Positions 1-64,000 of a stretch of 64,000 nucleotides of DNA are shown here, piece after piece (the stretch's first letter is position 1; each line of letters opens with the position of its first letter). Location of the stretch: assembly GCA_016342755.1 (NCBI GenBank), contig JAEINS010000011.1:62001-126000 (forward strand), in the 5' to 3' direction. A program made the translations under genes and the position numbers. Source of the DNA: Melioribacteraceae bacterium. Its GTDB lineage: Bacteria > Bacteroidota > Ignavibacteria > Ignavibacteriales > Melioribacteraceae. The notes beneath the pieces are model-generated. The model was not told where the DNA came from. It did no database searches and worked only from the letters and a program-made list of their open reading frames with translations.

Positions 1-171
1 GAGATCAGGATTAAAGAACAGAAGCAGGAATTTGATGAAGAGTTTATTAAACTTGCAAGATCAGTTTATTTTGAAAACGATGTTCGTGCGGAAATAAAAA
101 AGAGAATTAATATTTTAACCGGTTCTGATCTGCATGAAGAGAAAGAGTACGTAGATTATAAGGTGAAATAA
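1..171 (+). CDS. DUF6165-like protein, C-terminal fragment
   Basis: The first 56 codons of the window form an open frame ending in TAA at 169-171; the start lies outside. The visible tail (KLARSVYFENDVR, INILTGSDLHEEK) resembles from memory the end of DUF6165 proteins, small helical proteins often found in lipopolysaccharide glycosyltransferase clusters. The next gene, a GT9 glycosyltransferase, starts 5 bases after the stop, so the two are probably co-transcribed. No catalytic residue can be pointed to. The family call rests on one short stretch and is tentative. Confidence 0.5.
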   Translation, partial: EIRIKEQKQEFDEEFIKLARSVYFENDVRAEIKKRINILTGSDLHEEKEYVDYKVK

Positions 172-176
172 TTGGT

Positions 177-1205
177 TTGGGAATAGTAAAAAAAAATATT
201 GATCTGACAAAAGTAAAAAAAATTCTTGTAATACAAATGGGTCCCATTGGTGATGCTTTTTTGACGACCTCATATTTTCAGACTTTGAAAAGCAAATTTC
301 CCAATGCCGAACTGCATTATTTAATCTTTAAGCGATTCCAGAAAGCTATAAATAAACATCCATTGATAGATAAAACTATTTGTGTCGAAACAAAAAATGG
401 CATTCAGTACCATCTGGAAAGGCTTAGAAAAATCATGGAAATTCGTGATCAGAATTATGATTTGATAATTGATCAGCAGAACATGCAGGTTACCCAGTTT
501 ATGACGCTGTTAAGCGGAGCAAAATATAAGCTTGGTTATGCTGACGGTAATTTTAGTTTTGCATATAATCTAAAAGCTGAGCGCGGTGAAAGAAGATATT
601 CCGCCTCGAAGAAATATGATATTCTTGCGCCTTTGGGAATTGAAGAAGAAAAATATGAATTGTTTTTCAATGTATCGGAAGAATCTAAAAAAAATATTAG
701 TGATTGGCTGAAAGAAAATAATTTAATTGATAATCAATTTATTTGTATATCACCCGGAAGTCCAGTTGAAAAGAAGAAATGGAAATTAGAAAATTATATT
801 GAGCTTGGAAATAAATTATACGAAAAATATAATCTGCCTTTAGTTGTTGTTTGGGCTCCAAACGAAATTGACGATGCTGAAAAAGTTTCGAATTCTATGA
901 AAGGGAAAGCAATATTAGCTTCTAAAACTTCTCTTGAGGAAGTAGTTTCTTTAATTGGCAGAGCACGACTGTTAATTTGCAATGATGGCGGGTTAAATCA
1001 TCTGGCCGTTGCTGCAAAGGCAAAAACTCTGGCAATCTTTGGAAAGACAGAACCAATCGATTGGTCACCGGCCAGCGTATTTAAAACACATCATCATTTA
1101 TATAATGCTAATATTTCTAACAAGGATAAAAACAGTTCATTTGGAATTTCTGTTGATGATGCGTTCAAAAAAATATTAGAAATTATAGGTGATAAAAATG
1201 GTTAA
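177..1205 (+). CDS. GT9 family (heptosyltransferase-like) glycosyltransferase
   Basis: A 342-aa GT-B fold protein of the ADP-heptose:LPS heptosyltransferase family (GT9), expected to add a sugar to the lipid A core on the cytoplasmic face of the inner membrane. The N-terminal GT9 signature is present (IQMGPIGDAFLTT near residue 20), as is the C-terminal donor-site motif CNDGGLNHLAVAAKAKTLAI near residue 270, followed by FGKTEP. The TTG at 177 is used as start; another TTG at 172 is also possible and there is no strong ribosome site. It follows a DUF6165-like tail and overlaps the next gene by 8 bases, which suggests translational coupling. The exact donor and acceptor cannot be read from the sequence. 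Confidence 0.85.
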   Translation: MGIVKKNIDLTKVKKILVIQMGPIGDAFLTTSYFQTLKSKFPNAELHYLIFKRFQKAINKHPLIDKTICVETKNGIQYHLERLRKIMEIRDQNYDLIIDQQNMQVTQFMTLLSGAKYKLGYADGNFSFAYNLKAERGERRYSASKKYDILAPLGIEEEKYELFFNVSEESKKNISDWLKENNLIDNQFICISPGSPVEKKKWKLENYIELGNKLYEKYNLPLVVVWAPNEIDDAEKVSNSMKGKAILASKTSLEEVVSLIGRARLLICNDGGLNHLAVAAKAKTLAIFGKTEPIDWSPASVFKTHHHLYNANISNKDKNSSFGISVDDAFKKILEIIGDKNG

Positions 1206-1947
1206 GAATTTATCGGCTGTTATAATCACCAAAAACGAAGAAACCAATATTGGTAGATGTTTAGAAAGTATTAAAGATTTAGTCTCAGAGATTGTTATTG
1301 TTGATTCTAATTCGACTGATAAAACAATTGAAATTTGTAAAAGTTACGGATGTAATATTTCCCAAATTGAATGGAAGGGATTTGGACTTGCTAAGAAATT
1401 TGCAGTAGATTCCGCAAGTAGCGACTGGGTATTCTCGATTGATGCTGATGAAGAAGTAACACCTGAGTTAGCGAGGGAAATTGAAGTTGTTATGGGAAAT
1501 CCTAAATATAATATTTATAAAATTAAGAGAAATTCATTCTTTCTTGGAAAAAAAATAAAACATTGCGGGTGGGATAATGATTATCCAAAGCGTTTGTTTA
1601 ATAGAAAGTTCGGTAATTTTAATTATGCAATTGTACATGAGACAATTATAATCAATGGCGAACGGGGAACTATTGAAGCACCGCTTAATCATTTTTCTTA
1701 TCCCACTATAAAATTGCATATGGAAAAAATGAATCTGTACAGTGAGCTTGGTGCTGAAGAATATTTTAATGAAGGAAGAAAAACTACTCTTATTTCAGCT
1801 TTACTGAACGGACTGTTTAAGTTTATTAAAATGTACTTTATTAAACTTGGTTTTCTCGACGGAGTTCATGGATTTATATTAAGTGTAAACTCTGCGTACG
1901 GAATTTTTCTTAAATATATAAAATTGTGGGATAAAACTTTAAGGTAA
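1198..1947 (+). CDS. GT2 family glycosyltransferase, WaaE/KdtX-like
   Basis: A 249-aa GT-A enzyme of family 2. The N-terminus (SAVIITKNEETNIGRCL), the IVDSNSTD strand-loop and the metal-binding DADEE (about residue 85) are typical of the LPS core beta-1,4-glucosyltransferase WaaE/KdtX subgroup, including the downstream RNSFFLGKKIKHCGW segment. The ATG at 1198 is preferred over the in-frame GTG at 1189 because AGGTG at 1187-1191 is a well-spaced ribosome site for it. The gene overlaps the upstream GT9 gene by 8 bases and is followed 2 bases later by another GT9 gene, so all three form one LPS-core unit. The sugar transferred is not known. Confidence 0.85.
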   Translation: MVKNLSAVIITKNEETNIGRCLESIKDLVSEIVIVDSNSTDKTIEICKSYGCNISQIEWKGFGLAKKFAVDSASSDWVFSIDADEEVTPELAREIEVVMGNPKYNIYKIKRNSFFLGKKIKHCGWDNDYPKRLFNRKFGNFNYAIVHETIIINGERGTIEAPLNHFSYPTIKLHMEKMNLYSELGAEEYFNEGRKTTLISALLNGLFKFIKMYFIKLGFLDGVHGFILSVNSAYGIFLKYIKLWDKTLR

Positions 1948-1949
1948 TA

Positions 1950-2990
1950 ATGCAAAAGTATAGTCTCACAAATAACAAAAATGAAGAGGTAAAGAGAGTT
2001 CTGGTAATACAGACTGCTTTTATTGGCGATGTTATATTAATAACTCCTTTAATAAGAGGATTAAAAAAAGTTTTCCCCTCGGCAAAAATAGATGTAATGG
2101 TAATTCCGCAAACTTCAGAAATTCTGGATAATAATCCCAATATTAATCAGGTTATATTATTCGATAAAAGATCAAATAAAATAAAAGCTTTTATTAAGAT
2201 TGCCAAAGTGCTAAGAAAAAATAAGTATGATATTGCAATTTCTCCGCACAGTTCGTTAACAACAGCATTATTGATGTTTGTTTCAGACATCCCGGCTAGA
2301 ATTGGTTTTGCCCGGTGGTCTGCCCAATATTTTTTAACTCATAAATTAACTCATATTAAAAATACATTTAAGATTAAAAAAAATTTACATCTTCTTTCTC
2401 CATTTTCTGATGAAGAATTTTCCATTCAGACGGAATTGTTTTTTAGAGAGGGAATGAAACTGAAAGCGGATTTGTTACTTTCTGAATTTGATTCGGATGT
2501 TAAAAAGATAATAGCCGTTGCTCCCGGATCTATGTGGTTTACAAAAAGATGGCCGTTGGAATTTTATAAAGAACTGGTTTCCAAATTATCTAAAAACAAT
2601 TATGGAATTGTTTTTATCGGCAGCAAAGCTGAACATCAAATTTGTGAAGAAGTTGCTCCCGGCAAAAAATTTATTAATCTTTCGGGTAAATTAAATTTAT
2701 TAGAATCAGCAGCTGTAATCAATAAATGCGATCTTATGGTTTGTAACGATAGCGGTGCTATGCATCTTGCCAATGCTGTAAAAACTGATGTCTTTGTTTT
2801 TTTTGGTCCAACAGTTCAGCGGATCGGTTATTCACCAATCGGGAAAAATGATGTGGTTTTTGAAACTGAACTCGAATGCAGACCATGTGGAAGTCACGGT
2901 TCAAAAAAATGCCCGCTTAAACATTTTAATTGTATGAGATCAATAGAACCTGAATTTGTATATAATCAGATTATAAAAAAACTTGAATAA
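1950..2990 (+). CDS. waaF: GT9 family, lipopolysaccharide heptosyltransferase II-like
   Basis: A 346-aa GT9 enzyme closer to WaaF (heptosyltransferase II) than its neighbour. It has IQTAFIGDVILITPLIRGL at the N-terminus, the VAPGSMWFTKRWP segment near residue 190 and the donor-binding CNDSGAMHLANAV near residue 265. A Cys-rich tail (CRPCG, KKCPLKHFNC) is usual for WaaF-type enzymes. It starts at ATG 1950, 2 bases after the GT2 gene stop, with AAGG at 1941-1944 as ribosome site. It probably adds heptose to the inner core; heptosyltransferase subfamily numbers are hard to assign without a tree. Confidence 0.8.
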   Translation: MQKYSLTNNKNEEVKRVLVIQTAFIGDVILITPLIRGLKKVFPSAKIDVMVIPQTSEILDNNPNINQVILFDKRSNKIKAFIKIAKVLRKNKYDIAISPHSSLTTALLMFVSDIPARIGFARWSAQYFLTHKLTHIKNTFKIKKNLHLLSPFSDEEFSIQTELFFREGMKLKADLLLSEFDSDVKKIIAVAPGSMWFTKRWPLEFYKELVSKLSKNNYGIVFIGSKAEHQICEEVAPGKKFINLSGKLNLLESAAVINKCDLMVCNDSGAMHLANAVKTDVFVFFGPTVQRIGYSPIGKNDVVFETELECRPCGSHGSKKCPLKHFNCMRSIEPEFVYNQIIKKLE

Positions 2991-2995
2991 TTAAT

Positions 2996-4039
2996 ATGGT
3001 TTTTTCCTACTACATATATAAATATCCTTATAAGATACTTTGGTATTTGAAAAAAGCCTTTACAAAAAATGACTTAAAAGCTTTTTATTGCGCGGATCCT
3101 TTGGATTATGAAATGTATTTGCACATTGGTAAATATCTTCCTGATGTAAAAATTATTGCAAAGAATTCTAAAACAAGAAAGTATTTTGATAATAAGGGAA
3201 TTGATTTTTTAAGAATGCCGTCGTTTCCTAAGCTTGTTATTATGGGCAGACAGACTCCATATAAATTTCCTGTTGAAGAAATTATTAAAATTGGTTTTGA
3301 TCATGGTCTTTATCAATTTAAAAGATGGACTTCTCCAAAAAATTATAATGGTTTTGATATATATTTTGTTTCGAGCAATAATCAGGTTGAAACGGCAAAA
3401 TCAATGGGCATAAATTCTACTTATGCTGTAGGATACCCAAAATTAGATAATGCGTTTAACGGATTTTATGACGAGAAGTTTTTAAATAATATTAAAGATA
3501 AAAAGAATCTTGATTCAAATAAAAAAACGATAATCTTTACTGCTACATGGGATGTGGCGGGACTTTCGGCAATTGATAAGTGGATTGACAGGATTGAAGA
3601 ACTAAATAACAAGTACAATATTTTAGTTACTGTTCATACATGGACAAAGGAAGTTCACAAAGAAAAATTACGTTCATCAAATAAAATTGTTTTTATTGAG
3701 GAATTTGATCCTACTCCTTATTTAATGTTAGCTGACGTTTTTGTCGGAGATTACAGTTCTATAATTGGAGATTTTTGTTCTCTAAATAAACCGATTATTA
3801 CTTTTAGAGTTCCTAAATCGGATAGAACAATTAATGAAATTGATGAATTAATAAAATCGATTAGTGTACAAGTAGATAATTTTGACGAACTTAAAAATGC
3901 GATTGATATTAGTCTGGAAAACCCGGGCAATAAATCTGAGGAGCGTAAAAAGGCGAATCGGATACTATTTTATAAACTTGATGGCAAAGCCGGGGAACGT
4001 GCGGCTGAGCAGATAAAAAAATATTTCAATAAGTCTTAA
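2996..4039 (+). CDS. CDP-glycerol glycerophosphotransferase-like GT-B protein
   Basis: A 347-aa soluble protein with the layout of the CDP-glycerol glycerophosphotransferase family (Glyphos_transf) or the related UDP-GlcNAc-epimerase-like GT-B fold. The visible motifs are a glycine- and tyrosine-rich VGYPKLDNA near residue 150, TATWDVAG near residue 180, a VTVHTWTKE strand, and the C-terminal DYSSIIGDFCSLNKPII (near residue 252), which matches the conserved DYSS...D site of that family. It starts 5 bases after waaF. In Gram-negative bacteria such proteins may place polyol phosphates on surface glycans, but the substrate here is not known. Confidence 0.65.
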   Translation: MVFSYYIYKYPYKILWYLKKAFTKNDLKAFYCADPLDYEMYLHIGKYLPDVKIIAKNSKTRKYFDNKGIDFLRMPSFPKLVIMGRQTPYKFPVEEIIKIGFDHGLYQFKRWTSPKNYNGFDIYFVSSNNQVETAKSMGINSTYAVGYPKLDNAFNGFYDEKFLNNIKDKKNLDSNKKTIIFTATWDVAGLSAIDKWIDRIEELNNKYNILVTVHTWTKEVHKEKLRSSNKIVFIEEFDPTPYLMLADVFVGDYSSIIGDFCSLNKPIITFRVPKSDRTINEIDELIKSISVQVDNFDELKNAIDISLENPGNKSEERKKANRILFYKLDGKAGERAAEQIKKYFNKS

Positions 4040-4059
4040 AATTAAAAATATTAAAACTT

Positions 4060-5061
4060 CTATAACTCAAATGAACTTTTCTCAGGGTAATATTCGTTAA
4101 GAAATAAATCTATTTTCTTAAGATTTTCTACAGGCGTAAGCGGTGTCTGGTTTAAGCACATTAGCAAAGGTTTGTTCTTTTTAATATACTTCAAATTCGT
4201 TTCTATGTTTTTTTCATGAAGATTTATATAACCGAATGTAAATTTATTAGCAGAAGAAAAATAGCTGCCGAGTTTTTTTTTCTTACTTACCGATCTTAAA
4301 TATTTTGCTTTACCTAATTTTTTTGCGATTGCATAGAAAGAAAAAAGATGAATCATGAGAATATCATCCTTAGTCCTAAAATTATTCTTTGCGGTTTTTA
4401 CAAGCTCATTATTAAACACGTTTTCTAATTCAGCCAAGGCTGATTTAAGAATCGGCTTAGAACCATGTCTGATATTGTAATAAACAGGTTTGTTAAATTT
4501 TTCTTTTATTAAACTTCGTGAATTAACAATTGCATACTGGTGTTCATTTAATTTATCTTTTGATCTTTTGCTAATATCAAAAGCCTTTTTTTTAGGTATT
4601 GGAATTGATTCTGAGACAAATATATAGGGCTTGCCCTTAGAAGTAAAAAAGTGTTCTGGTTTAGATTCCGATCCAAGAAACATATCATCATTAAAATAGA
4701 TGAAATGTTCTGACAGTTTTTTTATATGATGAATTTGGGATTCAATCCCTCTTGCGCTAAAACTAGGCAGCCAGTCGGGATTAGAAAAAATTTCCTTATG
4801 ATCAATAATATTTATTTTGGGATGGCTAATATTTAACCAATCCGGTTTTTGATTATCAGTTATTATAAAAATATTATTTACCCAAGGAGCATATTTATAA
4901 ATCGATCGCAAAGAAAATTTTAATTCATCGTTATCCATAAATCTGGCATTATTATTTGCCTCGGGCAGTACATTACCCAGCCGGCCGGCTGTCTCAATTC
5001 TTTTTTTATTCCAATCAGCATCTGAGCCGTTAACCCAGGTGTAAACTATATCTATTTTCAT
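4060..5061 (-). CDS. Stealth family sugar-1-phosphate transferase
   Basis: A 333-aa Stealth protein. Conserved region 1 (DIVYTWVNGSD, residues 3-13) and region 2 (NARFMDNDELKFSLRSIYKY, then IFIITDNQ and FIYFNDDMFLG) are intact. Family members transfer hexose-1-phosphate units to make capsule or LPS glycans joined by phosphodiesters, and the eukaryotic GlcNAc-1-phosphotransferase shares this core. The gene converges on the LPS-core genes with only 20 bases between stops and no clear terminator. It has its own upstream region of 158 bases shared with the divergent ABC exporter. The sugar is unknown. Confidence 0.85.
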   Translation of the reverse strand: MKIDIVYTWVNGSDADWNKKRIETAGRLGNVLPEANNNARFMDNDELKFSLRSIYKYAPWVNNIFIITDNQKPDWLNISHPKINIIDHKEIFSNPDWLPSFSARGIESQIHHIKKLSEHFIYFNDDMFLGSESKPEHFFTSKGKPYIFVSESIPIPKKKAFDISKRSKDKLNEHQYAIVNSRSLIKEKFNKPVYYNIRHGSKPILKSALAELENVFNNELVKTAKNNFRTKDDILMIHLFSFYAIAKKLGKAKYLRSVSKKKKLGSYFSSANKFTFGYINLHEKNIETNLKYIKKNKPLLMCLNQTPLTPVENLKKIDLFLNEYYPEKSSFEL

Positions 5062-5219
5062 GAAAAGCAGAGTATTATTAACTGAAAAATTTTTATCAAC
5101 AAAAATAGTAAGATTGTATTAATCAAACAAACTTCAATGAGAATATCATCTTTTAACGAGTGGTTATTTATAAGTCTATTGTGTATTTTTAATGTTTTAA
5201 AAATATTTGAAGAGTTATT

Positions 5220-7082
5220 TTGAGCACATATAAAAGAATAGTAAGGTTTTTTTCAGCTTTTTGGAAACATATATCAATAGCAGTAGTCTGTTCTTTTCTT
5301 TATTCAATACTGCATGGAGCTTCGGTTTATTTTGCGATTCCCTTGCTCGATACTTTGTTTATTAAAACTGGTGCTAGTGAAAAAGGAACCAGTATAGTAA
5401 CTCAGGAAAAAACTTCAAGCATTATACCTGATTGGATTAGCAATGTTGTTGACGGTATAAAAGAATCATTTCACAATTTTATTTTTGTTGGCGACACTTC
5501 TGAAATTCTATTTAGGATTTGCATACTTATAGTACTGGCATTTCTTGGCAAGAGTATTTTTGGGTATTTAGAATCATATTATTTGGCATATGTTCAGCAA
5601 GGTGTAATCAAAAAATTTAGAGACGATACTTATAAACATTTACATAAGTTACCCATGAGTTATTTTAAAAATGAACGAACCGGGGACTTAATTTCAAGAA
5701 TTACCAACGATGTAAATGTTATACAAAATAGTTTTAGCGCAGTATTCAAAAGCATTTTTAGAGAGCCTATTACAATTATTGTGTTTACAGCAATTGCACT
5801 TTCAATTAGCTGGAAACTGTTTTTAATATCATCGGTTATTTTACCATTATCAGTTGGTATTATTGGTTTTGTCGGGATAAGATTAAGAAACCAAACGAGA
5901 AAACTTCAACATCAAATTGGAAATATAACAGCGGTTCTTCAGGAAACAATTGCTGGTGTTAAGATTGTTAAAGCCTTTGGAATGGAAAATTATGAAAATG
6001 CAAAATTCATGAATTTCACCAGACGTTATTCTAAAACAGCACTTAAAAAAGTCAGAGTCCAGAATATTTCTTCCCCAATGACGGAAATACTCTCTGTTAT
6101 TGTCGGCGTAATTATTATCTATTACGGTGGAATTCTTGTTATTATTGATCAAACTTTAAAAGCCAGTGAATTCATGGTGTTTTTATTATCAATTTTCCAG
6201 ATGATACCTCCGATGAAAGTAATGGCAACTGTTAATAACAGGATTCAGGAATCAATTGCGGCGGGTGATAGAGTTTTTGAATTATTAGATACCGAACCAT
6301 CAATTAAGAATATAGAAAATCCTAAAAGTATAAAGAGTTTTGAAAACAAACTGCGTTTTGAAAACGTATCATTCCATTATGATGATTCGCCTGAATTAGT
6401 TTTAGATGATGTTTCGTTAGAAGTAAATTATGGAGAAATTATTGCATTTGTCGGCAGCAGCGGAGCCGGAAAAACTACATTGGTCGATTTAATTCCTCGT
6501 TTCTATGATCCAACATCCGGCAGAATTACTATCAATGGTATTGATACAAAAGATTATGATCTAAACGATTTAAGAGAACTAATGGGTATTGTAACTCAGG
6601 AAACTATCTTATTTAATGAAAGCGTTTTTAATAATATAGCTTACGGTCTTTCTGATATTCCGCTCGAAAAGGTAATTAAGGTTGCTAAGGTTGCCAATGC
6701 CCATACATTTATTGAAGAAATGCCAAATGGCTATGATACAGTAGTTGGAGAACACGGTACCAAATTATCCGGCGGACAAAGACAGCGTATATCTATTGCC
6801 AGAGCACTGCTAAAAAATCCGCCAATAATGATTTTTGATGAAGCAACATCGGCACTTGATAATGAATCGGAAGTGCTTGTTCAGGAAGCCATTGAGAATT
6901 TGATGAAAGAGAGAACAACCTTGGTTATTGCCCATAGATTAAGTACAATTCGTAATGCGGATAAAATTATTGTGCTAGATAAAGGAAAGATAGTTCAACT
7001 AGGGAAACATGAACAACTGCTGCAAGACGAACAAGGTATATACAAAAAATTATATGAATTACAGTTTAGATCGAATATATAG
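5220..7082 (+). CDS. ABC exporter, MsbA/LmrA-like half transporter
   Basis: A 620-aa half transporter with six membrane segments in the first ~330 residues and one nucleotide-binding domain. It has Walker A GSSGAGKTT (about residue 411), Q-loop TQETILF, signature LSGGQRQR (about 514), Walker B IMIFDEATSALD (about 536) and switch His in IAHRLST. The type fits MsbA lipid A flippases or related multidrug exporters. Its position next to LPS-core genes favours lipid A or glycolipid export. The start is TTG at 5220, with GAAGAG at 5209-5214 as ribosome site. An unusual ~70-residue loop (residues 40-110) lies between the first two membrane segments. Substrate not proven. Confidence 0.85.
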   Translation: MSTYKRIVRFFSAFWKHISIAVVCSFLYSILHGASVYFAIPLLDTLFIKTGASEKGTSIVTQEKTSSIIPDWISNVVDGIKESFHNFIFVGDTSEILFRICILIVLAFLGKSIFGYLESYYLAYVQQGVIKKFRDDTYKHLHKLPMSYFKNERTGDLISRITNDVNVIQNSFSAVFKSIFREPITIIVFTAIALSISWKLFLISSVILPLSVGIIGFVGIRLRNQTRKLQHQIGNITAVLQETIAGVKIVKAFGMENYENAKFMNFTRRYSKTALKKVRVQNISSPMTEILSVIVGVIIIYYGGILVIIDQTLKASEFMVFLLSIFQMIPPMKVMATVNNRIQESIAAGDRVFELLDTEPSIKNIENPKSIKSFENKLRFENVSFHYDDSPELVLDDVSLEVNYGEIIAFVGSSGAGKTTLVDLIPRFYDPTSGRITINGIDTKDYDLNDLRELMGIVTQETILFNESVFNNIAYGLSDIPLEKVIKVAKVANAHTFIEEMPNGYDTVVGEHGTKLSGGQRQRISIARALLKNPPIMIFDEATSALDNESEVLVQEAIENLMKERTTLVIAHRLSTIRNADKIIVLDKGKIVQLGKHEQLLQDEQGIYKKLYELQFRSNI

Positions 7083-7090
7083 GTGACTAA

Positions 7091-7975
7091 TTGAAGTTAG
7101 GAATTGTACCAAACATATCAAAATCGAATATTGTAATTGTTGTTCTGGAACTAATTAAAAAATTAACAGAAAACAATATCAGTTACTTGATAAGTAATCA
7201 GTTATTGAACCTTGATGATTCTTCGATAACAAAAATTGATAAATCCGTTTTTGCTGATAACAAAAAATTATATGCTGATAGCGATATTATTGTTTCGATA
7301 GGCGGTGATGGTACTATGCTTACTACGGCTTACGAAGCTAGAGATTATGCAACGCCTTTAGCCGGAGTTAATTTTGGTAAATTAGGATTTCTTGCGGAAT
7401 TTGAAATAAGCAATATTGACGGGCTTATAAATGATATAAAAACCAAGAACTATATTATTGAAGATAGAATGGTTCTGGAAGCCAAATTAAAAGGCAACGG
7501 TGATGATCTGCTTTATGCAATTAATGATATTGTGATTGATAAAGGCAGATGGCCGAAGATGATTGAACTTACAATTAAAATTGATAATGATTATGTCTCT
7601 AAGTTTTCGGCTGACGGAGTAATAATTGCAACTCCAACCGGCTCAACCGGATATTCGCTTTCAGCAAACGGCCCTATTGTAACGCCTAATTCAGATGTTA
7701 TAACTATAAACCCTATATCACCGCATACATTAACAATGCGGCCTCTAATTATTCCGAGCGATCAGAAAATTGAAATCAGTATAAACTCTCCAGACTCAAA
7801 GGCTCAAATTAATTGTGACGGTCAAAGGGTAAATTTATTTGATCAGCCGGTTACATTGGAAGTATATAAAAGTGAAAATCCAGTTAAGCTTATTCATTCA
7901 AAATCTACCAGCTACTTTGAGATTTTAAGGAAAAAACTTTTCTGGGGAATAGATAGCAGAAAACCATCAAATTAA
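7091..7975 (+). CDS. nadK: NAD kinase
   Basis: A 294-aa ATP/polyphosphate-dependent NAD kinase that phosphorylates NAD to NADP in the cytoplasm. It shows the diagnostic SIGGDGTML loop (about residue 72), NDIVIDKG (about 145) and the glycine-rich DGVIIATPTGSTGYSLSAN segment (about 173-191). TTG at 7091 is the likely start, with a strong AGGTGA ribosome site at 7081-7086. That site begins right at the stop of the ABC exporter, so the two genes are coupled, although no functional link is known. Confidence 0.95.
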   Translation: MKLGIVPNISKSNIVIVVLELIKKLTENNISYLISNQLLNLDDSSITKIDKSVFADNKKLYADSDIIVSIGGDGTMLTTAYEARDYATPLAGVNFGKLGFLAEFEISNIDGLINDIKTKNYIIEDRMVLEAKLKGNGDDLLYAINDIVIDKGRWPKMIELTIKIDNDYVSKFSADGVIIATPTGSTGYSLSANGPIVTPNSDVITINPISPHTLTMRPLIIPSDQKIEISINSPDSKAQINCDGQRVNLFDQPVTLEVYKSENPVKLIHSKSTSYFEILRKKLFWGIDSRKPSN

Positions 7976-8007
7976 TTCTAATATTATTCTGGAAATAAAT
8001 AGTAATT

Positions 8008-9201
8008 ATGATTGAACCAAAAATATTTTACAGGAAACTTGATTCTATTCAGAATCAGATTGGCAAACAAACAACTGGCAAGGATTTTCTTTTTCATATT
8101 GCCAAAGAATTAGAAAACTTGCTTGGGAAAGATCTCCACCTCACAAATGGAGTTATTTACGAAAAAAATGAAGACGAATTTATTTTAATTTCGAATCATG
8201 ATAATAGATCGACCAGGATTAAAGAAAACATTGCTATCGAATCGAAATCAATTCAGACACTACTTCAAAACAAGATATACATTTATGACAGTAAGGAAAT
8301 GACTTTTGAAGGCTGGCAGGATTTAAATAATGAATATACTATCCCGGCGGCCTTAACCGTAAGTAGTCCGGAAAATAGATGGATAATATTATTTGAGCTT
8401 AAAGACGGCTGGGAAAGGGAAGACGTTGAGTTTTGTCTTAACGCTGTTAGAACTGCCCTGAATTATAGATTAGTTTCAGATTCTGTAAAAAATGATATGG
8501 AACAGGCTGTACAGATTCAAAAGAGTTTACTGCCGCAAGAAGCACCGGAAATAAAGGGCTTAGACATTGCCGGTAATTCGATTCCCGCAGAATTGGTTGG
8601 AGGCGACTTATATGATTACTTTGATTTTGGAAATGATTGTCTTGGCTTTTGTGTTGGCGATGCAAGCGGACATGGTCTGCCAGCGGCTTTAGTTGCGCGT
8701 GATGCGGTAACCGGGCTTAGAATGGGCTTAGAAAAGCATATGAAGATGGTTCACACACTGAAGAAACTAAATACCGTAATCTATAAGAGTGTTTACTCAT
8801 CAAGATTTATTTCGCTTTTTTATGCTGAGCTTGAACAGGATGGGAACTTATTTTATGTAAACGCTGGTCATCCATCTCCTATACTTGTTAAGGACAACAC
8901 CGTAGAAGAACTGGATTCAACGGGATTAATCTTTGGTGCTTTACCGGAAATTGATTTAAGAAGATCATTTACAAGAATGGAAAAAGGATCTGTCCTGACT
9001 TTGTTTAGCGACGGAATAATTGAAAGAAGCAATAATAACGGTGAAGATTTTAGTGTGAAAAGATTAACAAACGTTATTATTGAAAATCAGAAATTACCGG
9101 CTAGTGAAATTAGAGATAAAATATTTGAAGAAGTTTTTTCTTTTGGAAATAATTGCAGTTGGGAAGATGATGTTACGGTTGTAGTTATTAAAAGATTATA
9201 A
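8008..9201 (+). CDS. SpoIIE/RsbU-type PP2C serine phosphatase with GAF-like N-terminus
   Basis: A 397-aa regulator. Residues ~1-160 look like a GAF-type sensory domain. Residues ~170-397 are a PP2C-like SpoIIE phosphatase with a short helix linker (VQIQKSLLPQEAPEI), GGDLYDYF, VGDASGHGLPAAL, LFSDGIIE and DDVTVVV, which supply the metal-binding aspartates. Proteins of this type dephosphorylate anti-anti-sigma factors in partner-switching pathways. No anti-sigma kinase or STAS gene is adjacent, so its target is elsewhere. The gene ends 6 bases before a strong terminator. Confidence 0.85.
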   Translation: MIEPKIFYRKLDSIQNQIGKQTTGKDFLFHIAKELENLLGKDLHLTNGVIYEKNEDEFILISNHDNRSTRIKENIAIESKSIQTLLQNKIYIYDSKEMTFEGWQDLNNEYTIPAALTVSSPENRWIILFELKDGWEREDVEFCLNAVRTALNYRLVSDSVKNDMEQAVQIQKSLLPQEAPEIKGLDIAGNSIPAELVGGDLYDYFDFGNDCLGFCVGDASGHGLPAALVARDAVTGLRMGLEKHMKMVHTLKKLNTVIYKSVYSSRFISLFYAELEQDGNLFYVNAGHPSPILVKDNTVEELDSTGLIFGALPEIDLRRSFTRMEKGSVLTLFSDGIIERSNNNGEDFSVKRLTNVIIENQKLPASEIRDKIFEEVFSFGNNCSWEDDVTVVVIKRL

Positions 9202-9207
9202 ATATGC

Positions 9208-9237
9208 GGGACGCAAATTCTGCGTCCCAAATTTTTT
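9208..9237 (+). terminator. Rho-independent terminator after the SpoIIE phosphatase
   Basis: GGGACGCA at 9208-9215 pairs perfectly with TGCGTCCC at 9221-9228 around a 5-base loop, followed by six T residues at 9232-9237. It serves the plus-strand gene ending at 9201. On the minus strand the T tract is weak, so it is at most a partial stop for the convergent heme operon. Confidence 0.85.
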
Positions 9238-9727
9238 ATAGACCAGTCATTGCTCTGGATTTACTTCTTTCAATTGATTGTAACGCCAAATACTTTTCGC
9301 CAAACTTTTCTAAATTAGCTAATTCAGTATCATACTGATCAAAATGGGTTTCTTCATCCATCACAAGTTCTTCAAATAATTTTTTTGTCACAGAGTCGGC
9401 ATTCTTTGCACATTCATTTGCATTAAAATTATAGTCTCTTGCGCTTTCCTCTTCCATCTTAGCAGCAGCTTGCAGCATCAATTTAATATCTGTAATCTTT
9501 TTAACTTTTTCAGCAGCCTCTAACTCAACTTCACCTTTAAGAAATAAAATTCGTTCAGCTAATTTTTCAATGTGTATCATTTCAGCAATGGCTGTTCTCT
9601 TAAATACACCGGCTAAAAGGTCATAACCCTGGTCGTCACAATGAAAATGAAAAAACATATACTGATGTACTGCATAAAGTTCATCAGCAATAGATCGGTT
9701 TAATAGTTCAATACTTTTTTCGTGCAT
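9236..9727 (-). CDS. bfr: Bacterioferritin-like iron storage protein
   Basis: A 163-aa four-helix ferritin-like protein. Probable ferroxidase ligands appear in order: E in SIADELYAVHQY, E and H in AEMIHIEKLAERILFLKG, E in MEEESARDY, and E/H in MDEETHFDQYD. The Met in AEMIH aligns with the heme-ligating Met52 of E. coli bacterioferritin, so it may bind heme between subunits. ATG 9727 is chosen over the in-frame TTG at 9745 because AAAGGA sits just upstream of it. It is the last gene of the heme operon, 21 bases after hemL, a logical place for a protein that stores iron and carries heme. Confidence 0.85.
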   Translation of the reverse strand: MHEKSIELLNRSIADELYAVHQYMFFHFHCDDQGYDLLAGVFKRTAIAEMIHIEKLAERILFLKGEVELEAAEKVKKITDIKLMLQAAAKMEEESARDYNFNANECAKNADSVTKKLFEELVMDEETHFDQYDTELANLEKFGEKYLALQSIERSKSRAMTGL

Positions 9728-9748
9728 AAAATTTTCCTTTATCAATAT

Positions 9749-11038
9749 TTACAAAATCACCTTCAGTGATTCATAATGAGCAGATATAGTTTTGTCTAAG
9801 TCCTCAATAGTGTGCGCGGTTGATATAAACATAGCCTCATACTGCGCCGGAGCAAGGTATACTCCACGTTTAAGCATTTCATGAAAATATTTACCGTACA
9901 GCTCTGTGTCAGATTGAGTTGCTTTGTCAAAATTATCAACAGCATTTTCCGTAAAGAACATACAACTCATAGAGCCAATTCTATTCATAGCATAGTTCTT
10001 TCCAAGTTTGGCAAGATTTTCTTTCATCCCTTTTTCAAGATATACAGCTTTTACTTCAAGCGAAGGGTAAAGATCAGAATCCTCTTTTATTTTTGTTAAA
10101 GCCGCATAACCAGCAGACATAGCTAAAGGATTACCGCTAAGGGTACCTGCCTGATAAACTGGTCCGGCTGGTGCAATTTGATTCATGATTTCTTTTTTGC
10201 CGCCGAAAGCACCAACAGGCAGTCCGCCACCAATAATTTTTCCGAAAGTTGATAAGTCAGGTTTAACTCCTAAAACTTCCTGAGCACCGCCTCGTGCAAC
10301 TCTAAATCCAGTCATAACTTCATCAAAAATAAGTACAATACCTTCTTTATCACATAATGTTCTTAGTTCTTTTAAGAATTTATCCTCAGATTTAATAACT
10401 CCCATATTACCGGCAATCGGTTCAATTATAATTGCTGCTATTTCATCTTTGTTAGCGTCAATTAATTCCTTAACAGATTCAATATCATTAAATTTTGCAA
10501 GAAGTGTATCTGCCGCATTTCCTTTAGTTACTCCGGGACTTGTAGGTACACCAAGTGTTAAGGCACCAGAACCAGCTTTGATCAAGAAATGATCTGCATG
10601 ACCATGATAACAACCTTCAAACTTTATAAACTTTTCTCTGCCAGTATAACCACGAGCTACTCTAACAGCACTCATAGTAGCTTCCGTACCACTGTTTACC
10701 ATTCTAACCATTTCTACAGATGGAACTAATTCAGTTATAAGTTCAGCCATTTTTATTTCTATTTCAGTCGGAGCGCCAAAACTTACCCCTTTCTCAATAC
10801 TTTCGAGCAAGGCAGTTTTTATAAACTCAGGGTTATGCCCAAATAGATGAGGTCCCCAACTTCCGATATAATCAATAAATTCGTTTTGATCAACATCATA
10901 AAACTTGGAACCTTCTCCCTTTTTTATAAATAAAGGAGTTCCACCAACTGACTTAAATGCACGTACTGGAGAATTAACTCCGCCAGGAATAAATTTTTGT
11001 GCTTCTAAAAATAATCTCTCACTATTTATAATATTCAT
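9749..11038 (-). CDS. hemL: Glutamate-1-semialdehyde 2,1-aminomutase
   Basis: A 429-aa PLP enzyme that converts glutamate-1-semialdehyde to 5-aminolevulinate, the last step of the C5 route. It carries the GGVNSPVRAF N-terminus, the MVNSGTEATMSAVR phosphate-binding region, CYHGHAD, the FDEVMTGFR aspartate motif, and the PLP lysine in TFGKIIGGGLPVGAFGG (about residue 267). Length is normal for the family. A GGAGATAAA ribosome site precedes ATG 11038, and the gene follows hemB by 13 bases. Confidence 0.97.
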   Translation of the reverse strand: MNIINSERLFLEAQKFIPGGVNSPVRAFKSVGGTPLFIKKGEGSKFYDVDQNEFIDYIGSWGPHLFGHNPEFIKTALLESIEKGVSFGAPTEIEIKMAELITELVPSVEMVRMVNSGTEATMSAVRVARGYTGREKFIKFEGCYHGHADHFLIKAGSGALTLGVPTSPGVTKGNAADTLLAKFNDIESVKELIDANKDEIAAIIIEPIAGNMGVIKSEDKFLKELRTLCDKEGIVLIFDEVMTGFRVARGGAQEVLGVKPDLSTFGKIIGGGLPVGAFGGKKEIMNQIAPAGPVYQAGTLSGNPLAMSAGYAALTKIKEDSDLYPSLEVKAVYLEKGMKENLAKLGKNYAMNRIGSMSCMFFTENAVDNFDKATQSDTELYGKYFHEMLKRGVYLAPAQYEAMFISTAHTIEDLDKTISAHYESLKVIL

Positions 11039-11051
11039 TTTATCTCCAATA

Positions 11052-12035
11052 TCACTTCTGTTTATCTAAATACTTTGCCACATCTTTTGCATAGTAAGTT
11101 AAAATCATATCAGCACCAGCACGTTTAATTGCTATCAATGATTCCATCATTACACGCTCTTCATCAATCCAGTTCATTTTACCGCCGGCTTTAATCATTG
11201 CATATTCACCACTTACTTGGTATGCGGCAGTTGGTAGTTTAAACTCAGCTTTAACTCTATGAATAATATCTAAATAAGCTCCGGCTGGCTTAACCATAAT
11301 TATATCAGCTCCTTCTTCTATGTCAGATTCAGCTTCTCTCATTGCTTCTTCAGAATTAGCTATATCCATCTGGTGTGATTTTCTATCGCCGAATGCAGGA
11401 GCAGAGTCAGCAGCATCTCTGAATGGTCCGTAATAACCTGATGAATATTTTACAGCGTAACTCATAATAGGAATATTTGTAAAGCCTTTGTAATCTAATG
11501 CTTTTCTAATTGCTAAAACTCTTCCATCCATCATATCTGACGGCGCAATAATATCTGCACCAGCTTCTGCATGGCTTATAGCTTCCTTCGCTAAAAGACT
11601 TACAGTCTCATCATTTAATATGTTTTCGCCATCTAGCAATCCACAATGTCCATGATCAGTGTATTCACAAAGACAGACATCTGTAATAACAACGAGGTCT
11701 TTTACCTCAGCTTTAATTGCTCTTACGGCTCGCTGAATAATCCCATTATCAGCGTATGCTTCAGAACCAACAGCATCCTTATGTTCCGGTATTCCAAAAA
11801 GAATTACTGCCGGAATTCCCAGTTCCCTAACTTCTTTGCATTCTTCAACCAATATGTCAATCGACATATTAAAAACGCCTGGCATTGATACTACTTCTTT
11901 TTTAATGCCTTCACCTGGGGCAACAAATAATGGATAAATCAAATCGTTTTTATTTAGATAAGTTTCTCTAACCATGTCACGTACAAGAGGATTGTAACGT
12001 AATCTTCTTAATCTCTTTTCTGGATATCTTGGCAT
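11052..12035 (-). CDS. hemB: Porphobilinogen synthase (ALA dehydratase)
   Basis: A 327-aa enzyme that joins two 5-aminolevulinates into porphobilinogen. The zinc-type cysteine cluster is present in [13 protein letters not shown] (about residue 119). The two Schiff-base lysines lie in [15 protein letters not shown] (about 197) and [12 protein letters not shown] (about 249). It therefore belongs to the Zn-dependent class rather than the aspartate/Mg class. ATG 12035 directly abuts the stop of hemG, with a GGAG ribosome site inside that gene's end. Confidence 0.97.
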
Positions 12036-13433
12036 TTAATTCTCCAAATTAGTTTTTATATATTCTGAAATTTTATTTGCTACAATGTCGGAATTTTTAA
12101 TACAATCCCCAACCGAAATTCCTCCTCTAAAATTTCCACTTACAAATATACCCGGGTTTTTTTTCTCAAACTGATCACAAAACCTTTCATGCTCGATATA
12201 ACCCAAATTATATTGTGGAATTGCTTTGTCCCAAAGTTTCTCTTTAATAAATATCGGCTGTTCCTTGATCTTCATGAGATCGTTAAATTCATTAATGATT
12301 TCTTTTTTATACTGTTCAAAATTTTCATCAAATATATGTTGCGCATTTGCACCACCAACAAAAAGTGAAAATGAAGCATGATCTTCTGGACATCTATTAG
12401 GAAATAAGTTTGAACTCCAGATTGCACCAAGAAATTTTTTCTTCTCTAATCGGGGAATAAGAAATCCAAACCCATCAAGTGGTTGACCAATTGATTTTTT
12501 ATTGTATCCTAGATATAAAAGCATAACCTTAGGATAAAAAATATCGTTTAGTTTTTTGTTTAACAGAGAATCTAATTCTGAAAATATTTTCGAAAACTTA
12601 AAAGAAGGCACTGTCGATAGTACAATATCAGATTGAAGTGAAATTTCTTTTTCTTTGTTTGTATAAGTGATATTGTATTTATTATCATCTTTAGTTATTG
12701 AATTAACAGTCGAATTATAAAATACACTGTCTCCTAAACTATTAGAGATGGCAACAGGGAAACTTTGCATCCCATTTAAAAATGAAAACATCTTTGCGTT
12801 TTGTTTCGATTGTTCCGCTCGTTTTTTTCTTTCCCTTGCGCCTTTAACCATACCTTTAATTAGACCGCCATAAAGCTCTTCTAATCTGTATAATTTTGGG
12901 AAAGCCGATTTAACACTAAGTTTGTCAGGATCACCCGCAAAAACACCAGATACAAAAGGGTTAATTGCGTAGTCCAGAAATTCTTGCCCAAGCCTTCTAC
13001 TTACAAACTCCGATATACTTTGGTAATAACCATCTTCAGATTTGCCAATAAACGGCTCCAGCATTAATCTTAGTTTTCCCTTGGTAGAAAATAGTTTCGA
13101 TTTGATCATAGCCTGAGGGGAAGTAGGCAAAGCATGAAGTTTATTATCACGCAAAATGTAACGCTTATCGCCAACTTTATTTGCGTAGATCATTTCTTTA
13201 GTTAAACCAACTTCTTCAACAAGTTCTCTTATTTTGGGAGAAGTTTCCAAACCGCTGTTAGGTCCATAATCAACTAAATACTCACCAATTTTTTCAGAGA
13301 TCATTGAGCCGCCTGGTTTTGAACCAGCCTCTAAAACTGTTATTGAATATCCTTCTTTCTTCAGCCAGAAAGCTGTAGCTAATCCGGAAATTCCGGCTCC
13401 TATTATGGTAATTGATATTTCGTTTTTATTCAT
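12036..13433 (-). CDS. hemG: Protoporphyrinogen/coproporphyrinogen oxidase, FAD-dependent (HemY type)
   Basis: A 465-aa flavoprotein with an N-terminal dinucleotide fold (IIGAGISGLATAFWLKKEGY, then VLEAGSKPGGSM) and the DYGPNS segment typical of the HemY/CgoX family. The C-terminal FAD motif is GIFVSGNFRGGISVGDCI. It oxidises protoporphyrinogen IX to protoporphyrin IX; some relatives act on coproporphyrinogen III instead. The neighbouring radical-SAM HemN makes protoporphyrinogen and no HemQ is in the cluster, which favours the protoporphyrin-dependent role. It lies between hemH and hemB. Confidence 0.9.
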   Translation of the reverse strand: MNKNEISITIIGAGISGLATAFWLKKEGYSITVLEAGSKPGGSMISEKIGEYLVDYGPNSGLETSPKIRELVEEVGLTKEMIYANKVGDKRYILRDNKLHALPTSPQAMIKSKLFSTKGKLRLMLEPFIGKSEDGYYQSISEFVSRRLGQEFLDYAINPFVSGVFAGDPDKLSVKSAFPKLYRLEELYGGLIKGMVKGARERKKRAEQSKQNAKMFSFLNGMQSFPVAISNSLGDSVFYNSTVNSITKDDNKYNITYTNKEKEISLQSDIVLSTVPSFKFSKIFSELDSLLNKKLNDIFYPKVMLLYLGYNKKSIGQPLDGFGFLIPRLEKKKFLGAIWSSNLFPNRCPEDHASFSLFVGGANAQHIFDENFEQYKKEIINEFNDLMKIKEQPIFIKEKLWDKAIPQYNLGYIEHERFCDQFEKKNPGIFVSGNFRGGISVGDCIKNSDIVANKISEYIKTNLEN

Positions 13434-13444
13434 GTTTTATCTAT

Positions 13445-14389
13445 CTAGTTAAGATTTTCAATTACAATATTTTTTAATGCATCAATAAACAATTCGGAAT
13501 CGTTTAATCCTTGCATCATAATATAATTTCCAATTTTGTTTTTTTCAGCAACATGTCTGTATTCTATATCCAGTTCATATAAGGTTTCAACATGATCGGA
13601 TACAAAGCTAATTGGAACGATTAATAAATTGTTTTTATTTTGATTAGCCATTTCAATTATTTGCTGGTCGGTTGACGGTTCCAGCCATTTTACTGGTCCA
13701 ACCTTGCTTTGAAAGCACAGATAGTGATTATGACTGTAATTTCTTGCTTTCATTACTGCATCAACTGTTGCTGTAATTTGTTTGCTATAAGGATCTCCTT
13801 TTTTCACTAAACTTACCGGAGTACCATGAGCACTAAACAATATTACAATATCATTTTTAACATCCTCTGGAAATCTAAGTATAGTTTCATCGATACGTTT
13901 ATTTATAGCATTAATATAATTTTTATTTGTGCAGTAGTCATTTATATAAACAACATTATTTCCCGTGTAATTTCTTTTCCACTCGTTAAAAGATGATCCT
14001 GTTGTAGTAATTGAATAATGCGGATACAAAGGAAGTAGAATTATTTTGTCATATTTCCCTTTAACACTACTAACAACATCACTTATAAAAGGCTTCCAAT
14101 ATCTCATGCCGACAAAAACATCGATGTTTTCATCAGAATCTCTTAATGAAGATTCTAACATTGTCCTTTGTGTTTCAGTCCATTTGTTGATAGGAGATTT
14201 TCCGCCAAGCAGCTCATATTGATTCATAACTTTTGGTGCTCTGCGTTTTGAAATAAATTTCGCAAAGTTTTTCTGCCCAAATGGAAGTTTAAAGATATCT
14301 TTATCGCAAAATAAATTGTAGAGGAATGGTTCAATTGCGTCTAGAGAATCAGGGCCGCCTAAGTTAAGCAATATAACTGCTGTTTTCAT
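13445..14389 (-). CDS. hemH: Ferrochelatase
   Basis: A 314-aa ferrochelatase that inserts Fe(II) into the porphyrin to give heme. It has LLNLGGPDSLDAIEPFLYNLF at the N-terminus, MRYWKPFI, the catalytic-His motif FSAHGTPVSLVKKGDPY (about residue 188) and the acidic PISFVSDHVETLYELD (about 258-273). There is no obvious Fe-S cysteine cluster or C-terminal extension. It follows hemN by 8 bases and precedes hemG by 11. Confidence 0.96.
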   Translation of the reverse strand: MKTAVILLNLGGPDSLDAIEPFLYNLFCDKDIFKLPFGQKNFAKFISKRRAPKVMNQYELLGGKSPINKWTETQRTMLESSLRDSDENIDVFVGMRYWKPFISDVVSSVKGKYDKIILLPLYPHYSITTTGSSFNEWKRNYTGNNVVYINDYCTNKNYINAINKRIDETILRFPEDVKNDIVILFSAHGTPVSLVKKGDPYSKQITATVDAVMKARNYSHNHYLCFQSKVGPVKWLEPSTDQQIIEMANQNKNNLLIVPISFVSDHVETLYELDIEYRHVAEKNKIGNYIMMQGLNDSELFIDALKNIVIENLN

Positions 14390-14397
14390 GTTAACCC

Positions 14398-15774
14398 TTA
14401 AACAGTCCTTGAATATTTAGCTTTATCCTCTTTCCGTTCTATAAAGCCGTCAAAGTTCATTGCAATATTTCTGATCAATAATCTTCCCATGTCGGTAACT
14501 GTGAATTTTTTATTCCCAAAAACTAACAATCCATCTTTTTCGAACTGCTCAAGTTTTTTTAATCCGTTTGAAAAATAATCTTCAAAATTGATTTTGAACT
14601 TTTCACTAACTGAATTATAATCCAATTCAAAATCACACATTATTTTTGTGATAACATGTCGACGTAAAAGATCATCTTCTGTTAACAAATAACCCTTAAA
14701 TACTGGAAGTTCTCCCTTATCTAAAGATGAATAATATTCTTTTTCAGTTTTATAATTTTGCGCATATATTCTTCCATGCTGACTTATACTTGTTATTCCC
14801 AATGCATAAAGATCAGTTCCGGCATTAGTACTATAACCCTGAAAGTTACGATATAATTTTTTTTCACGAAGAGCTATACTCAGTTCATCATCAGGTTTAG
14901 CAAAATGATCCATGCCAATAAATACATATCCCGCTGAAATAAGTTTTTCCGCAGACATTTTTAAGATATCAAGTTTTTCTTCAGGCAACGGAAGATCCTC
15001 TTCCTTAATTAAATTCATATGTTTTTTCATCCACGGAACATGAGCATAATTAAATAATGCAATACGGTCGGGATTCATATCTATAATTGAATCAACAGTT
15101 TTTTCGAACTCTGAAATTGTTTGATGAGGCAAACCATACATTAGATCGAGGTTAATACTTTCAAACTCAAGTTTGCGAACCCATTCAACCACTTGTCTTG
15201 TAATTTCTTCTGACTGAATTCTATTAACAGCTTTTTGCACTTTTTCGTTAAAGTCCTGAACACCCATACTGATTCTATTAAATCCGTTTTTCTTAAGTGA
15301 TTCAAGATGTTCAAAAGTCAATTCTCTCGGATCAATTTCACAACTCTGTTCAGAATTTTCTTTTATAGTAAAGGATTCATTTATAAACGATTTCAGATCG
15401 GCTATTTCATCCGGCAATAAATGGGTAGGTGTTCCGCCACCCCAGTGTATTTGCGCAACTTCACGTTTCGATAATAAAAACTTTTTAAGAATTTTTATCT
15501 CTTCTTTCAGATAGCTGATATATTTTTGTATTCTATCTCTATCTGTAGAAATAAGCATGTTACAGCCGCAGAAATAACAAAGAGTATCGCAATAAGGCAG
15601 ATGAAAATAGAGTGACAAATCCGGTAAGTTTTCGCCATGATTAGTTTTAATAATTTCATCAAGATAAGTACCCTGAGAAAAGTTTTCTGTAAACTGAGGA
15701 GCCGTTGGATAGCTTGTATACCTTGGTCCGGGCTTGTCATATTTTTTAATCAAATCTAAATCAATGTTAAACAT
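14398..15774 (-). CDS. hemN: Oxygen-independent coproporphyrinogen III oxidase
   Basis: A 458-aa radical-SAM enzyme that decarboxylates two propionates of coproporphyrinogen III without oxygen. The N-terminal KYDKPGPRYTSYPTAP block and the cluster motif C-x3-C-x2-C in YCDTLCYFCGCN are those of genuine HemN, not the HemW chaperones. The IHWGGGTPT motif and the DLMYGLPHQT segment are also present. No oxygen-dependent HemF lies nearby, consistent with growth at low oxygen. hemE lies immediately upstream, 14 bases away. Confidence 0.95.
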   Translation of the reverse strand: MFNIDLDLIKKYDKPGPRYTSYPTAPQFTENFSQGTYLDEIIKTNHGENLPDLSLYFHLPYCDTLCYFCGCNMLISTDRDRIQKYISYLKEEIKILKKFLLSKREVAQIHWGGGTPTHLLPDEIADLKSFINESFTIKENSEQSCEIDPRELTFEHLESLKKNGFNRISMGVQDFNEKVQKAVNRIQSEEITRQVVEWVRKLEFESINLDLMYGLPHQTISEFEKTVDSIIDMNPDRIALFNYAHVPWMKKHMNLIKEEDLPLPEEKLDILKMSAEKLISAGYVFIGMDHFAKPDDELSIALREKKLYRNFQGYSTNAGTDLYALGITSISQHGRIYAQNYKTEKEYYSSLDKGELPVFKGYLLTEDDLLRRHVITKIMCDFELDYNSVSEKFKINFEDYFSNGLKKLEQFEKDGLLVFGNKKFTVTDMGRLLIRNIAMNFDGFIERKEDKAKYSRTV

Positions 15775-15788
15775 CTTATCGCCGTTTC

Positions 15789-16838
15789 TTATTTGTGATA
15801 TTTAATACTTTCTTCTTTAACTGCTTCTACTAATGCTTTTGCATTTTCTGGCGGAACGTCTGGTAAAATTCCGTGTCCCAAATTAAATATATGTCCGGTA
15901 CCTTCGCCATACGATGCCAGCACATCTTTAACTTTATTTCTTATGGAATCGGGAGAACTGTATAAAACTGTTGGATCCATATTACCCTGAAGAGCAACTT
16001 TATCTCCAACTTGCTTTCTCATTTCGCCAATATCCATAGTCCAGTCGAGGCCTAATACATCAGCACCGCAAGATTTAAGTTTATCAAGATTGTGATGTAC
16101 ACCTTTTGCAAATACAATTACCGGTTCATCTGTCCTTTTAATCTTAGAAATAATTTTTTCAATATAAGATAGTGAAAATTCAAGGAAATCACTTTGTGAA
16201 AGTATTCCGCCCCATGTATCGAATATCTGAACGGCATTTGCGCCAGCTTCAATTTTTGCTGATAGATAATCCGCCGCCGCGTCAGCTATCTTATCCAAAA
16301 TTGAATGAGCCAGTTCCGGATTGTTATAAATCATCTTTTTTACATTTGCAAAGTTTTTTGATCCGCTGCCTTCAACCATGTAAGTTAATAATGTCCAGGG
16401 CGAACCAGAAAATCCAATTAAAGGAACACGATTATCTAATTCTTTTTTAGTTAACGATACCGCATCTAAAACATATTTTAAATCAACAGTAGGATCAAGA
16501 ATTTTTAAATTGTCGGCATCTTGCTTAGTTCTAATAGGGGAAGGAAAAACCGGACCGCGTCCTTCATGCATTTCTAAGTGCATTCCCATTGCTTCCGGAA
16601 TTACGAGTATATCTGAAAAAATAATTGCCGCATCAGTTTTAATAATATCTATGGGCTGTAAAGTAACTTCGGCAGCCAGCTCAGGAGTTTTACACATTGT
16701 TAAAAAATCTGCTTTAGCTCTTACAGCTCTATATTCTGGTAAATATCTTCCAGCCTGACGCATAATCCAAATTGGCGTCCGCTCAGTTTTCTCTTTCCTG
16801 CATGCTCTTAGAAAAAGATCATTTTTCAATTTGTTCAT
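15789..16838 (-). CDS. hemE: Uroporphyrinogen decarboxylase
   Basis: A 349-aa TIM-barrel enzyme that decarboxylates uroporphyrinogen III to coproporphyrinogen III. The signatures are TPIWIMRQAGRYLPEYR (residues ~21-37, with the substrate-binding arginines), the AIIFSDILVIPEAMG aspartate region, GFSGSPWTLLTYM and the C-terminal HIFNLGHGILPDVPPENA. Length matches the family. A 23-base gap separates it from hemD. Confidence 0.97.
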   Translation of the reverse strand: MNKLKNDLFLRACRKEKTERTPIWIMRQAGRYLPEYRAVRAKADFLTMCKTPELAAEVTLQPIDIIKTDAAIIFSDILVIPEAMGMHLEMHEGRGPVFPSPIRTKQDADNLKILDPTVDLKYVLDAVSLTKKELDNRVPLIGFSGSPWTLLTYMVEGSGSKNFANVKKMIYNNPELAHSILDKIADAAADYLSAKIEAGANAVQIFDTWGGILSQSDFLEFSLSYIEKIISKIKRTDEPVIVFAKGVHHNLDKLKSCGADVLGLDWTMDIGEMRKQVGDKVALQGNMDPTVLYSSPDSIRNKVKDVLASYGEGTGHIFNLGHGILPDVPPENAKALVEAVKEESIKYHK

Positions 16839-16861
16839 TTATTCTCCGGTCAATTATTTTT

Positions 16862-17632
16862 TTATAAAATTTTTAATATTGCAGAAGCCAAAGCTTCAAC
16901 ATTAAACTTAGTTGGGATAATATCTACTTTAATCCCTTTATCCATTATTGCCTGGGCAGTTGTTTCACCAATTGCGACTATTGTTTTATTTTTGAAATAA
17001 GAAGCAGTATTCTCTATTTCAAAAATGAGTTCATAATTATTAAAACTTGACGGACTTGTAAACGCGAATATATCTATTTGATGTTCTTTAATATATTTAG
17101 TCTCCGGCGTTAATTCATATTTTTCGGGAAGACTAATTTCATATATAGGAATATTGTAAACATTCGCATTCATGGTTTTAAGACCAATGCTTAATTCGTT
17201 ACGCGCTATTGCTGAACATGGGATTAAAACATTTTTATTATTTAAAGAACAATTTTGTAATAACTCTAAAACACCTTCGGCAGAATACTTTTGCGGTGTT
17301 AAGTCAACCGTAATCCCATTATAACTGAGAAGATCAGCCGTTTTATTTCCGGTTGCAACAATTCTAATTTTCGAATAATCGGGATGCAAGCCTAAATCAG
17401 TTACTCTTTCTAAAAAGAACTTAACACTGTTTTTAGAAGTGAAAATTATATAATCGAAGCTTTTAATGTTTGAAAGATGATTATCAAATTCTTTAGAAAA
17501 AATTGGAGAAGCTTCTATAGTTGGATAATAGATTACTTTTGCTCCGCGTTTTTCAATTTCAACAAAATCTTTCTGAGACTCCTCTTTACTCCTTGTAATC
17601 AGTATTGTTTTATCGGTACTTTTATTATTCAA
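16862..17632 (-). CDS. hemD: Uroporphyrinogen-III synthase
   Basis: A 256-aa protein that closes hydroxymethylbilane into uroporphyrinogen III with ring D inverted. The family is poorly conserved. It is recognised here from the two-lobed pattern (IIFTSKNSVKFF, VATGNKTADLL, FAFTSPSSFNNY, VAIGETTAQAI) and from its place between hemC and hemE. The start is a TTG at 17632, 5 bases after the hemC stop, with no strong ribosome site, which suggests translational coupling to hemC. Confidence 0.9.
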   Translation of the reverse strand: MNNKSTDKTILITRSKEESQKDFVEIEKRGAKVIYYPTIEASPIFSKEFDNHLSNIKSFDYIIFTSKNSVKFFLERVTDLGLHPDYSKIRIVATGNKTADLLSYNGITVDLTPQKYSAEGVLELLQNCSLNNKNVLIPCSAIARNELSIGLKTMNANVYNIPIYEISLPEKYELTPETKYIKEHQIDIFAFTSPSSFNNYELIFEIENTASYFKNKTIVAIGETTAQAIMDKGIKVDIIPTKFNVEALASAILKIL

Positions 17633-17637
17633 AACAA

Positions 17638-18579
17638 TTATCTGGTTTCTTTATAAATTTCATCAAGAACAGCTTTTGCGCCGGCTTTTTTAAGATCCGA
17701 AGCTAATTTACGACCAAGCTTTTCAGCTTCTTTTTTACTGCCGCGCATTTTTTTTCTAAATGTAATTGTTCCGTCAATTGAACCAACTATCGCTTCCAGA
17801 TAAAGTCCGTTAGAACCTACCTCTGCAAATGCCCCTATTGGCACTTGGCATCCGCCTTCAAGAGTCTTTAGCAAGGCTCTTTCAGCTAAAACAGCAGCGT
17901 ATGTATTTTCATCATGAATCGATTTTACAACTTCTGCGGCAAATTTATTTTTACTTGAAATTTCAATTCCTAAAGCTCCTTGTCCAACAGCCGGAAGCAT
18001 TTTATCTATCGGAATTATTGATGAGATATGTTTTTTTAATTTTAATCTTTCAACACCTGCTCTTGCTAAAATAATTGCATCCCAATCAGATTCTTCAAAT
18101 TTATTTATACGGGTAGGAACATTGCCTCTTAACTCAACAACATTTATATCCGGGCGCAAGTGTTTTAACTGGCTTCTTCTTCTCAATGAACCTGTGGCAA
18201 CTGTAGCTCCTTCGGGCAGAGATTCAATTGTAGTTTTCTTCTTCCGGGCAATAAGTACATCTTCGGCATCATGGCGCTTTGTAACGGCGGCAAGTTTTAA
18301 GCCCTTTGGAATCTGCGTCTGAAGATCCTTTAAGCTATGAACAGCTATATCTATTGATCCGTTCAGCAATTCAACTTCAAGTTCTTTAGTAAAAAGTCCT
18401 TTGTCTCCAATTTTCGATAAAGCAACATCCAGAATTTTATCGCCTTTAGTATTTATTAGTTTAATCTCAACAGTAAGATTTTCGTTGTTTTTTTCCAGTT
18501 CGCGTTTAACAAACTTTGCCTGCCACATTGCAAGATCACTTCCACGCGACCCAATGATTAGTTTCTCTTTTTTAGCCAC
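17638..18579 (-). CDS. hemC: Hydroxymethylbilane synthase (porphobilinogen deaminase)
   Basis: A 313-aa enzyme that polymerises four porphobilinogens. The dipyrromethane-cofactor cysteine is in LEGGCQVPIGAFA (about residue 243), and the substrate-binding stretches GSRGSDLAMWQA, VHSLKDLQTQIPKGL and TGSLRRRSQLKHLRPD are present. The start is GTG at 18579, overlapping the end of hemA by 8 bases. This keeps the hemA-hemC pairing common in many bacteria. Confidence 0.97.
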   Translation of the reverse strand: MAKKEKLIIGSRGSDLAMWQAKFVKRELEKNNENLTVEIKLINTKGDKILDVALSKIGDKGLFTKELEVELLNGSIDIAVHSLKDLQTQIPKGLKLAAVTKRHDAEDVLIARKKKTTIESLPEGATVATGSLRRRSQLKHLRPDINVVELRGNVPTRINKFEESDWDAIILARAGVERLKLKKHISSIIPIDKMLPAVGQGALGIEISSKNKFAAEVVKSIHDENTYAAVLAERALLKTLEGGCQVPIGAFAEVGSNGLYLEAIVGSIDGTITFRKKMRGSKKEAEKLGRKLASDLKKAGAKAVLDEIYKETR

Positions 18580-19882
18580 TTATTACCTGCTTTTTATTTG
18601 ATTCATTCTCGTTTTTATTTTTTCCATTTAAAATAAATAGATCGTTTAACAGTAAAGTATAGTTTGTTAAATCTTCTATGTTTTCACCAGACTCAGCCAG
18701 GTTACGCAGTTTTAGAGTCGGATTGTGAAGTATTCGCCCAATTAAACGCCGAGTCATATCTTCTACTTTTTTAAATTCTTCATCGTCAAGTTTATGTTTA
18801 ATTTTTTTCAATTCATCTATGCGTAGTTCTTCAAAAAATTCTCTAAAAGATTTAATTGTTGGAACAATATCCAGCGTATTATGCCAGCTAAAGAAATGAA
18901 CCATCTCATCCATAATTATTCTATCAACAATTGGTATTTCCGATTTTCTCTTCTGAAGATTTTCTTCAACAATTATATTTAATGAATCGATGTCATGATA
19001 AAAAACATTATCTATTTTTGCCGATTCCGGATCAATATCTCTAGGAAGAGCAATATCCATAAGGCAAACCGGCGCTCCTTTTCTTTTTTTTATCGCAGCC
19101 TTAATATCTTTTTTATCTAAAATATAATCTGGCGAACTTGTAGCACTAACAATAATATCAAACTTATTCATATTATCTTTAATAGATTGAAAGCTCATTG
19201 TACGTGCATTCAATTTTGTAGCAAGTTTTTCGGCTTTGCTAAATGTTCTGTTAGCGATTGTTAGGTCAGTAACTCCCTTATCATTAAGGTGTACAGCGGC
19301 TAACTCTCCGGTTTCTCCAGCACCAATAACCAGAGCAGATTTTGAACTTAAATCAGCAAATATTTTTTCAATTACTTGCACAGCAGCAAAGCTAACAGTA
19401 ACGGCACCTTCGCCAATATGGCTCTCATTTATAGCTCTTTTACCAGCTTTAAGAGATGCATCAAACAATCTTTTGAAGGAAGTATTAGCAAAACCATTTT
19501 CTTCAGAAATTTGAAAAGCTTCTTTGCTTTGCCCCAATATCTGCGAATCGCCAAGTATAAGTGAATCTAATCCGGTACAAACACGGAAGATATGTTTAAC
19601 AGCACTGCACGAAAAGTATTTCTCAAAATTTTTAGATTCTAATGCTGGAATACCTTTAATCTCAGATATAAAATTTATAATCTGTGCATAATCAATATTA
19701 TTATTTGTTGGTAGTCCAAAAACTTCGGTTCTGTTACATGTAGATAAAATGAAACCCTCGCTGAACAAAGACTGCTTCATCTGGGGAATTATTTCAACTA
19801 TATCATTTTTCAAAAGATGAAGTTTCTCTCTTAATTCAATGGTTGAAGTGCGGTGATTTATTGATATTCCAATTATGTCCAT
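18572..19882 (-). CDS. hemA: Glutamyl-tRNA reductase
   Basis: A 436-aa NADPH-dependent enzyme that reduces glutamyl-tRNA(Glu) to glutamate-1-semialdehyde, the committed step of the C5 route. The nucleophilic Cys is in LSTCNRTEVFGL (about residue 50), the NADPH-binding site is ALVIGAGETGELA (about 184-196), and SLILGDSQILGQ and the C-terminal dimerisation helices are present. It overlaps hemC by 8 bases. It follows a HemX-like membrane protein, which in Bacillus affects HemA levels. Confidence 0.97.
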   Translation of the reverse strand: MDIIGISINHRTSTIELREKLHLLKNDIVEIIPQMKQSLFSEGFILSTCNRTEVFGLPTNNNIDYAQIINFISEIKGIPALESKNFEKYFSCSAVKHIFRVCTGLDSLILGDSQILGQSKEAFQISEENGFANTSFKRLFDASLKAGKRAINESHIGEGAVTVSFAAVQVIEKIFADLSSKSALVIGAGETGELAAVHLNDKGVTDLTIANRTFSKAEKLATKLNARTMSFQSIKDNMNKFDIIVSATSSPDYILDKKDIKAAIKKRKGAPVCLMDIALPRDIDPESAKIDNVFYHDIDSLNIIVEENLQKRKSEIPIVDRIIMDEMVHFFSWHNTLDIVPTIKSFREFFEELRIDELKKIKHKLDDEEFKKVEDMTRRLIGRILHNPTLKLRNLAESGENIEDLTNYTLLLNDLFILNGKNKNENESNKKQVISG

Positions 19883-19894
19883 AAATTTTATTTC

Positions 19895-20719
19895 TTAGGA
19901 AAAAGTATGAAAACTTGATCCTAGCACATTGATTAGTAATAATGATAATAATGTTAATGCAAATCCTAAAAGAGTAGTATTTATAACCTTTCTGCCATAC
20001 CAGCCGCCAAGGTATTTAATAAGTATTCCAATTGCATAAATTGTCCATATTAATGCAGAGGAAATTAATTTAGGATCTGAGTATTTAAAATTTGGAAATG
20101 CTGACGGTAGCCAGAAACCTCCAATTAAAATTGCAATTGTTAGTAGTGTAAATCCTATTACAACTGAAGAAAAACTTAATTTTTCGAGAGTTTCCAAACT
20201 TGGCATTTTCTTAAATATTAATCCAAAATTGCTTCCCTTCAGCTTTTTATAGAGCATCAAAAATAAAACTCCGTGAACTGCTGAAATTGTAAATCCGGCG
20301 TAACCAAGTAAAGCACTCATTACATGCAGACCCAATAAATTATTTCTTAAAACATCTTTTACAACATACGATTCAGTAATATATAGTGATGATATTGCCT
20401 GGAAAACAAGGGCAAAAGGAAGTATAAATAATCCGGTTCCTCTTATATCGGTAAGCAGTTCCAATAAAAAATATGAGCATGTAATAGAGAATGCCAGCAC
20501 CGTAAATATTTCATATCTATTTGTAATTGGAGGATGATTAAATTCAAATGTTCTCATAGCAAGATAAATACAATGAACTAGAAGAGTTATAAAAAGAGCT
20601 AATCTTTTTGAATGTTCAAAGTTCTTTTTTTCACTAATAAAATTATATAGATAAACACTAAAAGCCCCTAAGTATAAAACAGGCAATAGATAGTTTAGAA
20701 AATCAATTGTATTTATCAT
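19895..20719 (-). CDS. CcsA/HemX-like cytochrome c assembly membrane protein
   Basis: A 274-aa integral membrane protein with about eight hydrophobic segments, belonging to the cytochrome c assembly (CcsA/CcmC/HemX) family. The FNHPPITNRYEIFTVLAF and HVMSALLGYAGFTISAVHGV segments and the C-terminal GGWYGRK end fit. The tryptophan-rich heme-handling motif (WGxxWxWD) of true CcsA/CcmC proteins is not visible. Together with the position immediately upstream of hemA, this points to a HemX-like role rather than heme export. It is the first gene of the eleven-gene heme operon. Confidence 0.75.
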   Translation of the reverse strand: MINTIDFLNYLLPVLYLGAFSVYLYNFISEKKNFEHSKRLALFITLLVHCIYLAMRTFEFNHPPITNRYEIFTVLAFSITCSYFLLELLTDIRGTGLFILPFALVFQAISSLYITESYVVKDVLRNNLLGLHVMSALLGYAGFTISAVHGVLFLMLYKKLKGSNFGLIFKKMPSLETLEKLSFSSVVIGFTLLTIAILIGGFWLPSAFPNFKYSDPKLISSALIWTIYAIGILIKYLGGWYGRKVINTTLLGFALTLLSLLLINVLGSSFHTFS

Positions 20720-20756
20720 AATTCCTCAATTAATTAAACTGCAAAAAATAAAATAT

Positions 20757-20764
20757 CAAATTTA
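20757..20764 (-). promoter_or_regulatory. Candidate -7 promoter box of the heme operon
   Basis: On the minus strand this reads TAAATTTG, a match to the Bacteroidota -7 consensus TAnnTTTG, 37 bases upstream of the first operon gene. No clean -33 TTG is seen at the usual distance, so the call is tentative. Confidence 0.35.
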
Positions 20765-20797
20765 AGCTGTAATTAAAACAGTAAAATCTTAGTACAT

Positions 20798-20832
20798 TAT
20801 AGTTTGTTGATCTATACGTACAACAAACTATA
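20798..20832. promoter_or_regulatory. 12-bp perfect inverted repeat upstream of the heme operon
   Basis: TATAGTTTGTTG at 20798-20809 is perfectly inverted as CAACAAACTATA at 20821-20832 around an 11-base spacer that itself ends in TACGTA. It lies between the small zinc-ribbon gene and the heme operon, upstream of the candidate promoter box. Neither side has a T run, so it is a better operator or activator site than a terminator, but a factor-independent attenuator of the small gene cannot be excluded. Confidence 0.5.
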
Positions 20833-20870
20833 AAACAACTTTTTAGTTTTGGAATGAATTAAATAAAAGA

Positions 20871-21032
20871 CTAGTTTATTTTTACAGCTTTACATAGATA
20901 CTTTTTATCATTAGCTGTTCTTCCGCATTTTGTGCAGACAAATTTGGAATCTTTTACAATTGAAATTAATTTGTCCAGTTTCTTTTCATAACCAGAATCA
21001 TCCCATTTGCACAAAACTTTAACTTTACTCAT
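20871..21032 (-). CDS. Small zinc-ribbon-like protein
   Basis: A 53-aa basic protein with CTKCGRTANDKKYLC near the C-terminus, two Cys-x2-Cys-like halves that could bind one zinc with Cys8 of the N-terminal strand. ATG 21032 is preferred to an upstream in-frame start at 21104 because AAAAGAG sits 8 bases before it and the longer N-terminus looks untranslated. I recognise similar small proteins in related genomes only vaguely, and no function is known. It stands alone between the heme operon and the aromatic fusion gene. Confidence 0.65.
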   Translation of the reverse strand: MSKVKVLCKWDDSGYEKKLDKLISIVKDSKFVCTKCGRTANDKKYLCKAVKIN

Positions 21033-21255
21033 TATTACAACTCTTTTGCTAAAAACAGTTTTATGAAATATAATTGATTTTAGTAGAAAAGACAAAGCAT
21101 CCATTATGATACTAAAACATCTGGTTCTAGTTTTTAACGGAATTCTTTTTCAAAATTTGCATTTATTAAACGAAATTGACCGGATGAGTTTATTATTAAG
21201 TCAAACATTTAAAATATTCTTAGAAATTAAATTTTTAGTTTAAAATCATTTTATT

Positions 21256-21263
21256 TAATTTTG
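21256..21263 (+). promoter_or_regulatory. Candidate -7 promoter box of the aromatic fusion gene
   Basis: TAATTTTG matches TAnnTTTG 29 bases before the ATG at 21293. A -33 element is not obvious. Low-confidence pattern match. Confidence 0.3.
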
Positions 21264-21292
21264 TAACTCATTTATTTCAAATAGAGTAAATT

Positions 21293-23338
21293 ATGACAAA
21301 AAAAGAAGTGCCGGATATTAAAACCCTCCGCGAAAAAATAAACCAGCTTGATTCTGACTTGGTTAAGTTACTTTCGAACAGAAGGGAACTTAGCAAAGAT
21401 GTTGTGAGATACAAAGATCATCACGATTCAGAAATTAGAGATGAAGAACGGGAACGGGAATTATTAAAAAGAATTGTTGAATATGGAAGAGAGCAGGGTC
21501 TTGATTCCCACTTTGTAACTAAAGTGTTTTATGAAATTATTGATGACTCAGTAAGACTTCAGCAAGGTTACTTGCAGCAGTTAGTTAATAATGATGATGG
21601 TTCGGTTGAATCCATTAAAATCGCGATTCAGGGAATTATTGGTTCTTACAGTTCTTTGGCTGCTAAAAAGTTTTTTGCCGGTCAGAATGAAAATATTGTT
21701 TTTGTAAGTAAAAATACTTTCGAAGAAGTTGTTAGATCTGTAGAAAAAGGTGAAGCTGATTATGCTATGCTTCCTGTTGAGAACACAACTTCCGGTGGTA
21801 TTAATGAAGTTTATGACGCACTTCTTCATACAACTCTGTCAATAAACGGTGAAGAAAAATTTCATGTTAAACATTGTTTAATTTCTGTTGAAGATGTTCC
21901 AATAAATAAAATAACTAAGATATATGCCCATCATCAGGCTGCCGCACAATGTAGCAAGTTTTTATCAACACTTCCCGACTGTAAGGTTGAGTATTTTACC
22001 GATACTGCAATGTCAGCAAGAAAAGTTAAAGAAGATGGTGATAACACTCATGCTGCAATTGCCAGCGAAGAGGCGGCAAATCTTTTTGATGCAAAAATTA
22101 TTAGAAAGGGAATTGCTAATCAGCCCGAAAACTATACACGGTTTTTAATTTGTTCTAGAAATAAAATTAATGTTGATAGAAGAGTTCCTTGCAAAACTTC
22201 TTTGATTATGGCTACTGCACATCAGGCCGGATCTCTTGTTGAAGTGCTTTCATTATTCAGAGATTTTGGTATAAATCTTACTAAGCTGGAATCGCGTCCT
22301 ATAATTGGAAATCCCTGGGAAGAAATGTTTTATCTCGATTTTGAAGGCAATATAGTTGATGAGAGAATTCAGAAAGTTATAGATGAACTTAGCAGACATA
22401 CAAGATTTTTTAAGGTCTTAGGAAGTTATCCGGCTGAGGAAGTTTCAAGAACTAAATTTACTCCGTCTATAAGTGCCCGCGAAGATATAAAACCGGAAAC
22501 TGAAAAAGATGTTAAAAAAGATTCGCCGGGAAAAATATTAAAACCTAAAAGTTATAAGTATACTTCACGTGAATTTAAAAATGAAGATACTATTATAAAA
22601 GTAAAAGATGTTACAATTGGAGGCGATAACTTTGTTGTAATGGCTGGTCCCTGTTCAGTTGAATCGTACGAACAGATTGTTTCTTGCGCGCGCGAAGTAA
22701 AAGAAAACGGAGCGCACATTTTAAGAGGCGGATGTTTTAAACCCAGAACTTCTCCGTATGCATTTCAGGGATTGGGATTCGAAGGTGTTGAATTTTTGGA
22801 AAAAGCCGGCAAGGCTTACGATTTACCAATTATAACTGAAGTTTTAACAATAGAGCAGATTGAAGAGGTTGCCAAACATTCAGATATGCTGCAGATTGGT
22901 GCCAGAAATATGCAGAATTTTGAACTGCTTAAGGAAGTAGGGCGCTGCCATAGACCGGTATTACTGAAGCGTGGCATGATGTCTTCGATTGAAGAGTTGT
23001 TGAATGCGACAGAATATATTTTAGCCGGTGGAAATAGACAAGTAATCTTATGCGAAAGAGGTATTAGAACATTTGAAACTGCAACAAGAAATACTTTGGA
23101 TTTAAGTGCAATTCCAGTTCTAAAAGAATTGACTCATTTACCAATTATTGTTGATCCTTCTCATGCGGTTGGTAGAAGAGATTTAGTTGCTCCGTTGGCA
23201 AAAGCTGCTAAGGCAGTTGGGGCACATGGTATAATGGTTGAATTTCATCCTGAGCCGGAAAAAGCTTTGAGTGATGGTCCTCAAGCGTTACGCTATCCGC
23301 AGTTCAAAACATTAATGCAAGATTTATATGAAATATAA
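21293..23338 (+). CDS. pheA-aroF: Fused chorismate mutase / prephenate dehydratase / ACT / DAHP synthase
   Basis: A 681-aa multifunctional enzyme. Residues ~8-95 are an AroQ chorismate mutase ([20 protein letters not shown]). Residues ~105-290 are prephenate dehydratase, with IGSYSSLAA and the catalytic NYTRF. Residues ~300-380 are an ACT domain with the Phe-binding-type [10 protein letters not shown] and LESRP. A charged linker (~385-435) leads to a type Ibeta DAHP synthase (~440-681) with [47 protein letters not shown] and DPSHAVGRR. It thus joins the first step of the shikimate pathway to the phenylalanine branch, with an ACT domain able to sense Phe between them. The gene is monocistronic: own upstream region and a strong terminator. 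Confidence 0.93.
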
Positions 23339-23341
23339 AAT

Positions 23342-23377
23342 AAGCCGCATCTCTTTTTTAGAGTATGCGGCTTTTTT
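23342..23377 (+). terminator. Rho-independent terminator of the aromatic fusion gene
   Basis: AAGCCGCAT-CTCT at 23342-23354 pairs with AGAGTATGCGGCTT (one bulged base) ending at about 23373, followed by a T run to 23377. It starts 3 bases after the stop codon. Confidence 0.85.
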
Positions 23378-23395
23378 CTTTGCCGTCATTTGTCG

Positions 23396-24382
23396 CTATT
23401 TAATTAGTAGCATTTTATTTGTTTGTTTAAAGTTATTAGCTTGAATGGTATAGAAATAGCTACCGCTGGAAAAGTTAGAAGCATCAAATGTTACGGTATA
23501 TCTACCTTCTGATTGATATCCATCTACTAAATTAACTACTTCCTTACCAAGTGTGTTGTAAACCTTTAAGCTGATATACCCGGCTTCAGGTAATTGATAT
23601 CTAATCTTAGTTGTCGGATTGAATGGATTTGGATATGCTGCGTTTAATTTATAGTTAACTGCATTTTCTGATAAGAATTCTAGAAATTTGTTCTTTTTGT
23701 GGAGAACGGCATCATCAAACTGAACCTCGCTTGTATAATTTGAATGATTTTCATTCTGATCTTTCGCTCTAATCCTATACTTTATTATATCTTAAAACAT
23801 TGGGTCAATGTCTACATCATAATCTGTAAATGAAGTCGATGTGATGGTAGAAACTCCGTTTTCCCAGCTTCCTTCCCATCTATCTATAACATATCCTTCC
23901 AAATCGTCCTCAGCATTAGCACTCCATGAAATGGATGGATGTCCCGAGGTTACACTTCCAGAAAAGCTTGCTGGTACAGCTGGTGCATAATTATCTAAAA
24001 CATAAGCGTATAACGTAAAACTAGTTTCCATGAAAAAATCAGTTTGATAAGTAGTTCGATCAACTACTACATGCACACGTCCCTTAACATTCCAAGTTCC
24101 TGCTTTTAAGCATTTGTGATGTCCTATAGAAGTTGAAAGTTGGCTCCAATCAGACCAACTTCCATCAGGATCTTGAAATTTTGCACCCCATTCATCAATA
24201 GTATACCTAGTAGGATCAGCCCAAATTTTATAACTAATAAAGGCCCGACCATCTTGCGTACTGTTAAAATTCTGCCCGTTAGTATAAATATATCCTGAAC
24301 CAGCATTCAAAAAATAAACGTTAGCACCAAACGATAGAATATTAATACCAAGAAATAAAATTAGGAAAAATAATATTTTCAT
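23396..24382 (-). pseudogene. T9SS-secreted fibronectin-III protein broken by one in-frame TAA
   Basis: Two pieces lie in one frame: codons 1-196 (24382-23795) and 131 further codons (23791-23399), separated only by TAA at 23792-23794. The first piece starts MKILFFLILFLGINILSFGA (signal peptide; GGAG ribosome site) and ends inside a fibronectin-III-like domain at DYDVDIDPMF. The second resumes with [13 protein letters not shown], the expected next strand of that domain. It ends in a complete T9SS sorting domain ([13 protein letters not shown] ... NKMLLIK). Without the stop this is a normal 328-aa T9SS cargo. As it stands, the product would be exported to the periplasm but lacks the sorting domain. 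A sequencing error or a recent nonsense mutation would both explain it; readthrough is a remote option. Confidence 0.85.
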
Positions 24383-24505
24383 TTTCTACTCCATAATATT
24401 TTATTTAGTAGTTAATTAAAAAGAACATGAATAATTGTTATTTACAAATTAGGCTTTTCACCTCCTTTGGACTTTTAATATTACTTCATAATTATTACTT
24501 TTCGA

Positions 24506-24578
24506 ATGGCAAATAAACAGTTTATACTTTGCATATAGTTATTTCACCTAACCAGGATGAAATGAGTTTATTTGCCAT
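24506..24578. repeat. 13-bp inverted repeat enclosing a second imperfect palindrome
   Basis: ATGGCAAATAAAC (24506-24518) is perfectly inverted as GTTTATTTGCCAT (24566-24578). Inside, ATTTCACCT/AGGATGAAAT (about 24541-24563) forms a smaller imperfect hairpin. It lies in the 288-base gap between two T9SS cargo genes, and nothing in it looks coding. It could be structured leader or trailer RNA or a relic of a small mobile sequence. Confidence 0.45.
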
Positions 24579-24583
24579 ATTAC

Positions 24584-24616
24584 GGGCGGTGTCAACAGCA
24601 CCGTCCAATTTTTTTT
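24584..24616 (+). terminator. Terminator-like hairpin oriented to the plus strand
   Basis: GGGCGGTG (24584-24591) pairs with CACCGTCC (24599-24606; one G-T pair) and is followed by eight T at 24609-24616. It has the form of a plus-strand terminator, yet no plus-strand gene ends here; both neighbouring genes are on the minus strand. It may stop antisense transcription from the aromatic gene side, or belong to an unrecognised small RNA. Confidence 0.5.
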
Positions 24617-24670
24617 ATAATAATTATTGTACTTACCTCGTGTTACCCTAGTAATTAGCATGTTGGACAA

Positions 24671-25966
24671 TCATCGTAAAAGTAACATTTTCTTCGTTCG
24701 TTGGAATTTGCCAATTCTTAATTTATAAAAATAAATCCCACTCTGTAGATTATCCCCATCAAATGTGATTTGATATTTCCCAGGAGTTTGTTCTTGTTGT
24801 AATAAAGTTTTTATCTTCTCTCCAAGAAGGTTGTATATATATATTGCAACTAAACAAGGCTCTGAAATACTGTAGGAGATTACTGTAGTTGGATTAAACG
24901 GATTAGGATAGTTTTGAAAAAGATGAAAATCATCAGCAATAATCTTTTCATTTCCTACACTTGTAGGTGGGCTATAATATAGAAATATTTCTTTAGCTAA
25001 ATACCCATATAAAATGCCATCAGGATTTGTTACTTTTAAAGGTTCATTTTCCGGGATCCAATGACCATTTTTCCATTCTTCACCAAATAGATGAATTAAA
25101 TTATTATCATCATATTCATAAAATATTCTAAACCAATTTTCCCAATTATTATATACTTTCATTTGAAAGCTTTCAAGAACTAAATTGTTATTATCATCAT
25201 AATCATATTTTCCCAAGGAAAAATCAACCCATTGTTGTTCTTGCCAAATTTTAGTTTGAAAAGTATTTATATTGAATTTTTCATCATACTCATAATTTGC
25301 TGAAGAAGAATTTACCCAATGATCATCTGTCCAAATCTGAAATAAAGCTGTATCCCTTACTTGCCCTGAGATATAGGAATAAATTAATTTAGAACTATTT
25401 AACCATTTATTATCTATCCAATCTTGTTTTACGGATGCTACTAAGTTGTTAGCTCTATCATAATAATTTTCATATTTAAAACTATTAACAAATTCATTCC
25501 CATTGAAATACTGATTCAAATGAAAGATTCTATTCTCAGATGAGTCAAAATTATAAATATCCTTCTTATCTTTGCACCATTCTTCAGATGATGTATTGAA
25601 TACTTCCCAAAGAACGGATTCAAGATATCCCTTAGAATTGTATGTGTTTGTATGTTTATCGAGAATAATCCATCTACCATTTGGGCAAACTGCATTTGTG
25701 AAATAATTTAATGATAAATCATCATTATAATTATATGCAATCCTATTTCTATCGCCGTCTTTACTTATATAAATAAGACTATCTAAAACTCCAGCAGTAT
25801 TATATTTTTTTAATGGAGTTAAACGGGATATATTATAAACACTACTTGTTCGAAATGAATTGCCAATGTTTTCATTTGTTAAGGTATTAGGTTTTTCCTG
25901 TGGGAAAACTTCCGTCACTATCAGACAGTAAAACAAAAAACAAAAAACTTTACTTACTAAACTCAC
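24671..25966 (-). CDS. T9SS-secreted repeat protein
   Basis: A 431-aa exported protein. A signal peptide ends near EVFPQ (residue ~23). The body (~60-320) contains at least five units of about 36 residues, each with a W-x(4-5)-W or similar aromatic pair followed by Y-x-YD and an N-rich turn (for example DNKWLNSS, DDHWVNSS, EQQWVDFS). A T9SS sorting domain closes it ([17 protein letters not shown] ... KKMLLLR). The GTG start has a good AAAGGAG site 5 bases upstream. It begins 11 bases after the barrel gene and is probably in one transcript with it. The ligand or role is unknown. Confidence 0.8.
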   Translation of the reverse strand: MSLVSKVFCFLFYCLIVTEVFPQEKPNTLTNENIGNSFRTSSVYNISRLTPLKKYNTAGVLDSLIYISKDGDRNRIAYNYNDDLSLNYFTNAVCPNGRWIILDKHTNTYNSKGYLESVLWEVFNTSSEEWCKDKKDIYNFDSSENRIFHLNQYFNGNEFVNSFKYENYYDRANNLVASVKQDWIDNKWLNSSKLIYSYISGQVRDTALFQIWTDDHWVNSSSANYEYDEKFNINTFQTKIWQEQQWVDFSLGKYDYDDNNNLVLESFQMKVYNNWENWFRIFYEYDDNNLIHLFGEEWKNGHWIPENEPLKVTNPDGILYGYLAKEIFLYYSPPTSVGNEKIIADDFHLFQNYPNPFNPTTVISYSISEPCLVAIYIYNLLGEKIKTLLQQEQTPGKYQITFDGDNLQSGIYFYKLRIGKFQRTKKMLLLR

Positions 25967-25977
25967 CTCCGGCTCCT

Positions 25978-26625
25978 TTAAAAATAAATCCCAACAATGA
26001 AATGATGCGTATTAACAATTTCACTATCGTATTTGATCAAGTATCTAATGTCAAGATTAAAAACTGATGATAACTTGTATGATGTGCCGACTGCTAATAT
26101 TATTCCATACGAATGATTGAAGAGTTTTTCCGATTTTTGGTCTTCCATAAATTCTGAAGGTATTTCATCTATTGAATTATAAGACCAATTTTCAGATGGT
26201 GAAATCTGAATAAAAGTATCTATAAAGTTATAACAAACATCTACTGAAAGATAAGGCGAGAAAATACTTTGACTGATGTTATATTGAATGCCTAAAGTAA
26301 GTGGGAAAGTATCATAATTTTTACTTACTAAATTATATTTCGAAGCAAAATACATTGGGTTTGAATCAATAGTCCTTTTAGAGTATTTCCTTACAGTATA
26401 AGATTTTGATTGAATTGTCCTAATATAGCCAGTTGATGCTTTCAGTTTAAGAGAGGATGTAAGATTCATTTTAAGTTCTATAAGAAAATCCCCCCTAACA
26501 TTGTCTGTACTATAAAAATTTACACCACCATAAAAGCCAATATCATAATTAGAAAAAGGTTTGTTTTCCTGAGCTTTCAAAAAATTGATTGCAATAAAGG
26601 ATAAAATGAATAATACTTTTTTCAT
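25978..26625 (-). CDS. Outer-membrane beta-barrel protein (porin-like)
   Basis: A 215-aa protein with a signal peptide (MKKVLFILSFIAINFLKA-Q) and alternating hydrophobic strands separated by short turns, ending in the barrel-typical aromatic FIVGIYF. The N-terminal YDIGFYGGVNFYS strand is typical of small 8-strand outer-membrane proteins. It is followed 11 bases later by the T9SS repeat-protein gene, so the two may work together at the surface. No enzymatic motif is present. Confidence 0.75.
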   Translation of the reverse strand: MKKVLFILSFIAINFLKAQENKPFSNYDIGFYGGVNFYSTDNVRGDFLIELKMNLTSSLKLKASTGYIRTIQSKSYTVRKYSKRTIDSNPMYFASKYNLVSKNYDTFPLTLGIQYNISQSIFSPYLSVDVCYNFIDTFIQISPSENWSYNSIDEIPSEFMEDQKSEKLFNHSYGIILAVGTSYKLSSVFNLDIRYLIKYDSEIVNTHHFIVGIYF

Positions 26626-27069
26626 TATTAGACCTTATTTTTATATTTTAAGTTTTAGGAAAATTTTAAAGATGACAGGTTTTCATTGCCTAATTATTAT
26701 ATATTTTTCAAAAAACGCTTTACCAAAAAAATATACTTATCTACCGGAAGTCTATAGAAATTTAATAAGTTTGATTAATAATTGCATTTGAAACACTCTG
26801 CTCTTTCTTTTACTTTTCTAAAGTAAAAGAAAGAGTCCAATAATACAAGATATGCACCCTCAATTTTTAGGTTAATTATTTATGGATAATCCTAGTAAAT
26901 TCAGCTCGTAATTATAGATCAGTACCCAAAAGTTGGTCATTAAAACATTAATATGCATTATTTAATTCAAATCGAGACTTTGTGCAATATTGGATAACTT
27001 AATTTTTTGATAATATGATTAATGTACAATTTCCTAAAGTTATGCTTCAACCGGTAAAAATATTTTTAA
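26626..27069. other. 444-base gap without a convincing gene
   Basis: AT-rich DNA between the barrel gene start and the cupin gene end. The only structure seen is the 16-bp inverted repeat at 26801-26835. A 68-codon plus-strand frame overlapping the barrel gene start has no ribosome site or family resemblance and is not called. Confidence 0.6.
26801..26835. repeat. 16-bp perfect inverted repeat with 3-base loop
   Basis: CTCTTTCTTTTACTTT (26801-26816) and its exact complement AAAGTAAAAGAAAGAG (26820-26835) form a long AT-rich hairpin around TCT. There is no T run on either strand. The motif resembles pyrimidine/purine hairpins scattered between genes in Bacteroidota; other copies would be needed to call it a family. 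Confidence 0.6.
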
Positions 27070-27387
27070 CTAATAATGTATAGTTAGCCAAAGAGTTTTT
27101 ATGTTCGGATCGGTCCAGTCTACACGGTGTTTTTTGTGAGCTGGAATTATAAGATAATCGCCCGGTTTAAGAATTACACTTTCTTCATTTTCAAAATCAA
27201 CTTTTGCAGAACCAGTTAATAATACAACAAACTCATTTATTTTTTGATCATACCAGAAATCTGGGGGTGAAGCATGTCCTTCAGAAATTATTCGTTCAAC
27301 AATAAAATCATCTGTTTCTAAAATATCTTCAAAAATTTCATCTTCAATTTTTAGAGGTATATCATCAAAAATGTTTTTAATATTCAT
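27070..27387 (-). CDS. Cupin-fold protein
   Basis: A 105-aa single-domain cupin. Cupin motif 1 appears as EFVVLLTGSAKVDFE with the glycine pattern, and motif 2 as LKPGDYLIIPAHKKHRV. The HRV histidine is present, but the usual H-x-H pair of motif 1 is replaced by HASPPDFWYDQKINE, so metal binding may differ. It is short enough to be a cytosolic sensor or a small isomerase-like protein. It lies 82 bases downstream of the MscS gene with an ATG-proximal GGAG site. No specific substrate can be named. Confidence 0.75.
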   Translation of the reverse strand: MNIKNIFDDIPLKIEDEIFEDILETDDFIVERIISEGHASPPDFWYDQKINEFVVLLTGSAKVDFENEESVILKPGDYLIIPAHKKHRVDWTDPNIKTLWLTIHY

Positions 27388-27469
27388 TAACTATAAACTC
27401 CTTTTCTAAAAATAATTATCGCAAAGTTTGTTTTATTTTTTAAGATAAGCAAACTAAAAGTAGTCTTAA

Positions 27470-28687
27470 TTATTTTTTTTGAACAATAGATCTAAAATCA
27501 TTTCCGGTTGGATTTTGGAATAGTCTTAAATCAAATTCATTTACAATGGCTAAAATATGATCGAATATATCTGCCTGTATGTCTTCATATTCAACCCAGT
27601 TGGTTGTAGTAGTGAAGATATACAGCTCAATTGCTAAACCATTTGGTCCAGGCGCTAATTGGCGTATTAAAAAAGTCATTCCATCATTAATATCTTTCCG
27701 TTTTTTTAGATATTCTTTAAGGTAAGCTCTAAAAGTACCGATGTTAGTTAATCTTCGTTTATCGATGTTAAGAGAATCTTCCGGAATTTCCTTTTTATTA
27801 AACTGATCGATATCAATAAGTTTATTTTCAATATAGTTTTTTAGCAAACCAATCTTTCTAAATTTCTCCAACATTTCAGCATCACAAAACTTAATGCTCG
27901 CCTGATCTAGATATATAGACCTTTTAATGCGTCTGCCGCCGGAAAGCTGCATTCCGCGCCAGTTTTTGAAAGCACTTTCAATTAATTTATAAGTTGGAAT
28001 AACGGTTATCGTTTTATCGAAATTCTGAACTTTTACAGTGTGTAATGCAATATCAACTATATCGCCGTCAGCTCCAAACTGTGGAACTTCAATCCAGTCA
28101 CCAACTTTAATTAGATCATAAGATGAAATTTGAATGCTGGCAACAAACGATAGAATAGTGTCTTTAAAAATTAATAAAAGAACTGCAGTTAATGCTGAAA
28201 CAGCTGATAATAAGGTCCAGGGAGACTGATCAGCCAAAAGCCCTATTATAATTATTCCACCAAAGATGTTAATAATTATTTTTATAATCTGCACGTATCC
28301 TTTTATCGGACGATCTTTGAATTTTTCAAACTTATCATAAATTTCATTTAACGAACTTAAAACGGTATTTATTGCTAATAGAATTAACAGAGCAATTATT
28401 GCTTCTGAAAATTTTGTAAATAATTCTTCTAAACCTTTAAAGTATTGTGCGGAAGAGCTTATAATTAGTAATGGAACTATAAGTGAAATTCTGTTAAGAA
28501 GCTTAGAGCTTAGCAGTATATCATCAAAATCGGTTTTAGTTTTTGAAACAACTTTTTTAATAGCTTTTACTACAATATGTTTTGTAATTGAATACGATAT
28601 TATACTTACTATTAGCAGCAGAATAAATTTTATAATTGTAAATAATAATGGGTTTGAATCAAGATAAATCAACACTTCGTTATACAT
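27470..28687 (-). CDS. MscS-family mechanosensitive channel (YbdG-like)
   Basis: A 405-aa inner-membrane protein with about five membrane spans in the first ~170 residues. The conserved MscS pore/beta domain follows (LIKVGDWIEVPQFGADGDIVDIA, then TIPTY-like VIPTYKLIESAFKNWRGM). The GGRRIKRSIYLD segment and the long C-terminal insert (~250-330) are typical of the YbdG/miniconductance subgroup rather than the small MscS. It likely relieves osmotic stress. It stands alone in its own transcription unit. Confidence 0.85.
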   Translation of the reverse strand: MYNEVLIYLDSNPLLFTIIKFILLLIVSIISYSITKHIVVKAIKKVVSKTKTDFDDILLSSKLLNRISLIVPLLIISSSAQYFKGLEELFTKFSEAIIALLILLAINTVLSSLNEIYDKFEKFKDRPIKGYVQIIKIIINIFGGIIIIGLLADQSPWTLLSAVSALTAVLLLIFKDTILSFVASIQISSYDLIKVGDWIEVPQFGADGDIVDIALHTVKVQNFDKTITVIPTYKLIESAFKNWRGMQLSGGRRIKRSIYLDQASIKFCDAEMLEKFRKIGLLKNYIENKLIDIDQFNKKEIPEDSLNIDKRRLTNIGTFRAYLKEYLKKRKDINDGMTFLIRQLAPGPNGLAIELYIFTTTTNWVEYEDIQADIFDHILAIVNEFDLRLFQNPTGNDFRSIVQKK

Positions 28688-28789
28688 AGTTGCCTCAAGT
28701 TGAATTAGTTCTTTTAATAAAGGAATATTTTGATATATAAATATAAAAAGATTCTAATCTTTTTAATTAGTTAAAATAATAAAAGAGCT

Positions 28790-28797
28790 TACTTTTG
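28790..28797 (+). promoter_or_regulatory. Candidate -7 promoter box of the EamA transporter gene
   Basis: TACTTTTG matches TAnnTTTG 29 bases before the GTG at 28827, the same distance as at the aromatic fusion gene. No -33 TTG is clear. Confidence 0.35.
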
Positions 28798-28826
28798 TAT
28801 CTGAACTTTTCAACTAAAGGGACTTT

Positions 28827-29726
28827 GTGAAAAAAAATTATAAAGCATATATAGCATGGTTATTATTATGTATTATCTGGGGAACAACTTATTTAGCAAT
28901 TAAAGTTGGTGTTTCTGATTTGCCACCTCTTTTATTTGCCGGGTTTAGATGGCTTATTGCTGGTCCCATTTTTTTGATTATTTTATATTTTAGAAAAGTT
29001 GAACTTCCAAGATTAAAGGATTTAAAGCAAATAGCGATTGTGGGCATCTGTTTGCTTGGTTTTGGAAATGGACTAGTTGTTACAGCCGAACAATGGTTGC
29101 CTAGTGGTTTAACTTCGTTGATGTTTTCAACACTACCTTTTTGGGTGGTGCTGGGTGAATCATTAGTTCCAGAAGGAATTAAAATAAATTTAAAAATAGT
29201 ATCAGGATTAGTACTTGGTCTTTCTGGTGTTATAATAGTTATTTGGAAAGATCTAAATTTAAATCAATTTGAAGTTTCTTATTACTGGGGTTTTATAGCA
29301 GCACTTGGTGCAATGTTATTCTGGGCATTTGGTTCAGTTTATTCAAAATATAAAGCAGTTAAAATAAATCCGTTGATGAGTGCATCAATACAAATGATTA
29401 TTGCCGGAGTTGCTCAGACAGTTCTTGGTCTTTCGTTAGGAGAGTTCGCAGAGTTTTCGTTTACAACCGAAAGTTTATATGCTTTTTTATATTTAGTATT
29501 TGTTGCTTCAATATTTGGATATGGGTCATACATTTACGCAATATCACAATTGCCGGTTTCATTTGTATCAACATACAGCTATATAAACCCTATTATAGCT
29601 TTAATTTTGGGATGGTTTGTTTTAGATGAACCACTTTCTATAGAAATACTATTTGCAGCAGTAGTTATACTTCTTGGAGTTTACTTAGTGAAAATGGGAA
29701 GTATTGTAAATAAAGTGAAAAATTAA
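28827..29726 (+). CDS. EamA/DMT-superfamily transporter
   Basis: A 299-aa inner-membrane protein with ten predicted helices in two EamA repeats (WLLLCIIWGTTYLAIKVG at the start; WGFIAALGAMLFWAFGSVYSK opening the second half). This is the drug/metabolite transporter superfamily, which exports amino acids or other small metabolites. It starts at GTG 28827 with AAAGG at 28816-28820. Its stop overlaps the stop of the convergent acetolactate decarboxylase gene by 4 bases. Substrate unknown. Confidence 0.85.
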   Translation: MKKNYKAYIAWLLLCIIWGTTYLAIKVGVSDLPPLLFAGFRWLIAGPIFLIILYFRKVELPRLKDLKQIAIVGICLLGFGNGLVVTAEQWLPSGLTSLMFSTLPFWVVLGESLVPEGIKINLKIVSGLVLGLSGVIIVIWKDLNLNQFEVSYYWGFIAALGAMLFWAFGSVYSKYKAVKINPLMSASIQMIIAGVAQTVLGLSLGEFAEFSFTTESLYAFLYLVFVASIFGYGSYIYAISQLPVSFVSTYSYINPIIALILGWFVLDEPLSIEILFAAVVILLGVYLVKMGSIVNKVKN

Positions 29727-30442
29727 TTTGTTAATTCCAAATCAAATTCCAATTTTGAAGTATAATCTAGTGAAATATTAACACTATCAACTACGCAGTC
29801 TAGCAAGTGCCCGCCGCCCGATAAATCTTTTTTAAGAAAATGGAAATGATATCCCGGAAAGTTAAGTCCTTCTAAGTATTCTGGTATGTAAAACCCGACT
29901 ATTGTACCTTCTGTCGTTTCAAATTCAAAAACTGTCTGTTCTTCAATTACTTTGCTTAATGGAGGATAAGGTTTTGTCTGTGAATCAATACTTCTCGATT
30001 TAATATACTTAAACGATCCTTCAACTTTTACTGCCGCAATCTTATTTGCAGGAATTACATTACTGAGATAGGAATGAAGTTTAGTTAACCGCATATTATT
30101 CTTGAGTGAAAAAACTGTATCCGCGTCAAAAAATTTTACGTTAGCATAAGGAATTTTGACGCTGTCTTCTAAACTTATTACATCGCCGCTGCTTTTAATT
30201 GAATAAAAATTATTATCGAGAATCAGCATTTCACCATCTATATTATTGATAGTGCCTATACCAAAATCACCCTTTTCTTTTAGTCCGCCTATTAATAGAT
30301 TGCCTTCAAAATTCCCGACCAGCAAATCTTCTTTACTTGCATACTGGAAAAAAGTATCCGACTTAGAATGTTCAATTTTAGAATTAAGATTATCCTGTTC
30401 ACAACAGCCGACAAACAAAAAGAGAAAAAGTAAAAATTTCAT
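29723..30442 (-). CDS. budA: Alpha-acetolactate decarboxylase, predicted lipoprotein
   Basis: A 239-aa enzyme that converts acetolactate to acetoin. The family blocks are GDFGIGTINNIDGEMLILDN, the YIKSRS basic motif, QTKPYPPLSKVIEEQ, GFYIPEYLEGLNFPGYHFHF and GGGHLLD. The three zinc histidines (H-x-H and GGH near residue 200) are present. Unusually, it begins with a short hydrophobic segment ending in VGCC, a lipobox-like Cys near residue 13, so it may be anchored outside the cytoplasm. It shares 4 bases with the upstream PH-domain gene (ATGA overlap) and is co-transcribed with it. No acetolactate synthase is nearby. Confidence 0.85.
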   Translation of the reverse strand: MKFLLFLFLFVGCCEQDNLNSKIEHSKSDTFFQYASKEDLLVGNFEGNLLIGGLKEKGDFGIGTINNIDGEMLILDNNFYSIKSSGDVISLEDSVKIPYANVKFFDADTVFSLKNNMRLTKLHSYLSNVIPANKIAAVKVEGSFKYIKSRSIDSQTKPYPPLSKVIEEQTVFEFETTEGTIVGFYIPEYLEGLNFPGYHFHFLKKDLSGGGHLLDCVVDSVNISLDYTSKLEFDLELTN

Positions 30443-31044
30443 TTTTTATTCACTTCCAAAAATTTTCGTATTTCTTTAACTTCTTCTAATAGTTCTTTAA
30501 TTATAGTACTTTCCGGCAAATTTGATATTTCATTACCAGGTTCAGTAGTGCTATGCAGTTTATCGAGTTTCGATTTTAACTTTTCGAATATATCATCATA
30601 ACTAAGCAATCCCGCTAAATTGGCCTCATAACCTGTTGGAGTCTGAGACTGCCCGGCAGTCTGAATTCTTATAGAACCGATATCCAAAAATCTATCGTAT
30701 AACGATCTGTGCAGCTGGAAATCTGTAATAGCTCTGAAAGGAATATTTTGCTGAATCTTAGAAAGAATTCCTTTACAAATAATTATTCTATCAGTTTCTA
30801 TTGAATAGCTTAAATTTTTGATCCATAAAATGTTTAAAGGAACAGAAATAATCCATAATAAAAGTATAACGCCAAGTACTATTGGCCAAATTATAGAACC
30901 AGCTTGGTTATAGCTGACTTTGGGATCAAGAGGAATTAAAATTTGCAATAACAGACCAATAAATAATATTAAACCTGATACACTTCCTATTACCATGAAC
31001 TGCTTAACTAAAAGTTTCCGATCCGGCATAATTCTAGTGTTCAT
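30439..31044 (-). CDS. Bacterial PH-domain (bPH2) membrane protein
   Basis: A 201-aa protein with two membrane helices (residues ~17-35 and ~50-70) followed by a bacterial pleckstrin-homology-like domain of the bPH2/YdbS type (YSIETDRIIICKGILSKIQQNIPFRAITDFQL, broken here by its GIL turn, then DRFLDIGSIRIQTAG). A charged tail with a coiled-coil look (~170-201) closes it. A GAGGAC ribosome site precedes ATG 31044. It overlaps budA by 4 bases; the functional link is unclear. Confidence 0.8.
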   Translation of the reverse strand: MNTRIMPDRKLLVKQFMVIGSVSGLILFIGLLLQILIPLDPKVSYNQAGSIIWPIVLGVILLLWIISVPLNILWIKNLSYSIETDRIIICKGILSKIQQNIPFRAITDFQLHRSLYDRFLDIGSIRIQTAGQSQTPTGYEANLAGLLSYDDIFEKLKSKLDKLHSTTEPGNEISNLPESTIIKELLEEVKEIRKFLEVNKK

Positions 31045-31060
31045 TTTGTCCTCAATTTAT

Positions 31061-31492
31061 TTATTCAATTTCGGCTAATACAAATCGTCCGTCTAATTTT
31101 AAAAACTTAAATACCGATGAAATTTCCTGGTTCCCGCTTTTGAAAGTTATCTTAACATCAATTATTGCCGGAGTTAGTTTATCCGTTGAGTATTTAACAA
31201 TCTCATATTTATCAGAAATTTTTAACATTGCTTTTATCTTTTGTACAGTCCTGTTAACAGCACTTTTTTCTTTGCGGTTATTTATATTGTAAAAAGATTT
31301 GTATTTACGGTCTTTATCAAGTCCGTTATAAGCAATAAGTTTTGCGGCTTCAGAAATATCTTCTTTATTGCAAATATCGAATAATGAATTAGTTGCTGTG
31401 TTTAATTCTTTTTTTTCATTCTCTGTTTGTGCCGAAACTGAAATACTAAAAATAAAAACTGCTAAAAATGTATATTTAATCAATCTGTTCAT
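31061..31492 (-). CDS. Exported protein of unknown function
   Basis: A 143-aa protein with a signal peptide (FLAVFIFSISVSA-Q). The mature part is lysine-rich and mixed helix/strand. The C-terminal half (EIVKYSTDKLTPAIIDVKI then FKFLKLDGRFVLAEI) looks like an NTF2/DUF4878-type cone fold, where small exported proteins often bind ligands. No catalytic residues stand out. It lies in the same direction between the AMP nucleosidase and PH-domain genes, 28 and 16 bases away, and is probably in their operon. Confidence 0.65.
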   Translation of the reverse strand: MNRLIKYTFLAVFIFSISVSAQTENEKKELNTATNSLFDICNKEDISEAAKLIAYNGLDKDRKYKSFYNINNRKEKSAVNRTVQKIKAMLKISDKYEIVKYSTDKLTPAIIDVKITFKSGNQEISSVFKFLKLDGRFVLAEIE

Positions 31493-31520
31493 TAGTTAAT
31501 CCTTTTTTTATGTAATCACT

Positions 31521-32309
31521 TTAATAAATAAAGTGCTTAATTTGTTCCCCTTTTTTATCAATTTCTGTCATTGCGTCAATTCCAATTTCAAGATGAAGAT
31601 CAACATATTGCTGGGTTACTGCTTTATCAGACTCTTCAGTTTTAATTCCTTCCGGAATCATTGGCAGATCGGAAACAAGTAATAAAGCTCCGCGCGCAAT
31701 GTGATTTGTATGTCCAACAGTAAAAATAGTTGCTGTTTCCATATCAATTCCAATGGCGCCTATTTTTTGAAGATATTTCTTAAAATCTTCGTCCCACTCC
31801 CAAAGCCGTCTATTAGTAGTATATATTACTCCGGTTCTGTATTCTAATTCACGTTGAATAATTCTGTTAGAAATAAACTTATGCAGCTTAAATGAAGGAA
31901 GTGCGGGAACTTCGGCAGGCTGATAATCATTACTGGTTCCTTCGCCTTTTATTGCGGCAATTGGCAGAATAAAATGACCTAATTCAGTTGAGTGTTTTAA
32001 TCCGCCGCATTTTCCCAAAAATAAAACTCCTTTAGGATTTCTTGCAACTAGCAAATCCATTATAGTTGCGGCATTTGCGGATCCCATACCAAAATTAACT
32101 ATTGTTAAACCGGCAGAATTAGTTGTAGTCTGCATAGTTTTATCATCACCTTTTATATCACAATTAAACTTTTCGGCAAACTTTGTAACATAATTATGAA
32201 AATTTGTCAGTAATAAATAATCTCCAAATTCATCAATCTGAGTTCCGGTATATCTTGGGAGCCAGTTTTTTGCTATATCGAGTTTTGATTTTAGTAGAGT
32301 TTCACTCAT
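31521..32309 (-). CDS. amn: AMP nucleosidase
   Basis: A 262-aa nucleoside-phosphorylase-fold enzyme that hydrolyses AMP to adenine and ribose-5-phosphate. It is the short, Bacteroidota-style form without the N-terminal regulatory domain of the E. coli enzyme. Visible features are VNFGMGSANAATIMDLL, LFLGKCGGLKHS, the GTSNDYQPAEVPALPS substrate loop, and GIDMETATIF, which contacts the ribose. It overlaps the PAP2 gene by 4 bases. Confidence 0.9.
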   Translation of the reverse strand: MSETLLKSKLDIAKNWLPRYTGTQIDEFGDYLLLTNFHNYVTKFAEKFNCDIKGDDKTMQTTTNSAGLTIVNFGMGSANAATIMDLLVARNPKGVLFLGKCGGLKHSTELGHFILPIAAIKGEGTSNDYQPAEVPALPSFKLHKFISNRIIQRELEYRTGVIYTTNRRLWEWDEDFKKYLQKIGAIGIDMETATIFTVGHTNHIARGALLLVSDLPMIPEGIKTEESDKAVTQQYVDLHLEIGIDAMTEIDKKGEQIKHFIY

Positions 32310-32893
32310 GAAGTTACCTGCGATTCATTTTCAGATTTTTTCGATCTATTTTCAAAATATTCATCTACTTTCAAAGTTATTTTTGCAAATAAATATCCAC
32401 ATGCGACACCAAGAATTCCGCCGGCTAAAATATCAAATGGATAATGAACGCCTATATATGGTCTGGAAAACGCAATTAAAAAGGCTATTGCAGGCAGAAT
32501 CCATTTCATTTTAGGAAATAACATTACAAAATATATTGCTACCGCAAAATTATTTACCGCATGCGATGAAGGAAATGAAAAGGATTTTTTTAATCCGACT
32601 AATAAATTTACATCGTCAAGAGCTACACAGGGTCTTATCCGTTCGAAATAATGTTTAAGAAAGTTACTGCTAAGCTGATCAGAAAAAGTTATTAACAGTA
32701 TAACACCTAAAATAGATATCTTTCCTATTCGTCCTCCTTTTGTCCAAAGAATTCCAAGCATAATAACATAAACCAGATACCAGTGTTTAATATCGGTTAT
32801 AAAGGGGAAAAATTTATCGAAAAGCGGATTTGAAAGAGTATGATTTATAAAGTAAAAGAGATAAATGTCGATAGTATTAAGTAATTCTAACAT
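32306..32893 (-). CDS. PAP2-family membrane phosphatase
   Basis: A 195-aa membrane protein with about five helices and the full three-part PAP2 active site: KHYFERIRP (about residue 80), PSSHA (about 107-111) and SRPYIGVHYPFD (about 143-154). Such enzymes remove phosphate from undecaprenyl diphosphate, lipid A or phosphatidic acid at the outer face of the inner membrane. The lipid cannot be read from the sequence. It overlaps amn by 4 bases and opens this minus-strand group. Confidence 0.85.
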   Translation of the reverse strand: MLELLNTIDIYLFYFINHTLSNPLFDKFFPFITDIKHWYLVYVIMLGILWTKGGRIGKISILGVILLITFSDQLSSNFLKHYFERIRPCVALDDVNLLVGLKKSFSFPSSHAVNNFAVAIYFVMLFPKMKWILPAIAFLIAFSRPYIGVHYPFDILAGGILGVACGYLFAKITLKVDEYFENRSKKSENESQVTS

Positions 32894-33036
32894 TTTTTGT
32901 CTGTTTTTGTTTAAATTATTTACTTAAAAGTTTGTTGTTAAATATAGTATTATTATTTAATATTATTAAGTAAAATATTGTTAGAGCAATTTTAAGAAGT
33001 TATAACTGGTTATTTAAATTTTTTGGAATACTAGAA

Positions 33037-35286
33037 TTGGGAAATACAAAACTAATAATTACCGCAAGAATCCTCTCATTAGTAGCATTTGTTATAGGAG
33101 TAATTACTCTGTTTATTGAATTATCTTTTTATTCTGATTTTACACAGATAGTTGTAATTGGCAGAATAATTCCGATACTAGGTGCTCTTATATGCTTTGT
33201 ATTAACTTTTCTAAAACCTACAAAAAAACAAATTGAAGTTCCTATTCATATACTATTGTTCTCTATTGTAATATCATTTGGAGTAATTACTTTCTTTGTC
33301 CCTGCTAATTTAATTCTGAATTTAGTAATTGGCGCTTCAGTCTTTTTTGCGGTTTCAATGATCTTAAAGATGAGTCTTATAAATCAGTTTACTTCGGCAG
33401 CATATTATTATTTAGTTTTTGGCGGAGTTTTATTCTTAAAAATGGATCTGCTGAAAAACAGTCCCGATTTTCTTTTATGTCTTATTTCTGTTTTAGTTCT
33501 GGGTATTTTAAGCGCGGTAATTAACTTGGCTTTAGGAACACAATTAACGGAAGCAAGTTCATCCTTAAGTAGCGCAAAAAGAGAAGTTCCGTTAGATGAT
33601 TCTGAAAACATGTATCATGAAATTGTAACTCATGCTGATTTTGGTGTGTTTAGATCGTATATAAATGGCAAACTTGTTTTTCACAATCAGGCATTATTAA
33701 AAGTTTTAGGTTATACAGAATCAGAGGATTTGGAAAATTTTAATTTTGGCAAAGAAATTTATGCTAATGAAGATGAGAAAGAGAAATTCCTAAAATTGTT
33801 AGAACGTCAGAAAAAAGTTAAAAACTATAGAATAAAACTTAAAAAGAAAAACGGAGATACACTTAAGGCCAAGATTTCTGCACGGTTAATTCTGGATAAA
33901 GATAATAATCCTTACATGTTTGAAGGAAGTCTTTTAGATATTTCCCAACAGGTTAAAAAAGAGAAAGACAGCAAAAATGCTTTAGAAACATTAAAGAAAG
34001 AAAAGTACAATGCTATTGCCGATATGAAACTGGCTCTTGAAAGAAGTGAAATTAAAACCCAGTTCCTTGCAAGTATGAGTCATGAAATAAGAACTCCTAT
34101 GAATTCTGTACTTGGCTTTTTAACCTTAATAGAAAATGAACTTTTTGAAAGTAAGGAAGAACTTCAGCAGTTTGCCGGAAATGCAAGAACATCTTCTGAA
34201 TCACTGCTCGATATAATTAATAACATTCTCGATATATCAAAAATTGAAGCCGGTAAAATGGAACTTGATGAACAGGACTTCAATGTTTCTGATGAATTAG
34301 CCAAAGCAGAATCAATAGTAATGAGCGGTGCCAAAGAAAAAGGAATAGATTTAATATTCAGTATCGATCCGAAAATCCCATCTTTGGTGCTTGGCGACAA
34401 TACAAGATTCAGACAAATAATTGTGAATCTAATGGGCAACGCGGTTAAATTTACAGAAAAAGGTTCGGTTGAGTTAATTTTGCAGCTTGTTGAATCTGAT
34501 ATAGAAAAAATGAAAATTGAGGGAACAGTAAAGGATTCTGGTCCCGGCATTGCACCGGATAAGCTTGAAAAGCTATTCAACCCGTATTCGCAGGTTAAAG
34601 GTGACAGCCCGATAAAAAATCAGGGTGCCGGACTTGGATTAATGATTTGCAAAGAATTTGTAAACATGATGGGCGGTGATATAAATGTAGAAAGTGAAGT
34701 TGGTGTTGGTTCAACTTTCAATTTCTCAATTTATTTTAAGCAGTCAGCCGGTCAGGAAATTAATATATTTAAAAAAGAAGATCCTGATATTAGCAAAAAA
34801 ACAATTGAGTTAAGTGAACCGGAATTAAAAGAATCGATGAATAATCTTAAAGAAGAATTAAAGGCAGAAAATGCGGAAGCGGCTTTTCCTAGAATTCCTT
34901 TAAGCAGAAGAAGTAAAAAAAGATTGCTCTTGGTAGAGGATAATCCGATAAGTCAGAGTGTGGAGCTTAAATTACTGCGTGAAGTCGGGTATCTGGTTGA
35001 TGCGGTTTCAAATGGCGAAGAAGCAATTATGGCAGTTAAAACCGGTGCGTTCGATCTTGTACTTATGGATATTGAAATGGCTGGTATGGATGGAATTACC
35101 GCGACCAGAGAAATTAGAAATCTTGAAGAAGGTCCAAGTAATATTCCTATTATTGCAGTTACTGCAAACTCGAGTATGAAAGATAGAGAAAGATGTTTAG
35201 CGGCAGAAATGAATGATTATATTGCAAAACCTATTAATATTAATTTTCTAAAAATGACTATAGACAGATGGCTGAATGCTAATTAG
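33037..35286 (+). CDS. Membrane-bound hybrid sensor histidine kinase (PAS-HisKA-HATPase-REC)
   Basis: A 749-aa protein. The first ~160 residues contain about six membrane helices; a PAS domain with C-terminal PAC-like strands spans ~190-315. HisKA follows with the phosphoacceptor in FLASMSHEIRTPMNSVLGF (His near 349), then HATPase boxes (IIVNLMGNAVKF, VKDSGPGI, GAGLGLMICKEFV). A receiver domain occupies ~625-749 (LLLVEDN, phosphoacceptor Asp in VLMDIEMAGMDG near 678, Lys in YIAKP). The start is TTG at 33037. There is no output domain, so signal must pass to another protein, and no cognate regulator or phosphotransfer gene is adjacent. Confidence 0.9.
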   Translation: MGNTKLIITARILSLVAFVIGVITLFIELSFYSDFTQIVVIGRIIPILGALICFVLTFLKPTKKQIEVPIHILLFSIVISFGVITFFVPANLILNLVIGASVFFAVSMILKMSLINQFTSAAYYYLVFGGVLFLKMDLLKNSPDFLLCLISVLVLGILSAVINLALGTQLTEASSSLSSAKREVPLDDSENMYHEIVTHADFGVFRSYINGKLVFHNQALLKVLGYTESEDLENFNFGKEIYANEDEKEKFLKLLERQKKVKNYRIKLKKKNGDTLKAKISARLILDKDNNPYMFEGSLLDISQQVKKEKDSKNALETLKKEKYNAIADMKLALERSEIKTQFLASMSHEIRTPMNSVLGFLTLIENELFESKEELQQFAGNARTSSESLLDIINNILDISKIEAGKMELDEQDFNVSDELAKAESIVMSGAKEKGIDLIFSIDPKIPSLVLGDNTRFRQIIVNLMGNAVKFTEKGSVELILQLVESDIEKMKIEGTVKDSGPGIAPDKLEKLFNPYSQVKGDSPIKNQGAGLGLMICKEFVNMMGGDINVESEVGVGSTFNFSIYFKQSAGQEINIFKKEDPDISKKTIELSEPELKESMNNLKEELKAENAEAAFPRIPLSRRSKKRLLLVEDNPISQSVELKLLREVGYLVDAVSNGEEAIMAVKTGAFDLVLMDIEMAGMDGITATREIRNLEEGPSNIPIIAVTANSSMKDRERCLAAEMNDYIAKPININFLKMTIDRWLNAN

Positions 35287-35308
35287 TAAGTTAAACTGGA
35301 AAACAAAA

Positions 35309-35728
35309 ATGGATATAAAAACTTTAAATTTTAATATTAAAACAAAAGGTTTTTCAGATATAATTGATATAACCAACGAAATAAATAAATGCATTGGTGA
35401 AAGCTTTTTACAAGAGGGAAGTGCTTTAATCTTTGCTCCGGGAGCAACAAACGGAATTACTACTATTGAATATGAACCAGGTTTGCTGCAAGATTATCCC
35501 GAGTTTTGGGAGAAATTAGTACCATCATCCCAGACATACAAACATGATGAAACATGGAATGACCGGAACGGATTTTCTCACATTAGAGCTTCTTTGCAAG
35601 GCAATTCTTTAACAATTCCTTTTATTGATGGAAAAATGATTTTAGGTACCTGGCAGCAGATTGTTTTTATAGACTTTGATAATCGTGGAAGAAATAGAAA
35701 AGTTATTGTACAGGTAACCGGTAAATGA
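35309..35728 (+). CDS. YjbQ/UPF0047 family protein
   Basis: A 139-aa protein of the YjbQ family, with IFAPGATNGITTIEYEPGL and the histidine-bearing segments TWNDRNGFSHIRASLQG and GTWQQIVFIDFDNRGRNR. Members rescue thiamine-phosphate-synthase defects weakly, but their true role is unsettled. The ATG at 35309 gives the family length; an earlier ATG at 35276 overlaps the kinase stop and would add an atypical 11 residues. It shares 4 bases with the LOG-like gene downstream. Confidence 0.85.
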   Translation: MDIKTLNFNIKTKGFSDIIDITNEINKCIGESFLQEGSALIFAPGATNGITTIEYEPGLLQDYPEFWEKLVPSSQTYKHDETWNDRNGFSHIRASLQGNSLTIPFIDGKMILGTWQQIVFIDFDNRGRNRKVIVQVTGK

Positions 35729-36249
35729 GAAAAACGGTAACTGTATTCGGAAGTTCAATTCCATCTGATTGCGATAAGGAATACTTAATAGCTTATGAGT
35801 TGGGAAAAACACTGGCTCTAAACGGCTATGATGTTTGTACAGGCGGTTATCAGGGAACAATGGACGCTGTTTCTAAAGGAGCTGTTGAATATGGCGGTAA
35901 AGCAATTGGAGTTACTGTCGACTTATTTAATGCCAGCCCGAGTAAACATTTAACCAGGGAAGTTGAGTGTTCATCATTGTTCGAGAGGATATTGAAATTA
36001 GTAGAATTGGGAGACGCATATATTATTCTTAACGGTGGAACAGGAACACTTCTTGAATTATCGGTTATCTGGGAATACGTAAACAAAGGCTTAATGAATA
36101 AAAAACCAATTGTCTGCTACGGTAAAATGTGGGATAAAATTGTCGCGTCTATGGAAGAAAGAATTAATGAAGAAAAACGTGAAACCGGTTTGGTAAAATA
36201 CTTAACAGATCTTAATGAATGTGTCGGGTTTATAAGAAACAATATTTGA
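35725..36249 (+). CDS. LOG/TIGR00725-like nucleotide-binding protein
   Basis: A 174-aa Rossmann-fold protein of the lysine-decarboxylase-like (LOG) group. VTVFGSSIPS opens the fold, CTGGYQGTMDAVSKGA binds the phosphate, and NGGTGTLLELSVIWEY replaces the usual PGGxGTxxE. Because this last motif starts NGG rather than PGG, phosphoribohydrolase activity is less certain than for typical LOG enzymes. It overlaps yjbQ by an ATGA junction. Confidence 0.75.
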   Translation: MRKTVTVFGSSIPSDCDKEYLIAYELGKTLALNGYDVCTGGYQGTMDAVSKGAVEYGGKAIGVTVDLFNASPSKHLTREVECSSLFERILKLVELGDAYIILNGGTGTLLELSVIWEYVNKGLMNKKPIVCYGKMWDKIVASMEERINEEKRETGLVKYLTDLNECVGFIRNNI

Positions 36250-36293
36250 GTTTTCTCAATTTGAAATAACAAATCTTAATACATTTCTAAAAA

Positions 36294-37355
36294 TCAACTG
36301 TTCATCAATTCAATAACAGCCTTAAATGCTTTTTGAACTTCTAATTCTTTTATACACTTAAACTGAGTATCATTTCTGCTGCATGATAAATGTTTTGGAG
36401 AATAATAAAAACAAGGAGCGCATTCCAGATTATTACTCACTATCCGGTGTTCGGTTTTCCATGGATGAATATAATTTGGATTTGTCGGGCCAATCAATGC
36501 CGCAACTTTTAATTGCAATGCCGAAGCTATGTGCATTAAACCTGAATCATTTGATACAAAAATATTACATCTTTTCATTACTGCTGCGGATTGAGTCAGG
36601 TTATCTGAATTTACACTAAAGGAATGTTTAGAATCTATTTGATTAATAATGTTAGTTTTCAACTCCTCTTCTTCAGGTCCGCCAAAAATCAAGATTTTTG
36701 CATTCTTCTCAAAGATTAATTTTTTCCCTAATTGTGCAAATTTTTCCGGTGCCCATCTTCTTTTTATATGATTCTTTAACGTTGCGCAGCCGGCATGAAA
36801 TCCAATTACAAGATCAGTTTCAGAAATACTGTTTTTCAAAAAATAATTATCCGCAAATTCCAGATCCTCATTTACTAAAGGGAAATTGAGTTCTGGCGAA
36901 TCAGTAAATTTTATATCAAATAGTTTTTCAGTCAGTTTTATATTTGTTTCAACATTATGAAGTGAATCATCTTCAGTTATAACTATGTTATTAAGCCAAT
37001 AAAGATTTTCTTTCCCTTTTCTTAAATACTTTACACCGGCTCGTTTTTTTGCTCCTATTAAAAACTGTATTAGGTTATATTCTTTTCTGTTAGAGGGATA
37101 AATACTTACAGAATGATCGTACTTTTTTCTAAAACTTAAAACTGTTTTTAGCACTTTTGACGCGGATGAATTCATGAAATCAAAATAGTGTACGTTATCT
37201 ATTTCGTTCATTCTGGAGTACATATCTTTTACTCCTTTGAACATTACAAGAGCGTCAATCTCAATATTGGGATTCTCTTTTTTTAATTGAGTAATAACGG
37301 GTGTGTACATTAGCGCGTCACCAATCCCGGATAAAGCAATTATAAGAAATTTCAT
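36294..37355 (-). CDS. GT9 family heptosyltransferase-like protein
   Basis: A 353-aa GT9 enzyme: LIIALSGIGDALMYTPVITQL at the N-terminus (split by its Gly-Ile-Gly-Asp turn), FHAGCATLKNHIKRRWAPEKF near residue 190, CNIFVSNDSGLMHIASAL near 265, then GPTNPNYIHPW and a Cys tail (LECAPCFYYSPKHLSC). It is the third GT9 member in the window but sits away from the LPS-core cluster, alone between a LOG-like gene and the DUF2723 protein, so it may act on a different acceptor. It follows a minus-strand terminator, hence has its own promoter. Confidence 0.85.
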   Translation of the reverse strand: MKFLIIALSGIGDALMYTPVITQLKKENPNIEIDALVMFKGVKDMYSRMNEIDNVHYFDFMNSSASKVLKTVLSFRKKYDHSVSIYPSNRKEYNLIQFLIGAKKRAGVKYLRKGKENLYWLNNIVITEDDSLHNVETNIKLTEKLFDIKFTDSPELNFPLVNEDLEFADNYFLKNSISETDLVIGFHAGCATLKNHIKRRWAPEKFAQLGKKLIFEKNAKILIFGGPEEEELKTNIINQIDSKHSFSVNSDNLTQSAAVMKRCNIFVSNDSGLMHIASALQLKVAALIGPTNPNYIHPWKTEHRIVSNNLECAPCFYYSPKHLSCSRNDTQFKCIKELEVQKAFKAVIELMNS

Positions 37356-37371
37356 GAATCAATAAATCCTT

Positions 37372-37401
37372 AAAAAACAAAGAGCACTTTTAAAGTGCTC
37401 T
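37372..37401 (-). terminator. Rho-independent terminator after the DUF2723 gene
   Basis: AGAGCACTTT (37381-37390) and AAAGTGCTCT (37392-37401) form a near-perfect hairpin. On the minus strand it is followed by TTGTTTTTT (37372-37380), giving a good U tract for the DUF2723 gene that ends at 37459. Confidence 0.8.
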
Positions 37402-37458
37402 TATTATGAAAATTTATTTGTCACACTTAACGGAATCTGAGTGTGCGATTTAATTAAA

Positions 37459-40365
37459 TTATTTGTTCTCAATCTCTAAAGTTTCTTTTTCAACTTCAGG
37501 TTTTTTCTGATCAGCCATTCTCTGATAACGCGAAATTAACTGGTCAATTTGTTTTTCATTCGGCATCATCTGCTTTAATCTTCTTGCTATATCAGCTGCC
37601 TTTTGATATTCTTGCAGACCTTCATAAGTTTCAAAAAGTAAACGATAAGGATTCCAGTAACTGGTTACGTTTCTAGGATTTTCTTCAATTTCCTTAAGTG
37701 CGACCGGTTCAAACTCAAGTGCAAGTTCTCTAAACTTATCCATTTCTCCGGCATTTTTATACATGTTGCTTACCTGGAAAAGTAATTCATAAGGTAATGG
37801 AATAATATTATGCGGAAGTTTTTCTTCCATTTTATTTAAAGTTTCAATCGCTTTTACATTATCTCGTTTGTCGTTAAGATAATATAAAGTTAATCGTAAA
37901 AAAGAGTTTCTATAATTCTGAATTAACCGGCTATGATTAGAATCGAAGAATATATCCGGATTATCCAAGCCTCTAAATTTAAATCCAAATTCATGATCTG
38001 TGCTGTAACCTTCCGGCTCATTAAATAAATGAGCTCTCATTATTTCTTCATCAAGATATTCATAACTGTTTTTCTCTTTCTTAAACGGTACAAGTCTAAA
38101 TGAAAGACCTTCCATTTTCAAATAATCATCCAATCCTATTCTGCTATCAGGAGAACAAGTAACCGCAAAATAAATAGGTCTTTCCCATTTGTTAGCATCA
38201 ATCATCGATTTAACAACAATATCCTGAATTCTTAGAGCCTTTGTACCGCCGTATTCAACGGCGTTTGGCATTGTCCATTCAATTTTGCCTTTATTAATAA
38301 GCGCTGTATCAGTAATGCCAAATTCTGTAATCGCGTCATTTGTTAAAGGGATAGAAACCTCTTGCGGCTCCCATCTGGAAGGCATAATTCTATCAATCTG
38401 TTTATCAGATAAAGTTAGTTTAACTTTTTGCGAACCATAAGGCGCAGTGTTTTTAAGCTGTAAAATATACCATGGCGTATTTAATAAACTAAGATTAGCT
38501 ATTCTAACATCGCGTCTAACACCTTCAACATCCTGCATATACCAAAGCGGGAAAGTATCATTATCTCCATTTGTATATACAATAGCGTTTGGTGCAACAC
38601 TTTGAAGCATGTTATAAGCATAATCCCAAGGTGTGTAGTTTAATGATCTGTCATGTTCATGGAAATTTTTTGCAAGCATACTTACCGGAACTAATAAAGT
38701 TGCCACAATTAAAACAACTGCCGCTGCTGGTTTTGCAAATGATTTAGTTTTAGCCGACTCCATTAACAATTCAATTATGCCTCTTACTCCAAGCGCAATC
38801 CAGATTGAATAAACAAAGAATGCCCCGACGTAGAAATAATCACGTTCACGCGGCTGCGGCTGCTGCTGATTCTGATAAAATGCCGTCAGATAGCCGAGGA
38901 AAATAAACATGGCGAGGAAGACAGTTGCCATCCTCCAGTCTTTTTTGTAATGATAAAAAAGACCCATTAAACCTAACAAGAAAGGTATACCATAAAATTT
39001 ACTCCAATCAACACCAACATCCTGTTCAGTAGAAGTACGGCCGGCATAGTTCCAAAGTAAATATCTTGTAAACATGTGGTTCATCTGGTATCTGATCAAG
39101 AAATCAAGATCGCTAGTATAATTGCTGTATATTCTTTGCTGATGAGGTTCGCTTGAATATCTTCTTTTTAATACTGGAAAATCTCCGTACTGTTCACGAT
39201 TAAGATATGAAACCACTTCCGGGAAAGTTTTAGGACTATTAAGATTAATAGGTGTATCCTGATTTGATCTAATAATAATCATTGTATATGAGGTGAAACC
39301 TATAAACGCAAATAGGAAACACTTAAATAATAAGTTCAAAGTATGTTTATCAGTTTTACGGGTCCAATAAACCATATAACCTGTACCGGCAAAAAGAGCA
39401 ATAATAATAATTAAATCGAGAACTATGTTATTACCGCCAATTTTTGAAATTAAATTTGGAATATATTTTACAATACCGGGATAAGTTAATACTAAAGCAA
39501 TACCGCCAAATATCATTGGAAGATATAATGAATTTTTATTGAATATTTTTTTGTAGAAAATTCCCATATAAACAAGGCTAATAGCGCCAATAATCATTAC
39601 CATTCTTTTATCAAATGCCTGGTATTCAGTAGGCGAAGGCTGGCCACCGCTTTGCGAAGCCCATAACGCAACGGCAACCACTGTTACTAACGCAGCCTGA
39701 CCAAGCATGATATATCCGCTTTGTCTTAACTGATCGTTATCAACTAAATATTTTCTGAACATAATTGTTAGAACTATTGGAACCATTGCCAGAACTGACA
39801 TTAAATGCACACCGGTTGAAAGACCAATTAAATAAGCAATAAATATCAGATATTTCTCACTGTCAGGCTCATCAGCTTTTTCGTTCCAAAGGATTAAAAT
39901 CCATACAATAAAAGCAATAAAGAAAGTTGCCATTGCATAAACTTCTGCTTCTACAGCGTTAAACCAAAATGTATCACTAAATGATAATGATAAAGCTCCA
40001 ATTGCCGCAGGAATGTAAACTAGTAATGCATCGTACATTGATTCATATTTTTTACCACGATAGTTTTCTATAAGTTTTACAACAATAAGATATAAGAACA
40101 ATACTGTAAAAGAACTTGATAGAACCGAAACCGTATTAACACGGAATGCTAAATTTTCGGCAAACGGAATCATTGAAAATAGTTTTCCTATCAGAAGGAA
40201 AAAAGGTGTTCCGGGAGGATGCGGTACCTGCATCTGAACTGCAGAAGCAATAAACTCGCCACAATCCCAAAATGAAACCGACGGTTGTACTGTTATAAAA
40301 AATACGAATGTAGAAATTATAAATACGAATGCACCTATAATTTGGTTTAAGCGTTTTAAATCCAT
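37459..40365 (-). CDS. DUF2723/TMEM260-like GT-C membrane protein
   Basis: A 968-aa integral membrane protein. The N-terminus (FVFFITVQPSVSFWDCGEF, VPHPPGTPFFLLIGKLFS) holds the acidic WDCGE motif characteristic of DUF2723, a GT-C glycosyltransferase family. About 12-13 helices span to ~residue 560. A soluble domain with TNGDNDTFPLWYMQD and a helical, TPR-like tail (~830-968) follows. The human member TMEM260 is a protein O-mannosyltransferase; bacterial members may glycosylate exported proteins. The polar tail ends EVEKETLEIENK. It is one of the longest genes here and is monocistronic. Confidence 0.85.
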   Translation of the reverse strand: MDLKRLNQIIGAFVFIISTFVFFITVQPSVSFWDCGEFIASAVQMQVPHPPGTPFFLLIGKLFSMIPFAENLAFRVNTVSVLSSSFTVLFLYLIVVKLIENYRGKKYESMYDALLVYIPAAIGALSLSFSDTFWFNAVEAEVYAMATFFIAFIVWILILWNEKADEPDSEKYLIFIAYLIGLSTGVHLMSVLAMVPIVLTIMFRKYLVDNDQLRQSGYIMLGQAALVTVVAVALWASQSGGQPSPTEYQAFDKRMVMIIGAISLVYMGIFYKKIFNKNSLYLPMIFGGIALVLTYPGIVKYIPNLISKIGGNNIVLDLIIIIALFAGTGYMVYWTRKTDKHTLNLLFKCFLFAFIGFTSYTMIIIRSNQDTPINLNSPKTFPEVVSYLNREQYGDFPVLKRRYSSEPHQQRIYSNYTSDLDFLIRYQMNHMFTRYLLWNYAGRTSTEQDVGVDWSKFYGIPFLLGLMGLFYHYKKDWRMATVFLAMFIFLGYLTAFYQNQQQPQPRERDYFYVGAFFVYSIWIALGVRGIIELLMESAKTKSFAKPAAAVVLIVATLLVPVSMLAKNFHEHDRSLNYTPWDYAYNMLQSVAPNAIVYTNGDNDTFPLWYMQDVEGVRRDVRIANLSLLNTPWYILQLKNTAPYGSQKVKLTLSDKQIDRIMPSRWEPQEVSIPLTNDAITEFGITDTALINKGKIEWTMPNAVEYGGTKALRIQDIVVKSMIDANKWERPIYFAVTCSPDSRIGLDDYLKMEGLSFRLVPFKKEKNSYEYLDEEIMRAHLFNEPEGYSTDHEFGFKFRGLDNPDIFFDSNHSRLIQNYRNSFLRLTLYYLNDKRDNVKAIETLNKMEEKLPHNIIPLPYELLFQVSNMYKNAGEMDKFRELALEFEPVALKEIEENPRNVTSYWNPYRLLFETYEGLQEYQKAADIARRLKQMMPNEKQIDQLISRYQRMADQKKPEVEKETLEIENK

Positions 40366-40444
40366 TATTTCCTCAATTTTCAGAATTTATTTACAAAACT
40401 TTTATACTTGTTTACTTATTTCAAAATTTAATAAGATTTATTAC

Positions 40445-40460
40445 CCCCGGTAAACCGGGG
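40445..40460. repeat. GC-rich hairpin between the DUF2723 gene and a small gene
   Basis: CCCCGGT (40445-40451) and ACCGGGG (40454-40460) form a tight hairpin with a 2-base loop in a 132-base gap. No U tract follows on either strand; it could be a weak terminator or RNA-stabilising element for the small minus-strand gene ending at 40498. Confidence 0.5.
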
Positions 40461-40497
40461 ATTCGAAATAACAATCTGTTATCCCGAACATTTTCTC

Positions 40498-40731
40498 TTA
40501 CTCTTTATCTTCATCAGGCTTTTTGAAAAAATTATCATAGTTTGGTTTTACTCTGTTAGCATGATATTTTTCATGGAGAGCCTCTAATCTGCCCATTGAT
40601 AGTCTGTCAAGATCTTCTTCATCTTTATGACGCTTTTTTAACATTGTATAATCCTGACGTTCTTTTCCGTCAAATTTATTCTCATAACGTTTTAAGATTT
40701 CAAACAGTCGTTTTTGATCTCTATAAGTCAT
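40498..40731 (-). CDS. Small charged protein of unknown function
   Basis: A 77-aa, highly charged, predicted helical protein (YRDQKRLFEILKRYENKFDG, then MLKKRHKDEEDLDRLSMG). It has no signal peptide or metal motif. It starts with ATG 40731 and lies 132 bases upstream of the DUF2723 gene on the same strand. The codon pattern and charge pattern look like a real coding sequence, but I do not recognise a family. Confidence 0.6.
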   Translation of the reverse strand: MTYRDQKRLFEILKRYENKFDGKERQDYTMLKKRHKDEEDLDRLSMGRLEALHEKYHANRVKPNYDNFFKKPDEDKE

Positions 40732-40914
40732 TTTTTATATCTATAGCTTATTTTTAAACAGTTTCAAATATATGAAAATTTTCTCTATTCTTTCAGTATT
40801 AATTAAAATTATAGCAGTTTCCGGCTTATACAAAAAATGACGGGATTGGTTTCTTTGTTTTCAAAATTTTTATTTAAATTATGTTAAATTTACAATCAAT
40901 TAAAAATTGGTTAA

Positions 40915-41685
40915 ATGGCTAAACTACCTAAAAAAGAAAGATTTCTGGATTTCTCCGATTATGGCCGGTCATTGGCTGTTAAGTTTGCAGAACTTCTGCT
41001 TCCTACCGGTCTGGGCGCAATTAGCATTACGTGGATGTTCACATTTGTAGGAATAGTTGCGGCATTACTAATTTATCTGGACCAACCGGTTATTGCTGCT
41101 TTGCTTTTGCCTGTTAAAAGTATGCTGGACGCGGCGGATGGTGAAATGGCGAGATTGAGAAAAAAACCGTCATATGTAGGCCGCTATCTCGATTCTGTAA
41201 ATGATTTTTTAATTAATGCTATCTTAATATTCACACTTATGCACAAGTGCAATCAGAGTTATGTTCTTGCATTTGCAGCATTAGTTTTAATGGAATTACA
41301 GGGTTCAGTTTTTAATTATTATTACCTGGTAAAAAGATATAAATGTGATGGCGATAAAACCAGCAGAATTAATGAAAGTTCAAAACCGGAACCATTTCCA
41401 TGGGATAATAAAAACGCGCTTACCACTCTTCACTTTCTATATAAGGTTATTTACAGATGGCAGGATAAAATTATTTGGTTCCTGGATAAAAAAGCTGACC
41501 AGGCTGAAAATCTGCCGAAATGGTTTATGTCGCTCGTCTCAGTTTTAGGACTGGGATTTCAGCTTCTTGTAATGGCTCTGTTTTTAATAGCAGGATATTC
41601 AGAATTGATAATTCCGGTTTTTATTTTCCCATATACGGTTTATGGAATTTTAGTGATAGTAATTAGAAAAGTTTTTATTAAATAG
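40915..41685 (+). CDS. CDP-alcohol phosphatidyltransferase
   Basis: A 256-aa membrane enzyme with the complete family signature D-x2-D-G-x2-A-R-x8-G-x3-D-x3-D (DAADGEMARLRKK ... GRYLDSVND, residues ~63-90). The last Asp is the catalytic base. It transfers a phosphatidyl or related group from a CDP-alcohol to an alcohol acceptor; the acceptor cannot be deduced. About six helices are expected. It is followed 8 bases later by a thioesterase gene in the same direction. Confidence 0.9.
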   Translation: MAKLPKKERFLDFSDYGRSLAVKFAELLLPTGLGAISITWMFTFVGIVAALLIYLDQPVIAALLLPVKSMLDAADGEMARLRKKPSYVGRYLDSVNDFLINAILIFTLMHKCNQSYVLAFAALVLMELQGSVFNYYYLVKRYKCDGDKTSRINESSKPEPFPWDNKNALTTLHFLYKVIYRWQDKIIWFLDKKADQAENLPKWFMSLVSVLGLGFQLLVMALFLIAGYSELIIPVFIFPYTVYGILVIVIRKVFIK

Positions 41686-41693
41686 AGGTCGAT

Positions 41694-42170
41694 TTGAAAA
41701 AAGTTAATAACCCTTTTGTCGGGAGAGAAAACTACAATTGTTTTGGCTGTTCGCCCGAAAATAACGGCGGACTTAAAATGGAATTCTGGGAGGATGGCGA
41801 AGAAGTTGTTTGTGAATGGACTCCAAAGGATCATGTCCACGGATTTCATAATGTATTACACGGTGGAATTCAATCAACAATGATGGATGAAATAGCTTCA
41901 TGGTATGTTTTTGTGAAGTTGAAAACTGCCGGAGTTACATCTAAACTTGAAGTGAAATATAAATGCCCGGTTTTATTAAATAAAGGGAACATAACTTTAA
42001 GAGCAAAACTAAATGAAATGAAAAGGAATATTGCCGATATATATGTAGGATTATATGATTATAAGGGAAAACTATGCGCTGAAGGGAATATATTTTATTT
42101 CACATTTGATAAAACAAAAGCTAAGGAAAAATTAAATTATCCTGAATATGAAGAGTTTTTTAATAAGTAA
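41694..42170 (+). CDS. Hotdog-fold thioesterase (PaaI-like)
   Basis: A 158-aa hotdog protein. It opens with a Cys-rich YNCFGCSPENNGGLKM block, followed by FHNVLHGGIQSTMMDEIASW, the HGG-x7-DE acyl-CoA thioesterase pattern (about residue 55), and VKYKCPVLLNKGNITL on the next strand. The TTG start at 41694 follows GAGGTC at 41685-41690. The N-terminal pair CFGC recalls a subgroup of PaaI-like proteins with possible metal or redox function. The acyl substrate is not known. Confidence 0.85.
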   Translation: MKKVNNPFVGRENYNCFGCSPENNGGLKMEFWEDGEEVVCEWTPKDHVHGFHNVLHGGIQSTMMDEIASWYVFVKLKTAGVTSKLEVKYKCPVLLNKGNITLRAKLNEMKRNIADIYVGLYDYKGKLCAEGNIFYFTFDKTKAKEKLNYPEYEEFFNK

Positions 42171-42242
42171 TCAGATTTGGAAATCACATTAATTAAACAT
42201 AAGTTTGCATCTTATTTAATTTCTATGAAACGGAGAAAAAAA

Positions 42243-42944
42243 ATGAAGTTGAAGAGTTTAATATTAGTAGTATTTATTTTTGGATTAATATCATGTGGAG
42301 TAAAAGAAGTGAAAGAAGCGGATTTAACAACAGATAAGGCTAAAGCTAGCTATGCGATTGGCCAGAACGTAGGAAGCAGTTTTAAACAACAGCAATTAAC
42401 AACAGACGATATAGAATTAAACGCATTTAATCAAGGTGTTGCCGATGCGTTAAAGGATACATCAGTTGTAGAACAAGCAGATTTACAGCAGGCATTAATG
42501 GCATTCCAGAAAGAAATGACTGCTAAGGCTGAAGAAAGAAAGAACGCTGCCAGTGAATTAAATAAAAAAGAAGGCGAAACTTTTTTAGCTGAAAATAAAA
42601 CTAAAGAAGATGTTCAGGTTACTGAGAGCGGACTTCAATATAAAGTTATTACAGAAGGTACAGGCGCCAGTCCAAAAAGTACTGATAAAGTTACTGTAAA
42701 CTATGAGGGTAAACTTATTAGCGGTAAAGTTTTTGACAGTTCTTATGAAAGAGGCGAGCCAACTTCATTTGGAGTAAATCAGGTAATTCCCGGCTGGACT
42801 GAAGGATTACAGTTAATGAAAGAAGGATCAACATTCGAATTTTTTATTCCATCTAACTTAGCTTATGGCGAAAGAGGTGCTGGTGGTAACATTGGTCCGG
42901 ATGCAACTTTAATCTTCAAAGTTGAACTTATTAAAGTTAACTAA
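42243..42944 (+). CDS. FKBP-type peptidyl-prolyl isomerase, lipoprotein
   Basis: A 233-aa protein. A signal peptide ends in a lipobox (FGLISCG), so it is probably anchored to a membrane in the envelope. Residues ~30-125 form the FKBP N-terminal dimerisation helices (KASYAIGQNVGSSFKQQ, VADALKDTS, LNKKEGETFLAENK). Residues ~140-233 form the FKBP isomerase domain (VNYEGKLISGKVFDSSYERG, VIPGWTEGLQLMKEGS, FIPSNLAYGERGAGG). ATG 42243 is chosen because GGAG at 42231-42234 precedes it and because the signal peptide starts there, not at the TTG at 42177. It folds exported proteins and is paralogous to the next gene. Confidence 0.9.
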   Translation: MKLKSLILVVFIFGLISCGVKEVKEADLTTDKAKASYAIGQNVGSSFKQQQLTTDDIELNAFNQGVADALKDTSVVEQADLQQALMAFQKEMTAKAEERKNAASELNKKEGETFLAENKTKEDVQVTESGLQYKVITEGTGASPKSTDKVTVNYEGKLISGKVFDSSYERGEPTSFGVNQVIPGWTEGLQLMKEGSTFEFFIPSNLAYGERGAGGNIGPDATLIFKVELIKVN

Positions 42945-42959
42945 GAATACATTTTATAA

Positions 42960-42989
42960 GTTAACCAATGGATTTTTCCATTGGTTAAC
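42960..42989 (+). terminator. 13-bp perfect hairpin between the two FKBP genes
   Basis: GTTAACCAATGGA (42960-42972) pairs perfectly with TCCATTGGTTAAC (42977-42989) around TTTT. No U run follows (ATTCATAT), so it is a weak intrinsic terminator at best; it may set the relative expression of the two paralogues. Confidence 0.6.
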
Positions 42990-43073
42990 ATTCATATCAC
43001 TTCCGTTTGCTTCTTTTCTATTTTACAATTATTTTCACACGTTAATTTTCCAATGTTTATTAAAGGTTATAGA

Positions 43074-43757
43074 ATGAGATTACTTACAATCATATTTGTA
43101 TTCGGTTTTTTGATTAATACAGCAGCACAGGATAAAGTTCAACTGAAAACCGAGAAAGATAAATTCAGTTATTCGCTTGGATATGAATTGGGAAATAATA
43201 TGCATGCCCAGGAAATGGATTTGAATGTTGAAGCTCTGGTTAAAGGATTAACAAACGGTTTGGAAGCAAATCCGGAACTAATGAATCCGGACGAAATGAC
43301 AGAGCTTATCATAAAAGTCCAGAGTGAAATGATCCAAAAAAGGGAAGCCGAGAAAAGAGTTGTTGCTGACAGAAACAAAAAAGAAGGCGAAACTTTTTTA
43401 GCTAAAAATAGAACTAAAGAAGGAATTATTGAAACCGAAAGCGGCTTACAATACAGAGTTATTAAAGAAGGAACCGGAAAACCAATTGGTGATTCTGAAA
43501 ATGTTAAGATACATTACAGAGGTTATTTTCTTGATGGTGGGGAATTTGATAATTCTTACAAAAGAGGCGAGCCATACGATTTTGATGTTACCGGTGTAAT
43601 TACCGGATGGAAAGAAGCATTAAAATTAATGAAAGAAGGCGATAAGTGGCAACTATTTATTCCTTATCATTTAGCGTATGGCGAGCAGGGCGGAAGAGGA
43701 ATGGAGCCTTGTAAGATGCTTCTTTTTGATATTGAGATAATTTCGATTGTAAAATAA
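43074..43757 (+). CDS. FKBP-type peptidyl-prolyl isomerase, exported
   Basis: A 227-aa paralogue of the preceding gene. It has a cleavable signal peptide (FVFGFLINTAA-Q) instead of a lipobox, the same helical N-domain (KFSYSLGYELGNNMHAQE ... KKEGETFLAKNRTKEG) and an FKBP domain (IHYRGYFLDGGEFDNSY, GWKEALKLMKEGD, FIPYHLAYGEQGGRG). ATG 43074 is preferred because AAAGG at 43063-43067 precedes it and upstream codons lie inside the hairpin. It is followed by a convergent FeoB gene. The two genes probably supply periplasmic prolyl isomerases of different location. Confidence 0.9.
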   Translation: MRLLTIIFVFGFLINTAAQDKVQLKTEKDKFSYSLGYELGNNMHAQEMDLNVEALVKGLTNGLEANPELMNPDEMTELIIKVQSEMIQKREAEKRVVADRNKKEGETFLAKNRTKEGIIETESGLQYRVIKEGTGKPIGDSENVKIHYRGYFLDGGEFDNSYKRGEPYDFDVTGVITGWKEALKLMKEGDKWQLFIPYHLAYGEQGGRGMEPCKMLLFDIEIISIVK

Positions 43758-43763
43758 AATGGC

Positions 43764-43785
43764 GGGAACGGGTAAACCTGTTCCC
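43764..43785. terminator. Hairpin between convergent FKBP and feoB genes
   Basis: GGGAACGGG (43764-43772) pairs with CCTGTTCCC (43777-43785; one G-T pair) around TAAA. It lies between converging stops. A short TTTTATTTT run on the minus-strand side favours use by feoB; the plus-strand side has none. Confidence 0.55.
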
Positions 43786-43796
43786 AAATATAAAAT

Positions 43797-45941
43797 CTAA
43801 ATAAACAGTTTTGTAATATTATATGCTATAAATGCCATTATCCAGCTCATGCTAGTTGTATAACCCAGATATAAAAGAGTCCATTTAATATTTCCCGCTT
43901 CTCTAAAAAACACAATAGTTGCAGAAATACAGGGTACATACAGTAATACAAAAACCATAAACGCAATTGCAACAGCTTCATTGTAGTTTGGATCGGATTG
44001 CAGGCGGGTTCTAAGATTGGCTGATTCTTCATCCGTATCACCAAGAGCGTATATTGTTCCCATTGTAGAAACAACTATTTCTTTGGCTGCAACGCCGGTA
44101 ACTAATGCTATTCCAAGTCTCCAGTCGAAGCCGAGAGGAGATATAATGGGCTCAATCGATTTTCCAATTTTTCCGGCAAGTGAAAATGCCAGGTTATCGG
44201 ATGCCGCTTGATTTTGCAGATGTGTTATTTTACTTGTTTTTTCAATTTCAGTTAGTGTTTCAGAATTCTGTACATTCTCAACTTGTTTAGTCAGATGAAG
44301 ATTAATAAGCTCATTCTTAGGATAGTTGCTTGCAATCCATATTAAAACTGATGCCAGCAAAATAATAGTACCGGCTTTTCTTAAATATGAATAAGCTTTC
44401 ATCCACATCTGCATAAATAGCGATCTGAAAGTAGGCATTCTATAAGGAGGAAGCTCCATTACAAAAGGTTCGGAGACTCCTTTAAATACTGTTGTCTTTA
44501 AAAGTTTTGCTGAAAGTAACGCTAAAATAACACCAAGCAAATAAATTAAAGAAAGGATATTTCCTGCCTGATCAACAGGGAAAAACGCGCCTATAAAAAG
44601 AATATAAACGGGAAACTTTGCACTGCAGCTCATGAAAGGAATAATAAGCAGAGTGGTAATTCTGTCACTTTCACTTTTCAAAGTTCTTGTTCCCATAAAT
44701 GCCGGTACAGAACAGCCAAATCCGGTTATCATAGGGATAAATGATTTTCCGTGTAATCCAAATTTGTGCATTACTTTATCAATTACAAAAGCCGCTCTGG
44801 CCATGTAACCGGTTCCTTCTAAAATTGCCAAAGCAAAAAATAAAATCATAATATTAGGCAGAAATATAAGAACGCCGCCAACACCCGATATAATGCCGTC
44901 AACAATAATTGATTTTAATATGCCATCGGGTAATAACGTAGCAAATGCCATTCCCAGTTTTTCAAAACCGATTTCAATCAATTGCATTGGAACTTCTCCC
45001 AGCGCAAAAGTAGCCTGGAAAATCAGCCACATAAAAAACGCGAATATAGGAAGTCCGGTAATTCTATTTATCAGTATCCTGTCAATTTTTTCGGAGAGTG
45101 TTAGAGCTTTTTTTTGTCCAATAGTAACAGTTTCTTTTAAAGCACCATTTATAAAGGCGAAGCTTTCTTCCATCAAAATCATTTCAGGATCAGAATTATA
45201 TTTCTTTTCAAAATCTCTAAAAACAGAGGAAAGATAGTTTTGTACTTTTATCCATACCGGATATTTTTGAATTAAGTTATAGATGCTTTTATCGCTGACT
45301 AAAAGTTTAATAGCCAGCCATCTGGTATTATATTTTGCTGATAGTTCTTTATCTTTATTTAAAATTTTTGTCAGTTTCTCAATTCTTTCTTCAAGAATTT
45401 CGGAGTAGTTAAGTTTATTTTTTTTTGCTTCAATTTCACCGGTGTAAAGATCAACTATATGATCTAATAAGGATTCAATTCCTTCATTTTTTACTGCCGA
45501 TGTTGGTACTAAATGCGCGCCTAATAATTTTTCCAGTTGGTCAATATCAATGCTAATAATCTTTTTGTCAGCTTCATCAAACATATTTAAGGCAACAATC
45601 ATGTTGCTGCCTAAATTCATAAGCTGGGTTGTTAACAAAAGATTTCGTTCAAGATTTGTTGTATCAACAACATCCACAACCACATCTGGTTTTTTATTTA
45701 TCAAATAATCTCTGGCAACAAGTTCTTCCGGCGAATAACTTGTAAGACTGTAAGTTCCGGGCAGATCAACAATAGTAATTTTGTATCCTTTTCGGTAAGT
45801 TACACCTTCAACCTTTTCAACTGTAACTCCCGAAAAATTTCCAACTTTCTGATTAGCACCAACAATGCTATTGAACAGAGAGGTTTTACCACAATTAGGA
45901 TTTCCGGCAAGCGCAACATTTATTTCCATAGGAAGTTTCAT
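43797..45941 (-). CDS. feoB: Ferrous iron transport protein B
   Basis: A 714-aa Fe(II) uptake protein. An N-terminal GTPase domain has GNPNCGKTSLF (residues ~13-23), switch I with GVTVEK, DLPGTYSL and LNMFDEAD. A helical GDI-like spacer follows, then eight or more membrane helices with the two Gate motifs, including GYMARAAFVID and the FGCSVPAF cysteine and PFMSCSAKFPVYI segments. Length is at the low end for FeoB. It follows the FeoA-like gene by 9 bases and is co-transcribed with it. Confidence 0.96.
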   Translation of the reverse strand: MKLPMEINVALAGNPNCGKTSLFNSIVGANQKVGNFSGVTVEKVEGVTYRKGYKITIVDLPGTYSLTSYSPEELVARDYLINKKPDVVVDVVDTTNLERNLLLTTQLMNLGSNMIVALNMFDEADKKIISIDIDQLEKLLGAHLVPTSAVKNEGIESLLDHIVDLYTGEIEAKKNKLNYSEILEERIEKLTKILNKDKELSAKYNTRWLAIKLLVSDKSIYNLIQKYPVWIKVQNYLSSVFRDFEKKYNSDPEMILMEESFAFINGALKETVTIGQKKALTLSEKIDRILINRITGLPIFAFFMWLIFQATFALGEVPMQLIEIGFEKLGMAFATLLPDGILKSIIVDGIISGVGGVLIFLPNIMILFFALAILEGTGYMARAAFVIDKVMHKFGLHGKSFIPMITGFGCSVPAFMGTRTLKSESDRITTLLIIPFMSCSAKFPVYILFIGAFFPVDQAGNILSLIYLLGVILALLSAKLLKTTVFKGVSEPFVMELPPYRMPTFRSLFMQMWMKAYSYLRKAGTIILLASVLIWIASNYPKNELINLHLTKQVENVQNSETLTEIEKTSKITHLQNQAASDNLAFSLAGKIGKSIEPIISPLGFDWRLGIALVTGVAAKEIVVSTMGTIYALGDTDEESANLRTRLQSDPNYNEAVAIAFMVFVLLYVPCISATIVFFREAGNIKWTLLYLGYTTSMSWIMAFIAYNITKLFI

Positions 45942-45950
45942 AATTGAGGT

Positions 45951-46472
45951 TTATTTCCTTAGCATTTTTAGCTTATTAAAAATTGATTTGCTGCTGCTGT
46001 TAGATAGGCTTTTTAATGAGACATATATATTTTCAGCTTCATTTAGTCTAAGCGAGAGATCAAACCCGTTAAGTTTTACAACAATTGGATCTCCCAAAGG
46101 TGCTTTTCTAATTACTTCTAAAATAGCTCCTTTTATTAATCCCATATCCAGCAAACGCCTTCTTATCTCGCCTTTTGCGAGAACATTTTTTACTTCAGCT
46201 AAATCGCCGGTTCTTAAGGAACTTAATAAAATGTCATTTATGGTTTCAGATTCCACAATAATTTTTGCCGCTAGTTCTTTTCCAACAAGTATATTTTCAC
46301 CTTTCGACTGAATTGTAACAGGCGATCTATAATTCTCATTTTTCTGTATAATTATGCTGTCATCAATTGAAAGATTTAATGATTTAATATTATTAAGCGC
46401 ACCTCTTCCGCCACAAAATTTTGCTATTTTAACTTCTAGACCAGCTTTACAATAACAAAGTCGGGTTAACAA
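45951..46472 (-). CDS. feoA: FeoA-type protein with two FeoA-like units
   Basis: A 173-aa protein, about twice the usual ~75-90 aa of FeoA. The C-terminal unit (~95-165) is clear: LAEVKNVLAKGEIRRRLLDM, GLIKGAILEV, then LNGFDLSLRLNEAENIYV. The N-terminal unit (~10-85) has the same layout (GLEVKIAKFCGGRGALNNI, LNLSIDDSIII, GENILVGKELAAKIIV), so the chain appears to be a tandem of two SH3-like FeoA domains. FeoA helps FeoB activity, probably by contact with its GTPase domain. The start is TTG at 46472 after AAGGAT. It leads the feo operon. Confidence 0.88.
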   Translation of the reverse strand: MLTRLCYCKAGLEVKIAKFCGGRGALNNIKSLNLSIDDSIIIQKNENYRSPVTIQSKGENILVGKELAAKIIVESETINDILLSSLRTGDLAEVKNVLAKGEIRRRLLDMGLIKGAILEVIRKAPLGDPIVVKLNGFDLSLRLNEAENIYVSLKSLSNSSSKSIFNKLKMLRK

Positions 46473-46505
46473 AAAATATCCTTATTTATATTTAGTTTTA
46501 ATAAA

Positions 46506-46513
46506 CAAACATA
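46506..46513 (-). promoter_or_regulatory. Candidate -7 promoter box of the feo operon
   Basis: The minus strand reads TATGTTTG, matching TAnnTTTG, 33 bases before the feoA start. A palindrome TTTGATCAAA (about 46522-46531) lies just upstream and could hold a regulator such as a CRP/FNR-type protein, but this is speculative. Confidence 0.35.
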
Positions 46514-46571
46514 GTGATTTTTTTGATCAAATAAAATTATTGATTAAATAAAGGGAATTTTCCGGAGGGAA

Positions 46572-46595
46572 ACCCAGGGAATTGCTCCCCCGGGT
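46572..46595 (-). terminator. Hairpin after the M28 peptidase gene
   Basis: ACCCGGGG/CCCTGGGT on the minus strand pair with one G-U pair and a central loop, 7 bases after the peptidase stop. The A-C mismatch on the plus strand shows it suits the minus-strand transcript. There is no U run, so the termination call is weak. Confidence 0.4.
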
Positions 46596-46601
46596 AAAAA
46601 T

Positions 46602-48389
46602 TTATAATTCTGTAATTAATAAAATTTTCTTGCCGTCGCGTAAAACTTCTACTGTAATTCTTTGTCCAACTTTAAAATCGGAAAGACGGTTCATGTAATC
46701 ATAAATATCTTTAACTTCTTTACCTTCCATTCCAATAATTACATCGCCTTTTTGCATTCCGGCATTTTTTGCGGGTCTTCCGTCCATAACAGCGTCAACT
46801 CTTAAACCGGTTGTTTCAGTTCCCGATACATCGGGCATAATTCCTAAAGTAACTTTGAATTTTCTTTTTCCGGTATCGCGTGTTTTTGGTCCGGCTTCCT
46901 GGAATGTAAGTGAACTTCCATAGTTAGCAACCTGTGTTATAAGATCGTACGCAAAATCGGAGACAAGTTTTTGACCTTCAAAATTACATTTATCAGGTGT
47001 ATCTCTGCTGGTGTGATAATCATCGTGTATACCTGTAAAGAAGAATAATACGGGAATATCGAGCGCATAAAAGGATGCGTGATCAGATGGTCCGTATCCC
47101 TGAGGTGATTTAGAAACCTTAAGTTCACTTTTGGTTAGAAGATCATCTATAATTAAATCGTATTCTTTTGCGGTTCCGGTTCCGCCAAGTGATATTGACT
47201 GGCTATCTTCATCTAAACGGCCAACCATATCAAAATTAAGCATACATTTTACATTTTTAAGATCAATAAAAGGATTATTTGTGAAATATTTTGATCCAAG
47301 CAATCCCATTTCTTCGCCGCTAAAAGCAATCATCAATATACTGCGTTTTATATAATTTTTATTTAACGATAACCTTTCCATCAGTTCTATAATAGTAGCA
47401 ACACCGGAGGCATTATCATCAGCTCCGTAATGAATAACATTGTTATCAGGTTCTCTTGAACCTGAACCGGGTCCGCCCATTCCAAGATGATCGAAGTGCC
47501 CGCCTAATATCACAATTTCATTTTTTAATATTGGATCAGAACCTTCAAGGTAAAATGAAACATTCTGAGTTTTAACTTTATTTTCAATAATTTCTGCTGA
47601 TGCATCCACAACAGTTTCAAGTTCGAAGCTAAATGGAATCATTTCCTCAGAATAATGAGTTTCAAGCTCAGATATTGTAACTTCAGCATTCTCTAAAATT
47701 TTATCGGCATGAGATCTTTTAATCTGTATGGCGGGTAATTCGATACTGGATTCCCTTTTACTGTTTGCTGTAACAACAAGATTATCGTCCTTGTCAAATT
47801 TTTCACCGGAAACAAATAAAACACCGGCAGCTTTGTTGTCTTTTGCAATCATAGCTTTTTTACGAAGACCGCTATAGTTTTCGAATCTGTCATTATGTTT
47901 ATCAGAGTCAGGCGAACCTCTTAAAATCATTACCCATTTGCCTGTAACATCTAAATCAGCATAATCGTGCCATTTTAAGCTGTCATTTTCAAAATCAAAT
48001 CCATAACCAACAAAAACAACATTAGATTTTAGTGAACCATTACCTGAAATTGAAAGAGGTGTAAAATCATTATCAATAGTACCAGTAAAGTTATTATAGT
48101 TAAAACTATTATTTGTACCGGTACTTATAGAAGTAGTTACATCAAAATATTGAAAACCGTTTTCTGCCTGTGGTAAAAGAACTGAATTTTCTAACTGCTG
48201 TTTAATATATGCCGCGGCAAGTTTATCGCCTTCTGTACCGGGTTTTCTGCCGGCACATTCTTTAGAAGCCAGGTATTTAACATGTTCTTCAAGTTCGGAT
48301 ACTTTTATTTCTTCAGAAAAATCGATTTGAGAAAAAATAGTGCATGAATAAAAAAATGTGAAAACCAAAAGAGTTCTAATAAATTTCAT
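46602..48389 (-). CDS. Exported M28-family aminopeptidase with PA and PDZ domains
   Basis: A 595-aa secreted peptidase. A signal peptide spans the first ~20 residues (FTFFYSCTIFS). A PA-like insert occupies ~110-250. The M28 catalytic core (~285-500) shows zinc ligands in GGHFDHLGMG, YGADDNASGVATI, FSGEEMGLLGS, NFDMVGRLDE and DDYHTSRDTPDKC. A C-terminal PDZ domain (~505-595: LRVDAVMDGRPAKNAGMQKG, DVIIGMEGKEV) may guide substrates. It likely trims peptides in the periplasm or at the surface. There is no T9SS tail. It is divergent from the next lipoprotein gene. Confidence 0.9.
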   Translation of the reverse strand: MKFIRTLLVFTFFYSCTIFSQIDFSEEIKVSELEEHVKYLASKECAGRKPGTEGDKLAAAYIKQQLENSVLLPQAENGFQYFDVTTSISTGTNNSFNYNNFTGTIDNDFTPLSISGNGSLKSNVVFVGYGFDFENDSLKWHDYADLDVTGKWVMILRGSPDSDKHNDRFENYSGLRKKAMIAKDNKAAGVLFVSGEKFDKDDNLVVTANSKRESSIELPAIQIKRSHADKILENAEVTISELETHYSEEMIPFSFELETVVDASAEIIENKVKTQNVSFYLEGSDPILKNEIVILGGHFDHLGMGGPGSGSREPDNNVIHYGADDNASGVATIIELMERLSLNKNYIKRSILMIAFSGEEMGLLGSKYFTNNPFIDLKNVKCMLNFDMVGRLDEDSQSISLGGTGTAKEYDLIIDDLLTKSELKVSKSPQGYGPSDHASFYALDIPVLFFFTGIHDDYHTSRDTPDKCNFEGQKLVSDFAYDLITQVANYGSSLTFQEAGPKTRDTGKRKFKVTLGIMPDVSGTETTGLRVDAVMDGRPAKNAGMQKGDVIIGMEGKEVKDIYDYMNRLSDFKVGQRITVEVLRDGKKILLITEL

Positions 48390-48447
48390 TTACTTACCTC
48401 AATTTTCTGACTTAATAAAATTTAATAACATGTAAACAAATTAAAAA

Positions 48448-48455
48448 TATTTTTG
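48448..48455 (+). promoter_or_regulatory. Candidate -7 promoter box of the 48519 lipoprotein gene
   Basis: TATTTTTG fits TAnnTTTG 63 bases before the ATG at 48519. The surrounding DNA is T-rich, so chance matches are likely. Confidence 0.2.
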
Positions 48456-48518
48456 TAATTTATCATATTTCATTTATGATTATGAAAATATCTGATTTAG
48501 GATAAAGCGGCCGATTAT

Positions 48519-49577
48519 ATGAATTATGCTTTAAAAATAATTTCCCTTTTATTTTTTAGTTTTTTAATAGCCTGTACTCAGAAAACTGAAAAGCCCCGGC
48601 AAAATGAAAAGAACTTTGAATTGGCGAAAGAAGTTCCAATACAGGAGATTAAACTTAAAGGTGAAATAGCAGAATGTTATTCTGAAATTTCCAGTATGGC
48701 GTGGCATGGCGATGACTTAATTTTAATGCCGCAATTTCCGCATAAATTCTCAAATGAAAATGATGGTATTCTTTGGAAGATTAATATAAACCGTATTGAA
48801 GCATATTTAAATGGAACTGATACAACCGCTATAACAGCGGGAGAAATTAAGTTTTCTGCAAAAGGTTTAGATGAATTTGGTAAATCAAAAGGTTCAGGCT
48901 ACGAAGGTATAACATTTGCGGGAAATAAAGTTTATATGACAATAGAAGGTGTAGAATCCTCTTTAACCATGGGGTTTTTATTGAAGGGCGAATATAAAAA
49001 GGAAGAAAATATAGTTATAATGGATCAAAATTCAGTAGTCTCAATAAATTCTCAAACCGGAATATGTAATTTTGCCGAGGAAACAATACTGGCTGTAAAT
49101 GAAAATGTTTTAACTATTCACGAAGCTAACGGCGCAAACTTAAATAAAAATCCCGTTGTAAATGAATATAATTTTACAGATGGTTCACTAAATAAGATTT
49201 TATTTCCAAATATTGAGTTTAAAATTAATGATGCTACAATGATTGATGAGAACAACAATTTTTGGGTGATAAATTATCATTATTATGGCGACACTGATAT
49301 AATGGAGCTGGCTGAAGACAAGATTGGTAAAAAATATGGAATTGGCAAAACACACAGCAATTCAGAAAGGCTGGAAAGATTAGTTGAACTTAATTATTCA
49401 AAAGAAAAAATAACCATTACACAAAATCCGTCAATTCAGCTGGAACTGGATAAAGATCCGAAAGTCTCCAGGAATTGGGAAGGTATAGTCAGGTATAAGG
49501 ATAAAGGATTTTTAATAGTTACAGATTATTATCCGGGAACAATTTTTGCCTTTGTTCCTTATTCAAAATCGGATTAA
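48519..49577 (+). CDS. Lipoprotein with a predicted beta-propeller-like fold
   Basis: A 352-aa lipoprotein with a signal peptide ending in LIACT (Cys lipobox). The mature part consists of repeating beta strands with aromatic/acidic turns (AWHGDDLILMPQFPH, GYEGITFAGNKVYMTIEG, INDATMIDENNNFWVINYH, WEGIVRYKDKGFLIVTDYYPG). It recalls esterase-like-phytase or SdiA-regulated-type propellers that bind Ca or phosphorylated substrates, but no definite catalytic motif stands out. It is flanked by divergent and convergent genes, so it is probably transcribed alone. Confidence 0.6.
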   Translation: MNYALKIISLLFFSFLIACTQKTEKPRQNEKNFELAKEVPIQEIKLKGEIAECYSEISSMAWHGDDLILMPQFPHKFSNENDGILWKININRIEAYLNGTDTTAITAGEIKFSAKGLDEFGKSKGSGYEGITFAGNKVYMTIEGVESSLTMGFLLKGEYKKEENIVIMDQNSVVSINSQTGICNFAEETILAVNENVLTIHEANGANLNKNPVVNEYNFTDGSLNKILFPNIEFKINDATMIDENNNFWVINYHYYGDTDIMELAEDKIGKKYGIGKTHSNSERLERLVELNYSKEKITITQNPSIQLELDKDPKVSRNWEGIVRYKDKGFLIVTDYYPGTIFAFVPYSKSD

Positions 49578-49579
49578 TA

Positions 49580-50458
49580 TTAAGAGTTTAGTATCAGTAA
49601 GGTTCCAGCCAGAAGAATAATTATCGCAATAGATTTTCTTAAAAGATAATGTTCGTTAAACATTTTTCCCCCAATTATAGAAGCAAAAAAAACAGATATC
49701 CTTTTTAACGATAGTACCAGAGCTACCGGAGCAATTTTAACAGCGGCAATCTGGGTGTATCTATAGACAATTGTAAAAACTGAAATAAGGGCAATAAGCT
49801 TCCAGCTATATTTAAACGATATAGCGATTTTGTTTTTGGAAACATTTTTACTGAAAAAAGCCAGAATAGAAAAATTGAAAGCAATAAAAACATGCTGAAA
49901 AAGTATAAAAGAATTCGGCTCAAGTTTAAAATCTTTAAGTATAGCTTTATCCAGAACAGAAGTAGCTGTAAATAACAATAGTGCTGTTGTTATATACCGA
50001 TGATTTCTTGATGTGAAAAATATTTTAAAAGGTGAAAGTAAATCCTTTTTATGGTGAAGTTCTAAAACATAAGTGCCAATTAAAAGAGCAATCATACCGC
50101 TTATTTCATAAACGGTAAGAGTTTCGCCAAGAAATATATAAGCAAAAACGGCTACAATTCCCGGTGTTAAAACCATCATGGGCAAAGCATCGCTTAATTC
50201 AAGGTTCTTAAGTGCCAGCATAACGTTTAAGAACGCAAATGCTCCTAAAATAGTTTTTCCATATAAAACAAATAAACTTAAGAGAGAAATACTTTCGGTA
50301 TTAATTATGAACAAAATTGGAAGAGAAAATACTACGTTGAAAATTGATAGTAATAAAGCAAACTCAAGAGCGTTAAGCTTAAAAAGAACTTTCTTTTGTG
50401 TTATTGCCGCCGCGGCAGAAAAGAATGCCGAAATTAATGAAAGTATTATCCAATCCAT
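49580..50458 (-). CDS. EamA-family transporter
   Basis: A 292-aa ten-helix protein of the EamA/DMT superfamily, not closely similar to the first EamA protein in the window (28827). Helix starts include ILSLISAFFSAAAAITQKKV and the LSDALPMMVLTPGIVAVFA core; the loop ELHHKKDLLSPFKIFFTSRN separates the two halves. It probably exports or exchanges a small metabolite. It is followed by a PepSY-domain gene 6 bases upstream on the same strand, suggesting co-transcription. Substrate unknown. Confidence 0.8.
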   Translation of the reverse strand: MDWIILSLISAFFSAAAAITQKKVLFKLNALEFALLLSIFNVVFSLPILFIINTESISLLSLFVLYGKTILGAFAFLNVMLALKNLELSDALPMMVLTPGIVAVFAYIFLGETLTVYEISGMIALLIGTYVLELHHKKDLLSPFKIFFTSRNHRYITTALLLFTATSVLDKAILKDFKLEPNSFILFQHVFIAFNFSILAFFSKNVSKNKIAISFKYSWKLIALISVFTIVYRYTQIAAVKIAPVALVLSLKRISVFFASIIGGKMFNEHYLLRKSIAIIILLAGTLLILNS

Positions 50459-50464
50459 TTGTAC

Positions 50465-51016
50465 CTAGTAGAATAGTATTAAGAATAAAATAGGAACTAA
50501 AATACCAATACCGGTTAACCACGCGCCTCTTCCGGTTATCCCTTTTTTACCTTTAATTATTAGAAGCCCGGAAACGGCTATTATAATTAGAGATAAGGCA
50601 AATAGATCTGAAAAGTACGTCCACCATTTACCAGGATTGTAGTGTAAATAATTAACCTGATGTAAAATTGGTTTACGTGTTATTTTTTCTAAAACGGCTG
50701 TACCGGTTTTAGTGTCAATAGTTAAAGATCCATTTTTTATGAAAATTTTTATTGAGTTATTATTTGGCATATAGTGTTTTTTATAATCGGCTTTTTCCCC
50801 AATAGAATTTAGAATTTCAAGAGCTTCTGTTTTTGTAAAAGTTTTTTGATTGTCTGATAATTCAATTGAGTATTGTTTCTGTTCAATATTGTAGCTTGGA
50901 TTCCAATCACTTATATGATTTACAGCTATACCCGAAATTGAGTAAATAATTGTCATTCCAAAAAATAGATAACCAAAATCCCGATGAATAATTCTGTTCC
51001 ACTTTCTCCACTTCAT
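50465..51016 (-). CDS. PepSY-associated membrane protein
   Basis: A 183-aa protein of the PepSY_TM type. One helix near the N-terminus (RDFGYLFFGMTIIYSISGIA) is followed by a PepSY-like region (ALEILNSIGEKADY ... DTKTGTAVLEKITR, residues ~65-120). Two helices follow (WWTYFSDLFALSLIIIAVSG and GILVPILFLILF). Such proteins are often linked to ferric-siderophore reduction or peptidase inhibition. The exact role is unclear; iron is a fair guess given FeoAB and the heme genes elsewhere in the window. Confidence 0.75.
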   Translation of the reverse strand: MKWRKWNRIIHRDFGYLFFGMTIIYSISGIAVNHISDWNPSYNIEQKQYSIELSDNQKTFTKTEALEILNSIGEKADYKKHYMPNNNSIKIFIKNGSLTIDTKTGTAVLEKITRKPILHQVNYLHYNPGKWWTYFSDLFALSLIIIAVSGLLIIKGKKGITGRGAWLTGIGILVPILFLILFY

Positions 51017-51033
51017 AAAACTTGCTTCCGGTA

Positions 51034-51060
51034 AATTAAAACGCGGAAATGATTCCGCGC
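51034..51060 (-). terminator. Rho-independent terminator after the 51086 lipoprotein gene
   Basis: On the minus strand CGCGGAA pairs with TTCCGCG (51042-51048 and 51053-51059) around a 4-base loop, followed by TTTTAATTT. It separates the lipoprotein gene from the PepSY gene. Confidence 0.75.
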
Positions 51061-51085
51061 TTATATTATTAAAATATAATATTAA

Positions 51086-51667
51086 CTATTTTGCTTCTTC
51101 AACTTTGCTTTCAAGAGGTTTGTATTCTGAACATTCAATTGAATAGTAACCTAAAAATTCTTTTCCGCTTTCTTTTAATTTAACTCTTAAAGTTTCAATT
51201 TGTTTTAAAGTTGATTCTTTAGCATGATGATCTTCAGCATCTTCGTCCTGACCGTCATGAATACCTTTTCCTTCAACTTCTTTTTCAACAGCGTTAGTTT
51301 CTTTTTCCCAATTATCAAGGTATGCATTGTCAATTCTTAATTCAGCAACAACACCAATTGCGGTTATATCACTGCCTTCTAATTCTTTTTCAAATTTTTC
51401 AACTTTACCAGCTTCAATCTTTACCTTTGTTTTTTGATCTTCACCAACTATGTGACATCTTTTTCCGCCATGTTCACAAACATGTACAACTGTTCCTTTA
51501 ACCTCAACTGTTTTACCAACAAGATTAACAGCAACTGAATCAAATTCTTCGACAGATACTTTTGTTATTTCAGTATCTGCTTTTTCTACCGGCTTAGTTT
51601 CTTCTTTTTTTGCGCATGCGGTAAATAAAAAAGCCGCAATTAATAAACTTAAAATACTTCTTAACAT
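51086..51667 (-). CDS. Lipoprotein with an OB-fold-like domain and His/Asp-rich tail
   Basis: A 193-aa lipoprotein (signal peptide ends FTACAKKE). Residues ~45-115 look like an OB-fold (VGKTVEVKGTVVHVCEHGG, KRCHIVGEDQKTKVKIEAG, GSDITAIGVVAELRID), with a Cys-x4-5-Cys pair (CEHGGKRC). A spacer HDGQDEDAEDHHAKE (~140-155), rich in His and Asp, could bind metal. The C-terminal part (~157-190) is helical with one Cys. I do not know a named family; membership in a divalent-metal or redox role is speculation. GGGAG precedes ATG 51667. Confidence 0.65.
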   Translation of the reverse strand: MLRSILSLLIAAFLFTACAKKEETKPVEKADTEITKVSVEEFDSVAVNLVGKTVEVKGTVVHVCEHGGKRCHIVGEDQKTKVKIEAGKVEKFEKELEGSDITAIGVVAELRIDNAYLDNWEKETNAVEKEVEGKGIHDGQDEDAEDHHAKESTLKQIETLRVKLKESGKEFLGYYSIECSEYKPLESKVEEAK

Positions 51668-51899
51668 TTTAACTCCCTTTGTAAATTAGTAGTAATTAGT
51701 GCGGACTAATTTAACAAGAGAAATTAAGACTTAAAAGGATTTTGGTCTCGAAATAAAAAATAATTGCCTTATTCATCCGGTATTGAATATTATTCAGGAA
51801 AAACTGATAAGAAATTCTTATTTTTTGAAAGTGCTGTAAAAGTTTGGGTTATAAATTCATTACCAAAATAAATTTTTTAATCATCAATTTGGAGAAGCA

Positions 51900-54800
51900 A
51901 TGAAATTTAAACTCCTATTTTGTCTACTTATAATTGTTATTTTCAGTTTTAATGTCCGGGCAGAAGAAAATGAGGAAAAGAAAAAAGATGATCCAATGTC
52001 ATCTGCAACTTTTAGCGGATTAAAATTTAGAAATATTGGTCCGGCATTTACATCCGGGCGTATTGCCGATTTTGCGGTTAATCCTAAAAATAATAGTGAA
52101 TATTATGTAGGTGTAGCAAGCGGAAATATCTGGAAGACTGTTAATAACGGAACAACATGGGAACCTGTATTTGATAAGTATGGATCCTACTCAATTGGAT
52201 GTTTAGCAATGGATCCTAACAATAGTAATGTTGTCTGGGTGGGAACTGGTGAAAATAATCATCAGCGTGCTTTAGGATATGGCGACGGTGTTTATAAAAC
52301 AACCGACGGCGGAAAGTCGTGGAAGAATATGGGATTAAAAGAATCGAGGCAAATAGGAAAGATTGTTGTTGATCCAAGAAATTCGAAAATAGTTTTTGTT
52401 GCTGCCGAAGGCTCTGCATGGGGAGAAGGTGGTGACAGGGGATTATATAAAACTATTGATGACGGAAAAACATGGAAGAAGGTTTTAGAAATAAGTAAGC
52501 ATACCGGGGTTAATAATTTGGTTTTCGATCCAAGGGATCCCGATGTAATGTATGCGACTTCCGAGCAGAGAAGGAGACATGTTCATACTAAAATTGGCGG
52601 TGGTCCGGAATCGGCGGTTTATAAATCGGATGATGGCGGTGAAACCTGGTTTAAAATAATGAGTGGTCTGCCAAAAGTAAATATTGGCGGAATGGGAATA
52701 GATATTTCTCCGGTTAACCCGGATATACTTTATTTAATTGTTGAAGCTGCTGAAGATAAAAGCGGATTTTTTAGATCAGTAAATCGCGGTGCTTCATGGG
52801 AAAAAATGAGTGATCATGCTGCCAGCGGTCAATATTATAACGAAATTTATTGCGATCCTAAAGATGCTGATAAAGTTTATTCTGTAGAAACTTATTCTCA
52901 CTTTACAGAGGACGGCGGAAAAACATGGAAAAGACTCAGCAACAAAGGACGTCACGTTGATGATCACGCTTTGTGGATTGATCCGTGTAATACTAAACAT
53001 TTTATGATTGGTGGTGACGGCGGCATTTACGAATCTTATGATGCCGGTGAAAACTATTTATTTAAATGTAATTTGCCTGTTACACAATTTTACAGAGTAA
53101 GTGTTGATAATGAATATCCATTCTATAATGTTTATGGCGGAACTCAGGATAATAACAGTATGGGCGGACCTTCTAGAACATTAAGATCTAGTGGAATATT
53201 AAACTCAGATTGGTTTACTACTAATGGTGGTGATGGATTTTGGGGAGCTGCTGATCCAAGTGATCCAAATATTGTTTATGCAGAATCTCAGTATGGCAAC
53301 ATGGTTCGTTACGACAGAAAAAGTGGGGAAGCAATTTCAATACGTCCTGAACCAAGGAAAGGAGAACTTACATATAAATGGAATTGGAATACTCCTCTGA
53401 TTATTAGCCCACATTCGAATACAAGGTTATATTGTGCAGCAAACAAGGTTTTTAGAAGTGATGATCGTGGTAACACATGGCAAGTTATCAGTGAAGATAT
53501 AACCGCACAAATTAATAGAAATACCTGGCCTGTAATGGATAAATACTGGAGTGTTGACGCGGTTAAAAAAGACGTATCAACTTCACAGTTTGGAACTTCT
53601 GTTTCTTTTGATGAATCACCGGTAAAAGAAAATCTGCTTTATGTTGGAACTGATGATGGTGTTATTCAGGTTTCCGAAGATGCTAAGACATGGACAAAGA
53701 TTGATGAATTTCCGGAAGTTCCTAAACATACTTATATAAGTGATATTATGACTTCTAAGTATGATGAAAATATTGTTTATGTTTCGTTTGATAACAGAAA
53801 ACGTGATGACTTTAAACCTTATATTTTAGTTAGCAAGGATAAAGGAAAAAACTGGGAAACAATTTCATCCGACTTACCGGTAAACGGAACTGTTCATACA
53901 ATTGCGCAAGATCATGTAAATCCGGAGTTATTATTTGTAGGAACTGAGTTTGGTATATTTTTCACACCAAATGCCGGAGAAAAATGGATCCAGTTAAAAA
54001 GTGGAATACCAACAACTGCTATTAGAGATATTACAATTCAAGAAAGAGAAAATGACTTAGTATTAGCTACTTTTGGAAGAGGCTTTTATATTCTTGATGA
54101 TTATACGCCTTTAAGAGAAGTATCAGATAATCTATTAAAAAAAGATACTCATATTTTTCCAGTTAAAGAAGCATTGATGTATGTTGAACAAAGAAGCAGA
54201 TATGGACAAGGTTCAACTTTCTATGCGGCTAAAAATCCTGAGTTTGGAGCTACGTTCACATATTATTTAAAAGAAGTTCCAAAAACAAAAAAACAAATCA
54301 GAAAAAAATCTGAAAAGGATTTATTTAAGGATGGTAAAAAAATTCCCCAGCCAGCTTATGAAGATTTAGTTGCGGAGAATAAGGAAACAAAGCCATATTT
54401 GGTTTTCACAATTACAGATAGTAAAAATGAATTTGTAAAACGAATAACTAAGAGCGCGGGTAAAGGAATTAACAGAGCGGTATGGGATTTACGATATCAG
54501 GGAACTTCGCCTGTAAAGGTTAAAAACGGTAAGTACAATCCGTTATCAAAACCGCAGAATGGAATGTTAGCTATGCCTGGAAAATATAAAGTAGCTATAT
54601 CTATGTTTTATAATGATGAGTTTAAACAATTAACCGGGCCGGCAGAATTTTCCGCTAAGCTTTTAAATAATTCGACACTGCCTGCTGCGGATATAAGTAA
54701 ATTAGTAGAATTCCAGAATAAAGTTGCAGAGCTAAGTAGAACTGTCAGAGGAACTCAGGAATTTGCGGAGGAGCTTGTTAACCGTGTTGAGCATATAAAA

Positions 54801-55169
54801 CTTTCTCTTCATAATACACCGTCTGTTTCGGCTGAGTTAATTAAAAAAGCTGACGCACTTGGAAATAGACTTGATGATATACTTTTCAAATTTATAGGTA
54901 AAAAAGCTGTGGCCAGTGCCGAAGAAGTTCCGCCATCAGCAGTAACTTTTAATTCACGTTTAGGTGAAATGATGTGGACTCACTGGAGATCAACTTCAGG
55001 AATTACCGGAACTGAAAAAATGCATTATGAAATTTTACTAGAAGAATTTCCTCCGGTATTAGAGGACTTGAAGAATCTTTATAATAAAGATTTAAAAGAA
55101 ATTGAAACTGAGATGGAAAAAATAAAAGCACCATGGACTCCCGGTAGAGTTCCAAACTGGATAAATTAA
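51900..55169 (+). CDS. Large secreted sortilin/BNR-repeat propeller protein
   Basis: A 1089-aa exported protein (signal peptide ends NVRA-EE). Residues ~35-760 are beta-propeller blades with many Asp-box motifs (TTDGGKSW, TIDDGKTW, SDDGGETW, TEDGGKTW, SDDRGNTW, SKDKGKNW), the fold of VPS10/sortilin, BNR and xyloglucanase-like proteins. A C-terminal region (~800-1089) has beta segments and helices of unknown fold. There is no T9SS sorting tail, so it probably stays in the periplasm or is anchored by other means. It starts with GGAG 6 bases before ATG and ends in a good terminator. The ligand or glycan is unknown. Confidence 0.85.
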   Translation: MKFKLLFCLLIIVIFSFNVRAEENEEKKKDDPMSSATFSGLKFRNIGPAFTSGRIADFAVNPKNNSEYYVGVASGNIWKTVNNGTTWEPVFDKYGSYSIGCLAMDPNNSNVVWVGTGENNHQRALGYGDGVYKTTDGGKSWKNMGLKESRQIGKIVVDPRNSKIVFVAAEGSAWGEGGDRGLYKTIDDGKTWKKVLEISKHTGVNNLVFDPRDPDVMYATSEQRRRHVHTKIGGGPESAVYKSDDGGETWFKIMSGLPKVNIGGMGIDISPVNPDILYLIVEAAEDKSGFFRSVNRGASWEKMSDHAASGQYYNEIYCDPKDADKVYSVETYSHFTEDGGKTWKRLSNKGRHVDDHALWIDPCNTKHFMIGGDGGIYESYDAGENYLFKCNLPVTQFYRVSVDNEYPFYNVYGGTQDNNSMGGPSRTLRSSGILNSDWFTTNGGDGFWGAADPSDPNIVYAESQYGNMVRYDRKSGEAISIRPEPRKGELTYKWNWNTPLIISPHSNTRLYCAANKVFRSDDRGNTWQVISEDITAQINRNTWPVMDKYWSVDAVKKDVSTSQFGTSVSFDESPVKENLLYVGTDDGVIQVSEDAKTWTKIDEFPEVPKHTYISDIMTSKYDENIVYVSFDNRKRDDFKPYILVSKDKGKNWETISSDLPVNGTVHTIAQDHVNPELLFVGTEFGIFFTPNAGEKWIQLKSGIPTTAIRDITIQERENDLVLATFGRGFYILDDYTPLREVSDNLLKKDTHIFPVKEALMYVEQRSRYGQGSTFYAAKNPEFGATFTYYLKEVPKTKKQIRKKSEKDLFKDGKKIPQPAYEDLVAENKETKPYLVFTITDSKNEFVKRITKSAGKGINRAVWDLRYQGTSPVKVKNGKYNPLSKPQNGMLAMPGKYKVAISMFYNDEFKQLTGPAEFSAKLLNNSTLPAADISKLVEFQNKVAELSRTVRGTQEFAEELVNRVEHIKLSLHNTPSVSAELIKKADALGNRLDDILFKFIGKKAVASAEEVPPSAVTFNSRLGEMMWTHWRSTSGITGTEKMHYEILLEEFPPVLEDLKNLYNKDLKEIETEMEKIKAPWTPGRVPNWIN

Positions 55170-55184
55170 CAATTTATTGTTATG

Positions 55185-55222
55185 ATTAAGGGAAAGGATT
55201 TTCTCCTTTCTCTTAATTTTTT
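55185..55222 (+). terminator. Rho-independent terminator after the sortilin-like gene
   Basis: ATTAAGGGAAAGGA (55185-55198) pairs with TCCTTTCTCTTAAT (55203-55216), one mismatch, and runs into TTTTTTATTTTT. It starts 15 bases after the stop. Confidence 0.85.
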
Positions 55223-55237
55223 ATTTTTGAGCGTTAT

Positions 55238-55942
55238 ATGGAATCACAAAAACACGATCTATTTTTTATACTATTAAAACTGAAATCTTACCTGATAAGT
55301 TTGGTAGATGATCCTTCGCAATGTTCGGCAGATTTTGAATATACGGAAGAATATCTTAACAGAAGGTTCCCCGAATTAAAAGAAAGCATAATTGAACTTT
55401 TAGTTGAGAATGATATAAACAGTGACTGTGATATTGCGTTTAATCCGCAGATGCATCAAAAATTTTCTCAAATTATAAAGAATTCAAATAATCAGCAGAA
55501 CCTTGCTGATATGTTATATGATTTTGATATTGATATTAGAGAACTAAATATTGATAATGAATTTGAACTTTATAGAAGTGAAAGAGATAAAGCTCTTAAA
55601 GAAATTGTTGATCTGCTGCTGCAGCTTGCAAGAACCTGGTCATCACATCAGGAACTTGAGAGTATAGTTGATCAATATTTTGTACTTGAAGAAGAAGAAG
55701 TTTTACGCTCAGAAGAACTTTCCACATTAGATAACCTTGCAAATAGCGCCTCAGTTTCGCTCCGGCATATTCTGGTTTTTACAAAAAAATATTTAAACAA
55801 TTTAATTGATTATTATTTTACATATGGCGGCGATTTACCTTTAAATGATTTTGTAAGAGATCTGGAGGGAATTCGTCAAAGTATTTCAGTAAAATACGTA
55901 GAGTTATTTAAGAAACATGGTTTTGATCCGGGCAAGATGTAA
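55238..55942 (+). CDS. Acidic helical protein of unknown function
   Basis: A 234-aa soluble protein, acidic and mostly helical by composition, with no signal peptide, metal motif or recognisable domain. Heptad-like stretches such as ELYRSERDKALKEIVDLLLQ and DQYFVLEEEEVLRSEELS suggest a helical bundle. The terminator just upstream and a 108-base gap to the next gene make it a separate unit or the first of a pair with 56051. No function can be assigned. Confidence 0.6.
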   Translation: MESQKHDLFFILLKLKSYLISLVDDPSQCSADFEYTEEYLNRRFPELKESIIELLVENDINSDCDIAFNPQMHQKFSQIIKNSNNQQNLADMLYDFDIDIRELNIDNEFELYRSERDKALKEIVDLLLQLARTWSSHQELESIVDQYFVLEEEEVLRSEELSTLDNLANSASVSLRHILVFTKKYLNNLIDYYFTYGGDLPLNDFVRDLEGIRQSISVKYVELFKKHGFDPGKM

Positions 55943-56050
55943 CGTTAAATTACTGTTAATGTATAAATAACAGTTTCTCTTAAAAAATATTTTCTCTATT
56001 TTAGTTGATTCGTTTTAAAAACCTAAATAATTTAGTTTTAAGGATTGTTA

Positions 56051-56350
56051 ATGGAAGATTTTGTCAGAGGCGGAATTAACTTTATTGATATATCTTTTTT
56101 GCAGAATCATATTAAAGATCAATTCATTAAAGGGAAAAAATGTGAGGATGATTTAAGAATCACATTCCGGTACTTAAAAGATAATTTTGACAGACGTGTT
56201 GTTGATACATTGTTAGAATATTTGGAAAACAGTGAAGCTGATTGTGATTGTAAGGTAATGAAGTTACAAAGATATATTCAGATGCCCAATTCTGAAAAAG
56301 TATTTTCCCCGTCGGAGATCACAGAACAAAACACTTCAGAAAAGCATTAA
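56051..56350 (+). CDS. Small protein of unknown function
   Basis: A 99-aa protein. ATG 56051 is preferred to an in-frame TTG at 56045 because AAGGA at 56040-56044 fits it. The sequence is basic/acidic mixed with a Cys cluster in ADCDCKVMKLQRYIQ (three Cys within seven residues if the KC at residue ~33 is included), possibly a weak metal site. It is found beside another orphan gene of the same direction. The 108-base gap between them has no terminator, so they may share a transcript. Confidence 0.55.
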   Translation: MEDFVRGGINFIDISFLQNHIKDQFIKGKKCEDDLRITFRYLKDNFDRRVVDTLLEYLENSEADCDCKVMKLQRYIQMPNSEKVFSPSEITEQNTSEKH

Positions 56351-56380
56351 TCCGGTAATTTTATTGGTATAAACAAAAGA

Positions 56381-56409
56381 ACGGATTAAAAAATAAATTC
56401 TTAATCCGT
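56381..56409. terminator. Hairpin between convergent small genes
   Basis: ACGGATTAA (56381-56389) pairs with TTAATCCGT (56401-56409) around an 11-base loop. Only a short TCTTTTG run follows on the minus strand; it may act for both converging genes. Confidence 0.5.
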
Positions 56410-56434
56410 CCCTTGGGAGTTTATGATAAGCAAA

Positions 56435-56884
56435 TTAGTCGACTAATTCAGCATAAATTATTTGCTTGTCAACATTTTGTTTGTTGTAATTATTAAGTAA
56501 ATACGCGTAATAAAACTTTTCGCATAAATATCTTACTCTTTGCGATTCATTAAACTTTGCTCCCATTTGCACCATATAAACACTTCTATCTGTTCCAATT
56601 TTAATTAAAGCTAAAGCCGCTGCTATTCTTGCTCTTTCGTCACTTTCACCTCTAAGCATTTTTGTTAAAGGATTAACAGCTTTATCAGACTTCATTTCTC
56701 CAAGCATATATGCTGAACTTGTCCTAAGTCCAAAATTAGAAGATTCTAATCCAACTAACAGATTAGATTCAATTTGCTGATACTTAGAACTGCCTTTTTT
56801 AATATCATCTTCGCCAGCAAAATTTACTGTAGAAATTGTTACAAACATTAGTAGAGTTAAGATGGTTAATAATTGCTTTTTCAT
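56435..56884 (-). CDS. Exported HEAT-repeat-like protein
   Basis: A 149-aa protein with a signal peptide (MKKQLLTILTLLMFVTIST, mature part near VNFAGE) and two or three HEAT-like helical pairs (GLESSNFGLRTSSAYMLGEM, DKAVNPLTKMLRGES, DERARIAAALALIKIG). ATG 56884 is chosen over a frame 36 bases longer because GGGGGGA precedes it and because the signal peptide starts there. HEAT repeats act as protein-binding scaffolds. No partner is suggested by the neighbours. Confidence 0.75.
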   Translation of the reverse strand: MKKQLLTILTLLMFVTISTVNFAGEDDIKKGSSKYQQIESNLLVGLESSNFGLRTSSAYMLGEMKSDKAVNPLTKMLRGESDERARIAAALALIKIGTDRSVYMVQMGAKFNESQRVRYLCEKFYYAYLLNNYNKQNVDKQIIYAELVD

Positions 56885-57053
56885 TTTATCCCCCCGGAAA
56901 AAATAAATTTTTAAGTTCAATACTCTAGACGAGGGTTCTTATTAAAAGTTCCACCGGATGATTACGGATTTTCAATAATTTTTAAGAAACTAATTATCTA
57001 ATTACTTATCTTTGCAGACGATGTTTAGAAATAATGCTGAAAATGAGGTTTTT

Positions 57054-57575
57054 TTGAAGTCCGCAAATTTCTTACGCTTTTTAGTGTATTTATTTATACC
57101 ACTTTTATTAAGCAGTTGTCTGGCTTCAATAAAGGTTACAAAAGAATTTAGTACTTCCAACCCGGATAACTACACAATATCTTCTGAAAGATTTTTAATT
57201 AAAGAACCAATTCCTTTTGATTTAAGCGAAATTAGTTTGAAGTTTATTTTTATTGATAAAGGAGATGTGAAAAAATACCTTTTTAATCTATACTATTTTG
57301 GTTCTAAAAGGGAAGATATTACAAGAATTGAGCTAAAAATTGATGATAAGAATTATGAGTATATTTCTCAGATTCCTGTTAAATTAGAAGAACACGGAAT
57401 GCTGGGGTTTTCTGAACAAATCTATATAGAACTTCCTGTCGGTACTTTTAATAAAATTATTAAATCTGACAAATGTTCCATAAATGTTATTGGAAAACAT
57501 AATAACTTTATAAAAAAGTTTGATGCTGTATTTAAAAAGAAACTTAAGCAGTTTGTCGAAATTACTTCGGGATAA
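57054..57575 (+). CDS. Small lipoprotein of unknown function
   Basis: A 173-aa protein read from TTG 57054, with GAGG at 57045-57048; a longer frame starts at ATG 57021. The TTG start gives a tidy lipoprotein signal (LRFLVYLFIPLLLSSC with Cys near residue 22). The remainder is mixed beta/helix with Lys-rich C-terminal end (KKFDAVFKKKLKQFV). There is no metal or catalytic motif. It converges with a small minus-strand gene whose stop is 3 bases away. Confidence 0.6.
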   Translation: MKSANFLRFLVYLFIPLLLSSCLASIKVTKEFSTSNPDNYTISSERFLIKEPIPFDLSEISLKFIFIDKGDVKKYLFNLYYFGSKREDITRIELKIDDKNYEYISQIPVKLEEHGMLGFSEQIYIELPVGTFNKIIKSDKCSINVIGKHNNFIKKFDAVFKKKLKQFVEITSG

Positions 57576-57578
57576 AAA

Positions 57579-57845
57579 TTAGAAAGGCGATAAATCTTTC
57601 AGATATTTTAATAGTTTAATAAGATCTTTTTCATCAATGCTGTACATGTGTAATCTTACCCATCTTGCGGGTAATGGCTTTAATGACGGAGTTCTATCCT
57701 TTTTGGTAATACCATATTTCTGATTCAGCTCCTGTATATCTATTGCTTCCGCATAATAAACATCTTCAGGGTCAAATTTAACTATTTCATTTATTAATGG
57801 ATCTTTTGGAGTTTGTCTTTTCATATCATCAAAATTTATTTTCAA
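57579..57845 (-). CDS. Small soluble protein of unknown function
   Basis: An 88-aa protein with a mixed charge pattern, for example FDDMKRQTPKDPLINEIVKF and ARWVRLHMYSIDEKDL. No signal peptide or motif is seen. The start is uncertain: TTG 57845 gives 88 aa, ATG 57824 gives 81 aa, and neither has a clear ribosome site. The codon pattern supports coding. The stop lies 3 bases from the convergent lipoprotein gene's stop. Confidence 0.5.
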   Translation of the reverse strand: MKINFDDMKRQTPKDPLINEIVKFDPEDVYYAEAIDIQELNQKYGITKKDRTPSLKPLPARWVRLHMYSIDEKDLIKLLKYLKDLSPF

Positions 57846-58087
57846 AATTATTATCGGAATTTGACCCGAATTGTTTAGTTTTTACGAATAAACAACTAAA
57901 AAAAAGTATAGATGTCTATACATAGATTATTAAAACATAATAAATAATAACCCCCGATGCAATTGTAACGGTATATTAATTGACCTTTTTAAGGTTCAAA
58001 GTAAAAGTTTTAAGTCTCTTAATTCTTCGGCAGCAATATCAGTGAAGTCTGAAGTAGTTAAATCTGGTATACTTCGGCTGGACTAAG

Positions 58088-58160
58088 TACCCCCGAGAGG
58101 AGTCGAACCTCCGACCTCTGGTACCGGAAACCATTGCTCTATCCACTGAGCTACGGGGGC
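58088..58160 (-). tRNA. tRNA-Arg (anticodon CCG)
   Basis: Folded by hand on the minus strand: 7-bp acceptor stem GCCCCCG/CGGGGGT, D arm with GCTC/GAGC, anticodon loop TTCCGGT (CCG, reads CGG codons), TPsiC arm GGAGG/CCTCT with loop TTCGACT. The anticodon stem has one A-G mismatch at its base (27-43). No CCA is encoded. Confidence 0.93.
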
Positions 58161-58190
58161 ATTAAACAACTTTTATTATTCTAAACTTTG

Positions 58191-58264
58191 TACCCCGGAA
58201 AGGATTCGAACCTTCGACCTACAGTTTAGGAAACTGTCGCTCTATCCTGCTGAGCTACCGGGGC
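58191..58264 (-). tRNA. tRNA-Arg (anticodon CCT)
   Basis: Cloverleaf read by hand: acceptor stem GCCCCGG/CCGGGGT, D arm GCTC/GAGC, anticodon stem ACAGT/ACTGT with loop TTCCTAA (CCT, reads AGG), TPsiC stem GAAGG/CCTTT. It sits 30 bases upstream (transcription-wise) of the CCG gene, so the two may be processed from one transcript. The first 42 tRNA bases plus 39 upstream bases are repeated exactly at 60389-60469. Confidence 0.95.
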
Positions 58265-58303
58265 AAATAAAACTCAATTATAACGGCGAATATAAAGATT
58301 TGG
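58223..58303. repeat. 81-bp direct repeat, left copy (within tRNA-Arg CCT)
   Basis: This 81-bp segment is identical base for base to 60389-60469. It covers tRNA positions 1-42 (through the anticodon loop into the 3' side of its stem) and 39 bp of upstream flank, including a minus-strand TATAAT box at 58277-58282. Left of it the copies diverge inside the anticodon stem; right of it they share a further 9 bases (CAATTATAT) after an 11-base gap. It looks like an attachment-site-like core. Confidence 0.9.
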
Positions 58304-58507
58304 AAGGGGTTTATCAATTATATTGTTAAAATGACTATAAATAGATGTTTATTATGTCAAAACTTAATATAATATCTGTTTTTCTCAAATTCTTTTTAAG
58401 TAGCCTTTTCTGAATATAAGAGCTCGTACTAATCAAAACACTAATCACTTAAAGATAGATTATCTCATTTAATCAAAAAACATGAAAGAGCTTTAATTTA
58501 TAAATTA

Positions 58508-59557
58508 CTAGATTTTAGTTGTTAACTCTTCTAATTTTTTAGCCATTCTCCTTAGTTGTACAGATTTTTTTTTTGCTTTTAGTTTAATTTCATCTATATC
58601 GTATCTACACGAACCACATGTTGCATTTTCTAAGCTTTGTTGATGCAAACAATTGGGACAAATCCATTCTTTTTTTTCTTTTCCGAATACACCTTTTTTA
58701 TCAACATAAAGTGGATACTGTTCAAATTCATTCTCAATTTTTGAAGCAATACTTTTTAATAAGGGGATATCATCAGAATCATAATATTCCTTATTACAAT
58801 CTAATAAAGTTAATGTTCTAACTTGACTGTTAAAACTTGAAGATTCAAATAAAAGAACTATAACCGATAAATCTAGCCAATATATTTCATTAAGTATCCT
58901 AATAATCCTTTTGAAGTTTGATGTATTAAAGTTTAAAAATGTATCTGAAGTTATAAAATCACTAATAGATTTTGAGGGTACAAAGGAAAAGTAGTTCACA
59001 ATTTGTTCAAAGATATTAGAAAAATCTACATTCTCTAGTGAGCATGCATATAAAAATACTTGTGATGTTAAGTCAACTTCATATTTTAATAGTGAATTAA
59101 CAGTTTTAATAGATTTGATTCTTGAATTTAAATAATATTCTTTAAATTCTTCTTGCTTGACTAAAAACTCCAAAGTATCAGAATAAATTTTATTACTAAT
59201 AACATTTTTAGTTTCATCAATTGGTATTCCTTTAATTGCTGTACCATAAAGTGAAACCATAAACATTGATTTTCCACCTCCCGAAATTTCATCAAAATCA
59301 ATTCTTAATCCGATAATTATATTGGCTCCTTTTATGAAAGCCTTTTCAGAAAGAGATTTAAGTCCAACCTCTTCCATCTTTTTTAATTCTTTTTGATAAC
59401 CTTGTGCAAATCCACCGACAACATCTCTTATCCCTGAAAACATGTCTTTGAACAAATTTGCTCCAATAACTAATTGGTGTGTTACTATACCGCAGTATCT
59501 TTCAATTTTCCATCCTTCGATATTAGAAGTTGTGGTTATTAAGTCTAACTGCTTCAT
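58508..59557 (-). CDS. YbjQ-like domain joined to a C-terminal zinc ribbon
   Basis: A 349-aa protein inside the repeat-flanked segment. Residues ~8-110 resemble YbjQ/UPF0145 (LITTTSNIEGWKIERYCGIV, FIKGANIIIGLRIDFDEI, MVSLYGTAI), a pentameric beta-alpha family of unsettled role. A middle region (~115-290) is helical and unrecognised. A C-terminal zinc ribbon (C-x2-C ... C-x2-C in WICPNCLHQQSLENATCGSC, about 310-330) ends in a Lys-rich coil. The TAATG junction couples it to the upstream lipoprotein gene by a 1-base overlap. It may bind metal or nucleic acid; function unknown. Confidence 0.7.
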   Translation of the reverse strand: MKQLDLITTTSNIEGWKIERYCGIVTHQLVIGANLFKDMFSGIRDVVGGFAQGYQKELKKMEEVGLKSLSEKAFIKGANIIIGLRIDFDEISGGGKSMFMVSLYGTAIKGIPIDETKNVISNKIYSDTLEFLVKQEEFKEYYLNSRIKSIKTVNSLLKYEVDLTSQVFLYACSLENVDFSNIFEQIVNYFSFVPSKSISDFITSDTFLNFNTSNFKRIIRILNEIYWLDLSVIVLLFESSSFNSQVRTLTLLDCNKEYYDSDDIPLLKSIASKIENEFEQYPLYVDKKGVFGKEKKEWICPNCLHQQSLENATCGSCRYDIDEIKLKAKKKSVQLRRMAKKLEELTTKI

Positions 59558-59955
59558 TATTTTCTCCTAATTGCATAGCCAAATAATTCATAATAAGGGA
59601 CTAAATCTCCACCATTATTGTATTCTTTTTTTTCGATTTTAAAGTTCATTATCCCATTAGCACCCATTTCTTTTGCTTTTACATACATTGAATCAAGTGC
59701 TTCCATTGGTGAAAGATTCTCATAATTCAATTTAGTCGTGTTGTACCCTTTTTTTACTTTAGTTTCGGGATAAACAGCACACTCCATTATTGCTAATATT
59801 TCATAATCAGTATCTAAAATTAAGGGAGTAATATAAAACTGTTTTTCAAGATATGGTCTCAAATCAAAACCATTATAAAAAGTAGTTCTGTTCATTTCTA
59901 TTGCTTCCGGCATACAGCCAACTAACAGAATAAATACAAACAATACTTTTTTCAT
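59557..59955 (-). CDS. Small lipoprotein with a YbjQ-like strand pattern
   Basis: A 132-aa lipoprotein (signal ends LLVGCMPEA). Its C-terminal part, AKEMGANGIMNFKIE and YYELFGYAIRRK, has the same order of helix and strands as YbjQ-type proteins (the GAN.I....I.K pattern and final YGxA strand). This suggests that it shares the fold of the first domain of its partner. The partner starts on its stop codon, so the two are translated together. GAGGGA precedes ATG 59955. It is the first gene of the cassette inside the 81-bp repeats. Confidence 0.65.
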   Translation of the reverse strand: MKKVLFVFILLVGCMPEAIEMNRTTFYNGFDLRPYLEKQFYITPLILDTDYEILAIMECAVYPETKVKKGYNTTKLNYENLSPMEALDSMYVKAKEMGANGIMNFKIEKKEYNNGGDLVPYYELFGYAIRRK

Positions 59956-60388
59956 GATAAATCCCTCATTTATTTATTAAGAGTAATAGTTTGCTATTTA
60001 TTTGCCCGATATATTGAAGATATATAGCCCTTATAATATCGAGTTTTGAATTTAAGTTACAATAATTTGAGAATTAATTCAATTCTTATTCTTTAGTTAG
60101 CAATTAAACAATTCTATTTTAGTACAATTTTAGAATAATTAAATTTAATATTTATAATTTGTTACTAATTTTCTTAATTATACAGTGTAAAGTTATACAC
60201 TTCTTAGTGTATTCTTAGTAAACCATTCAGTTCTTAAAAAGTAAAATTATTTTTTTTTGATAAAAAATATAATAAGTTCCGTTACTTCTTTTTGAAATAA
60301 ACATAGGTTCCTCCTATGCAATTTCACATCAAATAATCAAAAGACTAATCAATCTTAGGTAAGTAGTTATTTTTATTAGTGGGGAATA
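59956..60388. other. 433-base AT-rich gap inside the repeat-flanked segment
   Basis: Very AT-rich DNA upstream of the lipoprotein gene, holding its presumed promoter. I see no coding frame of convincing pattern, no integrase remnant, and no inverted repeats longer than about 8 bases. It ends at the right copy of the 81-bp repeat. Confidence 0.6.
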
Positions 60389-60469
60389 AGTTTAGGAAAC
60401 TGTCGCTCTATCCTGCTGAGCTACCGGGGCAAATAAAACTCAATTATAACGGCGAATATAAAGATTTGG
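60389..60469. pseudogene. 81-bp direct repeat, right copy (5' fragment of tRNA-Arg CCT)
   Basis: Exact copy of 58223-58303: bases 1-42 of tRNA-Arg (CCT) (60389-60430 on the minus strand) plus 39 bp of its upstream flank. It lacks the 3' half of the tRNA (TPsiC arm and acceptor 3' strand), so it cannot make a functional tRNA, although its promoter box is retained. The boundary falls inside the anticodon arm, where tyrosine integrases often cross over. It marks the far end of the probable insertion at 58304-60388. Confidence 0.9.
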
Positions 60470-60523
60470 CAATTATATAATTTACAATGAGTACATTAAA
60501 TCAATAAAATGGGGAAAAAGTTT

Positions 60524-61216
60524 CTACTTCTCCAGCAAAGCAATCTTAATTTTTTCTAATTTTGAATGCAATTGGTTTTTATTTTTCTCAGACAATTCTA
60601 ATTTACCCAGACTTTGTAATTCTTCATTAGCTTCACTAAAAAGCCTTAGATCAATAAGTATATCGGTAAAATAAATACGGTCATTAAAATTTGTTAATGT
60701 TGATGGATGTTTTCTGTAAGTCTCTCTTGCAGTAACTAAAGCCGATTCTTTATATCCGCTTTTAGCAAGCTGTTTAGCTCCGTTTAATAACTTTACGCCA
60801 AGATAAACACTTGTAGCCTCTGTAGCCTCAACTGATTTTTCCACACCCTTATTTTCACCATACACGGCTGTGTTTTTTACATTGCTCTTGCTGTCTTTTT
60901 GGGGAATTGCCCGTATATCCTCCATTGCCAACGCAAGCAGAAGATCATCCATGCTCATATTTTTAACTTTTGAAATATCGATTGCCGAGTTGCTTTCCAA
61001 AACAAAATTGGTAGTATTGTTACTTATTTTAATAAATGATTTTTCTTCAGTAACAATTAAATCAGTTGAATTTAGTTTTTTACCGGAAGTAACATTTTCC
61101 CAGTTTTCTGAAGTTCCCCGAAGCATTTTCACAGTTCCTGAAACTTTATCAACTTTAAAATCCTGAGCTGAAATATTTATTGAGCATATAATTATTAAAA
61201 GAATTAACCTTTTCAT
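60524..61216 (-). CDS. FecR-like exported protein
   Basis: A 230-aa exported protein (signal peptide MKRLILLIIICSINISA-Q). Residues ~20-90 resemble a FecR-type domain (VSGTVKMLRGTSENWENVT, GKKLNSTDLIVTEEKSFIKI), a fold found in periplasmic signal or scaffold proteins; the C-terminal part (~120-230) is helical. ATG 61216 is chosen because GGAG lies 6 bases upstream, rather than the earlier TTG/ATG codons. It follows the barrel/transglutaminase gene by 13 bases and is probably co-transcribed. Probable role: envelope anchor or sensor; not established. Confidence 0.65.
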   Translation of the reverse strand: MKRLILLIIICSINISAQDFKVDKVSGTVKMLRGTSENWENVTSGKKLNSTDLIVTEEKSFIKISNNTTNFVLESNSAIDISKVKNMSMDDLLLALAMEDIRAIPQKDSKSNVKNTAVYGENKGVEKSVEATEATSVYLGVKLLNGAKQLAKSGYKESALVTARETYRKHPSTLTNFNDRIYFTDILIDLRLFSEANEELQSLGKLELSEKNKNQLHSKLEKIKIALLEK

Positions 61217-61229
61217 TTTCATCTCCAAA

Positions 61230-63236
61230 TTAGTAGATGTCTATTATTTCTACTTTATTCTTTACTAAGCCTAAATCAGTAATAGCTTCTTTATAAAATT
61301 GTAGTGCCCCAATTTCCCACGAGGAATTGAAGTTCACAAAAGAAGTTGTCTCAATTGGTATCCATATTTCATCTATATTCTGATTGTTTTTTCTGATAAA
61401 TATTTTTTTATCGTTGTTGGTAATAAGTGAACTTTGATCCGGTTTTAATTTTGTGTTAACCAATAAACTAACATGCGATATTTTGTCTTCGTTTTTATAA
61501 TCTATAAACGCTGTTTCAATTCCTATTCCTTCAAGCATAGCGGCAAAACAGACAGTTAAGTCATCACAATCTCCGCCTTTAATATTCAATGTTTCGGAAG
61601 GGAACTGAACATATTCAACCGCCGATCGCGGGTCAGATACATATAACATTTGTTTCGCAAAATTTTCGAATAATATTTTGATTTTTACAAAGTTTTCTAA
61701 ATCAGAAACAGAATTTTCAATTTCAGTTCTATTATTATTTAGAATTTGTTTTGAATATTTTGAAATGAAATTGAGATCGCTGTTAACAAAATGTTTCAGA
61801 TTAATAATTTTTCCATCCCAGCTATTTTTATCATTTATTAAAATAGGTTTCTGAATTTCGTCATCAGGCTCATTATTTTCAGTTGTCAGGTAAAAGTGTA
61901 CATCCGAAATTGTTCTGGAATTTATTAAACTGAACTCTTCGCCAATAATTGTATAAAAAGGTATTTCGAAAGTATCGCGCGGAGAAGCCTTTATTATTGG
62001 TGAATATACAGCTTCCTTATTTAAGTTTCTTATATAGCTGGATGGTTTTACTGTTATGGTTTCATTGGTCAGATTTATTACGGTAGCGGTTGCAAACGGT
62101 TTAGTTAAATAATTTTCAGCAAGTGTCGGGAAAATCTGTTCATCGGCTTTTAAACTAATAATTTTAACTTTCTTTTCCGGTTTAAAGGAAAGGGCTAAAT
62201 TCATTGCAAGCAGAATTCTATCATTGCTATATCGGTTATTTATAATATTCCCGATTCCAAGATTTTTAAAATTATCTTTAGATAATGAAGTTTTATTGTT
62301 GTTCATAAAAATTGAACCAATTGCCGAAATGCTCAAAAAATTGTTTGAGTAATTTATTGACGGTGTTACTGAAGAGATCAGGTCATCAATATTATTATTG
62401 TGCGAAGCTGAAATTCCAAAAGAGATGTTCCCAATTCCCGTACTAAATCCTCCATTTAAACCAACCATATACGAGTTATTAGTTTCATAAAATGATTGAA
62501 GAGAAATATTTTTATAAGGGTTAATAGTTAATCCGAAGATTACTTCTTTATTAGTATTCAAATCGGAATATTTTTTTTCTGATATATCCGCTTCTTTAAC
62601 TGTAAAAAGGTTAACTGATTGAATACTGACTTTCATTAATTCGTTATAATTATAGGTTGCTCCAATGTCACCAATCCAGTAATCAGTTTTTTTTATTTCT
62701 GTTACCGGAACAAAATACGCGGTCTCTTCCGTATCGTAATAAATATCTAAAACATCTTCTTCAGTTTTTTGCTGAAAAAGTCTGACAGAAAATCCTATAG
62801 AAAAATTTTCTCCGAAGCTATGAGAATAACCTGCACCAAAAATTTCTTTGTATTCAAATAAATTGCTCAAAGATTTTGCTTTAGTTGTATCATCCAGTAT
62901 AAGTTCAATTCCAGTATTAATAATAAATTTTGCCAAAATACCGGGAGTATATCTGGCGTAGAAGTAATCATTATTAAGTTTTTTGCCTAAAGAAATTAGA
63001 AAAATGTTTGATGAAACATTTCCATCATTTACTTCAGCTCCGTATATAGCTGAAAATTCCCAGTCTTTATTTAAAGAATAGTTTCCTGCATTCGATTCAA
63101 AGCTGTTTAATCTAAATTCAGAATTTATTTGGTTTGATGAAAAACCAAACAACTCGTATGAATGCTGACTATATGTAAGTTTAGTAAGCAACATCATAAT
63201 TAGCAGCGATATAATTAGTTTTTTATTACCTGACAT
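61230..63236 (-). CDS. Outer-membrane barrel-like protein fused to a transglutaminase-like domain
   Basis: A 668-aa exported protein. A signal peptide (MMLLTKLTYS-Q) is followed by about 330 residues of beta-strand-rich, barrel-like sequence (many GIGNISFGISA-type and aromatic-ended strands). A middle beta domain spans ~350-500. The C-terminal part (~500-640) has a transglutaminase/papain-like fold: the Cys of GGDCDDLTVCFAAMLEGIGI (about residue 559), the His of ISHVSLL (about 588), and an Asp/Glu-bearing IWIPIETTSF strand (about 630). These three provide the catalytic Cys-His-Asp pattern. It overlaps the upstream gene by 11 bases. A surface or periplasmic cross-linking or peptide-cleaving role is possible. 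Confidence 0.75.
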   Translation of the reverse strand: MSGNKKLIISLLIMMLLTKLTYSQHSYELFGFSSNQINSEFRLNSFESNAGNYSLNKDWEFSAIYGAEVNDGNVSSNIFLISLGKKLNNDYFYARYTPGILAKFIINTGIELILDDTTKAKSLSNLFEYKEIFGAGYSHSFGENFSIGFSVRLFQQKTEEDVLDIYYDTEETAYFVPVTEIKKTDYWIGDIGATYNYNELMKVSIQSVNLFTVKEADISEKKYSDLNTNKEVIFGLTINPYKNISLQSFYETNNSYMVGLNGGFSTGIGNISFGISASHNNNIDDLISSVTPSINYSNNFLSISAIGSIFMNNNKTSLSKDNFKNLGIGNIINNRYSNDRILLAMNLALSFKPEKKVKIISLKADEQIFPTLAENYLTKPFATATVINLTNETITVKPSSYIRNLNKEAVYSPIIKASPRDTFEIPFYTIIGEEFSLINSRTISDVHFYLTTENNEPDDEIQKPILINDKNSWDGKIINLKHFVNSDLNFISKYSKQILNNNRTEIENSVSDLENFVKIKILFENFAKQMLYVSDPRSAVEYVQFPSETLNIKGGDCDDLTVCFAAMLEGIGIETAFIDYKNEDKISHVSLLVNTKLKPDQSSLITNNDKKIFIRKNNQNIDEIWIPIETTSFVNFNSSWEIGALQFYKEAITDLGLVKNKVEIIDIY

Positions 63237-64000
63237 TAATTCTGATATTATGAATACTTTGTGCCATAAAATAGTTGTCCGATAAATTATCTAAACTTTT
63301 TAATTCAGTTGTAACAGTTCTAATAAGTGTTACAACCAAAATATCGAATCCATCGAAATTGATTGCGTTTGTAAGAGATGCCGGTATATTATAAACTCCG
63401 TCATCCGGCGAACTAAACCTGTAAATAGGACGCAATGGTGAATCTAAATCTTTCATGCTGCCGATTGCAATTTCAATTTGTCCGTTATTGGTTCCGTCCC
63501 AGCGTATTCTAATTTCACTGTTTTGGTTTTTGCCTGCTTTACGAATAGTCACATTTCCATTTATTTTTTCCGGAGTAGGAAAGTTATAAGTAATAGTGCT
63601 GCCTATATATGCATCAAGTGTAAATTCGATTGTGGAACCGTAAGGCAAGTCCGCTTCATTTTGATTAAAATAAATTCTGGAAACCAGATTATGTCTGATC
63701 CCGAAAATAGAATCTGTTTTAATCATAAAATCATTTTCAAAAGATAATTTATTGCCGGTTTTATTTGCTTTAACTTTATTAAAATATACATCACCTAAAA
63801 TTCTTCCAAAATACCCTATTATTTTATTTTCAATAACCAGAGGTGAATTTTTATCAAAAAAGAGTGCGTCGTAATAATTTTTGTAAACGTCAGTTTTTTG
63901 ATAAGTTGTCCGGGTTCCTGTTGCTGTTATTAGATTTGTATATAAATCCCCGGCATCTGTTATTGTGCCTGTGCTGTCGTAGCCTGCTTCATCTTCAGGA
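63226..64000 (-). CDS. C-terminal part of a large exported-type protein, 5' end outside window
   Basis: A frame open from the window edge to the stop at 63226-63228, at least 257 codons, with no stop up to base 64000; an internal ATG at 63726 is probably not the start. The sequence is beta-strand- and Asn/Asp-rich (GTITDADGDLYTNLITATG, SPDDGVYNIPASLTN), the look of extracellular adhesin or cell-surface repeat proteins. There is no T9SS sorting tail at the end. It overlaps the next gene by 11 bases, suggesting one operon of three genes with the barrel/transglutaminase and FecR-like proteins. Confidence 0.65.
   Translation of the reverse strand, partial: PEDEAGYDSTGTITDAGDLYTNLITATGTRTTYQKTDVYKNYYDALFFDKNSPLVIENKIIGYFGRILGDVYFNKVKANKTGNKLSFENDFMIKTDSIFGIRHNLVSRIYFNQNEADLPYGSTIEFTLDAYIGSTITYNFPTPEKINGNVTIRKAGKNQNSEIRIRWDGTNNGQIEIAIGSMKDLDSPLRPIYRFSSPDDGVYNIPASLTNAINFDGFDILVVTLIRTVTTELKSLDNLSDNYFMAQSIHNIRINVR

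Follow-up and report, generated by a model that had tools for sequence, protein, structure and literature searches.

We analysed a 64-kb stretch of DNA (hereafter, the window) that carries, near its right end, an intact tRNA-Arg gene with anticodon CCT (58190-58264, minus strand; ARAGORN). A 5' fragment of this gene is displaced upstream of it in the same orientation. An earlier sequence-only reading had described an 81-bp perfect direct repeat of the tRNA 5' part that brackets a 2.1-kb segment, and our comparison reproduced it in full: 58223-58303 (copy 1) and 60389-60469 (copy 2), both on the minus strand, are identical at 81 of 81 bases and lie 2166 bp apart. Each copy comprises tRNA nt 1-42 and 39 bp upstream, as the ARAGORN tRNA call confirmed. 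The boundary lies in the anticodon arm, as had been claimed: the repeat runs to tRNA nt 42, a position within the 3' strand of the anticodon stem, and it takes in the anticodon loop and almost the entire stem. A search of the whole genome (4,731,990 bases; E <= 0.001) returned just two matches to the repeat. Exact direct 24-mer pairs occur in the 64 kb at only two spacings, 2166 bp and an unrelated 813 bp (~42564/43377), which excludes a chance origin for the repeat. The bracketed 2.1-kb segment is single-copy in the genome and AT-rich, with a GC content of 26.2% versus 32.4% for the window.

Between the repeats lie two coupled genes, as reported earlier, which encode proteins of 349 aa (58508-59557) and 132 aa (59557-59955); both are on the minus strand and have base 59557 in common. 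The 349-aa protein has an N-terminal YbjQ_1 domain (Pfam PF01906, E 3.8e-26) and a C-terminal four-Cys motif, read by eye as a zinc ribbon. The 132-aa protein has a lipoprotein-like start, again by eye, and matches YbjQ_1 weakly, below the cut-off (E 0.0077, 17.3 bits; cut-off 23). Neither of these two cargo proteins is a transfer (conjugation) protein. We considered and rejected an anti-phage role: the only PADLOC match was LmuB, to the 349-aa protein (E 0.0043), and the 132-aa protein had none. The suggestion that the same cargo might be found beside other tRNA genes was not borne out. Full-length homologues of the 349-aa protein (30-32% identity) were found in 4 of 395 genomes of the phylum and had no adjacent tRNA gene in 1.5-kb flanks, the nearest to any of them being one tRNA-Met gene about 1.3 kb off. 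Two further genomes matched, namely the window's own and G023 (a partial match).

Each end of the segment carries a pair of direct repeats with 12-bp spacing, which we regard as putative arm-type sites. The left pair, ACTAATCAAAACACTAATCA, is at 58428-58447 on the plus strand, with a weaker third site, TTTAATCAAAA, nearby at 58468; the right pair, AATAATCAAAAGACTAATCA, is at 60332-60351 on the plus strand, 37 bp from the 81-bp repeat and 27 bp from the integrase start described below. The 64 kb contain three plus-strand copies of ACTAATCA, all in the segment ends, and three minus-strand copies elsewhere. With at most one mismatch allowed, the 4.73-Mb genome contains the pair nowhere but at these two ends. 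Shuffling produced comparable tandem 8-mers in both ends once in 300 trials, and of 266 other pairs of stretches from the window, 3 had them. In control regions totalling 1.016 Mb, a broader regular expression for the arm pair had 8 matches, which corresponds to about 0.5 expected in the window; the two found there are the segment ends.

We also searched 164 genomes of the order (the window's own included). The exact pattern TAATCAAAASASTAATCA occurs at 4 places, 2 of them here and 2 in genome G491, where they lie at a tRNA-Phe element of another genus. With up to one mismatch, the pattern was found at 23 places versus 18 for the reversed control (exact and mismatched sites pooled); because 23 barely exceeds 18, only the 4 exact matches and the neighbours of near matches carry weight. 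In two other pattern searches the reversed control was invalid, as that pattern reads identically backwards. Among 19 one-mismatch sites, 7, from 6 genomes, are arm pairs that adjoin a tRNA or integrase gene, one (L314) lies about 170 bp from a tRNA-Lys gene, and 11 have neither a tRNA nor an integrase match in flanks of up to 1.5 kb. Given these 11 sites and the 8 control-region matches, arm pairs as such are no proof of an element. None of the 11 integrase-domain loci of the window's own genome has an arm pair within up to 1.5 kb on each side. The arm pattern also matched exactly at 19 IMG/VR loci, of which a single one had a weak integrase match; we did not count these as evidence. Another pattern search led to 28 genomes, of which wider stretches were examined for 8 (G491 among them; G000 and 19 others were set aside), and only G491 yielded an element. 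Judged from sequence, the segment has putative arm-type repeats at both ends, variants of which are shared with integrase-bearing elements, and the integrase would bind there.

No integrase had been seen between the repeats. That observation holds for an intact gene, but the start of one persists. On the minus strand at 60304-60257 we found the first 16 codons of an integrase gene (MFISKRSNGTYYIFYQ), followed by unrelated codons and a stop. The sequence AGGAGGAA, which resembles a ribosome-binding site, stands ahead of the remnant's ATG (60315-60308, minus strand), and the order in the window is arm pair (60351-60332), AGGAGGAA, ATG (60304) and MFISKRSNGTYYIFYQ. The remnant belongs with a tyrosine integrase family that we call SKRSNG, after its N-terminus (M-x-L-S-K-R-S-N-G): 13 of its first 15 residues are identical to a family integrase. 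The next best 15-residue stretch in the six frames of the 64 kb matched at 7 of 15, and shuffles of the right end (n=300) at no more than 8 of 15. The same layout (core side, arm pair, GGAG-type ribosome-binding site, ATG) is common to the window and to G083, G492, G007 and G078, the last with about 45 bases more between pair and ATG. From this matching layout and the 13/15 remnant we conclude that an integrase gene was once present and was lost beyond codon 16, which settles, in favour of loss, whether the segment had "lost or never carried" its integrase. Two other candidate pieces were taken as chance: a match inside the 349-aa gene to one of four integrases (22% over 117 residues; E 8.4e-4 uncorrected, 0.043 composition-corrected), and short matches near the left end with E of 1 and worse.

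Members of the SKRSNG family are carried by apparently complete tRNA elements of 7.2 and 8.4 kb in other genera, in which a 336-aa tyrosine integrase adjoins one-mismatch pairs. G083 has such an element at tRNA-Phe, with a duplicated tRNA block (t15-77, 100% identity), arm pairs at both ends and the integrase at 6206-7216. That of G007 lies at tRNA-Ser; its duplicated block (t27-127) is 98% identical, and like the G083 element it has an arm pair at each end and an integrase. It also encodes a primase/D5 protein; primase/D5 domains were found in G007 alone among the relatives' proteins scanned. A family integrase also adjoins arm pairs in G476 (tRNA-Thr) and G078. These four integrases share 43-88% mutual identity, the Pfam Phage_integrase domain is present in both of the two scanned, and one of them matched phage records at 27.9-29.2% identity over the ten best matches listed. 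Truncated integrase starts alone are left in G492, a 1.7-kb case at tRNA-Met with arm pairs at both ends, and in G481 (tRNA-Thr). Because the integrase adjoins the intact tRNA in G476 and G481, its position varies within the family. The 6.8-kb stretch of G491 is bounded on each side by a tRNA-Phe 3' remnant and has arm pairs at one end. Among its products are a SIR2-like protein (PADLOC E 9e-9, with Pfam below cut-off) and a type I methyltransferase-specificity fusion, but we found no integrase in it. Finally, an intact tRNA-Arg(CCT) on an IMG/VR contig (L351) is closely followed on its 3' side by an integrase of 43% identity, and TAATCA pairs are absent there.

Wherever a displaced fragment was mapped in these relatives (G083, G007, G491 and G492) it is the tRNA 3' part, whereas in the window it is the 5' part, so that 5' use has been seen once in the SKRSNG family. 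Relative to the direction of the tRNA, the pair at the displaced end is oriented the same way in G083, G007 and G492 and the opposite way in the window. Beside the intact tRNA, pairs in both directions occur in G083, G492, G476, G481 and G491; G476, G481 and G491 are for this reason not decisive on pair direction. The sense of the tRNA relative to the integrase gene in the window equals that in G476, G481 and L351 and is the opposite of that in G083, G007 and G492. Zhao and Williams 2002 reportedly provide a precedent for tRNA-targeted islands with a 5' tDNA fragment. Duplication of the 5' half had been called unusual, and published surveys bear this out as uncommon yet documented: passages of the Islander report (PMC4383910) count 3919 tRNA/tmRNA islands, of which 159 have a 5' fragment and 2083 an anticodon-centred site, and a passage of PMC6563490 describes recombination with the tRNA 5' region as considerably less frequent.

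The promoter may have been divided along with the gene. The best promoter-like match of the region, TTGCCA-18-TATAAT (11/12; 60443-60472, minus strand), is probably the native tRNA promoter, left with the displaced half; the promoter scan gave 14 sites in the region versus 15.2 expected in shuffles, and is weak alone. The intact tRNA has kept the TATAAT, and that -35 is gone. This one match fits a reading in which the sequence from 60470 onward would be the original upstream flank. We infer that element DNA now drives expression of the tRNA.

We next consider the same locus in relatives. The window's genome probably belongs to Melioribacteraceae (Ignavibacteria), since G022, a genome of its family, encodes a protein 100% identical to one from a named Melioribacteraceae genome (L180). 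Upstream of tRNA-Arg(CCT), 39 of 41 relatives have no 5'-half copy; the two exceptions have copies of other make-up, GIY-YIG units in G069 and a 112-bp tandem in G078. This upstream check drew on 40 relative loci, of which one, in G002 (L169), was dropped as it has no tRNA-Arg(CCT), and its reach was 2.25-18.5 kb in the other 39. The absence in 39 of 41 relatives fits an insertion in the window's lineage, though the neighbouring genes differ. Seven window proteins had no match at E <= 1e-3 at 42 relative loci (other genera; downstream reach mostly ~1.5 kb), and the neighbouring 668-aa protein had none in a scan of named genomes. No empty site, that is, a tRNA-Arg without the segment between the same flanks, was found among the relatives, all of which are from other genera.

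A separate observation concerns small GIY-YIG nuclease genes that adjoin tRNA genes and frequently have tRNA fragments beyond them, on the side away from the tRNA. Of 58 relatives (the window's own genome included), 52 have a match to a GIY-YIG protein encoded next to a tRNA gene. When the 30 best loci are taken, one from each genome, 23 are found no more than about 320 bp from a same-direction tRNA (7 of them 5' of it and 16 3' of it); the remaining 7 show no tRNA. In named genomes, which included Ignavibacteria, other Bacteroidota and Patescibacteria among others, we took the best 80 of 110 confirmed loci, and 69 of them lie within 159 bp of a same-direction tRNA. This fraction is biased upward, both by that selection and by the use of queries that already lay next to a tRNA. 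Of these 69 loci, 41 are on the tRNA 5' side and 28 on the 3' side, and 54 have a partial tRNA copy on the far side of the gene. Among the papers listed in searches of the open-licence PMC literature, titles and abstract openings contained no earlier description of such tRNA-flanked units.

The paired end repeats, the variants of them in integrase-bearing elements and the 16-codon remnant together give good support to the proposal of a small integrative element of 5' polarity in which the cargo was kept and the integrase lost. We consider it very likely that the segment (about 58230 to 60395) is what remains of a small tyrosine-integrase element of this kind. In the sequence of events that we propose, a SKRSNG-family tyrosine integrase would have joined an attP consisting of tRNA-Arg nt 1-42 and 39 bp upstream with the chromosomal tRNA-Arg(CCT), with the crossover probably in the anticodon loop. 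Integration would have moved the host 5' half and its promoter 2.2 kb away (copy 2) and restored the tRNA by means of the 5' half and -10 region that the element carried, so that copy 1 would be element-supplied and the intact gene regenerated. The integrase gene would later have been lost beyond codon 16, with both ends and the cargo staying in place and the recombinase gone. The parent element may have been satellite-like.

A family integrase supplied by another element in the cell might still excise or move the segment, which would make it non-autonomous and not dead. Both ends look complete, the 81-bp copies are still 100% identical, and arm pairs have been kept without an intact integrase in G492 (1.7 kb, both ends) and G491 (one end). 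However, the genome's own integrase-domain genes have no arm pair within up to 1.5 kb, and the truncated integrase starts in G492 and G481 fit plain decay; we therefore hold this version to be rather unlikely.

The remaining alternatives explain the segment without a tyrosine integrase. A GIY-YIG nuclease route, in which the segment was inserted as a tRNA-flanked unit whose nuclease gene has since been lost or replaced, draws on G069, where three 350-bp units lie 5' of tRNA-Arg(CCT) and the tRNA remnants stop at nt 41/42, as here. Yet the segment has no GIY-YIG similarity and the genome's own three GIY-YIG matches lie elsewhere, not at tRNAs, and on these grounds we rejected mobilisation of the segment by such a nuclease. 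The clear outermost remnants at the 5'-side loci L065, L067, L069, L088 and L091 have 0-8 bases upstream of the tRNA in common versus 39 here, the longer upstream match in L127 accompanies a truncated further GIY-YIG copy, and the integrase remnant and arm pairs account for the ends directly, all of which makes the route very improbable. Another possibility is that the tRNA 5' part was duplicated in tandem and that unrelated genes were inserted or trapped between the copies, with no role for site-specific recombination; relatives offer parallels in short-range duplications of the upstream region and 5' part (112 bp at the same tRNA in G078; also L074 and L089). Such a duplication predicts neither arm pairs at both ends, nor an integrase start in the matching position, nor a boundary at the anticodon stem, and we give it slightly less credence still. 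That the repeat is perfect could also point to an assembly artefact, but the contig continues on both sides (134,673 bases), usual short reads exceed 81 bp, and the ends bear structures specific to such elements; this is the least probable explanation of all.

The integrative element that we favour is a decayed example of an already documented kind, known but uncommon. It resembles tRNA islands with a 5' tDNA fragment in that the tRNA would have been split and rebuilt with the island's 5' half, and in having a boundary in the anticodon arm and a displaced 5' fragment upstream of the intact gene; it differs in that its integrase is cut to 16 codons and in being only 2.1 kb long. Passages of the Islander report (PMC4383910) state that candidates without an integrase were rejected, and remnants like that in the window would thus fall outside that collection. 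The closest relatives by sequence are the SKRSNG elements of G083 and G007, which share a near-identical arm-pair consensus and the core-arm-RBS-integrase layout at the displaced end, but which are larger, carry their integrase and duplicate the tRNA 3' part. A passage of PMC5704250 defines a CIME as a decayed ICE or IME that has lost its integration and transfer genes; like a CIME, the window element has lost its recombinase gene and kept both attL and attR, although no conjugation gene was seen in the segment. In the portions of PMC8371274 that treat them, pTN3-like elements have attB in the tRNA 5' half, express the recombinant tRNA from element DNA (the integrase promoter), and represent a strategy seldom met in bacteria. 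These elements are archaeal and retain their integrase, and the likeness noted here is one of layout.

Our analysis provides a mapped, integrase-stripped case of 5' polarity, which is uncommon, and adds a recognisable arm motif as well as the coordinates of integrase-bearing relatives. Integrase-less tRNA mini-islands, which are discarded by finders that filter on an integrase, can now be sought by their arm pairs. The case also makes it testable whether both orientations of the anticodon arm are read by one integrase family. We advance, as a speculative idea, that one family uses the near-palindromic anticodon arm in either orientation relative to its arm sites, so that some elements carry the tRNA 3' half and others the 5' half with its promoter; integrase-less mini-elements with both arm pairs (the window and G492) would then be movable in trans as a non-autonomous class. 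For the host, the arrangement suggests that transcription of a tRNA gene can come under the control of an element of this kind.

Two elements in other genomes carry an arm motif related to that of the window element, the inferred decayed integrative element at tRNA-Arg(CCT). The G491 genome holds a 6.8-kb stretch (L293 2275-9230) between tRNA-Phe 3' remnants, which has the exact arm motif in common with the window element and encodes SIR2-like and type I methyltransferase-specificity proteins; no integrase was found in this stretch. A 1.7-kb mini-element in G492 lies at tRNA-Met (L346 5654-7470), bears arm pairs at both ends, and retains the N-terminal part of its integrase alone. We also observed an arm-pattern match with one mismatch, TAATCAAAACAGTCATCA, in two identical copies 1311 bp apart on a single contig outside the window (G000:C8:42495-42512 and 43806-43823; L322 and L323), and the flanks of both copies gave no tRNA or integrase match.

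Within the window, a short hairpin at 60301-60319 (-) contains the ribosome-binding site of the integrase remnant and is also terminator-like by our criterion. This hairpin could have limited integrase translation in the past. Exact 24-mers also mark another direct repeat in the window, at 42564 and 43377 (spacing 813 bp); its copies lie inside the neighbouring ORFs 42177-42944 and 42981-43757.

Other tRNA genes showed duplications or fragments. At a contig end in G078 (L046 1-235), tRNA-Arg(CCT) has its 5' part and the DNA upstream of it duplicated in tandem (112 bp), and the displaced copy has a hairpin-like insert. A 3' fragment (nt 46-76) of tRNA-Val(TAC) lies 141 bp downstream of that gene (L096 188-263, G000:C20), close to the contig end.

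Small GIY-YIG nuclease genes (~80-120 aa) adjoin tRNA genes co-directionally (L064 2809-3940 in G069; L065-L094, L121-L129, and L180-L259), some as tandem units of 300-450 bp, with partial tRNA copies on their far side. Inserts of some 20-130 nt interrupt many of these flanking remnants at recurring positions, near nt 21/22 in the D loop and near nt 35/36 in the anticodon; examples include L094/L180 (Ser-GCT), L065 (Arg-CCT), L067 (Arg-CCG), and L191. The single insert inspected by eye, in L064, can form a hairpin. Units occur on both the 5' and the 3' side of the tRNA. Among the best 80 of 110 confirmed loci, all from named genomes, 69 had a tRNA neighbour, a fraction biased upward by this selection and by the use of queries that were themselves tRNA-adjacent, and 54 of these 69 had a far-side tRNA fragment. 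The GIY-YIG units look like a widespread mobile unit associated with tRNA genes.
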